51,990 bases of DNA from an uncultured Desulfobacteraceae bacterium. Lineage in GTDB: Bacteria; Desulfobacterota; Desulfobacteria; Desulfobacterales; Desulfatirhabdiaceae. Below are positions 1 through 51,990 of the stretch, piece after piece. The notes under the pieces are model-generated. The model saw only the letters and a program-made list of their open reading frames with translations. It was not told where the DNA came from and searched no databases. Positions within the stretch are counted from its first letter, which is position 1; each line of letters begins with the position of its first letter. The position numbers and the translations under genes are program-made. The DNA is taken from contig CAJBLH010000075.1 in NCBI GenBank assembly GCA_903953895.1, forward strand, positions 1 through 51,990. The letters run 5' to 3'.

Positions 1-220
1 AAAGCAACAAAGGCTTGGTCACATCTTTGTTCAAGGTTATCGGTAACCGCTTGACGGGTAACCGGTAGCACATTTGAGCAAAGTGATAATCAAGCCTCTC
101 GAAAATACTTATTCCATATACAACTTCGATTAACTATCTAACTATTATCGTTGTATACTGGTTCGGTGTTAGTTTTTTCTCTGATCAATTGAGCAAGAGA
201 TGGCAATGCAAAGGTCTGGG

Positions 221-1204
221 TTACACGATCATAAATAACGGGTAACCCTGGGCGTCGTCCCAGATATGGATGTCAAAGCCGTTGGTGTAGAAAATCACCG
301 GCCGCTGATCGCTCGCTTTTTCAAGACCGTCGGCATAGATTCTTGCCTGGGTACGGCCTTTATCGGAGCTGACGGCGGTCTTTTTGGCCTCGATAACCGC
401 AAGGGGCTTTCCGGCATCGTTCCAGAGTACATAGTCGGCCCTTCCAGCCCCTGTTTCCGTGGGCTGGTGGGCCACATCCACCTCTTGTCCGACTTCGGCG
501 GTGTTTCCGCCATGGGGATCAACATGCCAACCGGCTTCAAGGAGCTGTCTATCGATCAGGCGTTTTCGGGTGGCGGCCTCGTCGAACTTGAGGATATCGG
601 CGACAGCCTGGCCGGCTGTCTTGAAAGCCTGAAGCTCCGCCTCGGTTTTCCCGGCAGCCTTGGCTTGGGCGCGAAGCCTTTCCACCTGCTGGAGGAGCTC
701 TTGAAGCTGAGCCTCCTGGGCGGCAAGTTTTTCTAGCGCCGTCTTTTTCTCCTTTTTCAGCGTGATTCTGGTGTCCTCGGCAGGCGGTTCCTGATAGTAA
801 GGGCATTCTTCAGGCCGACCACCGCCATAAGTGATAAAATACCAGCAGGCAATATCCCAGGCATCGCGGAGACTGCCAAGAGCCGTTTCACTTTGGGTCT
901 GCTGACCGTGTGCCGCCTTGTTGCCGTCGAGCCTGATCTGGTGCAGTTTATCCTGAACCACTTTGGGGACGGTTTTCCTGAATGACGCCTCCGTCAACAG
1001 GTCAAAAAGGTTGCGTTGGCAGGGCAATGCAAGAGCGTGGGTCTGATAGATGCCTTCCACCAGATTTTCGCAGAGGGTACGGAGCTTGATGAGCACACTG
1101 GAAGCATCGGTGTGGGCATAGTGTTCGGCAAAGCCGCCCAAGGAAGCAAGCTCCGGCCATTGCGCCCGCAACATCTCAAAATTGATCGAGCCCATGATCT
1201 TCAT
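221..1204 (-). pseudogene. Truncated type I restriction HsdR N-terminal fragment
   Basis: The 327-codon frame has the usual N-terminus of large type I restriction R subunits. An alpha-helical DUF4145-like region comes first (about residues 1-130, with 'LRTLCENLVEGI' and 'DGNKAAHG'), then a coiled coil (about 145-200), then the start of the HsdR nuclease domain with 'GRADYVLW' and 'AVIEAKK', the D...ExK half of a PD-(D/E)xK site. It stops just after 'TNGFDIHIWDD', the point where a complete HsdR would continue into about 700 residues of SF2 helicase. No helicase, hsdM or hsdS lies beside it. I therefore read it as a relict of a restriction system. The family match is from motif memory; the truncation is visible directly. 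Confidence 0.7.
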
Positions 1205-1286
1205 GCCCCCTATTAAGCAACCACCGTGCCAGCCTTATTCAAGACCGTACTTTTTGAGTCAGTTGGTTAGGGTCTGATAGCTGCGA

Positions 1287-2153
1287 TCAATGATCATACT
1301 GCTTCGCATATTCCGCATCGTTATACAGCCCTTCACCGAAGCGATCCTTGCCGAAATCCCGAATCACCTGCTGGCCTTTGTTCGAAGCCACGAAATCGAT
1401 AAATTCCGCTGCCACCGCCTGCCCGGCTGTGGCGCCCGGCGGCTGGCAGAGTGTATGGTAGGTGTTGATCATGACCGGATCGCCCCGAAACAATATTTTC
1501 AATCGCTTCAAGGATTGATTGGCCTCTGTCCAGGTGCTGCTGTCGGTCATGAAATATCCCCCCATTTCATCGGCCTTTTTCAACGTATCCAGCATGAATC
1601 CTTTGGAGACGACATACCAGTTGCCGGATGGCTCAACACCCGATGCCTTCCAGATATCCAGTTCTTTCTTGTGGGTTCCGGAGTTGTCGGCTCGCGTCAA
1701 AAAGGGGGATGCGGATTGGGCGATGTTGCGGTAAGCCTCTGCGGCGGTTTTTGCTTTGGCGATTCCGGCCGGATCCTCCGGAGGGCCGACCACATAAAAT
1801 TCGTTGGAGCCGATCAATGCGCGTTTGATGGCCCAGCCATCCTCAATGGCCTTTTTTTCGGCAGCCGGTGCATGCACCATGATCATATCCACCTGTTTTT
1901 CTTTCAACATTTTCAGGGAATCTCCGGAGCCGGCCTTTACCCAGCAAAGCGAGGCATTCTTTTCTTTGTTGAACGCCTCGGCCAGAGCCTTTACCAGCCC
2001 CAGTTCACCGGGGCTTCCGGTCGCCAGGCTGAACCGGGTGGCGGTGACGCCGTAGGTCTCCGCACATTTCTCCTCTGCTACGAGCTGATTCGACAGCCCC
2101 AACAGCATTCCAATCAACAATAAACATACAAATAGGTTTTTCGATTTCATCAT
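1287..2153 (-). CDS. Second TupA-like oxyanion-binding lipoprotein/periplasmic protein
   Basis: This is a periplasmic substrate-binding protein of the TupA/PstS-like class. It has an N-terminal signal peptide (basic start, hydrophobic stretch to about residue 25) and the family landmarks 'MIMVHAPAAEKKAIEDGWA', 'FYVVGPPEDPAGI' and 'RADNSGTHKKE'. The start at 2153 is preferred because AGGAG lies 4-5 bases upstream; an upstream start at 2168 lacks a site. It differs from the tupA at 3823-4671 in the first ligand loop: 'ATGSPGEL' replaces the TTTST motif that TupA uses to hold tungstate. The ligand may thus be another oxyanion or a different affinity range of W/Mo. It lies downstream of tupC on the same strand and may use the same permease. 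Confidence 0.75.
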   Translation of the reverse strand: MMKSKNLFVCLLLIGMLLGLSNQLVAEEKCAETYGVTATRFSLATGSPGELGLVKALAEAFNKEKNASLCWVKAGSGDSLKMLKEKQVDMIMVHAPAAEKKAIEDGWAIKRALIGSNEFYVVGPPEDPAGIAKAKTAAEAYRNIAQSASPFLTRADNSGTHKKELDIWKASGVEPSGNWYVVSKGFMLDTLKKADEMGGYFMTDSSTWTEANQSLKRLKILFRGDPVMINTYHTLCQPPGATAGQAVAAEFIDFVASNKGQQVIRDFGKDRFGEGLYNDAEYAKQYDH

Positions 2154-2236
2154 ATTTCTCCTGAACAATATATTCCAAATGATGTTAAACCCTCATGAAT
2201 CATGCCGGGCTTCATCCTATGCATGAAAATGGTATC

Positions 2237-2370
2237 CGCTGGTTCCCAAGCTCCAGCTTGGGAACCGAATTCCTTGAAGCTCCAGCTTCAAGTCTTTGCC
2301 CGACATTCCAGTGACACAGGAAGCAGGAGCTTCCCGAACGGATTCCCAAGCTGGAGCCTGGGAACCAGCG
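2237..2370. repeat. Palindromic repeat element A, copy 1
   Basis: This 134-bp intergenic element has ends that are inverted copies (CGCTGGTTCCCA...TGGGAACCAGCG), each end itself a hairpin. The left hairpin is 2241-2266 (12-bp stem, 2-nt loop) and a second hairpin is 2273-2292. A related copy lies at 38055-38189. It separates tupC from the second binding protein and could fold in RNA, so it may act as a processing or attenuation site. No coding potential was seen. Confidence 0.8.
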
Positions 2371-2381
2371 CTTTGAATATG

Positions 2382-3128
2382 TTAACCCGCACCCCGACCA
2401 TCCTCCATATCCTCATCCCACGGCGCCCAACTGCGGACGGACACCGCCGTCTCCCCCAGAATGTCCTGAATGTTTCCCCGCTTGATGATCCGGCCGTCGA
2501 ACATGACCGCCACCTGACGGGTCAGTGCCGGAATCTCCGAAAAGTCATGGGTGACAAAGATCGTGGTCATTCGGGTGGTATGGAGAATATCGCCCAATTC
2601 AGCCAGCAGGGATTTTCGGGTGGGATAATCGAGGGCGGAAAACGGTTCATCCATCAGCAGGATTTCCGGCTGCATGGCCAGGGCCCGAGCGATACTGGTA
2701 CGCTGAGATTCTCCGCCCGAAAGGCTTCTTGCCCGCCGTCCGGACAGATGCGTAATACCCAGCCGCGCCATCCATTCCCGGGTTCGCCGGATAGCTTCTG
2801 TTCGTCCGACACCCCGTATGCGTAAGGGAATTTCGATATTTTTTTGAACCGTGGTATCCAGCAGCAGAGATTCCTGAAACACGACAGCCAGTTTTCGCCG
2901 GGCGGCCAGCCGGTTGCCGTTGACGATCATCTCCCCGTTCAATTCGATGATGCCCGTATCCGGCACGAGCAGCAATGCCAGGACCTGAAGCAGCGTGGAC
3001 TTCCCGGCGCCATTCGGCCCGATCACGGCCAGTATCTCGCCGGAATCCAGCACGAACCGGTCGATGTCAAGAATTTCTCTGCCGGAACGCCGCAGTTTGA
3101 GTTGGGTGATGGACAGTTCAGCCGTCAT
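2382..3128 (-). CDS. tupC: Tungstate ABC transporter ATP-binding protein
   Basis: This is the ATPase of an oxyanion ABC importer. Visible motifs are Walker A 'GPNGAGKST' near residue 37, signature 'LSGGESQRTSIARAL' near 137, Walker B 'EILLMDEPFSALD' and H-loop 'IFVTHDFSE'. At 248 residues it is of TupC size and lacks the C-terminal TOBE extension of ModC. Its ATG overlaps the tupB stop (ATGA at 3125-3128), indicating translational coupling. Tungsten specificity is inferred from the TupA partner and from the tungsten enzyme operon a few kb away. Confidence 0.85.
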   Translation of the reverse strand: MTAELSITQLKLRRSGREILDIDRFVLDSGEILAVIGPNGAGKSTLLQVLALLLVPDTGIIELNGEMIVNGNRLAARRKLAVVFQESLLLDTTVQKNIEIPLRIRGVGRTEAIRRTREWMARLGITHLSGRRARSLSGGESQRTSIARALAMQPEILLMDEPFSALDYPTRKSLLAELGDILHTTRMTTIFVTHDFSEIPALTRQVAVMFDGRIIKRGNIQDILGETAVSVRSWAPWDEDMEDGRGAG

Positions 3129-3826
3129 CGAAAAGCGGACTTTCGCTGCTGGAGAAAGCTGAGGAGAGAAACGATGACAAATGTCAATGCCAGCAAAATG
3201 ATACTGAGTGCTGTCGCCAGCTCGAATTTGCCCTTGGACACTTCCAGAACGGTTGCGGTCGTCAACACACGGGTATATCCCCGGATGTTGCCGCCCACCA
3301 TCATGGATGCGCCCACTTCACTGATCACACCGCCGAACCCCGCAATGACCGCGGATAGTATGCCCAGCCGCGCCTCCCACAGCAGCAGCATCAGATACTG
3401 AAACCGGGTGGTTCCCAACGCCTGAATCTGAAGCAGCATCTTGGGATTGAGGGACTGAATGGCGGCCAGGCTGAATCCGGCCACAATCGGGCTGGCAATG
3501 ACCGCCTGCGCCATGATGATGGCCGTTGGTGTGTACAAGAGATTGAACATGCCCAACGGCCCATAGCGGGTCAGCATCAGCCAGGTGGCCAGCCCCACCA
3601 CCACCGGCGGTAACCCCATGCCGAAATTGATCAGGCTGACCAGCACCCCCCGGCCCCGAAACCGGGTCAGAGCCAGGATCGTGCCAATGGGGATGCCAAT
3701 CAAAATACTGATGAACGTGGCCACCGTGGATACATGGATGGTCCGCCAGGTAATGCTCAGAACATCCGGATCCAGAGACCTCAGCATTTGGAACGCTGAT
3801 TGAAGCCCCTCTGTAAAAATATTCAT
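3125..3826 (-). CDS. tupB: Tungstate ABC transporter permease
   Basis: This is a 233-residue hydrophobic protein with about five or six membrane segments and a cytoplasmic EAA-type loop ('QALGTTRFQYLMLLLWEA') that docks on the ATPase. The length and the segment 'ISEVGASMMVGGNIRGYTR' fit TupB, the single permease of the Tup importer. Start and stop overlap the neighbours by ATGA on both sides, so tupA-tupB-tupC form one coupled operon read on the minus strand. It imports tungstate across the inner membrane, the metal needed by the Bam reductase encoded from 10162. Confidence 0.85.
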   Translation of the reverse strand: MNIFTEGLQSAFQMLRSLDPDVLSITWRTIHVSTVATFISILIGIPIGTILALTRFRGRGVLVSLINFGMGLPPVVVGLATWLMLTRYGPLGMFNLLYTPTAIIMAQAVIASPIVAGFSLAAIQSLNPKMLLQIQALGTTRFQYLMLLLWEARLGILSAVIAGFGGVISEVGASMMVGGNIRGYTRVLTTATVLEVSKGKFELATALSIILLALTFVIVSLLSFLQQRKSAFR

Positions 3827-4671
3827 TTCACCGCATCCGGAAAAAACAGCGATGCACCGTATTTGGCTTTTCCGAATTCACCGATCATTTTCTGTGTATC
3901 CGGTGCAATCATGAATTCGACGAATGCCTTGGCGCCGGCCGCGTTGACCTTGGAGAATTTTTCCGGATTCACCTGCATTACATGGTAGATGTTCAACAGC
4001 GGTTTGTCGCCTTCGGAGAGGATGTCGAGTTTGAGATTGGCTTTCTGCGCCAGATAGGTGGCCCGGTCGGTCAGGGTATATCCGACTTTTTCCGATGCCA
4101 TCAACACCGTTGCCCCCATGCCCTGTCCGGATTCATGATACCAGGGCTTTCCGGTGGGTGTGACATTGGCATCTTTCCACAGACTCTGCTCTTTCTTGTG
4201 GGTGCCCGAATCATCGCCACGGGAAATGAACACAGCACTGGCGGCATCGATGGCCTTGAACGCATCCAGCGCGGTTTTTCCCTTGATTTTCGCTGGATCG
4301 GACGCCGGACCAACGATGATGAAATCATTGTGCATCACCAACTGATAATTGATGACCACACTGGCATCCACCAGTTTTTTCTCGGCAGCCGGGGCATGGA
4401 CCAGGAGCACATCCGCCTCTCCCTTCTCGCCCATGGCCAGAGCCTGACCGGTTCCCACCGAAATGGTCTTGACCCGATATCCGGTTTTCTTCTCAAACAC
4501 CGGAATCAGATCATCCAGAAGCCCGGAATCCACCGTCGATGTCGTGGTGGAGAGAATCACATCTTTGGATTCTTCTGCACACACCGGTGACTGTGTTGCC
4601 CCCAGCATCAGAAACAACGCAATACAGAAAATTATGGATTGAATGCGAATAAACGATTTTTTCATGCTCAT
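3823..4671 (-). CDS. tupA: Tungstate-binding periplasmic protein
   Basis: This is a periplasmic tungstate receptor of 282 residues with a signal peptide ending near 'SPVCA'. The TupA fingerprint is clear: 'LSTTTSTVDSGLLDDLIPVF', 'SVGTGQALAMGEKGEADVLL' and 'FISRGDDSGTHKKE'. The TTTST loop and the S/T-R pair are the ligands that give TupA its tungstate selectivity over molybdate. It is the first gene of the tupABC operon; its stop overlaps the tupB start. The radical SAM gene ends about 110 bp upstream on the same strand, so read-through transcription from the cofactor-maturation genes is possible. Confidence 0.9.
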   Translation of the reverse strand: MSMKKSFIRIQSIIFCIALFLMLGATQSPVCAEESKDVILSTTTSTVDSGLLDDLIPVFEKKTGYRVKTISVGTGQALAMGEKGEADVLLVHAPAAEKKLVDASVVINYQLVMHNDFIIVGPASDPAKIKGKTALDAFKAIDAASAVFISRGDDSGTHKKEQSLWKDANVTPTGKPWYHESGQGMGATVLMASEKVGYTLTDRATYLAQKANLKLDILSEGDKPLLNIYHVMQVNPEKFSKVNAAGAKAFVEFMIAPDTQKMIGEFGKAKYGASLFFPDAVK

Positions 4672-4784
4672 TTCCTTTCTTTAAAGTTGATGGACCATGC
4701 AATTACAAAAATCATCCGACTTCAGCCCTTACCCAAACCACTCCGGGGAATTCGTTGAGATGAGCCAATAACCTAAGACAGGAT

Positions 4785-6075
4785 TCAATGTTCTGACCAG
4801 ATTCGATAAATGGGGTGATGTTCACTGCCTGTCAGGTTATAGGCGCAAAATGGGATCAACCGGCCATCCGGAGACATGACATGGATACAGCAATCCCGGA
4901 GTCTTTCCAAATCCAGATTCCACACATCCTGAAACGCCATGGCCGATATGGAAAAGGATTTGCGGCTGGCCATTTCCAGAAAGCTGTCGATATCGATAGA
5001 TTCAGACCCATCGCGAAAGGAAACGTTCCTGGTGCTACCGCAACACGATGAGGTTTCTCCCGCCTGGTGGAACCGGGATGGTTGATCCTGTCCCAGCACG
5101 TCCGCATCCAAAATCCCGTTCGCATGCACCGGCCCCCACTGACGGGCAACGGAAGAAATGGTACGCCTGGCACCGACATCCGCTGATTCTGGCGGGCACC
5201 CGGCATCGGCAATCGGTAATGCGACAATGGGTTTGAGCCCCCCCCGCTTCCGATATGAAAAATCTGCCATGAAATGAACACAGCGCATTTTCACATCCTG
5301 GCGGGGAAAAATCATCGGATCGAACTTTACCACCGCTTTGCGTCTCCAGGCCGGCCAATATCTCCGGAAGCGTGATGCGATCGGAATTCTTCGGCGGTAC
5401 GGGCCGACGTCCGAAATAACTGACCGGCTGAAAATGGATCCCTCTTACGGTCGGCGACGCCTGAATGCCGACCTCCAGAATATCGCCCAGTTGATCGTCA
5501 TTGATGCCGGGAACGATCATGGGCACCAGAACAACACCCAACCCGGCCTCGCCGCAACGGGAAATGGCATCCATCTTTTCCGCCGCCAGATCAGCGCCTC
5601 GAAGTCGGCGATAGACATCGTCCGTTACACCGTCGAACTGAAGGAAAACCGAAGCGAGGCCAGCGGCTTTGAGCTTCTCTGCATACCCTTTCTCACGGGC
5701 AAGCCGCAAACCGTTGGTGTTGAGCTGAATGAACGAGAACCCGCTCTGCCGACCCATTTCGATGATTTGCGGCAGGTCGTCCCGAACCGTGGGCTCCCCC
5801 CCGGAAAGTTGAATATTGCAGGCAGGCGCCGCTGTCTTGACTCTGTCGAACCAGAATTGGACGATATCGAGAGAGGGATCGGGCGCCGACACGTTGCCGG
5901 CCGCCGCAAAACAATAAAGACATGACAGATTGCACCTTCCGGTAACTTCAAGTAAGACGGTACAGGAAATCTGACGATGGGCGCCGCAAAGTCCGCAGTC
6001 GAATGGACAGCCTTTTGTATCCTTTTGCCGCCAGTTGAATGATTCTGAAAGAACTATCGTCCATAGGTACTTCAT
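4785..6075 (-). pseudogene. Radical SAM protein, frameshifted at a G8 tract
   Basis: This is a radical SAM enzyme of the trSAM/DVU_155x type found in Mo/W-enzyme accessory loci. The first part (6075 to about 5245) has 'CPFDCGLCG', the cluster motif 'CNLSCLYC' and the GGE motif 'LSGGEPTVRD'. At 5238-5245 the coding strand has eight Gs. Reading straight on gives unlike, Cys/Arg-rich sequence, whereas the frame running to 4785 gives plausible family sequence ('GGLKPIVALPIADAGC', then 'IHVMSPDGRLIPFCAYNLTG'). Seven Gs would join the two. The start overlaps the methyltransferase stop (ATGA at 6072-6075). The change is either a real mutation, a slippage switch or a sequence error. Its role as a metal-cofactor or peptide modifier is inferred from neighbours. 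Confidence 0.75.
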
Positions 6076-6800
6076 CCCTTATCCGCTTTTCTGGCAATCA
6101 ACAAAAAATAACCGGGCCGGGCCCGCCGGATCGCTTCCGGATCACAAACGGAACCGGTTCGTGGAAAGAAGAGCTTCATCAAACCATCCCGTGATCCCAA
6201 AGTCCATACGATTCTGGCAGCCAATTCCCGAAGATGGGCACTGTGATCTTCCCATAACAGCAACTCGAATCCGCATTCTTTGACCCGAGCGATCCAGGCG
6301 GATTCAGCAACCGCACCGGATAGACACGTCGGTCGATCGTTTAACGGTCGCAAACCGATAGCGGCCTCGTTCAATGAAATCGAATCAGGATTCTGCAGAT
6401 AGATATCGCTGAGGACGACCCAGTCACCAGGATGCAAGACCCTGTGAAATTCCAACAGCGCATTGTCCGGAGACGGCAGCAGCGAAAGCACACATTCACA
6501 GAAAATCCCGTCGAAAAAACTGTCGCCCAGTGGAAGGTGTTCTGCATCCGCCTGAACGACAGGCAGGTTATGGTTTCCAGAAAACAGTCGGTCCGAGGCA
6601 TCGATTCCACAGACCTGAAGTCCGTGATGTTCCTGTAAGTACCGGAGGGTTGTTCCCCATCCGCAACCGATATCGACGATCCGGGCGCCTTTGGCAAAAT
6701 TGCAGCAGGCTGCCGCCCGTTCTGTAAGCGCCAAGCCTCCCGGCCGAATGGCATCACCAAGAACTGTCCGCAATTTTTCTGGGATATCGTATTGTACCAT
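6072..6800 (-). CDS. SAM-dependent methyltransferase (DVU_1556-like)
   Basis: This is a class I Rossmann methyltransferase of 242 residues. Motif I is 'IVDIGCGWGTTLRYL' near residue 40; 'LPVVQADAEHLPLGDSFFD' carries the acidic and post-motif regions. Its context is the conserved set radical SAM / methyltransferase / small zinc ribbon / AMP-CoA ligase / MoeA seen in sulfate reducers near molybdenum hydroxylases. It lies 4 bp after the zinc-ribbon gene and overlaps the radical SAM gene by ATGA, so the three are one operon. The substrate is unknown. Confidence 0.8.
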   Translation of the reverse strand: MVQYDIPEKLRTVLGDAIRPGGLALTERAAACCNFAKGARIVDIGCGWGTTLRYLQEHHGLQVCGIDASDRLFSGNHNLPVVQADAEHLPLGDSFFDGIFCECVLSLLPSPDNALLEFHRVLHPGDWVVLSDIYLQNPDSISLNEAAIGLRPLNDRPTCLSGAVAESAWIARVKECGFELLLWEDHSAHLRELAARIVWTLGSRDGLMKLFFPRTGSVCDPEAIRRARPGYFLLIARKADKG

Positions 6801-6804
6801 GCCG

Positions 6805-7017
6805 TTATTTGTCTTCGAGCGCCTGTTCCACTTCGCGCATTTTTCCGAGGGCCAGTTCCTCGGTAATCAGCACAAAGCCACACACCGGACATTGCGGCAG
6901 ATCGGCCGTCATCCGGTTTCCCATATATGTCAATGTGGCCGGGCCGACAACGAGGCTGACATTACACCGGCGGCACTTCCATGTCAAATCATCCGGGCGG
7001 CTGTAATCGCCATTCAT
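6805..7017 (-). CDS. Small zinc-ribbon/redox protein (DVU_1557-like)
   Basis: This 70-residue protein has two CxxC knuckles, Cys15/Cys18 ('CRRC') and Cys43/Cys46 ('CPVC'), which should bind one Zn or Fe. The length and spacing fit the small 'redox protein' that precedes the methyltransferase and radical SAM genes in Desulfovibrio-type Mo/W accessory clusters. It is the first gene of that minus-strand operon. The biochemical role is not known; metal handling or electron transfer to the radical SAM partner is a guess. Confidence 0.75.
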   Translation of the reverse strand: MNGDYSRPDDLTWKCRRCNVSLVVGPATLTYMGNRMTADLPQCPVCGFVLITEELALGKMREVEQALEDK

Positions 7018-7107
7018 GGCGCCCCCTTACCGGAAATTTCCATCCGATGACTGTAAGTCCGCACACAATGCATGAACTGAAATGTCACAAATGATCAACA
7101 TGAATAG

Positions 7108-7123
7108 ATGTCAGATTTGACAT
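7108..7123. promoter_or_regulatory. Palindromic operator candidate ATGTCA-N4-TGACAT
   Basis: A perfect 6-4-6 palindrome lies in the AT-rich gap between the divergent zinc-ribbon operon (minus strand) and the YgiT-like gene (plus strand). It overlaps a TTGACA -35-like box at 7117-7122. This is a typical place for an autoregulator or two-way repressor to bind; the regulator is not identified. Confidence 0.35.
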
Positions 7124-7157
7124 ATCGCTATATAAGATACTAACATTTTGATGTCAA

Positions 7158-7391
7158 TTGAAGAATTTATCGACAATTATCCCTGTAAACGGTGTAACAG
7201 AAAATGGGTTTATCTCTATCCTGCTTGAAAAAGAACAGACAACATTTGTGTTTAAAAATGTTCCAGCCCAGATTTGCAGCAATTGTGGGGAAGAATATGT
7301 TTCATCTGATGTAAACAGAGCGATTTTAAACCGAGCCTTACATGAACACGGTAAGGGAGTAACTCTTGAGATGCTGCGATTCGCTGCTTGA
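7158..7391 (+). CDS. YgiT-type zinc-finger antitoxin-like protein, possibly frameshifted
   Basis: The C-terminal two thirds match YgiT/MqsA-type antitoxin N-domains: 'TTFVFKNVPAQICSNCGEEYV' has the second CxxC (Cys40, Cys43), and the frame ends in '...MLRFAA', the usual end of the short forms. The first CxxC expected near the N-terminus is absent from this frame. The neighbouring frame from ATG 7151 encodes 'YPCKRCNRK', a proper CxxC, so a frameshift near 7195 probably split the gene; the start shown is a TTG. No MqsR or DUF4258 toxin gene is adjacent. It is an orphan or a decayed antitoxin. Confidence 0.5.
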   Translation: MKNLSTIIPVNGVTENGFISILLEKEQTTFVFKNVPAQICSNCGEEYVSSDVNRAILNRALHEHGKGVTLEMLRFAA

Positions 7392-7511
7392 AGCTAATGC
7401 TTTCCTGCGTTGAGGTAATTACATGACCCCGTCTGGTTTGATATTGAAATCTCATGATTAAGGCAATATTGTCTGCCTTTGGTTTAAACCGCGACCCAAC
7501 GGATCGGAATC

Positions 7512-8691
7512 ATGATGTCTATCACCCCCCTGGATGCATGGATTAGAAAAAAGACACAAATCGGATTCAAACCGGCAGGCAAGTCCTTTATTCATGCGCT
7601 GAAGGAATACCAGCTTCGGCTTGCCAATGAAACCATCGATTATGCCCGCAGGCATACATCTTTCTACCGTAAACACTTACCATCCCTTCCGACCATACCA
7701 TTGACCGATCTTTCAGATATGTCTCGTCTGCCCTTTACGAGGTGAAAAACCGGACAGCGTGGGCGATCTGCTCATGCGAGCCCTTCAACGAATGAACGTG
7801 GATGCGCTGGTATATGGTCCGGTTGCCGATCCTCACCACGCCGCCGAAACGATTGCTTCTTTCGGCGCTCATTGTATCATCGGAATTCCGACGCAGGTTC
7901 TTGCCGTGGCCACCGATCGTACAGGAACCAAAATCGGCAAAGACCGCATTGAAAGCCTTCTGCTAACCACGGATTACGTTCCAAAGGCCATCGCGGAAAC
8001 ATTGAAAAAGATTTGGGGGTGCCGGGTATATACCCATTACGGCATGACAGAAATGGGTTTCGGCGGCGGTGTTGAATGTGACGCCCTGGACGGGTATCAC
8101 CTCAGAGAGGCCGACCTGTACTGTGAAGTGATCGATCCTGACACCGGCGAAATCTGTTCCGAAGGCATCAGCGGTGAAATCGTCTTTACCACCCTGACCC
8201 GACAAGGCATGCCGCTGATTCGATACAGGACTGGAGATATCGCCCGGATGATCATCGAATCCTGCCCTTGCGGCAGCCATCTCAAGCGGATGGAATATGC
8301 CGAAGGCCGAAGGGAGAGAGCGGTTTGTTTGGGTTCCGGTGGTGTTCTGAAAATATCTGAACTGGATGAAGCCCTGTTTGGAATTCAGGGCCTGCTCGAC
8401 TATCGGGCCAACGTATCAACAGCAAGTGATGGATCGTTTCAGTTACACATCGACGTCCATCGATCCGAAAACGACTGGCCGATTCATGGCGACATGATGA
8501 AAGCTCTGGAAAGAATCGGCGCAATACGGCAAAATGTTGCTGCCGGATGTTTGAAAACACCCATCGTGCAGTTCAACATGGAAGGACGATGGATAACCAC
8601 CGGTGCTGCCAAAAGAAAATCCTCATCTCCCATGACCCCACCGTCTGAGTTCCTACTTAAGCAGTTGAACAGGGATCACCGCTCCTGTTGA
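7512..8691 (+). pseudogene. AMP-dependent CoA ligase (DVU_1553-like), internal deletion
   Basis: The gene begins well (7512: 'MMSITPLDAWIRKKT', residues to 'LPFTR') but hits TGA at 7743. From 7759 another frame continues as the middle and end of a PaaK-like adenylate-forming ligase ('THYGMTEMGFGGG', 'GEIVFTTLTRQGMPLIRYRT', 'GDIARM'). The P-loop-like motif (SSGTTGxxK) expected between the two parts is missing, so roughly 70 codons were lost at the junction and the frame also changed. An enzyme without that motif cannot adenylate. The family normally sits with a radical SAM, methyltransferase and MoeA in Mo-hydroxylase loci, which matches the neighbours. Its 3' end overlaps the moeA 3' end by 39 bp, tail to tail. 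Confidence 0.75.
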
Positions 8692-9870
8692 AAGACGCTC
8701 CATTCCTTCCGGAACCACTGCGATGGCTGAAGCCCTGGCAATCGAGCTGAGGCGGCTTCGTTTTTTCATTGGGGAAAAGACCGGCAAGTCATCATTGTAT
8801 CCGAGTGTACCGAAGAAAAAATCGGTCCAGTCCGATTTTCCCCCACCCAGATCGGAAGCCAGTCTGGCATGAATTACCGGCAGCCCTGGGTTCACATGGC
8901 CTGCAAGCACAAGCAATCCCGGCAGTGCGATCTGCAAAAAACCAATCAGATTGGAGGGGGGAGCGCCTGGCAGAATGAAAACGGGTTTCCGATTCAGCAA
9001 CCCCAATCCAACCGCCTTTCCCGGGCCGATCCGAATTCGGTGGAACAACTCTTTCCATCCGAGTTCTTGAAGCACCCTGGCCACCCAATCAAAATCGCCT
9101 GTCCAGGCGCCGCCGCTCGTAATGATGGCATCCGTTCTATCCGACAACTGCCTGACCGTATCGAAAATGGCAGTTGGATCATCCCGTACAATCGCCAAAC
9201 AGGACGTCATCCGATACTTTTTACACCACCCGGCCAGGGTAACGATATTGCTGGCATAGAGCTGCCCTTCTGATAAGGCATTTCCCGGCTCGACGAGTTC
9301 ACTGCCGGTTCCGATGATTCCGATAACGGGATTTTTAATAACCGGGATTCGGTGATGCCCGGCTGCGGCCAGCAGTCCGGCCATCACCGGTGATATCTGT
9401 TGTTCCGCCCGAAGAATATGTTTTCGATTGGATACATCCCCGCCTTTTTGCAAGATATTTCTTCAGGGTGGAATCGTGGCATCGATCAGAATATCGTCCC
9501 CCGATCGTGTCACGAATTCATCGGCGACCACGACATCGGCGCCTGTCGGAATCCGAGCCCCCGTCAGGATTCTCACCGCTGTTCCAGAAAGGATATGAAC
9601 ATTTTCTTCGCATCCTGCGGCCATGGAACCCAGGACATGAAGCCGGACAGGGTTTTGTACCGTTGCGCCGTCAATATCCCGAGATAAAACGGCAAAACCG
9701 TCTTTGAGCGAAGAATTCACGGAAGGAGAATCAACACGTGCGTACAAATCATCGGCCGCTATCCGGTCAACGCTGTCAACCAATGAAACATGTTCGGCGG
9801 AAAGCGGACGAATATTTTCCATCATCAAGTTTAACGCTTCTTTTAAACTGAAAAATACATCTTTCATCAC
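8653..9870 (-). pseudogene. moeA: Molybdopterin molybdenumtransferase (MoeA) with in-frame TGA
   Basis: The two parts are in the same frame, divided by TGA at 9463-9465. The upstream part (9870-9466) is MoeA domain 'DSVDRIAADDLYARVDSPSV...SSLKDGFAV', with 'ILTGARIPTGADVVVADEF'. The downstream part starts 'RNILQKGGDVSNRK' and contains the MoCF-binding motif 'GIIGTGSELVEPG' and 'TSGGAWTGDFDWV'. MoeA inserts Mo or W into molybdopterin, so a functional copy would be expected beside a tungsten enzyme. Related proteins have Gly or similar at the stop position (for example a GGA codon), so a single substitution or a sequencing error is the simplest explanation. No hairpin follows the TGA and the position is not a cysteine site, which argues against selenocysteine. 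The fragments might still work as two chains. Confidence 0.75.
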
Positions 9871-10006
9871 TACCTCGATTTCGATAGAATTCCCACATTG
9901 AACTATCTGGAGATATTATTAAAGTAAAGTTTACCAATTACCAAAGTCAACCAAAATATCTTGAAAAAGGGAATCTCATACCACATATACGATCTGTCTT
10001 TTTTGC

Positions 10007-10035
10007 TTGACACATAGTTACGATGTAGCTATTTT
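10007..10035 (+). promoter_or_regulatory. Sigma-70-type promoter candidate for the bam operon
   Basis: TTGACA (10007-10012) is followed after 17 bp by TATTTT (10030-10035), with a second -10-like TATACT at 10041. It sits about 125 bp upstream of bamB in a 291-bp AT-rich gap that also serves the divergent moeA. The leader from about 10045 to the start holds AAGGAG right before bamB. No sigma-54 element was found here. Confidence 0.45.
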
Positions 10036-10161
10036 ATAGTTATACTTTAAAACATATTGACTTCATTATCACGGCTGAGAACCACTTTGAGTTACATGCC
10101 TGGGACGGTCGTTCATTTTTCAAAGACAGACAAAGAATTCAGGCAATAACAAGGAGTTAAA

Positions 10162-12162
10162 ATGAGATACGCAGAAACAGGGTATAATTTAGAAATTGAT
10201 TTGACGACAGGAAACATAGAACGGGTTGCAACCGATCCGAAAGACACTGAACTTTATCTGGGTGGTCTCGGTACGAACGCCAAGATATTATGGGATAGGG
10301 TTCCCCCTGAAGTTGAACCTTTTTCTCCTGATAATCTGCTGATATTCGGCGCCGGCCTTTTATGCGGAACACCGGCTACCGGGTGTAATCGTACCATTGT
10401 CACCACCATCTCACCGCAGACTCAGTTGATGGCATATTCAATGATGGGAGGCTTTTTGGCGCCGGAATTGAAATATGCCGGATATGATAAAGTGGTTCTT
10501 CGCGGCAAATCTCCCAATCTGGTTTACATCTGGGTAAACAACGACAAAGTGGAAATCCGGGATGCTTCTCACCTGAAAGGCAAAGGGGCCATTGAAACCG
10601 GGGAGATCATCAAAAAGGAACTGAAAGAACCCAAAGCGCAAGTGGCGGCTATAGGCATGGCGGGCGAGAACAGGGTCTTTTTCGCTTCCATCGAGCAGAG
10701 CCGATCGAGCGCCAGTCGCGGCGGCATCGGCGCCGTGATGGGAGATAAAGGGGTCAAGGCCCTTGTTGTTCGCGGCACAAAAGATCTCAATATCGCTCGT
10801 CCTGCCGAATATATGGAACTGTGCGACGAAGTCATGAAATATATCCAGTTCCGAAACGAAAATCCGATTCCCGGAGTCATGCCGATTCTGGCCGGACTCG
10901 GATCACCACAGGAAATGGCGATTGACGATGAGAAGTGGCACACCGAAAATTTCATGTGGGGAAATTCCCGCGTTCGCAGAAAAGATTTTTGGACCGAAGA
11001 AATCCACCATAACTGGACTGAAACGATGAATGCCGCCCGGACACGGTTGATCAGTTGTTACAACTGCCCGATGACATGCGGCGCCACAATTTCCCTGCCG
11101 GGTCTTCCCACCTATATGATGAAGTGCTTCTCGAAACTGACCTACACCATGGCCGCTTTTTCGGATCTGGAATTCGGGTTGAGAATCGCGCAACGTGCCA
11201 CGGAATATGGTCTGGATGGATTTTCAACGCCCCAGGTTATGGCGTTCGGACTCGAACTGCTGGAAAACGGCATTTTGACGGAAGACGACTTTCCGGGAAT
11301 GCCGACCGACAATGAGGGACGATTTTACTGGCTGCTGGATAGAATTGTGCGGCGGGAAGGAATCGGCGACATACTGGCCAATGGAACATATTGGGCAGCC
11401 CAGCAGATCGGCAACGGTGCGGAAGCTTATGCACACAACAACATCAAGAAACATGAACAGTTGCCACTCAAGCTGTCCATGCTCAACCCCATATATTTCC
11501 TGATGTATTGTACCGGAGAAAAAATCAACATTACCCAGATTGAAGGGCAGTTCCCCCAGGCGCCTTTTATGACAATGGAAGAAAGAGAAGCTTTTGTCAA
11601 AGACTGGATCCAGGCTCCCGACGACAGATTCAAGCAGATTTTTCTGGACTGGGAGCCCCGCGGCGAAAAGTCGATGCCGTTCTACCCGACGGTTCAGATG
11701 TGCTGTGATATCGTCGATTGGCAGGAAAGAATGCACTATATCGATGACGCCCTCGGCGTGTGCGCCGGGTTGTCGTCATTTCCGCTCAAACCGCCATATC
11801 ACATTCACAATTACCCGAAATTCATCTCCGCCGGCGCCGGCATCGACATGGATGAAGACAAATTGTCTCTGGCTGCCAAGAGATACCGCACATTGGTTCG
11901 AGCCAACAATATCCGCAGGGGACTGAGGAGAAAAGACGAAAAGCCGCCCGAAGATCATTGGAAGAAAAGATTTCCCGAGCTTGAAAAAGAGCTGCTGGAT
12001 ACCTACTACAAATTCAAGGGGTGGAATGAACAGGGTATTCCCACGAAAGAATCCTTGCATGAGCTGGGGCTTGATTTTGTCAGCGAAGATTTCTTGAAAA
12101 GAGGGATATTGTCGGAAAACGAAGAAGCTTCCACTACAGAAACGCAAGCGGAAAAAGCATAG
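10162..12162 (+). CDS. bamB: Class II benzoyl-CoA reductase, tungsten active-site subunit
   Basis: This is the catalytic subunit of ATP-independent benzoyl-CoA reductase, dearomatising benzoyl-CoA to a cyclic dienoyl-CoA. It belongs to the aldehyde:ferredoxin oxidoreductase family (W-bis-pterin plus one [4Fe-4S]). At 666 residues it has the family size. Codons 251, 260 and 322 are Glu, His and Cys, the residues I recall as the active-site Glu251/His260 and W-ligand Cys322 of Geobacter metallireducens BamB; this numbering match is strong support. Cluster ligands are C299-x2-C302-x3-C306 ('CYNCPMTC') plus a late Cys in 'GVCAGLSSF'. The start has AAGGAG 6 bp upstream. It heads bamBCDEFGHI, all on the plus strand with short gaps. 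Confidence 0.95.
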   Translation: MRYAETGYNLEIDLTTGNIERVATDPKDTELYLGGLGTNAKILWDRVPPEVEPFSPDNLLIFGAGLLCGTPATGCNRTIVTTISPQTQLMAYSMMGGFLAPELKYAGYDKVVLRGKSPNLVYIWVNNDKVEIRDASHLKGKGAIETGEIIKKELKEPKAQVAAIGMAGENRVFFASIEQSRSSASRGGIGAVMGDKGVKALVVRGTKDLNIARPAEYMELCDEVMKYIQFRNENPIPGVMPILAGLGSPQEMAIDDEKWHTENFMWGNSRVRRKDFWTEEIHHNWTETMNAARTRLISCYNCPMTCGATISLPGLPTYMMKCFSKLTYTMAAFSDLEFGLRIAQRATEYGLDGFSTPQVMAFGLELLENGILTEDDFPGMPTDNEGRFYWLLDRIVRREGIGDILANGTYWAAQQIGNGAEAYAHNNIKKHEQLPLKLSMLNPIYFLMYCTGEKINITQIEGQFPQAPFMTMEEREAFVKDWIQAPDDRFKQIFLDWEPRGEKSMPFYPTVQMCCDIVDWQERMHYIDDALGVCAGLSSFPLKPPYHIHNYPKFISAGAGIDMDEDKLSLAAKRYRTLVRANNIRRGLRRKDEKPPEDHWKKRFPELEKELLDTYYKFKGWNEQGIPTKESLHELGLDFVSEDFLKRGILSENEEASTTETQAEKA

Positions 12163-12180
12163 AAATACAGCAAGGGGGTG

Positions 12181-12723
12181 ATGACCGTGAAGGCCGAGAA
12201 CAAAAAGAAAACTGTTAAAACGATTAAAATCAATGTCGATAAATGCAACGGCTGCCGGGCCTGCGAGGTAATCTGCTCCGCCTTTCACGCCATGCCGAAA
12301 TACAGCAGCATCAATCCTGCACGATCCCGCATCCGGGTCATCCGGGACCCCTTGAAAGATGTATATGTTCCCGTTTATGCAGGGGAGTATGCGGTAGCGG
12401 AATGTGCCGGCAGAGACAAATACACGATTGACGGAAAAGAATATGAAGAATGCGCCTTCTGCAGAGCTTCCTGCCCGTCTCGTGCGGAGTTCAAGGAACC
12501 CGATTCCGGCCTGCCGCTCAAATGCGACATGTGCGAAGGTGAAGATGAGCCTTTATGTGTCAAATGGTGCATGGTGGATGCCCTGACATTTGAACAAAGA
12601 GAAGAAGTGGTCGATGAAGGGCTCGAAAAGGCGGAACTGGAAATCGGATTGGAATCTTTGATCGATAAATTCGGATTGCAGCAAATCATGGAAACCGTTG
12701 CCCGAATGTCCAAGAAAGAATAA
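12181..12723 (+). CDS. bamC: Benzoyl-CoA reductase ferredoxin-like subunit
   Basis: This is an electron-transfer subunit that binds three [4Fe-4S] clusters and pairs with BamB. Cysteine blocks are 'CNGCRACEVIC', 'CAFCRASCP', 'CDMCEG' and 'CVKWC'. The start could be ATG 12181 or GTG 12187; the AAGGGGGTG just upstream lies very close to the ATG and at a better distance from the GTG. It is 18 bp after bamB, consistent with the BamBC heterotetramer being made in equal amounts. Confidence 0.92.
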   Translation: MTVKAENKKKTVKTIKINVDKCNGCRACEVICSAFHAMPKYSSINPARSRIRVIRDPLKDVYVPVYAGEYAVAECAGRDKYTIDGKEYEECAFCRASCPSRAEFKEPDSGLPLKCDMCEGEDEPLCVKWCMVDALTFEQREEVVDEGLEKAELEIGLESLIDKFGLQQIMETVARMSKKE

Positions 12724-12758
12724 CTCATCTAGGCAAAAGAAGAGGATCGATAAAACCA

Positions 12759-13910
12759 GTGGAAACCGTTGCCCCCTTCAAAGAAGTCGTAGAAGAAATT
12801 AAAGAAGCCGGTGGTGAAGCTTTCAAATATTGCTTTCAGTGTGGACTGTGCGATACGGTTTGTCCGTGGAACCGGGTCAGACAATTCAGCATGCGAAAGT
12901 TGATCCGGGAAGCCACCTTCGGTCTGACTGAGATAGATGGCGAAGATATCTGGCGGTGTACAACCTGTGGCAGGTGCCCGCAGCGCTGCCCCAGAGGTGT
13001 TAAACAGATAGAAGTCGGCATTTCCTTACGGCGGGTAGCCTCCAATTACGAGGTGTTTCCGGCGTCGGTTCGTTCCGCCCGTACGGCCCGAGCCAGTCTG
13101 ATTTCAGAAGGAAACCCCTTGCAGTTCGAACGAAAAAAACGGGCGGACTGGGCAAAAGACCTGCCTGTCAAAACGTTTTCAGAAGGCATGGAAGTCTTAT
13201 ATTTCGTCGGCTGTTACTTCAGCTTCGACCCGCGAATGAAAAAGGTCGCCGTTGCCACGGCGCAGATTCTCGACAAAGCCGGGGTCAATTTCGGAATACT
13301 GGGTGAAAAGGAGAACTGCTGCGGAGAAAGCATCCGCAAGACAGGCAGTGAGGATGTTTTCAAGAGCCTGGCCAAAGAAAACATCAAAACGTTTATCGAC
13401 AACGGCGTTAAGAAAATCATCGTTTCTTCTCCGCACTGCTATCACACCTTCAAAAACGAATATCCTGAATTCATGGTGAACTTTGAAGTGGTTCACATCT
13501 CCCAGTATTTTTCCGAGCTGATCGATACCGGAAGGCTTAAACTCTCCAGGAGCTATGCCAAAAAAGTGACGTATCATGATCCCTGTTATCTGGGTCGGCA
13601 TAATGATATTTATGACGAGCCCCGTAACGTCCTGAATAAAATATCGGGTCTGGAGCTGGTCGAAATGACGGATTCCCGAAAAGACAGCCTCTGCTGCGGC
13701 GGCGGCGGCGGCAGGATATGGATGGATACGCCCAAGAGCGAACGATTCTCCGACCTCAGATTGATGCAGGCCAAAGCAACTGGCGCGGAGGTACTGGTAA
13801 CTTCCTGCCCGTATTGCATCACCAATTTTGAGGAAAGCCGGTTAAACCTGGAATATCAAGACGCCTTGGAGATTAAGGACATCACGGAAATCATCCATGA
13901 AGTGATTTGA
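12759..13910 (+). CDS. bamD: HdrD-like subunit of benzoyl-CoA reductase complex
   Basis: This 383-residue protein resembles heterodisulfide reductase subunit D/HdrBC. N-terminal motifs 'CFQCGLCDTVCPWN' and 'CTTCGRCPQRCPRG' bind two [4Fe-4S] clusters. Two C-terminal CCG-type domains ('ENCCGES', 'DPCYLGRHNDIYDEPRNVL', 'SLCCGGGGG') ligate noncubane-type clusters. It probably passes electrons between the BamE flavin module and BamC. The start is GTG with an AGAGGA site. The gene sits between bamC and bamE as in Geobacter. Confidence 0.9.
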   Translation: METVAPFKEVVEEIKEAGGEAFKYCFQCGLCDTVCPWNRVRQFSMRKLIREATFGLTEIDGEDIWRCTTCGRCPQRCPRGVKQIEVGISLRRVASNYEVFPASVRSARTARASLISEGNPLQFERKKRADWAKDLPVKTFSEGMEVLYFVGCYFSFDPRMKKVAVATAQILDKAGVNFGILGEKENCCGESIRKTGSEDVFKSLAKENIKTFIDNGVKKIIVSSPHCYHTFKNEYPEFMVNFEVVHISQYFSELIDTGRLKLSRSYAKKVTYHDPCYLGRHNDIYDEPRNVLNKISGLELVEMTDSRKDSLCCGGGGGRIWMDTPKSERFSDLRLMQAKATGAEVLVTSCPYCITNFEESRLNLEYQDALEIKDITEIIHEVI

Positions 13911-13976
13911 CAGAATCCGTCTCATACGGCCCTTCCGGACGCTTGGGGCTCAATATAGCTGATAAGGGAATAGAAA

Positions 13977-16900
13977 ATGGAAAACGAATTGTTGCCAATA
14001 GATAAAATCCAACAACTTTGCCAATCTTTTGGAAACAATAATTTTGGCGATGTCATGGTTGTCGGCGGAGGGATCAGCGGAATTCAGGCATCTCTGGATC
14101 TGGCCACCGCAGGCTTCAAGGTTTACCTGGTCGAAAAAGCACCCAGCATTGGCGGCCACATGGCTCAGTTGGACAAGACATTTCCGACCAACGACTGCTC
14201 CATGTGAATACTTTCACCCAAACTGGTCGAGGTCGGCCGGCATCCAAACATTGAAGTATTGACATTTACCGAAGTTGACAGCGTAGAAGGCGGGGCAGGT
14301 AATTTCAACGTCACCCTGACCAAGAAACCGAGATACATCATCGAGGACAAGTGTACGGGTTGTACGACGTGCGTCAAGTATTGTCCCGTCGAATATCCGG
14401 ATCAATTCAACCAGGAAATATCCAAGAATAAAGCCGTCCATGTTTATTTTTCTCAAGCGATCCCCCTTGTCGCCTATATCGATGAAAGCTGTCTGTACTT
14501 AAAAGAAAAGAAATGCCTGATTTGTGAAAATGTATGTCAGGCTGCGGCGATCGACTTGAAACAATCTCCGCAGAAAATGGAACTCAATGTCGGTGCGATC
14601 ATTTTATCCGCCGGCATCGAACCGTTCGATCCCAGAACCAAAGATGAATATGGCTATGGGAAAATGCAGAATGTCGTTACCAGTATGGACTACGAACGGT
14701 TGTTGTCCTCCACCGGTCCTTACAGTGGAGAGGTTCTGCGTACTTCAAACAAGAAACATCCCAAAAAATTGGCATGGATTCAATGCGTCGGTTCCAGACG
14801 GGTCACCCCCGGAGACAACAGCTATTGTTCCGGTGTCTGCTGCACATACACCCAGAAGCAGGTGATTTTAACGAAAGATCACGACACTGAAGCCGAGTGT
14901 ACCATATTCCATAACGATATCCGGTCTTTTGGAAAGGATTTCGAACGGTACTACCAGCGGGCCGAGAAGCTTCCCGGCGTTCGTTTCATCAGAAGCTATG
15001 CCACCATCGACCGTGAAATTTCAGACAGCAAAAATGTGGTGGTCCGATATGCAACGGCCGATGACGGGGTTAAAGAAGAAGAATTCGACATGGTGGTGTT
15101 GTCCATCGGATTGAATCCTCCGCTGAAGTTTCACGGTCTGGCGGAAAAATTCGGCATCGAGCTTAATTCGCACGGATTCTGCAAGTCAATTTCGTCCAAT
15201 CCGATTACAACCAGTCAACCGGGTATTTTTGTCAGCGGTGCATTCCAGGGCCCGACGGATATTCCCGAATCGGTTTTTACCGCCAGCGGCGCCGGCGCCC
15301 AATGCGGTGAATTCCTGGACTACAGACGCGGAAAACTGGCCAAAGAACGCGTTTATCCGCCGGAAAGAGATCTCTCCCAGGAGAAACCGCGGATCGGCGT
15401 CTTTGTCTGCCATTGCGGAGCCAATATCTCCAGCGTTGTCAATGTGCCGTCATCGGTGGAATATGCTCTGACCCTGCCGGATGTCGTCTATGCCAAGGAG
15501 CAGTTGTTTTCATGCGCCACAAACTCGGCCAAGGAAATCACCGATCTGGCCCAGGAAAAAGGGCTGAACCGTGTGGTGATCGCCGCATGTTCTCCCAGAA
15601 CCCTCGAACCGCTGTTCCGGGATACCCTGCGGGAGGCCGGACTCAATCAATATTACTGTGAAATGGCCAATATCCGGGAACATTGCTCGTGGGTCCATTC
15701 CAAACAAAAAGAAGAGGCCACGGAAAAAGCCCAGGATATCATCCGGATGTCCGTGGCGCGTGCCCGGTATCTGGAACCGCTTCAAGAATTCGATCTGCCC
15801 GTCAACAAGGCAGCACTGGTGGTCGGCGGCGGTATCGCCGGCATGACATGTGCGCTCTCAATCGCCGGCCAGGGCCACGAGGTTTACCTGGTGGAAAAAG
15901 CGGCCGCCCTGGGCGGGATGACACGCAGAATCCATTCCACCCTCGAAGGGCTGGACGTTCAGACCTATCTGGATGACTTGATCCGTTCGGTTTATCGAAA
16001 CCCGTTGATTCATATTTACCACAAAGCATCCATCCAGGATGTTTCCGGCTATGTGGGAAATTTCGTTACCACGGTTCAAACCGAAGGCATGGTTAAAACG
16101 ATTCACCACGGCGCATCTGTCATCGCCATCGGTGCGGATGTCTATCGACCCACGGAATACCTTTATGGGAAAAATGAAAATGTCTTCACCCACCTCGAGC
16201 TGGGGGAGCAGATCGCCAGAAAAGAACCCAAGGTTGTCGATGCCGAAAGTATCGTCATGATCCAATGCGTGGGCTGCCGCAATGAAGACCGCAACTACTG
16301 CAGCCGGGTCTGCTGCGGTCACGCCGTCAAGAACGCATTGAAGCTGAAAGAAATCAACCCGCAGATGGATATTCATATTCTCTTCCGGGATATGAGAACC
16401 TATGGTTTCAGAGAAGACGCCTACCGTGAAGCTTCCGACAAGCATGTTAAATTCATTCGCTACGAGGCCGACGACAAGCCCGTGGTCGAAGCGGTCGAGG
16501 AAGGCGGCAAGACGATCCTGAAAGTGTCTGTCTCAGATCCCATTCTGGGTCAGCGGCTGGAATTGGATGCCGACATTCTCTCTCTGGCGGCAGCGGTCAT
16601 CCCGTCTGCATCCACCCAGGAAATCGCCGGCTTGTTCAAGGTGACGTTAAGCCCGGATGAATTCTTCAAAGAAGCGCATGTAAAACTAAAACCCGTTGAA
16701 TTTGCAACCGATGGCGTCTATCTTTGCGGTACAGCGCACTACCCCAAGCACATCCCGGAAACAATCAATCAGGCTTATGGCGCAGCCGGCAGGGTCCTGA
16801 CACTGCTGTCGAGAGACACCGTCGTGGCTTCGGGCTCTGTATGCGAAGTCATTTCAAACGATTGCGTTTCGTGCGGGGCGTGTATCACCGCCTGTTCGTA

Positions 16901-17066
16901 TGCTGCTATCGAATTTGTCGAAACACCGATCGGCAAAAAAGCCTGGGTCAATCCGGTTCTGTGCAAAGGAGACGGGCTGTGTAACGCAAAATGCCCGACC
17001 AATGCCATCGTTTTGAAGCATTTCACCAATCAAGAGCTGTGCAGTCAAATCGATGCGGCCGCTTGA
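13977..17066 (+). CDS. bamE: HdrA-like electron-bifurcation subunit, selenocysteine at codon 77
   Basis: This large flavin/FeS protein (1029 residues with Sec) is homologous to HdrA, the proposed electron-bifurcating module. The first FAD motif is '[19 protein letters not shown]'. Codon 77 (14205-14207) is TGA inside '[19 protein letters not shown]', where HdrA proteins carry Cys. Reading resumes without any shift and the downstream 950 residues show full HdrA features: '[11 protein letters not shown]', a second FAD motif '[19 protein letters not shown]', '[17 protein letters not shown]' and C-terminal ferredoxin motifs '[12 protein letters not shown]' and '[12 protein letters not shown]'. 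A hairpin with a GAGGUC loop follows the TGA (14223-14240). The protein appears internally duplicated (two HdrA-like halves). Sec insertion is inferred but strongly supported by the conserved context. Confidence 0.9.
14223..14240 (+). promoter_or_regulatory. Bacterial SECIS-like hairpin in bamE
   Basis: The 6-bp stem CTGGTC (14223-14228) / GGCCGG (14235-14240) closes the 6-nt loop GAGGTC. The stem starts 15 nt after the TGA and the loop GU is about 26 nt from it, within the usual bacterial SECIS range. The loop resembles the AGGUCU loop of E. coli fdhF. It should bind SelB to direct Sec insertion. Confidence 0.65.
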
Positions 17067-17096
17067 AATACGTCGTAATTCAGAAGGGAGATGAGA

Positions 17097-17864
17097 ATGA
17101 GTACAGGTCATGAATTTAAACCCAAATTATTAGGTTTTGTGTGCCATTGGTGAGCATATGGCGCCGCTGACCTTGCTGGAGTTTCCAGACTGCAATATGC
17201 AAATGAAATCAGACTGATTCGCGTCATGTGTTCAGGCAGAGTGGACCTGGACTTTATCCTCAGAGCCTTCTCGAATGGAGAAGACGGTGTGTTCATCGGC
17301 GGTTGCCGACTGGATGAATGCAACTACATCACCCACGGCAATTACGATGCACTAAGCAATACCTATATCTGTAAAAAGATCATGGAACATCTCGGACTGG
17401 ATCCGGACAGACTGCGGATTCAATTCATGTCCGGCGCCGACGGAAACCTTCTGGCCGAAGTAACCGACGATTTTACCCGAAAGATCAAATCGTTGGGGCC
17501 CATCGGCACAAGCGAGGGCATTGACTCAAAAAGTTTGAAGCTCAAGCTCGATGCCGCCAGACGATTGGTTCCCTATATCAGGCTGGTGGAACGGGAAAGA
17601 ATGAGACTGCCGATTAAATCCAAAGACGCATATCACGATTTTTACACCAGCGATGCGTTCAACCGGCTGTTTACGGAATTGATCGGCAATAAGCTGGCAG
17701 CCAGCCAGATCATGCTGCTGCTTCGGGAAAAACCGCAATCAACCGGCGCCATCTCCGAAATACTGGGGCTGAGCCCGTCTGAAATATCCAAGCACATGAA
17801 CACTTCATCCAGACACGGACTGGTCCGCTACGATGAAGACATCAAGTGCTATGCTCTGGCGTAG
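17097..17864 (+). CDS. bamF: MvhD-like selenoprotein subunit with C-terminal winged helix
   Basis: This MvhD/FrhD-like [2Fe-2S] protein docks to HdrA-type subunits. From ATG 17097 (GGGAG 6 nt upstream) the frame runs into TGA at codon 19 (17151-17153) in 'FVCHW-U-AYGAADLAGVSRLQY'. MvhD has Cys at that place (CxWCxYxxADxAG). The rest is in frame to 17864, 255 residues including Sec, with 'MCSGRVD', 'GCRLDECNY' and 'GNYDALS'. Geobacter BamF is reported to contain selenocysteine. The last 65 residues form a winged helix ('TGAISEILGLSPSEISKHMN'), an unusual appendage on an electron-transfer protein. A hairpin follows the TGA. Confidence 0.9.
17176..17188 (+). promoter_or_regulatory. SECIS-like hairpin in bamF
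   Basis: The stem CTGGA (17176-17180) / TCCAG (17184-17188) has a GTT loop, 22 nt after the TGA; GU lies about 29 nt from it. An outer TTGC/GCAA pairing is possible with a 4-nt bulge. Distance and GU-containing loop fit a bacterial SECIS, but the loop is small. Confidence 0.5.
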
Positions 17865-17937
17865 TCTGACTGCTGGGGACGTTGAATCCCTTTTCAATCA
17901 AGCCTCGGACGATAGCAGGAAACTTAGGAAAGTGCTT

Positions 17938-18390
17938 ATGGATAACGAAAGAATCGATCAAATTATTGATAAACATCATGGAGAGGCCAGCTCACTCATT
18001 CAGGTGCTGCTGGATATACAAAGTGAAAACAACTGGCTTCCCAAAGAGGCGTTAAAGCGGGTTGGCGAAAAATTGCATGTTCCCTTAACCCGGATACAGC
18101 ATATCGCCACCTTTTATAAAGCCTTCAGCCTGGTTCCGAAAGGTCGGCACGGCATTCACATCTGTATGGGAACGGCCTGCCATGTTCGCGGTGCGAAGCG
18201 GATTCTCGACACCATTGAAAACATGACAGGCATCAAACCCGGCGAAACAGACCTGGAAATGAAATTCAGCCTGGAAACCGTGAACTGTCTCGGCTGCTGT
18301 GCATTGGGACCGGTGATGGAAATCGGTGGGAAAACATACGGCAAAATGGTGCCGGGCGAGGCCGCAGACGTATTAAAAAACTACGAGTAG
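17938..18390 (+). CDS. bamG: NuoE-like [2Fe-2S] subunit
   Basis: This 150-residue thioredoxin-fold [2Fe-2S] protein is homologous to NuoE/HoxE. Cluster ligands are in 'HICMGTACHVRGAKR' and 'VNCLGCCALGPVM'. The start at 17938 has AGGAAA upstream; a longer in-frame start at 17833 would overlap bamF and lacks a site. It acts with BamH and BamI as the module that exchanges electrons with NAD(P)H or ferredoxin. Confidence 0.9.
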   Translation: MDNERIDQIIDKHHGEASSLIQVLLDIQSENNWLPKEALKRVGEKLHVPLTRIQHIATFYKAFSLVPKGRHGIHICMGTACHVRGAKRILDTIENMTGIKPGETDLEMKFSLETVNCLGCCALGPVMEIGGKTYGKMVPGEAADVLKNYE

Positions 18391-18399
18391 GATACAATT

Positions 18400-20328
18400 A
18401 TGTCGAGGATAAATTCACCCGCTGAATTGGAAGCATTCAGAAAGGATATCTTATCAAAAAGAGATCCGAATATACCATGTATCACCCTCTGCTCCGGATC
18501 AGCCTGTCATGCATCCGGCAGTGGAGATGTCGCTGCCCGTCTGGAAGCGGAAATCACCAAACAAGGTTTGCGTGATCGCGTCTATATCCGGAGAACGGGA
18601 TGCCATGGTTTTTGTGAAAGGGGCCCGATTATCGTCATCCACCCCGATGATATCTGTTATTTTCAGATACAGCCGGACGATGTGGCTGAAATCATCTCCC
18701 AGACGATCGTGGAAAAGAAGGTGGTCGAGCGACTGCTCTATACCGACCCCATCACCCAGGAGAAAATCGTTCACGAATCCGACATTCCGTTTTACAAGAA
18801 CCAAACGCGGCTTGTTTTCGGCTCCAACGGAAGCATCGATCCCAAAAGCATCGATGACTATCTGGCGATTGGCGGTTATTCCGCACTGGCCAAAGCACTT
18901 TCCGCCATGAGCGCCGAGCAGGTATTGGAAGAAGTCAAGAAATCCAACCTCAGAGGCCGGGGCGGCGGTGGATTTCCTGCCGGCAGAAAGTGGGAAGGCT
19001 CCCGCAATGCGCCCGAAAAAATCAAATATGTGATTGTCAACGCCGACGAAGGAGATCCCGGCGCGTATATGGACCGGGCCCTTCTTGAAGGAAACCCCCA
19101 TGCCATCCTGGAAGGGCTGACTCTGGGCGCCTATGCCGTCGGCTCCAACGAAGGGTATATTTATGTGCGTCAGGAATACCCCCTGGCCGTCGAAAATGTT
19201 CATACCGCCATCCGGCAGGCCGAAGCCTGCGGGCTTCTTGGCAAAAATATCTTAGGCTCCGGCTTTGATTTCATCGTGAAAGTCCACCAGGGAGCGGGTG
19301 CTTTCGTCTGCGGGGAATCGACGGCGTTGATGACAGCGCTGGAAGGCAAAGCCGGAGAGCCCAGGCCCAAATACATCCGATCCAATATCAAGGGCCTGTG
19401 GAACCGGCCCAGCGTGCTGAACAATGTCGAGACCTGGGCCAATGTGCCGATGATCATCAATCAGGGGGCAGACTGGTTCACACAATACGGAACGGCCGGC
19501 AGCAAAGGAACGAAGATTTTTTCCCTGGTCGGCAAAATCACCAACACCGGCCTGGTGGAAGTTCCCATGGGAACACCGCTGAGAGATATTATTTTCAAGA
19601 TCGGCGGCGGCATTCCCGGCGGCCGGAAGTTTAAAGCCGTCCAGACCGGTGGTCCGTCGGGCGGATGTATTCCAGAGCAATTGCTCGATCTGGAAGTGGG
19701 CTTTGATGAACTCACCAAAGCCGGATCGATGATGGGCTCCGGCGGGATGATCGTCATGGATGAAGATACCTGTATGGTGGATGTATCCCGGTACTTCATC
19801 GAATTTCTGACGGATGAATCCTGCGGTAAATGCACGCCCTGCCGCGAAGGCTTGCGGCAGATGCTGAAGATTTTAACCAACATTACCGAGGGTAAAGGCA
19901 AAGAAGGCGATATCGAGCTTCTGCAAGCCCTGTCCGAGACAGCAATAGAAGCCGCACTGTGCGCCCTGGGTAAAAGCGCGCCGAACCCGTTTCTCAGCAC
20001 GCTGCGTTACTTCAGAGACGAGTATGAGGCGCACATCAAGGAAAAACGGTGCCCTGCCCTCTCTTGCAAGGAGCTGATCGCTTATCACATCGATCCGACC
20101 CAGTGCAAGGCTTGTATGATCTGCGCCAGAAAGTGTCCGGCGGAAGCCATCACCGGCGCCAAAAACCAGATCCATGTAATCGACCAGAAAAAATGTACGA
20201 AGTGCGGAACTTGTCTGGAAGCCTGTCCCCCCCGTTTTGCCGCGGTTCGAAAGACTTCCGGCGTACCGGTGCCGCCACCGCTTCCTGAAGAAGAAAGAAT
20301 TATAACCCGAAAGAGCAAAGAAAAATGA
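18400..20328 (+). CDS. bamH: NuoF-like FMN/FeS subunit
   Basis: This 642-residue NuoF/HoxF-like subunit binds FMN and NAD(H). The N-terminal [2Fe-2S] domain has 'CSGSACHASGSGD'. The FMN/NADH core has 'RGRGGGGFPAGRKW' and 'NADEGDPGAYMDR'; the N3 cluster is 'ESCGKCTPCREG'. The C-terminus adds two ferredoxin motifs, 'CKACMICARKCP' and 'CTKCGTCLEACP'. It lies 9 bp after bamG and overlaps bamI by ATGA. Confidence 0.92.
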   Translation: MSRINSPAELEAFRKDILSKRDPNIPCITLCSGSACHASGSGDVAARLEAEITKQGLRDRVYIRRTGCHGFCERGPIIVIHPDDICYFQIQPDDVAEIISQTIVEKKVVERLLYTDPITQEKIVHESDIPFYKNQTRLVFGSNGSIDPKSIDDYLAIGGYSALAKALSAMSAEQVLEEVKKSNLRGRGGGGFPAGRKWEGSRNAPEKIKYVIVNADEGDPGAYMDRALLEGNPHAILEGLTLGAYAVGSNEGYIYVRQEYPLAVENVHTAIRQAEACGLLGKNILGSGFDFIVKVHQGAGAFVCGESTALMTALEGKAGEPRPKYIRSNIKGLWNRPSVLNNVETWANVPMIINQGADWFTQYGTAGSKGTKIFSLVGKITNTGLVEVPMGTPLRDIIFKIGGGIPGGRKFKAVQTGGPSGGCIPEQLLDLEVGFDELTKAGSMMGSGGMIVMDEDTCMVDVSRYFIEFLTDESCGKCTPCREGLRQMLKILTNITEGKGKEGDIELLQALSETAIEAALCALGKSAPNPFLSTLRYFRDEYEAHIKEKRCPALSCKELIAYHIDPTQCKACMICARKCPAEAITGAKNQIHVIDQKKCTKCGTCLEACPPRFAAVRKTSGVPVPPPLPEEERIITRKSKEK

Positions 20329-20909
20329 GTGAAATTCTCTTACAGATTGACGGCATCGAAGTCAAGGCAACGGAGGGGATGACCCTTCTGGAGGCAGCCC
20401 ACAGTGCCGGGATATCCATCCCCACACTCTGTCACCATGAAAAACTCGAGCCTTTCGGCGGATGCCGCCTTTGCATCGTAGAAGTGGAAGATCGTGGCTG
20501 GACCAAACTTGTGGTGTCCTGTGTGTATCCAGTTGAAAAAAATCTGATTGTCCGGACCCGATCTGAAAAAGTGGATCGCATCCGAAAAATGATCATCGAG
20601 CTGTTGATGGCGCATGCGCCGGATTCGTTCCAATTGCTGGAATACGCCAAAGAATACGGCGCCGACAGAGACCGGTTCGAAAAAGAGGCGTCGTTTTGCA
20701 TCCACTGCGGGCTCTGTGTCCGCTACTGCGCCGAGATCAAACAGAAGAACGCAATCGGGTTTGTGGACAGAGGCATTCGAAAAGAGATCAGTTTCATCCC
20801 GGAAATCTCAGCCAAGGAATGCTGGGACTGCAAGGAATGTTTTCCGCTCTGCCCGACATCGGCCCTGCAGGCTGCATATGTTTTGACCAAGGCGTTGACG
20901 GCAACCTGA
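20325..20909 (+). CDS. bamI: NuoG-like FeS subunit
   Basis: This 194-residue protein corresponds to the N-terminal FeS part of NuoG/HoxU. The [2Fe-2S] motif is 'CHHEKLEPFGGCRLCIVEV'; later motifs 'CIHCGLCVRYC' and 'CWDCKECFPLCP' bind [4Fe-4S] clusters. It is the last gene of the operon, coupled to bamH by a 4-bp overlap. The DEFGHI assembly is thought to drive the low-potential reduction at BamBC by electron bifurcation. Confidence 0.9.
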   Translation: MSEILLQIDGIEVKATEGMTLLEAAHSAGISIPTLCHHEKLEPFGGCRLCIVEVEDRGWTKLVVSCVYPVEKNLIVRTRSEKVDRIRKMIIELLMAHAPDSFQLLEYAKEYGADRDRFEKEASFCIHCGLCVRYCAEIKQKNAIGFVDRGIRKEISFIPEISAKECWDCKECFPLCPTSALQAAYVLTKALTAT

Positions 20910-20940
20910 TGTTATCATCCGTTCATTCTGATCCCCGGTA

Positions 20941-20963
20941 GGGGCGGGTTTCAAACCCGCCCT
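20941..20963. terminator. Hairpin repeat downstream of bamI
   Basis: GGGCGGGTTT and AAACCCGCCC face each other around a single C (20942-20962). There is no T-run, so it is either a factor-dependent terminator, an mRNA 3'-end stabiliser, or a dispersed GC-rich palindromic repeat. It lies 32 bp after bamI, at the end of the operon. Confidence 0.45.
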
Positions 20964-21031
20964 GTAATATGTACTGTTAATTCCATCTTTACTGCTGTTT
21001 CTGAAACAAAGAAATGGAGAAAGGAATTTCC

Positions 21032-21481
21032 ATGGACAAAAGTGCCGTTAAAGTCCGACTCATGCAGGCAGAAGATTTTGACGCGGTTGTCAAGATTGAC
21101 GAAAAAGTACTCCAGGCCGCCCGACCCGAGTATTATAAAATGAAATTCGAAAAACTTTTTCTTTCCCATGATTACGTGCCGACATCACTGGTCGCTGAAG
21201 AAAATGGAACGGTAGTGGGGTTTATCATGGGGGAAATTTTTATCGGGGAATACGGTATCTCCAAAGAGATTGGCACCCTGGATACGATCGGTGTCGATCC
21301 TGAATGTCAGAAAAAAGGTATCGGCGAGCTGTTGATCAATGAATTCGTAGCGCATTTGAAATCCCTCGGTGTTCATAAATTAAGCACCCTGGTGGACTGG
21401 AACGACTCCAGACTGGTGCATTTTTTTACCGCAAGCCACTTCAGCCCCTCCAAAACCATCAATCTGGAACGAATTATATAG
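21032..21481 (+). CDS. GNAT-family N-acetyltransferase
   Basis: This 149-residue GNAT fold has the acetyl-CoA pyrophosphate loop seen as 'DPECQKKGIGELLINEF' (Q/RxxGxG/A) and the preceding beta4 'IGTLDTIGV'. The start 21032 has AAAGGAA upstream. It lies between bam and a convergent aryl-CoA ligase. In Rhodopseudomonas palustris a GNAT enzyme acetylates and silences benzoate-CoA-type ligases, so control of the neighbouring ligase is a reasonable inference. Other targets cannot be excluded. Confidence 0.8.
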   Translation: MDKSAVKVRLMQAEDFDAVVKIDEKVLQAARPEYYKMKFEKLFLSHDYVPTSLVAEENGTVVGFIMGEIFIGEYGISKEIGTLDTIGVDPECQKKGIGELLINEFVAHLKSLGVHKLSTLVDWNDSRLVHFFTASHFSPSKTINLERII

Positions 21482-21637
21482 ACATTCAAAAAATAATTTT
21501 GCTGCGTTATCGGTCGGAGATATACCACCGTATTATCTCCGACCAACACCAATACCAAAAAAGTGGAAGCCCGCCACAGAACACTGAATGTCTATTGAGT
21601 GGTGTACAACTCCAGTGCATGCGCACATCTATGTTTG

Positions 21638-21886
21638 TTATTTCCACTCTTCGACATCGTTTAGCTTGTAGATATGATTTACCTTTCCATCTGAAATGAT
21701 TTTCAACACAATTCCGCGTTCTTCCAACTCCAGAAAACTTTCATTCATGGCTTCGGGCGATGCGTTCCATATCTCAAGAAGGTTTTTGACGGAAAGGGTC
21801 GCTCCGGAATCCGCCAGACCGCAGCAGAGTAAATACAGCGAAACGGTTTCGGTTGAAAGATTCATCTGAAATATTCTTTGATTCAT
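21638..21886 (-). CDS. Small winged-helix-like hypothetical protein
   Basis: The 82-residue protein begins at MNQRIF (an upstream start at 21937 is also open). The pattern 'SVKNLLEIWNASPEAMNESF' followed by 'LEERGIVLKIISDGKVNHIY' looks like a helix-turn-helix plus wing. It lies between the ligase and the GNAT gene, and might be a small regulator. No family was recognised. Confidence 0.45.
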   Translation of the reverse strand: MNQRIFQMNLSTETVSLYLLCCGLADSGATLSVKNLLEIWNASPEAMNESFLELEERGIVLKIISDGKVNHIYKLNDVEEWK

Positions 21887-22004
21887 GGCAGAGTACTCCG
21901 AAAATATTGTTCTTATCGATATACTGCAAACGGTCACAATCTGATATCTGAAAGCCTATAGCTGTTCATGATCCCGCCCCTCTCCCGCAGGTGAGGGAGA
22001 AGTT

Positions 22005-23315
22005 TCAGACGATCGAGTCTTCGATGCGCATGTCGAACACACGCTTGCTTTTTCGCTCGGATCTCGGCAATGAGCCATACGGAACAATCTCCGCCACCGG
22101 AGTAATCAAAACTTTTTTCTTCACATGATGCACCAGCGCTTTGGACAGTTCCTCATTTCTTTCCTCCCCGACATCCCGCGCCCGCTCGACCACCAGCCGC
22201 ATAATACCCCGCTCTGATGCATCCCTGGACAGATGTATCTGATATTCCGACCCCAGATCGGGTATTCCCGATACGATAGCATCGATGGTTGAAGGATAAA
22301 TATTAACGGCTCGAAATTTGAACATGTCATCGGTCCGCCCCCGAATCCGAGAATGCCTCGGCATGATCGTACCGCAGGTGCAGGAGCCCGGAATAATCCG
22401 GGTAATATCCCGCGTTCGATATCGAATCAGCGGAACGGCCTCCTTGCAAAGGGTGGTCACCACCATTTCTCCCCATTCACCGTCAGCAACGGTTTCCAGA
22501 GTATCCGGATTGATGATTTCCAGGATATAGTAATCCGCCCAGTAATGGATGCAGTCGTGGTCAGGACATTCGATACCCGTCCCCGGACCGTAAAGCTCGG
22601 TCAGACCGGTAATATCGAAAAGCTCGGCGCCGCCAAAAAGTTCGGATATTTTTTGACGCATGGATACCGATGCGCGTTCAGATCCATAGATGACTTTTTT
22701 GATTCGGATTTTCTCCCCGATCCCTCTTCGACTGACTTCTTCCGCCATTAAGAGCCCCATGGATGCTGTACAACATAGAACCGTTGGCTGAAGATCCAGC
22801 AGAAACTGGCACTGCATATCCACATTTCCCGGACCGACAGGAATCGCCATGGCCCCGACTTTTTCGCAGCCCATTTGAAAACCGATTCCCGCTGTCCATA
22901 CCCCATAACCCACGGCAATCTGAACGCGGTCTACGGGAGTGACACCGGCCATCTCATACGCTCTGGCAAAAAAATGGCACCAGTCTTCCACGTCTTTCTG
23001 AGTATAGCAGAGATTTTTCCGCTTTCCGGTCGTTCCGCTGCTGGAATGAATCCGAACGATTTTTTCAAACGGAACAGTCCGAAGCGGAAGCGGATACCCA
23101 TCACGAAGATCGTCTGCAGTTGTAAAGGGGAGTTTTTTAAGGTCATCCAAAGATTGAATGTCATCCGGACAGATGTTGACCCTGTCCAGCTTAGCACGGT
23201 ATTCCAAAGATCCGCCATAGGCATGGGCCACGGTCCACTTGAGTCCTTTGAGTTGGTGCTGCAACAGCCGGTCTTCGGAAGTAATGGGGGATTCAAATCG
23301 TTTCAGGGTCATCAT
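22005..23315 (-). CDS. Phenylacetate-CoA ligase (PaaK) family aryl-CoA ligase
   Basis: This is an adenylate-forming ligase of about 436 residues. Motifs are 'SSSGTTGKRK' (P-loop), 'DITGLTELYGPGTG' (adenylate binding), 'PLIRYRTRDITRI' and a C-terminal 'LPRSERKSKRVFDMR' with the catalytic lysine region. The start at 23315 has GGAGAG 3 bp before ATG; the further upstream GTG at 23342 has none. It could activate phenylacetate, benzoate or a related acid to feed benzoyl-CoA reduction. Substrate is inferred only from context: PaaK enzymes differ from the BamY-type benzoate ligases. It shares the intergenic neighbourhood with a GNAT gene. Confidence 0.85.
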   Translation of the reverse strand: MMTLKRFESPITSEDRLLQHQLKGLKWTVAHAYGGSLEYRAKLDRVNICPDDIQSLDDLKKLPFTTADDLRDGYPLPLRTVPFEKIVRIHSSSGTTGKRKNLCYTQKDVEDWCHFFARAYEMAGVTPVDRVQIAVGYGVWTAGIGFQMGCEKVGAMAIPVGPGNVDMQCQFLLDLQPTVLCCTASMGLLMAEEVSRRGIGEKIRIKKVIYGSERASVSMRQKISELFGGAELFDITGLTELYGPGTGIECPDHDCIHYWADYYILEIINPDTLETVADGEWGEMVVTTLCKEAVPLIRYRTRDITRIIPGSCTCGTIMPRHSRIRGRTDDMFKFRAVNIYPSTIDAIVSGIPDLGSEYQIHLSRDASERGIMRLVVERARDVGEERNEELSKALVHHVKKKVLITPVAEIVPYGSLPRSERKSKRVFDMRIEDSIV

Positions 23316-23841
23316 GTCTCTCCAACGCTTTATTTCAGTCACTCAGACGAACGTTTTTCGTCGATAATGTTCTTGAGTTGCTCAACCATCTGTGGCGCAT
23401 ATGTGGCGTTCCAGTAAATTTTTCGACCTGTGCAGTTAGGACTCACGCATCTATCCAGGCTATCCGAATGATTATGCAGCGAGTTAGAATTCAACTTCCC
23501 TTTTTTCAAACCAGATTTTGGCCTCATGATTTCTATAGACTTTCATAAAATTCATTTCACAAGGCAGAAGTGAGGAGAAAATACTGTAGTATAAATTCTA
23601 TCAAAATACAACATTTCAACCTTAACTGCGGATAACGCCAAAGCCATACACAAAGCATTCAAGGATGAGGGTTTGCGGTCAGGTCCCGGCCTTAATGCGG
23701 CCGTGACCGCCGCCGGTTTCAATCCCGATACACTCAGAGATTTGGACCCGCCTGCCGATAAAAAAAGCCATGGGGAAGGCTTGCTTTCACCCTTTTTTCT
23801 ATGCTTTTTTATCCACTATACTCGTAAAAAGTCGAGAAGTA

Positions 23842-23863
23842 GACGGCTTTATAAAAAGTTCGC
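23842..23863. repeat. Repeat C half-copy (GGCTTTATAAAAAGTTCG)
   Basis: This 22-bp match to the end sequence of repeat C at 24025-24149 stands alone in a 740-bp gene-free stretch (23316-24055). That stretch also holds an incomplete reading frame (about 23615-23830, with 'NAAVTAAGFNPDTLRDLD') with no good start; I regard the latter as debris. Confidence 0.5.
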
Positions 23864-23884
23864 ATCGCCCAGATGATCAGCACT

Positions 23885-23980
23885 GAATTTACCGCAAAGA
23901 AGCAAAGGACGCAAAGCTACAGCCTGTTTTTTTTATCGGTTTTCTTTGCGATCTTTGCGTCTTTGCGGTGATATCAATTT
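23885..23980. repeat. Palindromic repeat B, copy 1 (CGCAAAG/CTTTGCG)
   Basis: Left arm 23891-23916 is built of GCAAAG units; right arm 23944-23969 of CTTTGCG units; a T-rich spacer lies between. The arms pair with few mismatches into a long hairpin. A close copy is at 36789-36877. Confidence 0.8.
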
Positions 23981-24024
23981 TATGTTTGTATGAAGGATGA
24001 TAAAATCGTAACATGTCGAAAAGT

Positions 24025-24149
24025 GGATGGCTTCGTAAAAAGTTCGCAGGCAGGGCGCGTAAATCATGAGAAATGATGGGTGCTTATGGTATGCCGCAAT
24101 GACGAAGGATACAGCGCAACGCAGCATTCGGACTTTTTATGAAGCCGTC
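24025..24149. repeat. Repeat C, MITE-like element with inverted ends
   Basis: The left end GGATGGCTTCGTAAAAAGTTCG (shown in part: GGCTTCGTAAAAAGT, 24025-24047) and the right end (24129-24149, ACTTTTTATGAAGCC) are inverted copies about 125 bp apart. It carries the ATG codons at 24066 and 24099 that are in frame with the downstream kinase, so those starts come from a mobile repeat rather than from the kinase gene. Confidence 0.65.
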
Positions 24150-24255
24150 AAGATTGTTATAGAGAAGAAATCCCCATCAACAACAATCAAGCGGAACGTA
24201 AATCTTCGTCGGGCATTGGACAATCAAGTAAAACCGGGATTAAATGGAGTACGAT

Positions 24256-25988
24256 ATGAACAAGCGTGCAGAATTCGATACGTTGCAGGGGCTCAGACAG
24301 ACAGACAGACAGACAGACAGACATGTTTCCCGGAAAACACACCGCTGTCAACGGAAAACATCGAGGATCTGTCGGCCGAAGAAATCTTGCAGTTTCTCGA
24401 CGATTTACGGGTGCATCAGGTGGAGTTGGAGATGCAGAACGAGGAATTGCGCACAATGCATGCGGAGCTGGATTCTGCCAGAAAACGCTATTTTGACCTC
24501 TACGATATGGCTCCGGTGGGTTATTGCACCATCTCCGCAGGTGGGCTGATCCAGGAGACCAACCTCACCGCCGCTACCCTGCTGGGCCTGGTCCGGAGCG
24601 CACTGATCAAGCAGCCGCTCACCCGTTATATTCTTCCCGAAGACCAAAACATCTACTACCTGCTCCACAAACAACTCTTTGATACCGGCGAGCCCCAGAA
24701 ATGCGAACTGCGGATGCTGAAAATGGACGGATCTGCATTCTGGACACATCTGGCCGCAATTGCCGCGCAGGATGCCGATGGTACTCCCGTGTGCCGCATC
24801 GTGATAAGTGATATCACGGAACGCATACAGTCTGATGAAAAACTGCGGGAGAGTGAACAGAATTTCAGAACCTTGGCGGATTCCGGCCAGGCAATGATCT
24901 GGACATCCGGAACAGATAAGCTCTGCAACTATTTCAATCGCGTCTGGCTCGAATTCACAGGACGCACACATGAAGAGGAAGTGGGAAATGGTTGGGCAGA
25001 AGGGGTGCATCCGGATGACCTGCAACGCTGTTTGAATACTTATGTTGAAGCCTTCGATCGGCGGGAGAAATTCAGCATGGAGTATCGCCTGCGCCGGTAC
25101 GATGGAGAATACCGATGGATACTCGATGAAAGCTGTCCGCGCTACGACAGTCATAATAAATTTACCGGCTATATCGGTCATTGCCTGGATATCACCAATC
25201 ATAAGCAGATAGAAGACATCATGATTCGGCAGGAAAAACTGTCTTCATTGGGGCTGCTTTCCGCAGACCTTGCCCATGAACTCAGAAATCCGCTGGCCGT
25301 TATCAGTTCCTGTGCCCAGTTCTGCATCGAAAATCTGAGTCTGGATCGCCTGGTAACGGAAAATTTTCAAATGATTTATCGAAACAGCCAGCGGGCCAGT
25401 CATTTGATCAGTGAACTCCTGGCCTTTTCCCGGCCATCGGATATGCAGCAGCGGTTGCTGAATATCAACGATATGCTTCTGAAAATGGTGGAAATGGCTA
25501 AGCTTGAAACGCTTCCTTTCCGCATCGTTTTTGAAAATCAACTGGCGCCGGATTTACCACGGGTGTCCGGAGACGAGGCAAAACTGGGACAGGTCTTTTT
25601 GAATATTATGATCAATGCAATTCAAGCTGTCGGCGGAAAAGGAAAAATCATTTTAAAAACAGCTTTTCATCCGAATAAAGGCAAGGTGGAAGCCTCTGTG
25701 ATCGATAATGGTCCGGGCATCCCCGAAGAATACCGAAAACGGATTTTTGACCCGTTTTTTACGACCAAGGATGGGGGAACAGGGCTGGGATTGAGCATCA
25801 GTTTTTCAATTATTCAACATCATAACGGGACCATTGTCGCTGAGCCCGATACCAGCGGGGGAACCAGAATATCGGTGATGCTGCCGGCGATATTTCATAC
25901 AGACAATATCATATCCGGAGCTGGTGTAACGAAGGATAAAATTGATCATTTGCATGTAACGGAAAAGGAAATAAAGCATGCGAATTGA
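24256..25988 (+). CDS. PAS-domain sensor histidine kinase with CAGA-repeat frame switch
   Basis: This hybrid of two PAS domains and a HisKA/HATPase core phosphorylates the NtrC-type regulator next door. From the best start (ATG 24256, GGAG 6 nt upstream, '[18 protein letters not shown]') the frame enters seven CAGA units (24294-24323) and then, as read, ends at TGA 24549. The kinase proper is in the next frame: '[20 protein letters not shown]', PAS1 ('[15 protein letters not shown]'), PAS2, H-box '[14 protein letters not shown]' with His at 25275-25277, N-box '[10 protein letters not shown]', G1 'DNGPGIPEE', G2 '[10 protein letters not shown]'. One more unit, or two fewer, would fuse start and kinase. 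An in-frame ATG at 24066 exists but lies in a repeat element. The soluble kinase has no membrane segment. Its stop overlaps the regulator by 11 bp. Confidence 0.8.
24294..24323. repeat. Tetranucleotide tandem repeat (CAGA)7
   Basis: Seven perfect CAGA units plus CA lie in the 5' coding end of the sensor kinase gene. Because the unit length is not a multiple of three, gain or loss of a unit by slipped-strand mispairing changes the reading frame. In all frames used it encodes QTDR, so repeat-number changes do not add stops inside the tract. Confidence 0.95.
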
Positions 25989-27387
25989 TCAGAATCAGCC
26001 GTTGATCAGAAACATCCTGATGGTGGACGATGACAGCGATTTCCGATGGACCGTGTCCAATGTTCTGACCGCCACGGGATATTGCGTTCATCAGGCCAAA
26101 GATGGGATCGATTGTATGGATTTTCTGGAAAAAAACATTCCGGATTTAATCCTTCTTGATTTCCGAATGCCGGGCAAGGATGGACTATATGTCGCAGAAC
26201 AAATCAAAAAGAAAATGCCTGCCATTCCCATTCTGATGATTACTGCTCACGGCAATGTTAAAAATGCAGTGGATGCCATGAAAATAGGCGTTTATGACTA
26301 TGTCATCAAACCCATCGACAACAACGATCTTTTGTTCACCATTCGAAGGGCTCTTGAAACTCAGGATCTGATGCAGGAGGTCACCCGGCTCAGAGAAGTG
26401 CTGGGTGAGCGGACAACATTATATGAAAAGATGGGTTCCAGCGATGCCATTAAAAAACTGGTACAACTGGTTGAAAAAGTGGCGCCAACGGCTTTTACCG
26501 TATTGATTCAAGGCGAGAGCGGAACTGGAAAGGAGCTGGTTGCGCAGGCGATTCACGATATGGGTCAGGAAAAAAATGGGCCTTTTGTAGCGGTGGATTG
26601 TGGCGCGATACCCGAAACGCTGATCGAAAGCGAACTGTTCGGGTATCAGAAAGGTGCGTTTACCGGCGCTCATGTCAACAAATCCGGCCATTTTGAGCAG
26701 GCCAACGGCGGAACCCTGTTTCTGGATGAAGTGGGAAATCTGCCGTATTCATCACAACAGAAAATTCTTCGCGCCATACAGGAACGCCAGATTCAGCGAC
26801 TGGGCGCCAAAAGAGCGGAGCCGGTGCATGTTCGTATCATTGCCGCGACCAACCAGTCGCTGGAAGCCGATGTAAGCGCCGGTCATTTTCGATCCGACCT
26901 GTTTTACCGGTTGAAAGAATTTATCATCGATCTGCCTGCGCTTCGCAATCGCAAAGAAGACATTCCGTATTTGGCCAAACGTTTCATGGATGAGGCTCAG
27001 GTTGAACTGAATAAAATCTGCCTGGGATTTTCCCGTGAGGCGCTGAATATGCTGATAACCTGTTCGTGGCCGGGCAATGTGCGGGAACTACGGAATGTGA
27101 TCCGTCAGGCCGTGCTGCTCTGCGATGACCACAAGCAGATATGTCCGGAACATTTGATCCTGGTCGCTGATGCGACTTCGTATCCGGATATAACAGACAT
27201 GGCGTGTCGTATAAACCCGGACAACAGACCCCTTAAGGAAATTATCGATAAATTCACCGAGTCGATCGAGAAACGATTGATTGCAGAAGAAATTGAACGA
27301 TGCGATGGAAATAAAAGCGAGGCCGCGCGAAGGCTGGGCGTTGACTACAAGACGCTTTTAAGAAAAATGAAAAGATACCTGATTTAA
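25978..27387 (+). CDS. NtrC-family sigma-54-dependent response regulator
   Basis: This 469-residue activator has three parts. The receiver carries the acidic pair in 'ILMVDDDSDF', phospho-acceptor Asp61 ('LLDFRMPGKDG') and Lys in 'VIKPID'. The AAA+ sigma-54 module has Walker A 'GESGTGKE' (179-186), 'GAFTGA' for sigma-54 contact and Walker B 'GGTLFLDEVGN'. The Fis-type HTH has 'SEAARRLGVDYKTLLRKM'. It is co-translated with the kinase (11-bp overlap). Likely targets are sigma-54 promoters; a candidate is at 27922-27938, ahead of the next receiver gene and gvpA. Confidence 0.92.
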   Translation: MRIDQNQPLIRNILMVDDDSDFRWTVSNVLTATGYCVHQAKDGIDCMDFLEKNIPDLILLDFRMPGKDGLYVAEQIKKKMPAIPILMITAHGNVKNAVDAMKIGVYDYVIKPIDNNDLLFTIRRALETQDLMQEVTRLREVLGERTTLYEKMGSSDAIKKLVQLVEKVAPTAFTVLIQGESGTGKELVAQAIHDMGQEKNGPFVAVDCGAIPETLIESELFGYQKGAFTGAHVNKSGHFEQANGGTLFLDEVGNLPYSSQQKILRAIQERQIQRLGAKRAEPVHVRIIAATNQSLEADVSAGHFRSDLFYRLKEFIIDLPALRNRKEDIPYLAKRFMDEAQVELNKICLGFSREALNMLITCSWPGNVRELRNVIRQAVLLCDDHKQICPEHLILVADATSYPDITDMACRINPDNRPLKEIIDKFTESIEKRLIAEEIERCDGNKSEAARRLGVDYKTLLRKMKRYLI

Positions 27388-27489
27388 TTGTAACCGTTCA
27401 CTCCTCCTCCCTGCTGAATACTACAGAAAGAGCATAACTATTTGTAAACACAATATTACCCCCCCCCTCCCGACCTCCCCCCGCTGGGG

Positions 27490-27740
27490 CTGACAATTAT
27501 ACACAATTGACCCCACTATGGGGAACCTGATCATCAATTCCCCCCTTGAGGGGGGCAGGGGGGTGTGAAATAGGAAATAAATAGCTTCTGGGCGAGCAAA
27601 ACACCCCCCTACCCCCCTCAAGGGGGGAATTTTAAGTTAGCGCTTATGCCCTCAAAGGGGGAATCCTATAAAAATATTTTTTCAATCATAAAATAAATCT
27701 CCCGAAACCATAACCGGGGTCAAGTGTGTATAATTGTCAG
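27490..27740. mobile_element. 251-bp TIR element (MITE) with 11-bp target duplication
   Basis: Terminal inverted repeats of 25 bp (27490-27514 and 27716-27740; ends CTGACAATTATACACA... and their complement, one mismatch) bound a non-coding core. The identical 11-mer CCCCGCTGGGG flanks both sides (27479-27489, 27741-27751). The site is inside a GC-rich hairpin repeat whose uninterrupted form is at 34617-34662 on the other strand. The core contains a second palindrome of G/C runs. No transposase gene is inside, so it is non-autonomous. Confidence 0.85.
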
Positions 27741-27921
27741 CCCCGCTGGGGGGAGGGGTGAATGATTGCATTTGATGGATTCAATAGCCTTTTTTAATAG
27801 GGCGTTGATGTACCAGCTAAGGCATCCTTGCCATACCCAACTCCGGCAACTTGTTAAATCTAAAAAACAAACAAGATTAATTTTTCCCATTATATTAATC
27901 TGTTATAGTGAATTTTGATAT

Positions 27922-27938
27922 TGGCATACAATGTGCTT
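27922..27938 (+). promoter_or_regulatory. Sigma-54 promoter candidate
   Basis: TGGCATACAATGTGCTT has GG and GC dinucleotides 10 bp apart and fits TGGCAC-N5-TTGC at all but two core positions. It is about 190 bp upstream of the receiver gene (28131) and about 720 bp upstream of gvpA1. No obvious terminator lies between, so it could drive both. The adjacent gene 25978-27387 encodes a sigma-54 activator. Confidence 0.45.
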
Positions 27939-27968
27939 ATTACTCCGGTCAATAACAGCAGGCAGTGA

Positions 27969-28078
27969 TGATATACTGCGAACGGTTAAAATTTGTATTT
28001 TTTACCCCTCACCCAGCTCCCCCCAGCGAGGGGAGGGAGATAAAGGATGCATAATTTATAACCGTTCAAAGTATATAT
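27969..28078. repeat. Inverted repeat with GC-rich core (ATATACT..AACGGTT)
   Basis: The left arm (about 27971-27995, ATATACTGCGAACGGTT) pairs with the right arm (about 28054-28077, AACCGTTCAAAGTATAT). Between them is a CCTC/GAGG-type hairpin. A partial left-arm match occurs at 21917-21945, and AACCGTTCA occurs at 27391 and in complement at 34657. It appears to be a dispersed repeat family. Confidence 0.55.
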
Positions 28079-28130
28079 TTACCAGGTGACCTGTTGCAGA
28101 AAATGACCATTGGCCCGGATAAACAAGTAC

Positions 28131-28523
28131 ATGCCTAAAAAATCAACTGAAATACTGATTGTTGATGATTCCGAGGAAATGCTCTGGACCATGGCCAATG
28201 TGCTGGAAAAGGCAGGTTTGTCTGTGGATGCGGTCACAAACGGAAAAGATGCCATGGAATTCATGCGGCGTTATCCGCAAACCCAGGTGGTCATTTTAAA
28301 TTATCTGCTTCCGGATATGAGCGGATTGTCGGTTCTCGATCATATCCAACAGAATGGAACCTGTCCCAAAGTCATCGTTGTCACGGCTTATGGAACAGAC
28401 GAAATTCGCAACAAGTTTTTCAAGGGCGGGGCGTGGGCATTCATGGAGAAGCCATTTGATATCAATCAACTGATTGCAGTATGCAAACAGGCGCTGACAC
28501 ACAACATGGCGGTGTGTCCATAA
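28131..28523 (+). CDS. Stand-alone receiver protein lacking the phospho-acceptor Asp
   Basis: This 130-residue CheY-like receiver has no output domain. The acidic pair ('ILIVDDSEEM'), Thr ('VVTAYGTDE') and Lys ('FMEKPF') are present, but the expected acceptor Asp is Asn57 in 'QVVILNYLLPDMSG'. It therefore cannot be phosphorylated in the normal way and may be a constitutive or ligand-type receiver, or a decoy partner. It sits 132 bp upstream of gvpA1 in the same direction, and downstream of the kinase/NtrC pair, so a role in gas-vesicle control is plausible. The start ATG 28131 has only a weak site; TTG 28110 is possible. Confidence 0.85.
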   Translation: MPKKSTEILIVDDSEEMLWTMANVLEKAGLSVDAVTNGKDAMEFMRRYPQTQVVILNYLLPDMSGLSVLDHIQQNGTCPKVIVVTAYGTDEIRNKFFKGGAWAFMEKPFDINQLIAVCKQALTHNMAVCP

Positions 28524-28655
28524 TATCCACGAACTCCCAATTTCATTCTTTTTGTCTTGTTGGCTATCAGGCGGGTTAGGGTGTGTTCTCACGAACGATC
28601 ACCGTAGAACCGGTCGGAGTGTAACGATGGAACAGTGAAGGGAGGTGAAACTATC

Positions 28656-28865
28656 ATGGCAGTAGAAAAAACGAATGCATCATCGAGTTTGGTAGAGGTC
28701 ATAGACCGGATTCTTGACAAAGGCATTGTGGTTGACGCCTGGGCAAGAGTCTCTCTGGTAGGCATCGAGCTTCTGGCGATTGAAGCCAGAGTGGTCCTGG
28801 CGGGTGTTGAAACCTATCTGAAATATGCCGAAGCCGTGGGCCTTACCGCCCAGGCCGCTGCATAA
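28656..28865 (+). CDS. gvpA: Gas vesicle structural protein GvpA, copy 1
   Basis: This is the major gas-vesicle shell protein (69 residues), a small amphipathic protein that polymerises into the ribs. It has the conserved core '[20 protein letters not shown]', then '[17 protein letters not shown]' and '[17 protein letters not shown]'. A strong GGGAGGTG site precedes it by 12 nt. Its protein sequence is identical to copy 2 at 28962; the DNA differs by a few silent changes. It is the first structural gene of the cluster. Confidence 0.98.
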
Positions 28866-28961
28866 CAATCAGTCATAGGGGAAGAATTAACAGGTGTTTT
28901 TTTTAAGGTTATGAGCAGTCATGGCCAATCGATCAAACAGTAAAAAAAGGAGAAACATATC

Positions 28962-29171
28962 ATGGCAGTAGAAAAAACGAATGCATCATCGAGTTTGGTA
29001 GAGGTCATAGACCGGATTCTTGATAAAGGCATCGTGGTTGATGCATGGGCAAGAGTCTCTCTGGTAGGTATCGAGCTTCTGGCAATTGAAGCCAGAGTGG
29101 TCCTGGCGGGTGTTGAAACCTATCTGAAATATGCCGAAGCCGTGGGCCTTACCGCTCAAGCCGCAGCATAA
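28962..29171 (+). CDS. gvpA: Gas vesicle structural protein GvpA, copy 2
   Basis: It encodes the same 69 residues as copy 1, with AAGGAGAAAC upstream. The identity at protein level with some silent differences at DNA level means either recent duplication or strong selection. Two copies raise the supply of the most abundant shell protein. A strong terminator-like hairpin follows at 29299-29378. Confidence 0.98.
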
Positions 29172-29298
29172 CGATAATCCCGTTAAAAGGGAGATTGACA
29201 GATATCCTTGAGAGGGTAACGGCGCGTGCAAACACCCCATTATCTGCATTCATTCAAGCGATCTTGAGCATATCTGGGATCTCCGAACGGTAATTACC

Positions 29299-29378
29299 AA
29301 AAAACCGTAAACAGATCCGGCATTGCGCAATTGTTAACCGGTCTGTTTTGTACTGCCCGATCTGTTTACGGTTTTTTT
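29299..29378 (+). terminator. Rho-independent terminator/attenuator after gvpA2
   Basis: A perfect 19-bp inverted repeat (29299-29317 with 29359-29377; AACCGTAAACAGATC / GATCTGTTTACGGTT) flanks a 41-nt loop with its own small hairpin, and ends in a run of seven Ts. It lies between gvpA2 and the minor-protein genes. Partial read-through would give many gvpA and few assembly transcripts. Confidence 0.85.
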
Positions 29379-29401
29379 CTGGTTGCTTAAGAAGGTTATT
29401 C

Positions 29402-30037
29402 ATGAGCGCTCAATCTGATATGAAAGGGTTGGCTGTCAGCATTATCGATTCTTATGAGATGCGGGTATCTACCGTAACCATGCTGATGACTCAGGCCAAT
29501 AATCTGCTGAAAAGCTTTCAGATAGAGATGAAAGAGATGATTACCCAGGTGCGGGATAATCTGGCAAAATCGGAAAGTCTTCGAAAAAAGGACTTTGATA
29601 TCATGATTCAGGCCCTGGTTGATCGCATGCGGGAAATTGAACAGGAAGCAGAAGACCGGTTCAATCAGTTTCAGCAGGAAGAATCGGAAATGATAGGCCG
29701 ATTCCGTTGTCTGGTATCCGGTGAAAGCCCCGTTGTCATCGAGGATATGGAAACCCTTCGGGAAGATGTTCTTACCCGCCAGAAAGAGCGGGAAAGACGC
29801 ATTGTCAACGGTTTGAAACAGTTTCAGCTTGCTCAGGAAGAGATTCGCTCCGGATTGAAGACCTTGCTGCTGAAAGGCAACGGTGTTCGAATCAAAGATC
29901 TGAAACAGATGCTTAAGACCATTCAGGTTCATCAATGTTTTCATCAGCCTGAAATCATTGCGTTTCTGGACAGTTTTGACGCCGTTCGGGACCGGGTTCA
30001 AAACCAGTGGCGCGAGGTGCTGGCCTGCAGCCGGTAA
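29402..30037 (+). CDS. Coiled-coil protein of gas-vesicle cluster
   Basis: This 211-residue protein is almost wholly alpha-helical and charged, with long coiled-coil stretches ('LAKSESLRKKDFDIMIQALV', 'RMREIEQEAEDRFNQFQQEE'). It has no signal or membrane segment. The start 29402 is the first ATG after AGAAGG. It lies directly after the gvpA attenuator and before the GvpC-like gene. The function is unknown; a vesicle-surface or scaffold role like GvpC is a guess from position and character. Confidence 0.75.
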   Translation: MSAQSDMKGLAVSIIDSYEMRVSTVTMLMTQANNLLKSFQIEMKEMITQVRDNLAKSESLRKKDFDIMIQALVDRMREIEQEAEDRFNQFQQEESEMIGRFRCLVSGESPVVIEDMETLREDVLTRQKERERRIVNGLKQFQLAQEEIRSGLKTLLLKGNGVRIKDLKQMLKTIQVHQCFHQPEIIAFLDSFDAVRDRVQNQWREVLACSR

Positions 30038-30231
30038 GAAAAACCCTGATTATGCCAATCTTGGATGTATCTCTAAGATTCGCCACAACGATAGACATTC
30101 AGTCTATACCTGCAAAGACATCCTTTAAAGAAATAGAGGTGATTTTGATCCCCCTCTACCGGCGGAATGCCTTCTGAAGCATGTCTGGTGATTTTAATCC
30201 GTAATTCCATCGAAACAGAAGGAGATACCCC

Positions 30232-31239
30232 ATGTCGAATGCAGAAGCTTTAAGACGATTGGCTCAGGAGGTGATCGAAGCTCATGAGGACAGAGTGGTT
30301 TTAAGAGCCTCGATTTTGAATGATATTGATCAGATCAAGTCTGAAACCAGGGAATGTCAAAAAAATACGGTAGATTTACTCAGAACACTTGCCAGCCGGC
30401 ATCAGGAGATGAGCAACCAGCTTAAGTCCGAGCTGGGACAGTTTATGTCGGATATGAATGCAACCGAGTCCGCCCGTGTGTACAATGCCAGAGAAGATGC
30501 CGGCCGACGACGGGATGAGATACGTCAGAGAATCGTGGTGGTTGATGATTTAAGAAAAGACGTCGTTGCCAAGCTTCGGATGATGAACGAGGCGCACCAG
30601 GAGATGAGCGGTCAATTGCGGGCTGAACTCGGTCAGTTCATGTCGGATCTGAATGCCGCCGAGTCCATCCGTGTGTCCAATGCCAGAGAAGATGCCGACC
30701 GGCGACAGGATGAGATCAGCCAGAGAATTGCAGTGGTTGACGATTTAAGAGAAAATGTCATCGCTAAACTTCGGGAAATAACCGAGGCGCACCAGGAGAT
30801 GGGCGCCCGGTTACGGGCTGAACTCGATCGGTTCATGTCGGATCTGAATGCCGCCGAGTCCATCCGTGTGTCCAATGCCAGAGAAGATGCCGACCGGCGA
30901 CAGGATGAGATCAGCCAGAGAATTGCAGTGGTAGATAATTTGAGAAGCGACCTTGTTGCGCAACTTCAGGAAATGGCAGAGGCACACCAGCAGATGGGCA
31001 AACAGTTACGGATCGATCTCGATCAGTTCATGTCGGGTCTCTCCCATGCCGAATCCAATCGAAAAGCCGTCACACAGGCGTATCTGTCAGAAGTTCAGGC
31101 AGATAACCGGGAAACGGCAGCCGCCTGGAAAGAGCTGATCCAACGTATTCAGGCGGCCAGAGCCGCATCCCCATCCGTTGTTACCAAAGCAGCAGAAACA
31201 ACGCCTTCTTTTCTGCAAGATGAAAAAAAAACACTTTGA
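30232..31239 (+). CDS. GvpC-like repeat protein
   Basis: This 335-residue helical protein is built of about 65-residue tandem repeats (roughly 30395-31060). Each carries 'HQEM..LRAEL..FMSDLNA', then 'ESIRVSNAREDADRRQDEIS' and 'QRIAVVDDLR'. Two central units are nearly identical in DNA, showing recent amplification; the outer ones diverge. Each unit is twice the 33-residue period of cyanobacterial GvpC, the protein that winds over and stiffens the shell. I infer a GvpC-type strengthening protein; the sequence match itself is weak. Site GAAGGAG precedes ATG. Confidence 0.65.
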   Translation: MSNAEALRRLAQEVIEAHEDRVVLRASILNDIDQIKSETRECQKNTVDLLRTLASRHQEMSNQLKSELGQFMSDMNATESARVYNAREDAGRRRDEIRQRIVVVDDLRKDVVAKLRMMNEAHQEMSGQLRAELGQFMSDLNAAESIRVSNAREDADRRQDEISQRIAVVDDLRENVIAKLREITEAHQEMGARLRAELDRFMSDLNAAESIRVSNAREDADRRQDEISQRIAVVDNLRSDLVAQLQEMAEAHQQMGKQLRIDLDQFMSGLSHAESNRKAVTQAYLSEVQADNRETAAAWKELIQRIQAARAASPSVVTKAAETTPSFLQDEKKTL

Positions 31240-31586
31240 TTGAAAAATCAATAGCCCCTTCACAGACTGTGGATGCGCGTGAAGCCCATGCCCCTGGTAC
31301 GGATGAGATTGAAGTCCATGCACCTGGTTTCGTAGAAGAATCAGTAGTTTCTTCTCAGGTTGCGGATGAGCTTGAAATCCATGCTCCTGGTGACGATACC
31401 GATCTGAATCGGGAAGATCTTCGCGAAAGAATCGTAAGCATTCTTCGAGATCATAAAGACGGGATGAAAATGATGCATATCGCGGAGTCGCTGGGTATCG
31501 AAAACTGGCGATCCCTGATCCCCATCATGCGGGAGCTTCTGGATGAAGGGGTCCTGGCAAAAGATGGTTCCCTGTATTTTGGATAG
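31236..31586 (+). CDS. Small protein with acidic N-terminus and winged helix
   Basis: This 116-residue frame overlaps the GvpC-like stop by 3 bp (TTG start). Residues 1-55 are low-complexity with three degenerate repeats around 'HAPG'. Residues 56-116 resemble a winged helix: 'REDLRERIVSILRDHKDGMK', 'MMHIAESLGIENWRSLIP' and 'LLDEGVLAKDGSLYF'. It might be a local regulator or an adaptor. The TTG start is uncertain. Confidence 0.6.
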   Translation: MIEKSIAPSQTVDAREAHAPGTDEIEVHAPGFVEESVVSSQVADELEIHAPGDDTDLNREDLRERIVSILRDHKDGMKMMHIAESLGIENWRSLIPIMRELLDEGVLAKDGSLYFG

Positions 31587-31632
31587 CCATAAGGATTTGC
31601 ATCAATTTTTTGCCGGCTGAAAGGAAATGGAT

Positions 31633-31959
31633 ATGAAATGGCAGGCTTGCTCGTTTTGCGGAGGAAAAGGCGTTGATCCTTTTCGAATGTTTTACGATGA
31701 GTCAGTATGTCAGGTATGTGGCGGACGCGGAAAGAAACGTATTCCGGAACATGCGGTTTCCTGCGCGTATTGCCAGGGATCGGGTATTCAACCGCACCGT
31801 AGGCTTGCCTGCACCGTATGCAGTGGAACCGGTTTTGTCGGCATTCATGAACCGACAACCCCCTGCCCGAAATGCAAGGCAAAAGGCGTGTCTGCGGGCG
31901 AATATCTGCCTTGTCGGACATGCAGGGGGAAAGGGCGGATATCTGTTCGATTTCAATAG
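31633..31959 (+). CDS. Free-standing DnaJ-type zinc-finger protein (six CxxCxGxG motifs)
   Basis: The 108-residue protein is little more than a DnaJ cysteine-rich domain without J-domain or C-terminal domains. Motifs in order are CSFCGGKG, CQVCGGRG, CAYCQGSG, CTVCSGTG, CPKCKAKG and CRTCRGKG, six in place of the four of DnaJ, enough for three zinc sites. The start at ATG 31633 fits AAGGAAA 6-8 nt upstream better than ATG 31627. In this cluster a J-domain occurs on a GvpF/L protein (36946) and an Hsp70 at 42034, so the parts of a DnaJ appear dispersed over separate proteins. It may hold unfolded Gvp clients. Confidence 0.85.
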   Translation: MKWQACSFCGGKGVDPFRMFYDESVCQVCGGRGKKRIPEHAVSCAYCQGSGIQPHRRLACTVCSGTGFVGIHEPTTPCPKCKAKGVSAGEYLPCRTCRGKGRISVRFQ

Positions 31960-31995
31960 TATCGTGTGATGTATTCGGATTAAAAGGAGTTTGTC

Positions 31996-32907
31996 ATGGG
32001 TGAAATAACAACCATTCTAGAACCCATATCGATGTCGGATTTCGTTGAAACGCCCTATATCAGCGATGTGACTGTTCGGGCCGTGGGGTATCTGGAAGCA
32101 GGCTTTCCCCTTCATTTTCGCGGTATTTCCGGAACCGGAAAGACGACGATTGCCATGCATGTAGCCAGCAAGATCGGCAGGCCGGTGATTTTGATCCATG
32201 GGGACGAAGAATTTTCGACATCGGATCTGGTAGGAAGTGAACAAGGCTACAGCATTCGCCGGGTAAGGGATAATTTTATTCACACGGTTCTGAAAACAGA
32301 AGAGAACATGCGTAAGCAATGGGTTGATAACCGTCTGACGGTTGCCTGCAAGCATGGTCTCACGCTGATTTACGATGAATTTACCCGATCCAGGCCAGAG
32401 GCCAATAATGCCTTGTTATCGGTTCTTCAGGAAAAAATGCTGGATCTGCCGGTCAGCAGAAATGGCGATGGGAATTATCTGAAAGTCAATCCCAATTTCA
32501 GGGCCATATTCACCAGCAATCCGGAAGAGTATGCCGGTGTGTATCGCAGTCAGGATGCGCTTCGAGATCGAATGGTGACCATCGATCTGGATAATTTCGA
32601 CCGCGAAACCGAAGTCCGGATTACCGCCGCCAAATCCGGCCTGCCCATAGACGACGCCGCACGGATAGTCGATATTGTCCGGGGGCTCAGGGAGTCTGAC
32701 GTATTCGAGTTCTCGCCGACCGTCAGGGGGTGCAACATGATCGCCAGATCCGCCGTTGTGCGAAAGGCGTCGATTCGTAAGGATGATACGGTGTTTCGGC
32801 AGATATGCTTCGATATTTTATCGTCCGAAACCAGCCGCATCGGCAACAGGTCTAACCAGGAACGTGTCAAAGAGGTGATTGCGGACCTCATCGATCGGTA
32901 TTGCTGA
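31996..32907 (+). CDS. gvpN: Gas vesicle AAA+ ATPase GvpN
   Basis: This MoxR/GvpN-type AAA+ ATPase of 303 residues is required for normal vesicle enlargement. Walker A is 'RGISGTGKTTIAMHVA' near residue 42; Walker B region is 'LTLIYDEFTRSRPEANNALL'; sensor 1 is 'FRAIFTSNPEEYAGV'. The start has AAAGGAG 8 nt before ATG. It sits among accessory gvp genes as in other clusters. Confidence 0.95.
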   Translation: MGEITTILEPISMSDFVETPYISDVTVRAVGYLEAGFPLHFRGISGTGKTTIAMHVASKIGRPVILIHGDEEFSTSDLVGSEQGYSIRRVRDNFIHTVLKTEENMRKQWVDNRLTVACKHGLTLIYDEFTRSRPEANNALLSVLQEKMLDLPVSRNGDGNYLKVNPNFRAIFTSNPEEYAGVYRSQDALRDRMVTIDLDNFDRETEVRITAAKSGLPIDDAARIVDIVRGLRESDVFEFSPTVRGCNMIARSAVVRKASIRKDDTVFRQICFDILSSETSRIGNRSNQERVKEVIADLIDRYC

Positions 32908-32945
32908 TAAATTCAGGTGTGGGAGATCGGTAAAGGAGAGGATCA

Positions 32946-33284
32946 ATGGATAGCAAACTAGCCGGAAACGATGGGGTCAAACGGGGGGCTTCGACTTTAA
33001 GAACCGCTTTGAAAAACTGTCTGACGAATAAACATCAGCAGAAACGATCGGATTATCTGGAATTATTCGTTATCGAGAAACATCTGTGGCGATTGAATCA
33101 GGAGAAATCCAATTTGAACCGCCGCGTGCAGCAGATCGATGAAGAAATGGCGACCATCGAAGGAACGATCGCGCGGCTGAAAAGAGCCATCGATCTGGAA
33201 CAACAGCACCGCCGGGTTGTTTTACAAGGAGAAAAACCGTCGCCGGCCGTACCCCAGATGAAAACCATGACGATGGGATATTGA
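32946..33284 (+). CDS. Small coiled-coil Gvp-cluster protein
   Basis: This 112-residue basic, helical protein has a predicted coiled coil 'LWRLNQEKSNLNRRVQQIDE'. It lies between gvpN and a gvpF/L gene with short gaps (38 and 19 bp), so it is co-transcribed. No family was recognised; small coiled-coil proteins of unknown role are common in gvp clusters. Confidence 0.7.
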   Translation: MDSKLAGNDGVKRGASTLRTALKNCLTNKHQQKRSDYLELFVIEKHLWRLNQEKSNLNRRVQQIDEEMATIEGTIARLKRAIDLEQQHRRVVLQGEKPSPAVPQMKTMTMGY

Positions 33285-33303
33285 ACGGTACCGAAAGGGC
33301 TCT

Positions 33304-34056
33304 ATGAACCGCGAAGGTAAATACCTGTATTGCATCATTCAAGGAAATGAGGGCCGCAGTTTTGGACCCATTGGCATCGGCGACCGCGGGGATGTCGTGT
33401 CCACTGTCGGATACCAGGATATCAGCGCTGTGATCAGCAGCACGCCCATGAACAATTACGTCATCAATCAAGAGAATATGCTGGCCCACGAACGGGTTAT
33501 CGAAACCGTCATGAAAGATTACACGGTGCTGCCCGTTCGATTCTGCACCATTGCGTCCAGCGCGGAAGAACTGCGCACCATGTTGAGACAACGGCATTCA
33601 GAGCTCAAAGGCCTGCTTAAAGACATGGACAACAAGTTCGAGATGGGACTCAAGGCCGTGTGGAAAAACATGCCTCAGATCTATCAGGAAATTGTGGATG
33701 ACAGTCCGGCCATCAGAGAACTCAAACACAAGGCGGATGTATGTCCGGAAACAGCGGCCAATCCCTTACGGCTTGAACTGGGCAGAGCGGTGAAAGAAGC
33801 GCTCGATCACAAAAAAGAAAGAGAAAGCGCGCAAATGATTGCATCGTTTAAAAAAATCATTCTGGATATCAAACTGAACAAGTTGGTCGGAGACAACATG
33901 GTATTGAATGCCGCATTTCTGATTGACCGCTCCCGCGAAAAATCTTTCGATTTGATGATCGACGATCTGCAGAAAAAATTAGACGACCGCGTGCTGTTCA
34001 AATATGTGGGGCCGGCGCCGCTGTTCCATTTTGTCAACCTGGTGATGAAGTTGTGA
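33304..34056 (+). CDS. Gas vesicle protein GvpF/L, paralogue 1
   Basis: This 250-residue GvpF/GvpL family protein begins 'GKYLYCIIQGNEGRSFGPIG' and ends 'GPAPLFHFVNLVMKL', both typical. GvpF/L proteins bind GvpA and other Gvps during nucleation. Four paralogues occur in this cluster (33304, 36946, 38273, 40239). This one and the one at 38273 are alike in length and layout. Confidence 0.93.
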   Translation: MNREGKYLYCIIQGNEGRSFGPIGIGDRGDVVSTVGYQDISAVISSTPMNNYVINQENMLAHERVIETVMKDYTVLPVRFCTIASSAEELRTMLRQRHSELKGLLKDMDNKFEMGLKAVWKNMPQIYQEIVDDSPAIRELKHKADVCPETAANPLRLELGRAVKEALDHKKERESAQMIASFKKIILDIKLNKLVGDNMVLNAAFLIDRSREKSFDLMIDDLQKKLDDRVLFKYVGPAPLFHFVNLVMKL

Positions 34057-34069
34057 TAAGGAGGATAGG

Positions 34070-34606
34070 GTGTCATCTGATAAAAAGGAAGACGTTGGAT
34101 TCGATTTTGGTCTGGGCGGGCTGTTCAAAGGGCTGAGCAATCTGATGGATGCAGCCGTGCAACTGGCTGAAAAAGGGGAATCGCTATCCAAATCCGGGGA
34201 GATTCATTTCAGCGGGCTCGACAAGCTGAAGGGCCTGAAGGACCTGAAAGGGGTTTATGGGGTCCGGATCAGCACCCTGTCGAACGGCAGACCATCGATA
34301 CGGCCCTTTGGGAACATAAAAAAATCTCCGACCGGACCGGTGGTGGAAGAAACGCGTGAACCGCTTGTGGATGTTTTCGATGAAGCGGATAGCATTCAAA
34401 TCATAGCGGAAATGCCAGGTGTTTCTCAACCCGACATCGAAGTGGATGTCAACGGAGATATCGTTCATATTTCAGCCAGTTCCGGCGCTCGGAAATACCA
34501 GAAGGAGCTGCTTCTCTCCCGTGCCGTGCAGGCAGATGACATGACCTGGACCTATCAGAACGGCATTCTGGAAATCCTTATCAAAACCACGCCCGAAAAA
34601 AGCTGA
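34070..34606 (+). CDS. gvpH: Gas vesicle small heat-shock protein GvpH
   Basis: This 178-residue protein has an N-terminal Gly-rich and amphipathic part ('GFDFGLGGLFKGLSNLMDAA') and a C-terminal alpha-crystallin (Hsp20) domain ('EPLVDVFDEADSIQIIAEMP', 'GVSQPDIEVDV', 'NGILEILIK'). This is the GvpH arrangement. The GTG start follows AAGGAGG by 6 nt. It probably keeps Gvp subunits soluble. Confidence 0.88.
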   Translation: MSSDKKEDVGFDFGLGGLFKGLSNLMDAAVQLAEKGESLSKSGEIHFSGLDKLKGLKDLKGVYGVRISTLSNGRPSIRPFGNIKKSPTGPVVEETREPLVDVFDEADSIQIIAEMPGVSQPDIEVDVNGDIVHISASSGARKYQKELLLSRAVQADDMTWTYQNGILEILIKTTPEKS

Positions 34607-34616
34607 CCCCCCCATC

Positions 34617-34662
34617 GTTCACCTCCTCCCCCCAGCGGGGGGAGGTCGGGAGGGGGGTGAAC
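34617..34662. repeat. GC-rich hairpin repeat, intact form
   Basis: GTTCACC...CCCCCC-AGC-GGGGGG...GGTGAAC forms a 46-nt hairpin between gvpH and the Cdc48 gene. The same sequence, inverted, is the target of the TIR element at 27490-27740. There is no T-run; it may stabilise mRNA ends or pause polymerase. Confidence 0.7.
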
Positions 34663-34685
34663 GGTTACCCCGCAGGAGACTATAA

Positions 34686-36788
34686 ATGGATGTTTCAACC
34701 ATAACCCTCAAAGTGGCGGAAGCCGGATCTCGTGATGTCGGCCGGGGCATCGCCCGTTTCGATCCGGCTGATTTCAAATCCGTGGGAGTGCAGGTGGGCG
34801 ATGTGATCCGGATAACCGGCAAACGCAATACCGCCGCCAAGGTCTTGCCTGCATATATCGAGGATCGGGGAAAGGGAATCATTCGGCTCGATGGCATTAC
34901 CCGTGAAAATGCGCGGGTTGGCATCGATGAAAAAGTCAGCATCGTCAAGTCCGATTTTCAGCCGGCCCACAAGATCGTCGTTTCATCGCTTACACCGATG
35001 CGCTCTGTCGATGCCCGCTATATCGGCAGTCTTCTTGAAGGGATCGCCCTGGTCGAGGGAGACACCCTTCGCGCCAAGCTGTTCGGATCCAAGACCCGGG
35101 ATTTTCATGTGGTTTCAACCCAGCCTTCCGGGGTGGTCATGATTCATTCCCAGACAGCCATCCATATCCAGGAGAAAAAAGAGCCGGGAGAAGGCAGGGC
35201 CAGGGTGTCATACGAAGATATCGGCGGATTGGGCAATCAGATCCGGCGCATTCGGGAGATGATCGAACTTCCCCTGAAATACCCGGAAGTTTTCGAACGG
35301 CTGGGGATCGATCCGCCCAAAGGGGTTCTGCTGCACGGGCCGCCAGGATGTGGCAAAACCTTGATTGCACGGGCTGTGGCCAATGAAACGGATGTCTTCA
35401 TGGCGCAGTTGAGCGGCCCGGAGATCATGAACAAGTTTTACGGTGAAAGTGAAGCCAATATTCGCCGCATTTTCGATGAGGCGTCCAGCAAGGCTCCCAG
35501 CATCATTTTTCTGGATGAAATCGATTCCATCGCCCCCAAACGGGAAGAAATGGGTGGCGAAAAGCAGGTGGAAAAACGGGTGGTGGCCCAGCTTCTGGCG
35601 CTGATGGACGGGCTGTCTTCCCGGGGACAGGTGATTGTCATCGGCGCCACCAATATTCCCAACGCCATCGATCCTGCTCTGAGACGGCCGGGCCGGTTCG
35701 ACCGGGAAATTGAAATCGCCATTCCCGACAAGCACGGGCGGTTGGAGATATTGACCATTCATACACGGGGCATGCCCCTGGCCGAAGATGTGGACCTGGT
35801 GCGATTGTCCGAAATGACGCATGGCTATATCGGCGCAGATATCGAAGCACTTTGCCGGGAAGCGGCCATGGCCACGTTACGGAAAATATTTCCCACCATA
35901 GACTTTCAGATGGTTGATATCCCCTATGATACATTGATGTCTCTTCAGGTCTCCATGGATAATTTTCTGGAGGCTTTTCGGGAAATTGAGCCATCGGCCA
36001 TTCGGGAGGTTTTCACCGATATTCCCGATGTGAAATGGGAGGATGTCGGCGGGTTGGATGCCGTGAAACAGGTTCTTCAGGAAACCATCGAGTGGCCTCT
36101 GAAATACGCCGGACTGTTCGAACACATGCATACCACGCCATCGAAGGGCATCCTGCTGTATGGGCCTCCGGGTGTAGGCAAAACACTTCTGGCCAAAGCG
36201 GTTGCCACGGAATCCGGCGTCAATTTCATTTCGGTTAAAGGACCGGAGCTTCTTTCAAAATGGATTGGAGACAGCGAGAAAGGCATTCGCGAAGTCTTTC
36301 GAAAGGCCCGGCAAGCCTCGCCCTGTATCGTTTTTTTTGATGAAATAGACAGCATTGCCGCCAGAAGGGGAGCAGATTCCTCTTCCCATACGGTGGATCG
36401 CATGATCAGCCAGCTTTTGACCGAGATGGACGGCATCGAGGAATTGAAAGGCATCGTGGTTCTGGCCGCAACAAACCGGCTGGATATTCTGGATCCCGCC
36501 ATCCTTCGGGCCGGACGTTTCGATTTTCATATCGAACTGCCCGCTCCGGACGAGATAACGCGTGAGGCCATTTTCAGGGTGCATACCCGTGACAAACCCC
36601 TGGACGCGAACGTGGATATCAAAAGACTGGCACACGCTGCAGGCCACCTGGTCGGGGCCGATATCGAGCTGATTTGCCGGAATGCCGCGCTGGCCGCCAT
36701 CCGGGAAGCCATCCAGTCCGGCAACAGCAATGATACCCAGGTATTTATCGCAGCCAGACATTTTGACGTGGGGAATGCGGGAGGATGA
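34686..36788 (+). CDS. Cdc48/VAT-type double AAA+ ATPase
   Basis: This 700-residue protein has an N-terminal double-psi/VAT-N domain ('[20 protein letters not shown]'), then D1 (Walker A 'GPPGCGKT', Walker B '[14 protein letters not shown]') and D2 ('GPPGVGKT', '[15 protein letters not shown]'). Both second-region-of-homology arginines are present. Cdc48/VAT unfolds or extracts proteins from complexes and membranes; it is archaeal/eukaryal in distribution with scattered bacterial copies. Its place between gvpH and a gvpF/L gene suggests remodelling of vesicle precursors. Confidence 0.93.
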
Positions 36789-36877
36789 ATTCACCGCAAA
36801 GTCGCAAAGGCCGCAAAGCAACAGGCTGTTTTTTTATAGATTTTCTTTGCGGTCTTTGCGTCTTTGCGGTGATATGA
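36789..36877. repeat. Palindromic repeat B, copy 2
   Basis: Left arm 36791-36818 and right arm 36845-36872 (GCAAAG/CTTTGC units) form a long hairpin with a T-rich loop, right after the Cdc48 stop. It matches copy 1 at 23885-23980, including the flank TGATAT.AATTTTATG. It may end or process the first gvp transcript. Confidence 0.85.
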
Positions 36878-36945
36878 ATTTTATGAATTACAGGTTTTGG
36901 GCGAATTGATGATCAATGCGGATAAATCGGATGGGTGAGGCGTCG

Positions 36946-37974
36946 ATGGATGGAAAATATCTCTACGGTTTTGTTCAAACCGCACATGCGGTGCAACTCG
37001 ATATTGCCGGTATCGATCAGGAAATGCTCTATACCGTTCCCCACCGGGATATCGCAGCAGTGGTCAGTGATGCGATTCCCATCATCGGGTCGGACCTGCC
37101 GAGGGAAGCCGTATTTTCCTGTCTGACCACCCATCAGGCCGCAATTGAAGCGGTCATGGAACGATATGAAATCATTCCGGCCAAGTTTGCAACGGTATTA
37201 TCCGGTGTCGATCTGGTTCACCAGGTGCTGAAAACCGAGTATCACCCCATTCGATCCAGCCTGACCGAGATGGCCAACCGGATCGAAATGGATGTGGTGG
37301 TGTTGTGGCGCGATCCGGCCGGTCTGTTCAAAAAAATAGCGGCCATGCCGCAAATCGATGACATCAAACGTCAGATGGCGGATGCCAGTCCCGATCGATG
37401 CCAGCAACTGCAGATTCAGGCCGGAAAACAGGTGAAAACGATTCTGGACAGCATGAACGCATCCTGTGCCAAAGAGGTGATAGATTCACTCACTCCGCTT
37501 TCCACGGCCTGTCAGCCCCATGAAGTCAAAAATGACGAGATGATTTTGAACTGTGCGTTTCTGCTCGACAGGCATCGCCAGGATGCGTTTGAAAAAGAGA
37601 TCGATGTGCTGGATAAGCAGTATGACAATCGGTTGACATGTCGAATCATCGGGCCGCTTCCGCCCTATAGTTTCAGAACCCTTGAAATCGAACGGATAGA
37701 TCCCGACGTGGTTGAAAATGCACGGGTTCTTTTTTCTCTTGGCAAAACTGTCACAAATCTAGAAATCAGAGCCCGATACCGGGAACTGGCCAAAACACTT
37801 CATCCGGATCACTTTCCGAAAGATAAAACAGCTCAAAACCGGTTTGAACTGCTCAATAAGGCGTATGAGATTCTAAAAGCCTACTGCCGCGGCAACACCT
37901 GTTCTTTTGCACCCGAAGATATTCAGAACTGGATCGCCGTCAAACCGATGACATATGCCGCCGGGATGCGATAA
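36946..37974 (+). CDS. GvpF/L protein with C-terminal J-domain, paralogue 2
   Basis: This is a fusion of 342 residues. Residues 1-245 are GvpF/L ('GKYLYGFVQTAHAVQLDIAG', ending 'GPLPPYSFRTLEI'). Residues about 258-315 are a J-domain: 'EIRARYRELAKTLHPDHFPK' carries the HPD tripeptide (286-288) that stimulates Hsp70 ATPases, followed by 'NRFELLNKAYEILKA'. J-domains occur on many proteins, but as a GvpF/L fusion I know of none. The start 36946 has GAGG 6 nt upstream; ATG 36916 is an alternative. An Hsp70 is encoded at 42034. It likely brings GvpF/L-bound clients to that Hsp70. Confidence 0.92.
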   Translation: MDGKYLYGFVQTAHAVQLDIAGIDQEMLYTVPHRDIAAVVSDAIPIIGSDLPREAVFSCLTTHQAAIEAVMERYEIIPAKFATVLSGVDLVHQVLKTEYHPIRSSLTEMANRIEMDVVVLWRDPAGLFKKIAAMPQIDDIKRQMADASPDRCQQLQIQAGKQVKTILDSMNASCAKEVIDSLTPLSTACQPHEVKNDEMILNCAFLLDRHRQDAFEKEIDVLDKQYDNRLTCRIIGPLPPYSFRTLEIERIDPDVVENARVLFSLGKTVTNLEIRARYRELAKTLHPDHFPKDKTAQNRFELLNKAYEILKAYCRGNTCSFAPEDIQNWIAVKPMTYAAGMR

Positions 37975-38054
37975 TCATGAGCCCCTGCTTTATTTCTTAC
38001 ATTTCGCTTATTTTTTTGCCGTTTTCATTTATTTTCTGTCTAAATACATCCATC

Positions 38055-38189
38055 CGCTGGTTCCCAAGCTCCTGCTTGGGAACCCGGTCGAGAAGCTCCA
38101 GCTTCTCGTAACATGCCGAACGTCAGAAAATGACACGAAGCAGGAGCTTCGAGGGCATCGTTTCCCAAGCTGGAGCTTGGGAAACAGCG
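38055..38189. repeat. Palindromic repeat element A, copy 2
   Basis: This 135-bp element has inverted ends (CGCTGGTTCCCAAGC...GCTTGGGAAACAGCG) and internal hairpins, alike in plan to copy 1 at 2237-2370. It lies in a 298-bp gap between two gvpF/L genes, so it splits the cluster into two blocks. The gap holds no gene. Confidence 0.85.
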
Positions 38190-38272
38190 GATTGAATAAA
38201 TCAGTTTTGCAATAACAAATGAGCGAAAAGTAAGTTGTTTTCCGGCCAACCCACATCATGAGATAAAAATCT

Positions 38273-39025
38273 ATGTCAGATCAGGGACGATATATCTACG
38301 CGATCATTGCGACAGATCAGGATAAGCAGTTTGGACCGATGGGTATCGGCGGCCGGAATGACGAGGTGTTCATTCAGCGGTATCAGGATGTCGGGGCCGT
38401 TGTCAGTTCATCTCCGGTGATGCAATATCCGGTCAGCCGGGCCAATACCCTGGCGCATCAGCAGATTCTGGAACGGGTCATGATGGAGCATTCCCTGCTT
38501 CCGGTTCGGTTTGGAACCATTGCAGATGATGACGACCAGATCCGGAACAAGGTACTGATCGCTCGATACGACGAAATCCGGGAGCGTTTATCCTATGTGA
38601 GCGATAAAATCGAACTGGGGTTGAAGGTACTCTGGATCGATAAATCTGCGCCGTTTCAGGAAATTGTGAATGAAAATAAAGAGATCCGCCGCATCCGGGA
38701 CCGGCTGGCCGAAAAAAAAGGCGCTGCCCAGCGCGATCAGGTCAGGCTGGGTGAAATGGTTAAAAAAGCACTCGATCACAAACGAATGAAAACGGAAAAA
38801 GACATGCTGTCTCAATTGCTTCCCCTTTGCGTGGATCATCGAAAGAACCCGGTGTTTGGAGACCAGATGATCACAAACAGCGCGTTTCTGATTTTCAAAC
38901 ACCGGGAAACCGCTTTTGATCAGGCGGTGAACGATCTGGCTGAAACCCATGCGGCACAGCTCAAGTTTAAATATGTCGGCCCGGTGCCTCCCTGTAATTT
39001 TGTGGAAATGAGCATTGTCTGGTAG
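38273..39025 (+). CDS. Gas vesicle protein GvpF/L, paralogue 3
   Basis: This is a 250-residue GvpF/L protein ('QGRYIYAIIATDQDKQFGPM', end 'GPVPPCNFVEMSIVW'). It opens the second block and is followed after 5 bp by gvpG, as in many clusters. It is closest in layout to paralogue 1. Confidence 0.93.
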   Translation: MSDQGRYIYAIIATDQDKQFGPMGIGGRNDEVFIQRYQDVGAVVSSSPVMQYPVSRANTLAHQQILERVMMEHSLLPVRFGTIADDDDQIRNKVLIARYDEIRERLSYVSDKIELGLKVLWIDKSAPFQEIVNENKEIRRIRDRLAEKKGAAQRDQVRLGEMVKKALDHKRMKTEKDMLSQLLPLCVDHRKNPVFGDQMITNSAFLIFKHRETAFDQAVNDLAETHAAQLKFKYVGPVPPCNFVEMSIVW

Positions 39026-39030
39026 GAAAT

Positions 39031-39276
39031 ATGGCATTTATCATCGATGACATCCTGTTGTCTCCGATCCGGCTGACCGTATGGGTGGCGGAAAAACTCA
39101 AAGATGCGGCATACCAGGAAATGACCGACGATTCCCGGGTACACGAGGAACTCCTGCACCTTCAGATGCGGTATGAAATGGGGGAAATCGGTGATGACGC
39201 GTATGAAACGGAAGAGATCCGGTTGATGGCGAAGCTGGAAAAAATTCGAAAAATCAAGGAAGAACAGGAAAAATAA
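39031..39276 (+). CDS. gvpG: Gas vesicle protein GvpG
   Basis: This 81-residue protein has the GvpG pattern: an N-terminal hydrophobic 'FIIDDILLSPIRLTVWVAEK' and a charged helix 'EEIRLMAKLEKIRKIKEEQE'. It lies between gvpF/L and gvpO. GvpG is a minor assembly factor that interacts with GvpF/L. Confidence 0.92.
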   Translation: MAFIIDDILLSPIRLTVWVAEKLKDAAYQEMTDDSRVHEELLHLQMRYEMGEIGDDAYETEEIRLMAKLEKIRKIKEEQEK

Positions 39277-39299
39277 CAGTAAAGAGAAAGGAAACGATC

Positions 39300-39557
39300 A
39301 TGCGATTTGATGAAGTCATACAACTGGCCAAACGGATACTCCATGAACTGACGGGGCTCGACATATCCTCGGTTGTCCGCGCGGAAAAAGAGGATGACGG
39401 GTGGGTTGTCCAGCTCGAGGTGGTGGAAAAGCACTCCATTCCCGACAGTATGGATATTCTGGCGCTGTATGAAACCCGGCTGGATGCAGAGGGGAACATG
39501 CGGGAATTCAAACGCATCAGCATGCGAAAACGAATCGATACGGATACCGAAGAATAA
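39300..39557 (+). CDS. gvpO: Gas vesicle protein GvpO
   Basis: This 85-residue protein has the short GvpO fold 'WVVQLEVVEKHSIPDSMDIL' and 'ALYETRLDAEGNMREFKRIS'. It is preceded by AAAGGAAAC. GvpO is needed for vesicle formation in haloarchaea; the exact role is not clear. Confidence 0.92.
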   Translation: MRFDEVIQLAKRILHELTGLDISSVVRAEKEDDGWVVQLEVVEKHSIPDSMDILALYETRLDAEGNMREFKRISMRKRIDTDTEE

Positions 39558-39567
39558 GGAAAATTAA

Positions 39568-39927
39568 ATGCCTCTGGAACCCACGCGGGAAAACAGCGCC
39601 GGTCTGGCCGATGTCATTGACCGGATACTGGATAAAGGTCTGGTGATTAACGCCGATATTCTGGTTTCGGTAGCCGGCGTCGAGCTGTTGGGTATCAAGA
39701 TTCGGGCGGCTCTGGCATCTTTTGAAACCGCGGCCCGATATGGCCTCGAATTCCCGTCCGGCACGCAACTGGAAACCCCTGCATGGAAAGAGGCTCTGGT
39801 TGCACGGGAAGGTTGCCCTCAGTGTGAAAAGCGGGTATCCATCGAAGAGCTGGTATCCGATGGTTGCCCCTGGTGCGGATGGATCAGCGCCAAAGCCAGG
39901 CCCAGAATCCGGCAAAGCCTGACCTGA
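39568..39927 (+). CDS. GvpA-family (GvpJ-like) protein with C-terminal zinc ribbon
   Basis: Residues 1-70 are a GvpA-fold domain ('[20 protein letters not shown]', 'LVSVAGVELLGIKIRAALAS') as in GvpJ/M/S. Residues 83-103 are a zinc ribbon with Cys83, Cys86, Cys100 and Cys103 ('CPQCEKRVSIEELVSDGCPW'). Such a ribbon is not part of standard GvpJ. A near-copy of the ribbon ends the protein at 41339, so it is a shared module. GvpJ-type proteins cap or nucleate vesicles. Confidence 0.9.
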   Translation: MPLEPTRENSAGLADVIDRILDKGLVINADILVSVAGVELLGIKIRAALASFETAARYGLEFPSGTQLETPAWKEALVAREGCPQCEKRVSIEELVSDGCPWCGWISAKARPRIRQSLT

Positions 39928-39928
39928 A

Positions 39929-40234
39929 ATGGCGATCAATCTGGATGAGGATAATTTAAAACAGGGGGTTCTGGGTCTTGTCATTGCACTGGTGCAGATC
40001 ATTCGTGATGCACTTCGCATTCAGGCCATGAAACGCATGGAGGGGGGAGGGCTCACGGAAGATGAAATCGACCGGCTGGGGCGAACCCTCATGGATATGG
40101 ATGAAGTCATCGAAGACATCATCCGGGAACAGGGCCTTACCGAAACGGTTCGATCGGTCAGAAACGGGTTGGACGGTCTGGTGGATGATTTTCTGGATCA
40201 AATGATTCATCCCGGAAATGTCCGGAAGAGGTGA
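39929..40234 (+). CDS. gvpK: Gas vesicle protein GvpK
   Basis: This 101-residue protein has the GvpK pattern 'QGVLGLVIALVQIIRDALRI' followed by 'LTEDEIDRLGRTLMDMDEVI'. The start follows the preceding stop by one base, so it is coupled. GvpK is a conserved minor assembly protein. Confidence 0.93.
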   Translation: MAINLDEDNLKQGVLGLVIALVQIIRDALRIQAMKRMEGGGLTEDEIDRLGRTLMDMDEVIEDIIREQGLTETVRSVRNGLDGLVDDFLDQMIHPGNVRKR

Positions 40235-40238
40235 AGCG

Positions 40239-41339
40239 ATGAATGCCATCCTGAAGAAACTGGTTCAAGAAGAGGTTCAGAACCTGATAAGCCGTCATCA
40301 GGAGGCGATACACGCCCTGGTGAAAGAGATGCTGGTGTCTGAAATTCGACGCGCCATCCGGATGGAGATGCCCGACCTGCTGAATGACGGATTCGATGCC
40401 CGGTCTGAAGACTGCTCTGAATGCTGGTCTGAAGACCGTTCCGATGTCGGGGCGGATGTTCCCTCGGACAGCCTGATTATAGATACTCCCCCGGTTGCCG
40501 GTTATCCCGAAGCATCGCCAAAACCGGCCTCGAAAAAAGACATTCCGGTATCTCCGGACAACCACACACAGACCGACTGCCGCTATCTTTATGCCATTGC
40601 AGGATCGGATAAAACCATCCAACTGGGGCCGATCGGCATCGAAAATGCGTCGGTTTATACCATTGCATCGAACGGCCTGAGTGCTGTGGTCCATGCCTGT
40701 ACGTCCCAGCCTTACCAGTCCAGTGATCCGGAAATTGCACGGGGCTGGCTGCTCACGCATCAGCGCGTGGTGGAGGCTGCTTTCGAACAACTGGGCGATG
40801 TCATTCCCGCCGGGTTTGATACGATTATCAACGGAGAAGGGGCTTTAAACCCGGATGAAACCGTGCAGATCTGGCTGAACACGGAACACGACGCCTTGAT
40901 TTCCAAACTGGATCGGATCAGCGGTAAACAGGAATACGGGGTTCAGATTTTCTGGGATTCGAAGCAGATCGCAGCCCGAATTGCAACAGAAAACGAGGCG
41001 ATCCGGAGTCTGAACGAGGCAATCCGCTCCAAACCCGAAGGTGCGGCCTATATGTATCGGCAGAAGCTGGCGGACATGCTGAAAAACGAAATCGAACAAG
41101 CGGCGGATCGACATTTTCAGTCATTTTATCAGATCGTTCAACCTGTCGCCGATATGCTGCGGATCGAAAAAATCCGCCATTCTTCTGAAACCGGGGCCGA
41201 TCAGATGATCATGAATCTGTCCTGTTTGCTGTCACCGGAAAACCAGCAGCGACTAAGCCAGGAACTTGAAAGCATCGACGGGATGGAGGGGTTTTCCGTC
41301 AAATTCACCGGCCCCTGGCCCCCCTACAGTTTCGTGTGA
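40239..41339 (+). CDS. GvpF/L protein with N-terminal extension, paralogue 4
   Basis: This is a 366-residue protein. Residues 1-110 are a helical start ('QEEVQNLISRHQEAIHALVK') and an acidic, Ser/Pro-rich linker. Residues 115-366 are GvpF/L ('CRYLYAIAGSDKTIQLGPIG', end 'GPWPPYSFV'). The start 40239 lies 4 bp after gvpK. Its TGA overlaps the ATG of the next gene (TGATG at 41337-41341). The extension is unlike the other three paralogues and could bind another partner. Confidence 0.92.
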   Translation: MNAILKKLVQEEVQNLISRHQEAIHALVKEMLVSEIRRAIRMEMPDLLNDGFDARSEDCSECWSEDRSDVGADVPSDSLIIDTPPVAGYPEASPKPASKKDIPVSPDNHTQTDCRYLYAIAGSDKTIQLGPIGIENASVYTIASNGLSAVVHACTSQPYQSSDPEIARGWLLTHQRVVEAAFEQLGDVIPAGFDTIINGEGALNPDETVQIWLNTEHDALISKLDRISGKQEYGVQIFWDSKQIAARIATENEAIRSLNEAIRSKPEGAAYMYRQKLADMLKNEIEQAADRHFQSFYQIVQPVADMLRIEKIRHSSETGADQMIMNLSCLLSPENQQRLSQELESIDGMEGFSVKFTGPWPPYSFV

Positions 41340-42079
41340 TGGAACCCCGGCGCAGCGGTCATGCCACCCTGGTTGACCTGCTGGATCGAATCCTGGATAA
41401 AGGAATCGTGATCCATGCAGACCTGATGATTTCCGTGGCAGGCATTCCCTTGATCGGTGTCAACCTTCGGGCAGCGGTGGCGGGCATGGAAACCATGCTG
41501 AAATATGGCATGATGACGCAATGGGATGAAAAAACCCGTGCGCACATGTCCGGGGAATTCGCCATGCAGCAGCTTCGGCTGTTTCAGGATGAAACTGTGA
41601 TAGTCAAAGCCCTGGGCGCTGTCTGGTACGCCCGCGGGATTTATTCGGCGTGGCGCTATGGTCATATTTACATTACGGAACAGCGGCTGCGGGTCTGTCA
41701 GTCCACCGAACGCAGTCCACTTTTTGAAACCGGTCTCGATCAGATTGCCGCAACGGAATTCACTGACCGCAAGCAGAATGCAACAACTGAAACGACCTAT
41801 CTGAAACTTGTTTTGAAGGATGATCGGGTGGTCATGATCCGATCCCCGCACATGGCGTTGGTGCGGGAGGCGCTGGACCGGCAGGCCGCATTGCACGGGT
41901 ATTGTATGATCGATGCGCCATCGGCCAGTAATGAGGATACCGAAACCTGTCCGCAATGCGGAAGATCGGCTTCGGTGCAGACCCTTCTGGGCGATGGATG
42001 CCCCCGGTGCGGGTGGATGCGTAAAGGAAACACATGGGAAAAGCCATTGGAATCGATCTTGGAACCACGTATTCGGTAG
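41339..42079 (+). CDS. GvpA-fold / PH-like / zinc-ribbon fusion protein
   Basis: This 246-residue protein has three parts. Residues 1-65 are a GvpA-fold domain ('[20 protein letters not shown]', 'SVAGIPLIGVNLRAAVAGM'). About 80-195 look like a PH/GRAM-type beta domain ('YGHIYITEQRLRVCQSTE', 'YLKLVLKDDRVVMIRSPH'). Residues 204-224 are a zinc ribbon (Cys204, 207, 221, 224). A PH-like domain could place the protein on a lipid surface or a polymer tip. The last 46 bp overlap the Hsp70 gene. I know of no described Gvp with this layout. Confidence 0.87.
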   Translation: MEPRRSGHATLVDLLDRILDKGIVIHADLMISVAGIPLIGVNLRAAVAGMETMLKYGMMTQWDEKTRAHMSGEFAMQQLRLFQDETVIVKALGAVWYARGIYSAWRYGHIYITEQRLRVCQSTERSPLFETGLDQIAATEFTDRKQNATTETTYLKLVLKDDRVVMIRSPHMALVREALDRQAALHGYCMIDAPSASNEDTETCPQCGRSASVQTLLGDGCPRCGWMRKGNTWEKPLESILEPRIR

Positions 42080-43743
42080 CGGCGATTGTTGAAAACAACC
42101 GGGTTCGGATATTACAAAATGCCGAAGGCGGCCGGTTGACCCCATCGGTCTATGCCGAAAGCGCCGATGGGCATATTCTGGTGGGGGCCATCGCCAAAAG
42201 CCAGGCCTCGGCCAATCCGGATCGAACCGTGAGTTCCGTCAAACGCCGGATGGGATCGGATGCCCGAATCCAGGTGAACGGCAGAGGCCTTTCGCCCCAG
42301 GAAATCTCCGCACATATTCTTCGAAAAATCAAGGCCGATGTCCACCGCCAGCTCGGTGAAGCGGTAACCCAGGCCGTGATTACGGTTCCCGCGTATTTCA
42401 GCGACGCCCAAAGACGGGCCACTCAGGAAGCCGCCAAAATGGCCGGGTTCGAGATCCTGCGAATCATCAGTGAACCCACGGCGGCGGCGCTGGCGTATGG
42501 GCTGAACCGGTCCGATATTCAACACATCCTGGTATGGGATCTGGGCGGAGGAACCTTCGATGTGTCCATTCTGGAAGTCGGAGACGGACTGTTCCATGTC
42601 CGAGCGGTCAATGGCGACACCTGCCTGGGCGGAGATGACTGGGATGCTCGGCTGGTATCCCATCTGAAACAGCAGATATTGCAGAGCCATCAACTGGACA
42701 TCGAATCGGATGCCTGTGTGTTTCAGCAGGTCAAGGAAATCTGTGAAAGAACCAAACGGGAACTGTCGCATCAGGATGAAAGCCGTATTTTCCTGCCCCT
42801 TGCTTTCGGCCCCCATCATGACGCCCTTGAAATCGAGATGACGATCAGCCGGCAGGTGTTCGAGGAACTGACCAAGGATCTGCTTGACATGCTGATTGCG
42901 CCGACCCGTCAGGCCTTGAAAGATGTGTCGCTGACGCCGGCGGATATGGATCGCATCATTCTGGTGGGGGGTGCTACACGAATGCCGGCCGTCCGGCATC
43001 TGGCGGAAACCCTGTTTCAACAGCCTCCGGACACCCATTTGAATCCGGATGAAGTGGTTGCCATGGGTGCTGCCATTCAGGCCGGTGTATTGAACGGAAG
43101 TGTTCAGGATGTGATTCTGATCGATGTAACGCCCCTGTCTCTGGGGATCGAAACCCAGGGCGGCCTGTTTACCCGGCTGATTCCCCGGAATACCACCATA
43201 CCGGTTACCGCGGAGCGGATTTTCACCAATGCACAAGACAACCAGACGGTGATGGATTTCAACGTGCTTCAGGGTGAAAGGGAAATGGCCGGAGACAATA
43301 TCGGTCTGGGCTCGTTTCAGTTGACCGATATACCGGAGCTTCCCAGAGGAAAGGGGCGGGTGGAAGTGATGTTTGAAATCGATGCCAATGGCATCCTTCA
43401 GGTCTCTGCCCAGGAACTGCATACGGGAGAATCCGCCGGCATAAAGATTGACGCGTCGCATCTTTTATCCAGTGACCAGATCGACAGGGCCGTGGCCGAA
43501 GCAGCAGCCCATGCCGAAACCGACACGCACCGCCGCAGCGAAATCGAAGCATCCATTCAGACAAACCACCTGATTCAAGCCGCCGAAGCCCTGCTGTTTG
43601 GAATGGATCGGCGGTTGTCGAAAGCATCCCGCCGCCAGATTCACCTGGCCGTTTCAGCCGCCAAAACCGCTCTGTCAGGCGGCCGACTCGATACCATGAC
43701 CGAGGCGACCCAATCGCTGAGAAGCGCTCTCAACGGACTTTAG
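42034..43743 (+). CDS. Hsp70 family chaperone of the gas-vesicle cluster
   Basis: This 569-residue Hsp70 is about 60 residues shorter than DnaK at the C-terminal lid. ATPase motifs are '[13 protein letters not shown]', '[14 protein letters not shown]' and '[12 protein letters not shown]'. The substrate-binding beta-domain is complete ('[20 protein letters not shown]', '[15 protein letters not shown]'). The start is internal to the previous gene with AAAGGAAAC upstream, so translation is coupled. No grpE or dnaJ gene is beside it; the J-domain comes from GvpF/L paralogue 2. It is likely specialised for Gvp clients. Confidence 0.93.
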
Positions 43744-43744
43744 C

Positions 43745-44683
43745 GTGAAGCATATACCCGACACGATGAGAATCAAACCCAAACACAGCGCCATGCCGGC
43801 ACCCAAATTATTCCGTCCGAAGCTCAAGGATGGCGAGACTCTGGTACTGGAAGGCCAGGGGGGATTCAAATTCAATGAACGATCCGGATGGAAGGTAACG
43901 CTCTTTTTTTTGACCAATCAGCGGCTGATCGGCTGTCAACTTCACAAGATCACGCTTGAAATCCCTGTCGAATCGATTGTCGGCATCACCCGTGCCATGC
44001 AGGTTTATGTCATGCGCAAACGCGAGATTCTGTGCATTGCCTGTTCCCAGGGTGTCCATGGCGAGAAAGTGGGTCATGTCTGGTTTGTCATCAATGATAT
44101 CGCGATCTGGAGAAATGCACTGTATCGACTGGCGCTGCTGAAAGTCGATGAACCCCTGATAGAAACCATCGGACAGGATGTCGGGGCCGACAGCCGGGAT
44201 ATCCTGTGGTATCTGTGGCATCACCGTCATGCCACCATCACTGACCTGGCCGGGCTGATCCAGGCCGAGAATCATCGGGATGTGCTGATGCTGATCCAGG
44301 ATGAGATCAATCCGGCGGCTGAAAAACGGGCCGGCTGTCCGATTCTGTCGTTTGAACGGTCCCGGATAGATCCGCAAACCGGGGAAACCATCGGATACGC
44401 CTGGTGGATGCTGGGTACTCCCACCGCGGATTTCTCACGCCCGGACCGCCTTCTGGATATCGTGGATGAAGGTGACTATATCCAGGTGATACTGGAAGTG
44501 AAACAGGTTGAAAAAAGCGATCTTACCCTGCATGTCAGCCGGAATCAGCTCGTGATCTCTTCCGAAAAACCCGGTCATCGATGGACTGAAACATTTCGAT
44601 TGCCGGCGGATGTTACCTATGATCATCAGGATCTGCATCTGCGGAATCAGTTGCTTGAAATCCGTCTGGCAAAGGGCAAGTGA
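43745..44683 (+). CDS. PH-like / helical / Hsp20-like fusion protein
   Basis: This 312-residue protein has three parts. Residues 25-135 resemble a PH/GRAM domain ('LVLEGQGGFKFNERSGWKVT', 'LFFLTNQRLIGCQLHKITLE'). Residues 140-235 hold a winged-helix-like stretch ('DILWYLWHHRHATITDLAGL'). The C-terminal 75 residues are an Hsp20-like beta-sandwich ('DLTLHVSRNQLVISSEKPGH', 'LRNQLLEIRL'). GTG 43745 starts 1 bp after the Hsp70 stop; ATG 43766 and 43793 are alternatives. It may bridge a membrane or vesicle surface with chaperones. Domain calls are by pattern only. Confidence 0.75.
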   Translation: MKHIPDTMRIKPKHSAMPAPKLFRPKLKDGETLVLEGQGGFKFNERSGWKVTLFFLTNQRLIGCQLHKITLEIPVESIVGITRAMQVYVMRKREILCIACSQGVHGEKVGHVWFVINDIAIWRNALYRLALLKVDEPLIETIGQDVGADSRDILWYLWHHRHATITDLAGLIQAENHRDVLMLIQDEINPAAEKRAGCPILSFERSRIDPQTGETIGYAWWMLGTPTADFSRPDRLLDIVDEGDYIQVILEVKQVEKSDLTLHVSRNQLVISSEKPGHRWTETFRLPADVTYDHQDLHLRNQLLEIRLAKGK

Positions 44684-44699
44684 ACAGGGGGCAGGAGAC

Positions 44700-46802
44700 A
44701 TGGGGCAAGTGGTAGGTAACGGGGAGCAGATAGAGGAATTCCGCCGATTGTCTTCTCTGCGCTTGATCCTTGTCGGCGGCAAGGGCGGTGTGGGAAAAAC
44801 CACGGTGTCATCGGCCATGGCCCTGTATCTGGCCCGAAAACATGCCGGGAACAAGCGAATTTTCGTCATTTCGACAGATCCGGCCCATTCGCTGGCCGAC
44901 AGTCTGGGGATGACGATTGGGGATACCCTGACACCGGTGGACTGGAAATTGGGTACTGACGACAGCCCCCTGGAAAGGCGTGCGGATGGGGAAGAGCCCA
45001 CCAATCTGTTCGCGCTGGAGCTGAATGCCGGAAGGCTCCTGGCGGCGTTCAAGGAAAAGCACCGGCACGTTCTGACCACCCTGGCGGATCGGGGTACTTA
45101 TTTCGATCAGGCCGATATCGCCGATTTCTTCGATCTTTCCCTGCCGGGAATGGATGAGGTGATGGCCATCATGGAAGTGGCCTCCATTCTAAAGTCTGAT
45201 GCCTGCGATCTGCTCATTCTCGACACCGCGCCCACGGGTCATACCCTGCGGATGCTGAGCCTGCCGGCCCAGATGAAAAAATGGGTCGAGCTTCTGGATC
45301 TCATGCAGCAAAAACACCGGTTCATGAAGACACGGGCCACCAGAAAAACCTATGTCAAGGATGAATGCGATGTGTTTCTGGATGCGCTGTCGGCGGACAT
45401 GGACCGGGTTTCCCGTTTGCTTTCGGATTCGGCCATCACCCGGTTCATACCGGTGACCATTCCGGAGCAGATGAGCATCGAGGAAACCCATCGGCTGGTC
45501 GTTGCACTGGAAGAAATGAATATACCGGTAAAAAGCATGGTCGTGAACCGTACCGCGGCTTACCGGGATTGCCCGATATGCGCGATTCAATACGCCGATC
45601 AGCAGCCATCCCTGGCGCGCATCGATACCCTGTTTTCATCCTGTTCCCGGATTTATCTGCCCCTGTTTCCCTCGGAAATTCAGGGGCTGGGGTCCCTGTT
45701 TTCGATTGCGGATGCTTTTTCCGGCATCACGGATATGCCGGCCCGGAAATCCGACACAGGAGATCGGGATGCCGACATTCCGTTTTCTTCGACGGTTGAC
45801 ATGGCGCCTGGTACATCGGACACCCGCCCCCCGGTTTCCGTCACCCGGCCGTCCGGCCTGCCGGCATTGTCCCCTGATCTGAAATTCATTCTTTTCGGCG
45901 GCAAAGGCGGGGTGGGTAAAACCACCATGGCCGCATCGGCCGCACTGCATCTGGCCCGAACCTATCCGGATAAAAAAATCCTGATCTTTTCGACAGATCC
46001 GGCCCATTCACTGTCCGATTCTTTTGATCAGGTTATCGGCAACACACTGAAACCCATCGTTTATCCCCTGAATGACGGCCGCAAACAGGAAAAAACCAAC
46101 CTGTTTGCCATGGAAATCAATGCAGATACGCTTTTTGAAGATTTCAAGGCGGCGTTCAAACAGGACATATCCGCACTGTTCGATCAGTTTCTGCGAAAGG
46201 GCCTGGATATCCGGTTCGATCGTCAGGTCATGACCGAACTGATATCGCTTGCGCCCCCCGGCATCGATGAAATCATGGCGCTGGATAAAGTCATGGAACT
46301 GAGAAAGGAAAACGCCTTTGACATGTTCGTACTCGACACGTCGCCGACCGGACACCTGCTGCGGTTTTTGGAGCTTCCGTCCCTGATTCGGGACTGGCTG
46401 AAATCATTTTTCAGACTGCTGCTGAAATACCGGGGTGTGGTCAGGCTGGCCCATGCCGCTGAAAAAGCCCTGGCGCTCTCCCGAAATATTCGTCTGATTC
46501 AGGAGACGTTGATCGACCCGAAACAAACCGCCTTTATCGCTGTCACCATTCCAGAGTCGCTCGCAGTTCTGGAGTTCACCCGCCTGCTGTCCGCCATAAA
46601 AGCATCCCAAATTCCCTGTCATCATGTCATCGCCAACATGGTGGTTCCCCCTGGGCACTGTCCGTTCTGCTCGGTTCGAAAAATCCAGCAGCAGGGGTAT
46701 CTCGAAGAGATTCAATCGATTTCCGGTACGATACAGGTATGTCAAATCCCACTCGGTCCGCATCCCATCCGCGGGATGAATCGACTGATTTCCGATATCT
46801 GA
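44700..46802 (+). CDS. Tandem ArsA/Get3-like ATPase
   Basis: This 700-residue protein has two P-loop halves: GGKGGVGKTT at 26-35 and 400-409, with A-motifs 'DTAPTGHTLRML' and 'DTSPTGHLLRFL'. Each half has a CxxC near its end (Cys291/294 'CPIC', Cys654/657 'CPFC'), which is the zinc-dimer motif of Get3 and not the arsenite site of ArsA. No arsenic gene is near. Start ATG 44700 has AGGAG. Get3 carries hydrophobic tail-anchored proteins, so a carrier role for hydrophobic Gvp subunits is the natural inference. It ends the gvp cluster. Confidence 0.9.
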   Translation: MGQVVGNGEQIEEFRRLSSLRLILVGGKGGVGKTTVSSAMALYLARKHAGNKRIFVISTDPAHSLADSLGMTIGDTLTPVDWKLGTDDSPLERRADGEEPTNLFALELNAGRLLAAFKEKHRHVLTTLADRGTYFDQADIADFFDLSLPGMDEVMAIMEVASILKSDACDLLILDTAPTGHTLRMLSLPAQMKKWVELLDLMQQKHRFMKTRATRKTYVKDECDVFLDALSADMDRVSRLLSDSAITRFIPVTIPEQMSIEETHRLVVALEEMNIPVKSMVVNRTAAYRDCPICAIQYADQQPSLARIDTLFSSCSRIYLPLFPSEIQGLGSLFSIADAFSGITDMPARKSDTGDRDADIPFSSTVDMAPGTSDTRPPVSVTRPSGLPALSPDLKFILFGGKGGVGKTTMAASAALHLARTYPDKKILIFSTDPAHSLSDSFDQVIGNTLKPIVYPLNDGRKQEKTNLFAMEINADTLFEDFKAAFKQDISALFDQFLRKGLDIRFDRQVMTELISLAPPGIDEIMALDKVMELRKENAFDMFVLDTSPTGHLLRFLELPSLIRDWLKSFFRLLLKYRGVVRLAHAAEKALALSRNIRLIQETLIDPKQTAFIAVTIPESLAVLEFTRLLSAIKASQIPCHHVIANMVVPPGHCPFCSVRKIQQQGYLEEIQSISGTIQVCQIPLGPHPIRGMNRLISDI

Positions 46803-46804
46803 TT

Positions 46805-47508
46805 TTTGTCATATCAGGCCTATATCACTTCTTAGAGAAGACGATACATTCGGGAATCTCTTACAGATCGTTTTTGGTCCAAGAATCACGGTCAAACCGG
46901 ATGATATAGACCAATTGACCACTTATGGCCTCATCATAAAAGGAGAAAAATATTTTACCGCCTTTTCACAGCATTTTCAAAACTATTTGAAATTCATGGA
47001 ATGGCACGAAAAAATCGAGATAGCCGCATGGCAGTTGATCAGCCAGACAGAAAAAGGATTGAGACAACTTGTATTACAGGTGTTTTTGAATACTTTCGGG
47101 GATAATTGGAAACTTGGCTATTTGAATCGATATGATCGATTACCGGACAAAAAGAACCGGTTGCACATCATTTTTGAAAGACTAGAACAAGCATATCAAA
47201 GGGATATGGAACAATACGGCAGCCTGGCAATGAATCTGACCCTGCTGGATGAAACATATATTCATCAATTATTCGATTACTTTATATTGTTTTCCTGGGA
47301 AGATATATTTCAACCGATTTTTCAAAAAGAAAAAAATTATTGGAAAAAAGTGAAAGACAATCTTGAATTGATCCGAAACCCGATGGCTCATCAGAAGATG
47401 GAACTTCTTCTTGAATCGGAAATAAAAAAAGCCGAAGAATATTGCCGGGAAATTTCATCTATCATTGAACGATCCGAATCGGCTGAGAATTTTCCAACAG
47501 GTATTTAG
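46805..47508 (+). pseudogene. C-terminal fragment of a HEPN-like protein
   Basis: An open frame runs from just after the ArsA-like stop to 47508 but has no proper start; the only starts are internal (TTG 46915). The upstream codons read as real protein ('LLREDDTFGNLLQIVFGPRI'), so the N-terminal part was lost. The C-terminal region is helical and ends with 'ELIRNPMAHQKMELL', an R-x4-H motif as in HEPN RNases (Swt1-like). It is probably a remnant of a larger abortive-infection type gene. Confidence 0.6.
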
Positions 47509-47554
47509 ATGTCCGGCTGCAATCTCATTTTTGGCGCCGGCAAGACATGAAATT

Positions 47555-47875
47555 TCATTCCAGCCGAACGCCATTGTTCCGAATATCCATTAAAAACGAG
47601 GGTGGATTTGCTGAAATATCGTCAAAAGAAAATGGATGGATTTCCAGCCGAAGGTCAATCAATCGCCGGTATTTGCTGATTATTTTGACATCATAATAAG
47701 GTATTCCGGAAAAACCTTTGGACACGACAGCCACATCGATATCGCTGTCTCGATCGGATTTATTCGAAATGACGGAGCCAAAGATATAAGCCTCACTCAC
47801 ATCGATGCCATGTGTTTTCAACAGATCGACAAATCGTCGGGCCGTAAGGATGGCGTTATCTTTTTCAGAAGCCAT
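47555..47875 (-). CDS. MNT-type nucleotidyltransferase (antitoxin)
   Basis: This 106-residue minimal nucleotidyltransferase has 'YIFGSVISNKSDRDSDIDVA', the GSx9DxD motif. Start 47875 (MASEK) has a GGAGAT site and lies inside the 3' end of the HEPN gene (58-bp overlap). It forms a HEPN/MNT toxin-antitoxin pair in which MNT AMPylates the HEPN partner. Confidence 0.88.
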   Translation of the reverse strand: MASEKDNAILTARRFVDLLKTHGIDVSEAYIFGSVISNKSDRDSDIDVAVVSKGFSGIPYYDVKIISKYRRLIDLRLEIHPFSFDDISANPPSFLMDIRNNGVRLE

Positions 47876-48240
47876 TTCTGTATCTCCTTTATTTGTCGAA
47901 AATTTTCTTCGGTGAATTCTTGCGTGCAAAGTTTGTAGAATCGGAATTTTTCATCCGGGTAACGCGTCGATATATTGAATGTATTGACCGAATCAAGAAA
48001 TTCGGACGTATCTTCATCCAATTCAATATCAGCCAATTTTGCCAGACGAACCAGATCATGGATACGGGGAGGAAATGACTCCTTGTTTTGCACAAAAAGC
48101 GATTTCAAAGTTTTTTCAAGAACCAAATGGGCAATAAACAGGCACCAATCATATTTGCCGGTGGCAAATAGTGTTTCTGCGACTTCCAAGTCATGTTTCG
48201 CTGAATTGATCCAATAGGTGATTTGACTGTTCTTATTCAT
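47818..48240 (-). CDS. HEPN domain protein (toxin partner)
   Basis: This 140-residue helical HEPN protein of the 'HEPN-MNT' type has 'YWINSAKHDLEVAETLFATG', 'WCLFIAHLVLEKTLKSLF' and 'IHDLVRLAKLADIEL'. No strict R-x4-6-H motif is evident, as is common in this subgroup. It precedes and overlaps the MNT gene. Confidence 0.88.
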   Translation of the reverse strand: MNKNSQITYWINSAKHDLEVAETLFATGKYDWCLFIAHLVLEKTLKSLFVQNKESFPPRIHDLVRLAKLADIELDEDTSEFLDSVNTFNISTRYPDEKFRFYKLCTQEFTEENFRQIKEIQKWLLKKITPSLRPDDLSIC

Positions 48241-48549
48241 TTTCCCTGAAGATTATAAAATCTGTGTATTATCGTTCTTGTCAACCATTTACAATTCCGG
48301 TTCCCGTTTCAGAAAATGGAAACATCAAGGCTGAAAATCCGTTTTTCCAGCTCGATGACGATCTGTAATCGGGCCTTGGCTCCCGTCCATTTCAAAGATG
48401 TGTTTTTGCTATCACCCATGATCTCATTTGTCAATAAAGACAACTTTATAAACCGGTCAAAGCCAATCCTGGCGAATGACATTGAGATGTCTCAGCCACA
48501 GGGAACGTGAGTTCGCTGCGATAAACGAAAACTTCCGGAGAAAACAGCC
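48241..48549. other. Gene-free stretch
   Basis: Between the HEPN gene (minus) and the small membrane protein (plus) about 300 bp hold no convincing gene. It should contain the divergent promoters. No strong motif was found. Confidence 0.5.
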
Positions 48550-48699
48550 ATGGGAATCATCAATAAAATTATCGCTGCCATACGGGCCCTGATCGCCGGC
48601 CCATTTGGTTTTCCGGCAACGATCATCATGATGATATGGGCAATTACGGACATCATCACTTTTGTGATCATGACAATCGCGCAATATCATACTGTGTAG
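48550..48699 (+). CDS. 49-residue membrane protein
   Basis: This short gene (ATG 48550 to TAG 48699) encodes a hydrophobic peptide: 'MGIINKIIAAIRALIAGPFG' then 'FPATIIMMIWAITDIITFVI'. A CCGGAG site lies 11 bp before the start. It has one or two membrane segments with an amphipathic start. No family was recognised. Confidence 0.5.
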   Translation: MGIINKIIAAIRALIAGPFGFPATIIMMIWAITDIITFVIMTIAQYHTV

Positions 48700-48748
48700 A
48701 ACAGACCATTACGGCCGTTCAACCGCTGCGGCCAGCGGCGCCGGTTCT

Positions 48749-48985
48749 TTGACCGGATACGCCGGAATGGCATCCACCGTTTCCAGCCTTGGTTTGGGAA
48801 GCGTCACCACATCGGTGGCAGGCGCCATGGGAAGTTCTGCCACCGGCGCCGCCGCCACAGCCGTGGTCACCAGCGCCGTGGGCGGCCCCCTGGTGATGTT
48901 CGGGATTATCGTAGCCGGTTCGGCGGGTATCGGTTATGGCGTCTATAAAGGGGGGCAGGCAATTTACAGTTGGGTGAACGATTGA
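48749..48985 (+). CDS. Gly/Ala-rich glycine-zipper membrane protein
   Basis: This 78-residue peptide has TTG or later starts. It is rich in Gly, Ala, Ser and Thr ('SSLGLGSVTTSVAGAMGSSA', 'LVMFGIIVAGSAGIGYGVYK'), a glycine-zipper pattern found in pore- or channel-like and magnetosome- or bacteriocin-like peptides. It follows the 49-residue membrane gene by 50 bp. The start is uncertain, since the frame is open further upstream. Confidence 0.5.
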   Translation: MTGYAGMASTVSSLGLGSVTTSVAGAMGSSATGAAATAVVTSAVGGPLVMFGIIVAGSAGIGYGVYKGGQAIYSWVND

Positions 48986-49001
48986 TACGCTTTTATCGGG
49001 C

Positions 49002-49253
49002 TTGGTTCCAACCTGGCCCATGATTATTCCGGACATGGTACAGCATCTATGCCACGACACCCATAACGGCGGCCGCGGTTCGTTGAATCGCTGGTTTGCC
49101 GCACATTACGACGATATGCGCAAAAATCTTTCCGCCCTCCCCAAAAAAAGCGAGGGTGCACTGCTGATCCGCTGGCATCTTGGTCAGTTGACTTATAACC
49201 ACTCGTTATTGAAAGTCAGCAATCATGAATTCCATAACCATCAATTTCGATGA
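49002..49253 (+). CDS. Hypothetical fragment
   Basis: This 83-codon frame (TTG start; ATG at 49020) has protein-like composition ('NLSALPKKSEGALLIRWHLG') and overlaps the next frame by 29 bp. No family was recognised. It could be a remnant of the same decayed gene as the following one. Confidence 0.3.
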   Translation: MVPTWPMIIPDMVQHLCHDTHNGGRGSLNRWFAAHYDDMRKNLSALPKKSEGALLIRWHLGQLTYNHSLLKVSNHEFHNHQFR

Positions 49254-50085
49254 TGCACTGTTCCGGGAAACCGGCATTCGCACCAACAGCGTGAGCCTTC
49301 GGGAAGCTTCGCTGAAGATCGGGGATGCCCCATATACCCTTCGGACAACCAAACAAAATGTTGCCGGAGAGGAAACCCTGTATATTGGGTTATACGATCC
49401 GTCGGACGCCCCAGTCGAAGATCTTCGGATTCACCATGCCGGTTCATATCTTCCGGGTGGATACGGCCGTCCATCCCGAATCGGTGATCGTTCCGCTGCC
49501 ATCCGGTGTGCATCGCACCGATCTGAGTATCGATGCCGCTTCTCTCGATATGAATATCACCGTTTCCATTCAACTGGAAGGGCATACACCCATCAGGAAA
49601 CATCTCCAACCGACACCGTCATTCTGCACCCCCGGTTTCGGGAATGGGCGGAAAAATACCCGGAGCTTTACCAACTGGAGCAGTGCTGTCCGCCCCTGGC
49701 CCAGATCATGACCGCCTGCCGGAACCGCAGCAATCTATCCGTTCGGGAAGAAAAAGTGATTTTTCAGACCATCGGGTTTCTGAATCGAAAAAAGACCCTG
49801 ATTCACCTGCTCATGTCGGAGCAGCCGGATTACAACCCCCATCTGACGGATTACAAACTGAGCCAGATCCGGGGAACCCCCTTGGGATGTGCCCGCATAC
49901 ACTCTCTGCTGGGCTTTACCGGAGACCTGTGCCGGTTTGAAAATGCAACCCCATACGCGCATCCGCTGCTGCATCTGAAATCCGATCAATATCAGGCCGC
50001 TCCGAAAAGTGAAAAAATCGAAAATCTTCAGAGTGTTCTGGAAAGCCTGAAGGTGTCGATTCTGGTGGTGCAGCAATTTCTTTGA
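49225..50085 (+). pseudogene. Decayed primase-polymerase (CAPP-like) C-terminal fragment
   Basis: The end of this frame (about 49615-50085) resembles the C-terminal Fe-S-type domain of CRISPR-associated or TOTE-type primase-polymerases: 'LEQCCPPLAQIMTACRNRSN', 'QPDYNPHLTDYKLSQIRGTP', 'LGCARIHSLLG', 'DLCRFENATPYAHPLLHLK', with three or four spaced Cys. The middle (49435-49615) has better protein sequence in another frame ('SVIVPLPSGVHRTDLSIDAA'), so at least two frameshifts occur. The N-terminal catalytic domain was not recognised. Confidence 0.45.
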
Positions 50086-50167
50086 GCCATATAATTGAAC
50101 GGCCGGGTATGGTTTGAAAGCAGATGAAATACATAATTCAATAAATACAGGATTATATAAATGTAAA

Positions 50168-50558
50168 TATTTTATATCGCCAAACAGAACAGCGAGCTGA
50201 TCACTATCGAAGATCGGCGGCGTTCATTGCCAGAAGTGAATTTTACTTTTGGCGCAAAGTTGAAACCATTTGAAAGTGTTGCCGTGGAGGCCGTTCTCAA
50301 AAAAAACTTTGGAACGATGCAGGCCCCAACAGGTTCAGGTAAGACCGTGATGGCGCTGGCTGCAAATTCTCCGGGCGATTGATTCAGTACATTGGCCGAG
50401 CGCTGCGACCATCACCCGGTAAAGACTGCGCGCGGATCATCGACTTTTGTGATGCACGGGTTTCTGTTCTGGCTGCCGGCGCAAGGTCCAGACTAAGGAC
50501 ATTCATGGGAATGCCGGGTGTTACGATTGCCGCAGAGCTTATGCGTGAATGGGCTTGA
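50168..50558 (+). pseudogene. SF2 helicase remnant with internal deletion
   Basis: From about 50168 the frame reads 'LKPFESVAVEAVLKKNFGTM' then 'QAPTGSGKTVMALA', the Walker A of an SSL2-type SF2 helicase, and ends at TGA 50380. From 50382 another frame reads 'QYIGRALRPSPGKDCARIID', helicase motif VI, to TGA 50556. All motifs between (II-V) are gone. It is thus a scar of a helicase, perhaps of the same conflict system as the primase fragment just upstream. Confidence 0.65.
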
Positions 50559-50926
50559 CCAGTTATTACATATGCATCCGGTCAAGTGAGTTGCCTAACA
50601 GCACGTTAAGCGTGGCACCGAGAATTAAGCCAACTTGTGTATCAGAAAAAGGAAAGAACAAAATGATCTAATTGAAGATCCGAAGGTCATGGCGGGAAGA
50701 CTGTCATTTTGATACTGCCGAATTTGATTGACTTTATAATCTATTTGCTTTTTATACATATCCGAATTAAATAGCTGTATATCTTGATAATCAGGAGGAT
50801 GGAAAGATGAAAATCGATTCAACAAAGTATCGTGCAATTAATGTCGGATTAATTTATTCAGACAGATGATATACAGAAATGGCTTCACTGCTTTTTAGTC
50901 CTCCATGAAAAAGGAATCTCCACGCC
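50559..50926. other. Gene-poor stretch with a mini-ORF
   Basis: About 370 bp have no convincing gene. A 20-codon frame at 50807-50869 ('MKIDSTKYRAINVGLIYSDR') has a strong AGGAGG site 8 bp upstream, and may be the truncated beginning of a lost gene. Base composition is AT-rich here. Confidence 0.4.
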
Positions 50927-51130
50927 ATGACAAACAATCTCGATAGCCCGCGTGGCCCCAGAGGCACAATCGCGACAATTGCTGTAACCATCATTGCCTA
51001 CGGGGTGTTAATGGCTATCCGAAGCGAGTTTGAACAGCCTTGGGCGAAAACGGCTATTGCTGCTTGTGCCGGTGCATTTTTGGGTGTGGCATTGTATCAT
51101 TCCAAGAAATTCTGGCCACGAGCCAAATGA
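50927..51130 (+). CDS. Small membrane protein
   Basis: This 67-residue protein has two short hydrophobic segments ('TIATIAVTIIAYGVLMAI', 'AIAACAGAFLGVALYH') and a basic tail. An AAAGGA site lies 13 bp upstream. No family was recognised. A further stretch (51131-51217) reads as coding debris without a start. Confidence 0.55.
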   Translation: MTNNLDSPRGPRGTIATIAVTIIAYGVLMAIRSEFEQPWAKTAIAACAGAFLGVALYHSKKFWPRAK

Positions 51131-51217
51131 ATCTCAGGATATCGAGAGATACAAGTTGATTCCGCCGGGATCACGAAGAGAACCTGCGGAAGTATGTCGT
51201 TATCAAGAAGGTGAGCT

Positions 51218-51937
51218 ATGAATTCCATACCAAGGAAATTAAAAAAAAGGCAGAAAGCCAAAAAAAGCAAATCGTCTCATGCAATACATCTGGAAACTTC
51301 ATCACCCATAACATCTGCTGGCAAAATTAACTTTGCCTTTACGACAACAGGTGAAATCTTTCAACCTATCCGTGTACATTACAATGTGAAAAATCAGTTT
51401 GAACTGATAAATGAATTTATCAAACTTCAATGCATTGACCATGATTCCATACATAACAGATGGGTTTGGCTTTATGTGGCAGAAGCCAGAAAAATTCAAT
51501 TTGCAAAACAACCACCTAAGAAAGATGTTATAATTATTGGAGAATTTATACTCAAAGGGAAAGATGAATTGGTTTTAAATTTACGTTCTATTGAGCGTGC
51601 TTTAGAGGCAATTGTTTTCTTTGATCAATATCTTTCGAGAAATAATGTTTCAGTTACAGATATCACCATGATCAATAGATTGTTTGACGTAGAAGAAGTT
51701 AGATCGATCAAAAGCATTGATTATTTATTTGAGCGATCTGATGTTTTGGTTAGAAATCCTGATAAAATTATCCAACAATTAACGGATATTAAATCCAAAG
51801 CAGAAAGTGAAATAGATGGATTTATAGGAATTGAGCATTTCATTCAAAAATTGGTCAATGAACCGGAGCCAGAAATTGAAAAATTTCCATCCAATTACTT
51901 GAGTTTTCGAAAAATAATTCTCAATAAATTAACTTAA
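51218..51937 (+). CDS. Hypothetical AT-rich protein
   Basis: This 239-residue protein has a lysine-rich start ('RKLKKRQKAKKSKSSHA') and no recognised domain; the middle ('VLNLRSIERALEAIVFFDQY') is helical. AAGAAGGTGAGC precedes the ATG. The gene is clearly more AT-rich than the gvp and bam genes, which suggests recent transfer. Confidence 0.6.
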   Translation: MNSIPRKLKKRQKAKKSKSSHAIHLETSSPITSAGKINFAFTTTGEIFQPIRVHYNVKNQFELINEFIKLQCIDHDSIHNRWVWLYVAEARKIQFAKQPPKKDVIIIGEFILKGKDELVLNLRSIERALEAIVFFDQYLSRNNVSVTDITMINRLFDVEEVRSIKSIDYLFERSDVLVRNPDKIIQQLTDIKSKAESEIDGFIGIEHFIQKLVNEPEPEIEKFPSNYLSFRKIILNKLT

Positions 51938-51990
51938 TGGCATGATATTTGCTGCGATGGAACATAGGCGTTCTGCTTTTATGTGCAAGT

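Follow-up and report, generated by a model that had tools for sequence, protein, structure and literature searches.

A GvpF/L gas-vesicle protein fused to a J-domain, a candidate link between Hsp70 and gas-vesicle assembly

How the very hydrophobic GvpA stays soluble and enters the growing gas vesicle is a question raised in a passage of PMC11445434, which also names, as lying outside that study, a possible dependence of the vesicles on proteins of the E. coli host. A gene from an uncultured Desulfobacteraceae bacterium bears on this question. It lies in a stretch of 51,990 nucleotides (contig CAJBLH010000075.1 of assembly GCA_903953895.1), hereafter called the window, and its product carries a GvpF/L domain followed by a J-domain. 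Does this protein direct an Hsp70 to gas-vesicle shell subunits, and which Hsp70 would be its partner? With an Hsp70 trigger built into a GvpF/L protein, the question of GvpA solubility and insertion becomes directly testable through the HPD motif. We propose, with a probability of about 0.72, that the fusion is a class C J-domain protein in which GvpF/L would be the client-recognising half, passing shell subunits to Hsp70.

The fusion gene and its predicted fold

The gene at 36946-37974 on the forward strand is a single uninterrupted frame encoding the GvpF/L-J fusion of 342 aa. A second in-frame ATG was found at 36916, 30 bp upstream of the start at 36946. The gaps flanking the gene hold long inverted repeats, unlike the tightly packed neighbours: one in 36791-36872 (31 nt arms, 90%) and one in 38049-38195 (34 nt arms, 91%).

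The first-pass annotation had described a GvpF/L domain reaching to about residue 245 and a J-domain with HPD at 286-288, and the Pfam searches agreed with both. The GvpF/L domain (residues 3-243; 36952..37674, forward strand) was matched by PF06386 (GvpL_GvpF) with an E value of 2.1e-52 and 179 bits against a cut-off of 23.6. The J-domain (residues 253-313; 37702..37884, forward strand) was matched by PF00226 (DnaJ) at residues 265-311 with an E value of 9.2e-12 and 45.3 bits, over the cut-off of 27.8. Its HPD motif at residues 286-288 is encoded at 37801..37809 (forward strand), and a conserved C-terminal tail (residues 314-342; 37885..37971, forward strand) follows 3' of the J-domain. At E <= 0.01 GvpL_GvpF and DnaJ were the only Pfam families on the protein, and the G/F, zinc-finger and DnaJ C-terminal domains were absent. 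No NCBIfam model exceeded its cut-off on the fusion protein; those for GvpL and cyanobacterial GvpF matched below it.

Structure prediction, the check proposed in the first-pass annotation for the 342-residue protein, gave the same division into two parts, with a GvpF half that matches crystal structures and a C-terminus that overlays known J-domains. The refuting outcome named there, a C-terminus modelled as something other than a J-domain, did not arise. The AlphaFold2 model, built from 81 sequences, reached a pLDDT of 94.4 and a pTM of 0.87. The predicted GvpF half matched the GvpF crystals 6l5d (Anabaena) and 4qsg (Microcystis) with Foldseek E values of 5e-16 to 2e-14; for 6l5d the E value was 5e-16 and the TM-score by target 0.81. 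VIA-align gave Z scores of 21.8 and 20.9 for 6l5d and 4qsg, and its 50 rows named GvpF and ferredoxin-like folds and left the J-domain unnamed, a small domain within a large model. In Foldseek, J-domains (5ayk, 5nro_B, 2dn9, 2ctq and others) stood among unrelated rows and superposed at 1.1-1.8 Å over 52-54 columns; three longer J-domain alignments lay at 3.4-4.2 Å. The DnaK-bound J-domain 5nro_B overlaid the C-terminal half at 1.2 Å over 52 columns with 36% identity and a probability of 1.00. The J-domain rows had probabilities of 0.99-1.00 and E values of only 0.06-0.24, because the J-domain makes up little of the query.

The predicted helices of the J part span residues 253-262, 271-285 and 296-313, the latter two flanking the HPD motif, and in the model they overlay helices I-III of solved J-domains. 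The canonical helix IV was not seen in the model. Residues 314-334 were instead predicted as strand-helix-strand, with a strand at 330-334, and the conserved tail packs at the place usually taken by helix IV.

Spread, descent and conservation of the fusion

The rarity that the first-pass annotation implied was not borne out. The architecture is widespread, and one protein from a named isolate is already in the public record. Scanning genome contigs turned up 264 relatives, and we rejected the idea of a rare local fusion. The scan patterns lie in the GvpF/L part, and ranking by the full-length score gives an advantage to sequences that carry a J part. The best 80 of the 264 relatives were analysed and share the architecture; both Pfam models (GvpL_GvpF and DnaJ) matched 81 of 81 alignment rows at E <= 0.01. 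Of the best 80 loci, 75 carry one of 18 phylum names, with labels taken from record titles; both rows labelled 'Myxococcota' are titled 'Deltaproteobacteria', L071 is probably the window's congener G003, and mis-binned metagenome-assembled genomes may be present.

Among seven other genomes of the family that were searched, three, all congeners, contain the full-length fusion at 69-77% identity, and the remaining four gave no match at E <= 1e-15. The frame is common to four species of the genus. Four further genomes of the order carry the fusion at 27-41% identity, and in the order as a whole it was found in 8 of the 14 genomes with a match (291 searched, single-protein query). Within the phylum of the window, 395 genomes were searched; GvpF/L matches were found in 34, of which 12 have the fusion, and two more gave J-only matches. 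The Bacteroidota gave 18 full-length fusions and one split over two contigs from 32 genomes with a match (395 searched), and the Chloroflexota 27 full-length fusions and one fragment from 52 (400 searched). These samples come from a fusion profile search with an E-value limit and at most the 5 best candidates taken from each genome; since the profile favours fusions, the fractions do not measure how common the fusion is among GvpF/L carriers as a whole. In one Bacteroidota genome (G893:C185:52170-52961) a GvpF/L match lies within a 714-residue open frame and may be another fusion.

Plasmid records give a view of systems with and without the J part. GvpF/L matches were found in 17 plasmid records, and in 16 of these the alignment reaches only to residue 243-270, the sources being Halobacterium, Streptomyces, Rhodococcus, Nostoc, Methylosinus and others. 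As the studied plasmid gas-vesicle systems run on such J-less GvpF/L proteins, the J-domain is not a general need. The remaining record, pOA238_160 of Octadecabacter arcticus 238, aligns through the J part; its protein WP_015497776.1 has the HPD motif and carries the label 'GvpL/GvpF family gas vesicle protein'. Neither an Hsp70 nor a CDC48 homologue was found among the annotated genes shown for this gvp cluster. The cluster (L217) is compact, and the plasmid is typed as mobilizable, with many flanking transposases. This context is a route for horizontal spread of a fusion-bearing gvp cluster.

In the 81-row alignment the histidine of the HPD motif was kept in 80 rows and the proline and aspartate in all 81, the exception being L083 (QPD). 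Tyrosine at position 278 was found in 72 rows and phenylalanine at 300 in 71; apart from the motif, the residues around HPD vary among the aligned fusions. Among 104 distinct fusion frames in the loci collected (window excluded), HPD was present in 101 of the 101 frames that adjoin other gvp genes. The motif was lost in the other three, L083 (QPD), L239 (motif gone) and L240 (YPD, shortened), and these are exactly the frames with no other recognised gvp gene within about 10 kb on each side. HPD was counted as a string in the last 130 residues, and L083, which is string-positive, was scored as lost from its aligned motif. The coincidence of HPD loss with the absence of gvp genes, which rests on three exceptions and on counts that ignore kinship, ties the Hsp70 trigger to gas-vesicle function.

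For the J core (residues 256-315), five close sequences gave dN/dS values of 0.09-0.33 at dS 0.26-0.70. The GvpF/L part gave 0.25-0.33, and the J core was lower in 9 of 10 pairs, which are not independent. We concluded that the J core is under purifying selection. A J-like part that is a structural add-on devoid of Hsp70 activity would fit the model, in which helix IV is not seen and the conserved tail packs there, and also the variation of the non-motif residues near HPD. Such an add-on is nonetheless very unlikely, given an HPD motif kept in every gvp-adjoining fusion frame across deep divergence and a core under purifying selection. An assembly or annotation artefact was weighed as well, the majority of fusion loci coming from metagenome-assembled genomes; its probability is practically nil, as the same frame occurs in four species of the genus and in the two isolates Ktedonobacter robiniae SOSP1-30 and Octadecabacter arcticus 238. 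Conservation, selection and the isolates together rule out chance or artefact.

A FastTree phylogeny of 311 GvpF/L domains placed all fusions in one clade with a local support of 99. The 311 rows were kept from 317 frames that had been gathered with the fusion as bait; long branches were flagged, and L070, L071, L073 and L075 were left out as duplicates of other sampled genomes. In the fusion clade of 85 rows, 80 were labelled as carrying J and 5 were not. A check of the labels left no intact J-less member: L077, L082, L118 and L141 carry an HPD-containing J part, and L059 is a cut copy of L058. Four orphan J proteins of the Desulfobacterota (L175, L176, L193 and L194; about 100-140 aa) have a J part and tail of the fusion's kind and were matched by the fusion's own profile. 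They stand alone, unlike the fusion, and no gvp genes were recognised around them in the stretches read. Such short orphan proteins may be near the donor of the fusion's J part.

The gas-vesicle cluster and the candidate Hsp70 partners

The fusion sits in a gvp cluster together with GvpA-family, GvpG, GvpO and GvpK genes and several chaperone-type genes, all described here on the forward strand. Upstream lie a GvpA-type shell protein (28635..28865; Pfam Gas_vesicle, named from the Pfam family and position), a DnaJ-type CXXCXGXG zinc-finger protein of 110 aa with no J-domain (31627..31959; PF00684, over cut-off, E 5e-11), an AAA ATPase in the GvpN position (31996..32907; Pfam AAA_5), which we take to be GvpN, a GvpF/L paralogue lacking J (33304..34056; Pfam), an Hsp20-like protein (34070..34606; Pfam HSP20, E 2e-5) and a CDC48-family double AAA ATPase (34686..36788; NCBIfam TIGR01243, over cut-off). 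Downstream, Pfam identified a second J-less GvpF/L paralogue (38273..39025), GvpG (39031..39276), GvpO (39300..39557), a GvpA-family protein here called GvpJ (39568..39927; Gas_vesicle), GvpK (39929..40234), a third J-less GvpF/L paralogue that is about 120 residues longer at the N-terminus (40218..41339) and a GvpA-family protein with a long C-terminus, here called GvpS (41336..42079; Gas_vesicle). N-terminally long GvpF/L versions of this kind also occur in L039 and L038. These are followed by a DnaK-like Hsp70 of 569 aa (42034..43743; Pfam HSP70, E 7e-186; NCBIfam PRK00290), the candidate partner, a protein with a C-terminal Hsp20-like domain (43745..44683; Pfam match below its cut-off) and a double ArsA/Get3-type ATPase (44610..46802; NCBIfam TIGR00345, over cut-off). 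The genome has four GvpF/L matches, all inside this cluster, and the DnaJ model hit none of the three besides the fusion at E <= 0.01. A paper of 2010 (PMC2963123) had already pointed out ArsA-type ATPases, Hsp20 and multiple L/F copies in gvp clusters; DnaK or Hsp70 occurs 0 times in the text of that paper, and its passages on gvp clusters mention no J-domain.

The zinc-finger protein was modelled with a pLDDT of 92. Its top Foldseek rows were the DnaJ cysteine-rich domain and BSD2, at weak E values of 0.025-0.03 and TM-scores of at most 0.43. BSD2 is a Rubisco assembly chaperone that likewise lacks a J-domain. By our reading of the alignment the protein has six half-motifs, compared with the usual eight in DnaJ. 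Homologues were found in 41 of 80 fusion loci.

The helpers beside the fusion could point to another use of its J-domain, in which Hsp70 is brought in for remodelling or clearing misassembled shell protein with the CDC48-type ATPase rather than for delivering subunits. Of the 72 loci in which the sequence extends more than 700 bp upstream, 59 have a CDC48-family gene as the immediate upstream neighbour of the fusion, and Hsp20-like genes are present in 57 of 80 loci, both of which would suit clearance. The link is loosened from two sides, by CDC48 homologues in gvp clusters that lack the fusion (L067, L068, L200, L205 and L216) and by fusions with no CDC48 homologue, in the Octadecabacter plasmid and in L249. 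We regard clearance as unlikely and retain subunit delivery as the preferred reading.

The candidate Hsp70 starts 4.06 kb past the end of the fusion gene, in line with the distance of 4 kb given before. The first-pass annotation called it an Hsp70 without its own DnaJ, and as written this holds, since of the seven J-domain matches of the genome only that of the fusion is on the window's contig. The DnaJ-type zinc finger described above is separately encoded upstream. Several Hsp70 matches were found elsewhere in the genome. No GrpE was found near the cluster Hsp70, and the two GrpE sites of the genome both lie outside the window. In G000:C148, L011, L014 and L252 Hsp70 and GrpE form a second operon, which also encodes a short J-like protein with TPE in place of HPD.

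The window's Hsp70 scored 688.7 bits with NCBIfam PRK00290 (cut-off 648) and 670.9 with TIGR02350, below its cut-off of 822.55. Aligned to solved DnaK, it has the nucleotide-binding domain, the linker and the substrate-binding domain, and it keeps the J-contact arginine (R143) and the linker aspartate (D364). At the position equivalent to N170 of DnaK, which we take to have a role in J-domain pairing, the cluster Hsp70s have N in 13, S in 7 (S146 in the window) and D in 3, compared with N in 15 of 15 others. The arginine equivalent to R167 was kept in 23 of 23 cluster Hsp70s and the linker aspartate equivalent to D393 in 22 of 22; passages of PMC8215388 and PMC7289447 describe the contact between the HPD aspartate and R167 of DnaK, and L391 and D393 as further J contacts.

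In the window's phylum an Hsp70 was found in 12 of 18 fusion clusters (G000, G002, G003, G028, G151, G188, G214, G554, G378, G600, G406 and G653) versus none of 14 visible clusters without the fusion, of which each was visible over 13-35 kb and some were cut by contig ends. The clusters of G266, G325, G371, G470, G503, G558, G566, G577, G579 and G596 were too short and were left out of the 14. Where no Hsp70 was seen beside the fusion, the contig ends near the fusion in G007, G395, G482 and G411, 9.5 kb is visible downstream in G485, and 38 kb with a complete cluster is visible in G498. Three clusters (G030, G048 and G514) have an Hsp70 and no visible fusion, and in each the contig breaks off at the place expected for the fusion. 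When the whole genomes of G030 and G048 were searched, each gave a single GvpF/L and no full-length fusion. The clusters with and without the fusion are different lineages, so the association of Hsp70 and fusion is not a set of independent events.

Across the best 80 of the 264 relatives, an Hsp70 was present in 11 loci and absent within the visible 10 kb or less in 69; the 11 are a floor, as loci reach at most 10 kb per side and many are cut. Where 8 kb or more is visible downstream, an Hsp70 was found in 9 of 43 loci, and where 9 kb or more is visible on each side, in 4 of 24. In G028 the locus L075 shows no Hsp70, yet its contig carries one at a distance of about 28 kb. The tie to a local Hsp70 suggested in the first-pass annotation has partial support: in the window's phylum 12 of 18 compares with 0 of 14, and 69 of the 80 loci at large show no Hsp70 in the visible stretch. 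A general partnership with a cluster Hsp70 was rejected as a rule on the same count. Most loci outside the window's phylum show no Hsp70 within 10 kb, so reliance on a cluster Hsp70 cannot be a general feature of the J-domain, and the housekeeping DnaK is probably the usual partner of the fusion.

In a tree of 38 Hsp70s, 21 cluster Hsp70s formed one clade, from Desulfobacterota, three Chloroflexota and one Planctomycetota. Two Anaerolineae cluster Hsp70s grouped apart, among Chloroflexota housekeeping DnaKs. Their genes lie directly upstream of the fusion, with 0 and 18 bp between stop-to-stop frames. This separate position means that an Hsp70 was recruited at least twice.

Could the housekeeping DnaK be the partner everywhere, this genome included, with the cluster Hsp70 serving other proteins of the cluster? 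The loci with no nearby Hsp70 would agree with this, as would the Bacteroidota genome G673, which has the fusion and whose single Hsp70 at E <= 1e-150 lies on another contig, G498, which lacks a cluster Hsp70 in the window's own phylum, and the serine at the N170-equivalent position of the window's Hsp70. The distribution within the phylum and the independent recruitment of an Hsp70 beside the fusion in Anaerolineae argue the other way. We consider it possible, and on the whole doubtful, that the cluster Hsp70 has no part in the work of the fusion.

Proposed role and comparison with known systems

A passage of PMC11445434 proposes GvpF of Bacillus megaterium as a chaperone of the shell protein GvpA2 acting through transient contact, and J-domain proteins aim Hsp70s at clients, as described in part of PMC8215388. 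Taken together, the simplest reading of the fusion is a targeting factor for Hsp70. The intact frame, the two domains with their predicted folds, the kept HPD motif, purifying selection, the single clade, the co-location with gvp genes and an Hsp70 in a subset of loci support this reading. By analogy with its family, the GvpF/L half would bind the GvpA-family shell protein; we infer that this paralogue does so, that its J-domain would trigger ATP hydrolysis in an Hsp70, and that the Hsp70 would then clamp the hydrophobic shell subunit, keep it soluble and release it for insertion as the vesicle grows. For the window's genome, the likely partner would be the cluster DnaK-like Hsp70, with the housekeeping DnaK as second candidate; in clusters with no Hsp70 the housekeeping DnaK would serve the fusion.

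The wide occurrence of the fusion suggests that Hsp70 helps to build gas vesicles. A wider picture can be put forward tentatively: gas-vesicle assembly in a large share of bacteria might be driven by Hsp70 with a dedicated but dismantled Hsp40, in which J sits on one GvpF/L paralogue and the zinc finger is separate, and to which a dedicated Hsp70 was added at least two times beside CDC48-, Get3- and Hsp20-type helpers. Systems lacking the fusion would then be a reduced form that uses general chaperones or none. If the Hsp70 link is true, the need for a matching Hsp70 could restrict the transfer of large gvp clusters to new hosts for ultrasound imaging.

Literature searches in full text, with partial coverage, returned no description of a GvpF/L-J fusion, and a passage of a paper that mentions both dnaJ and gvpF names them as separate genes. 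The domains joined to J-domains in prokaryotes were surveyed by Barriot et al. 2020, as cited in a passage of PMC8215388, and that survey may list the fusion. Dedicated pairs of a J-domain protein and an Hsp70, HscB/HscA and DjlB,C/HscC, are known (part of PMC8215388).

Among known proteins the fusion is like GvpF/GvpL (PF06386) in having the same domain and fold. The crystallised GvpF proteins, of 237-244 residues, end where the GvpF/L domain of the fusion ends, and the J part and tail are extra. On its other side the fusion is like the class C J-domain proteins of the HscB, DjlA and auxilin type, in which an HPD-containing J-domain is joined to a client- or site-specific domain, and it shares with them a chain free of the G/F, zinc-finger and DnaJ C-terminal domains. 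The models for HscB and DjlA matched it weakly, below cut-off. Unlike HscB, DjlA and auxilin, the fusion has as its partner domain GvpF/L, a gas-vesicle assembly factor. Both kinds of component are known, and what would be new is GvpF/L as the base of a class C J-domain protein.
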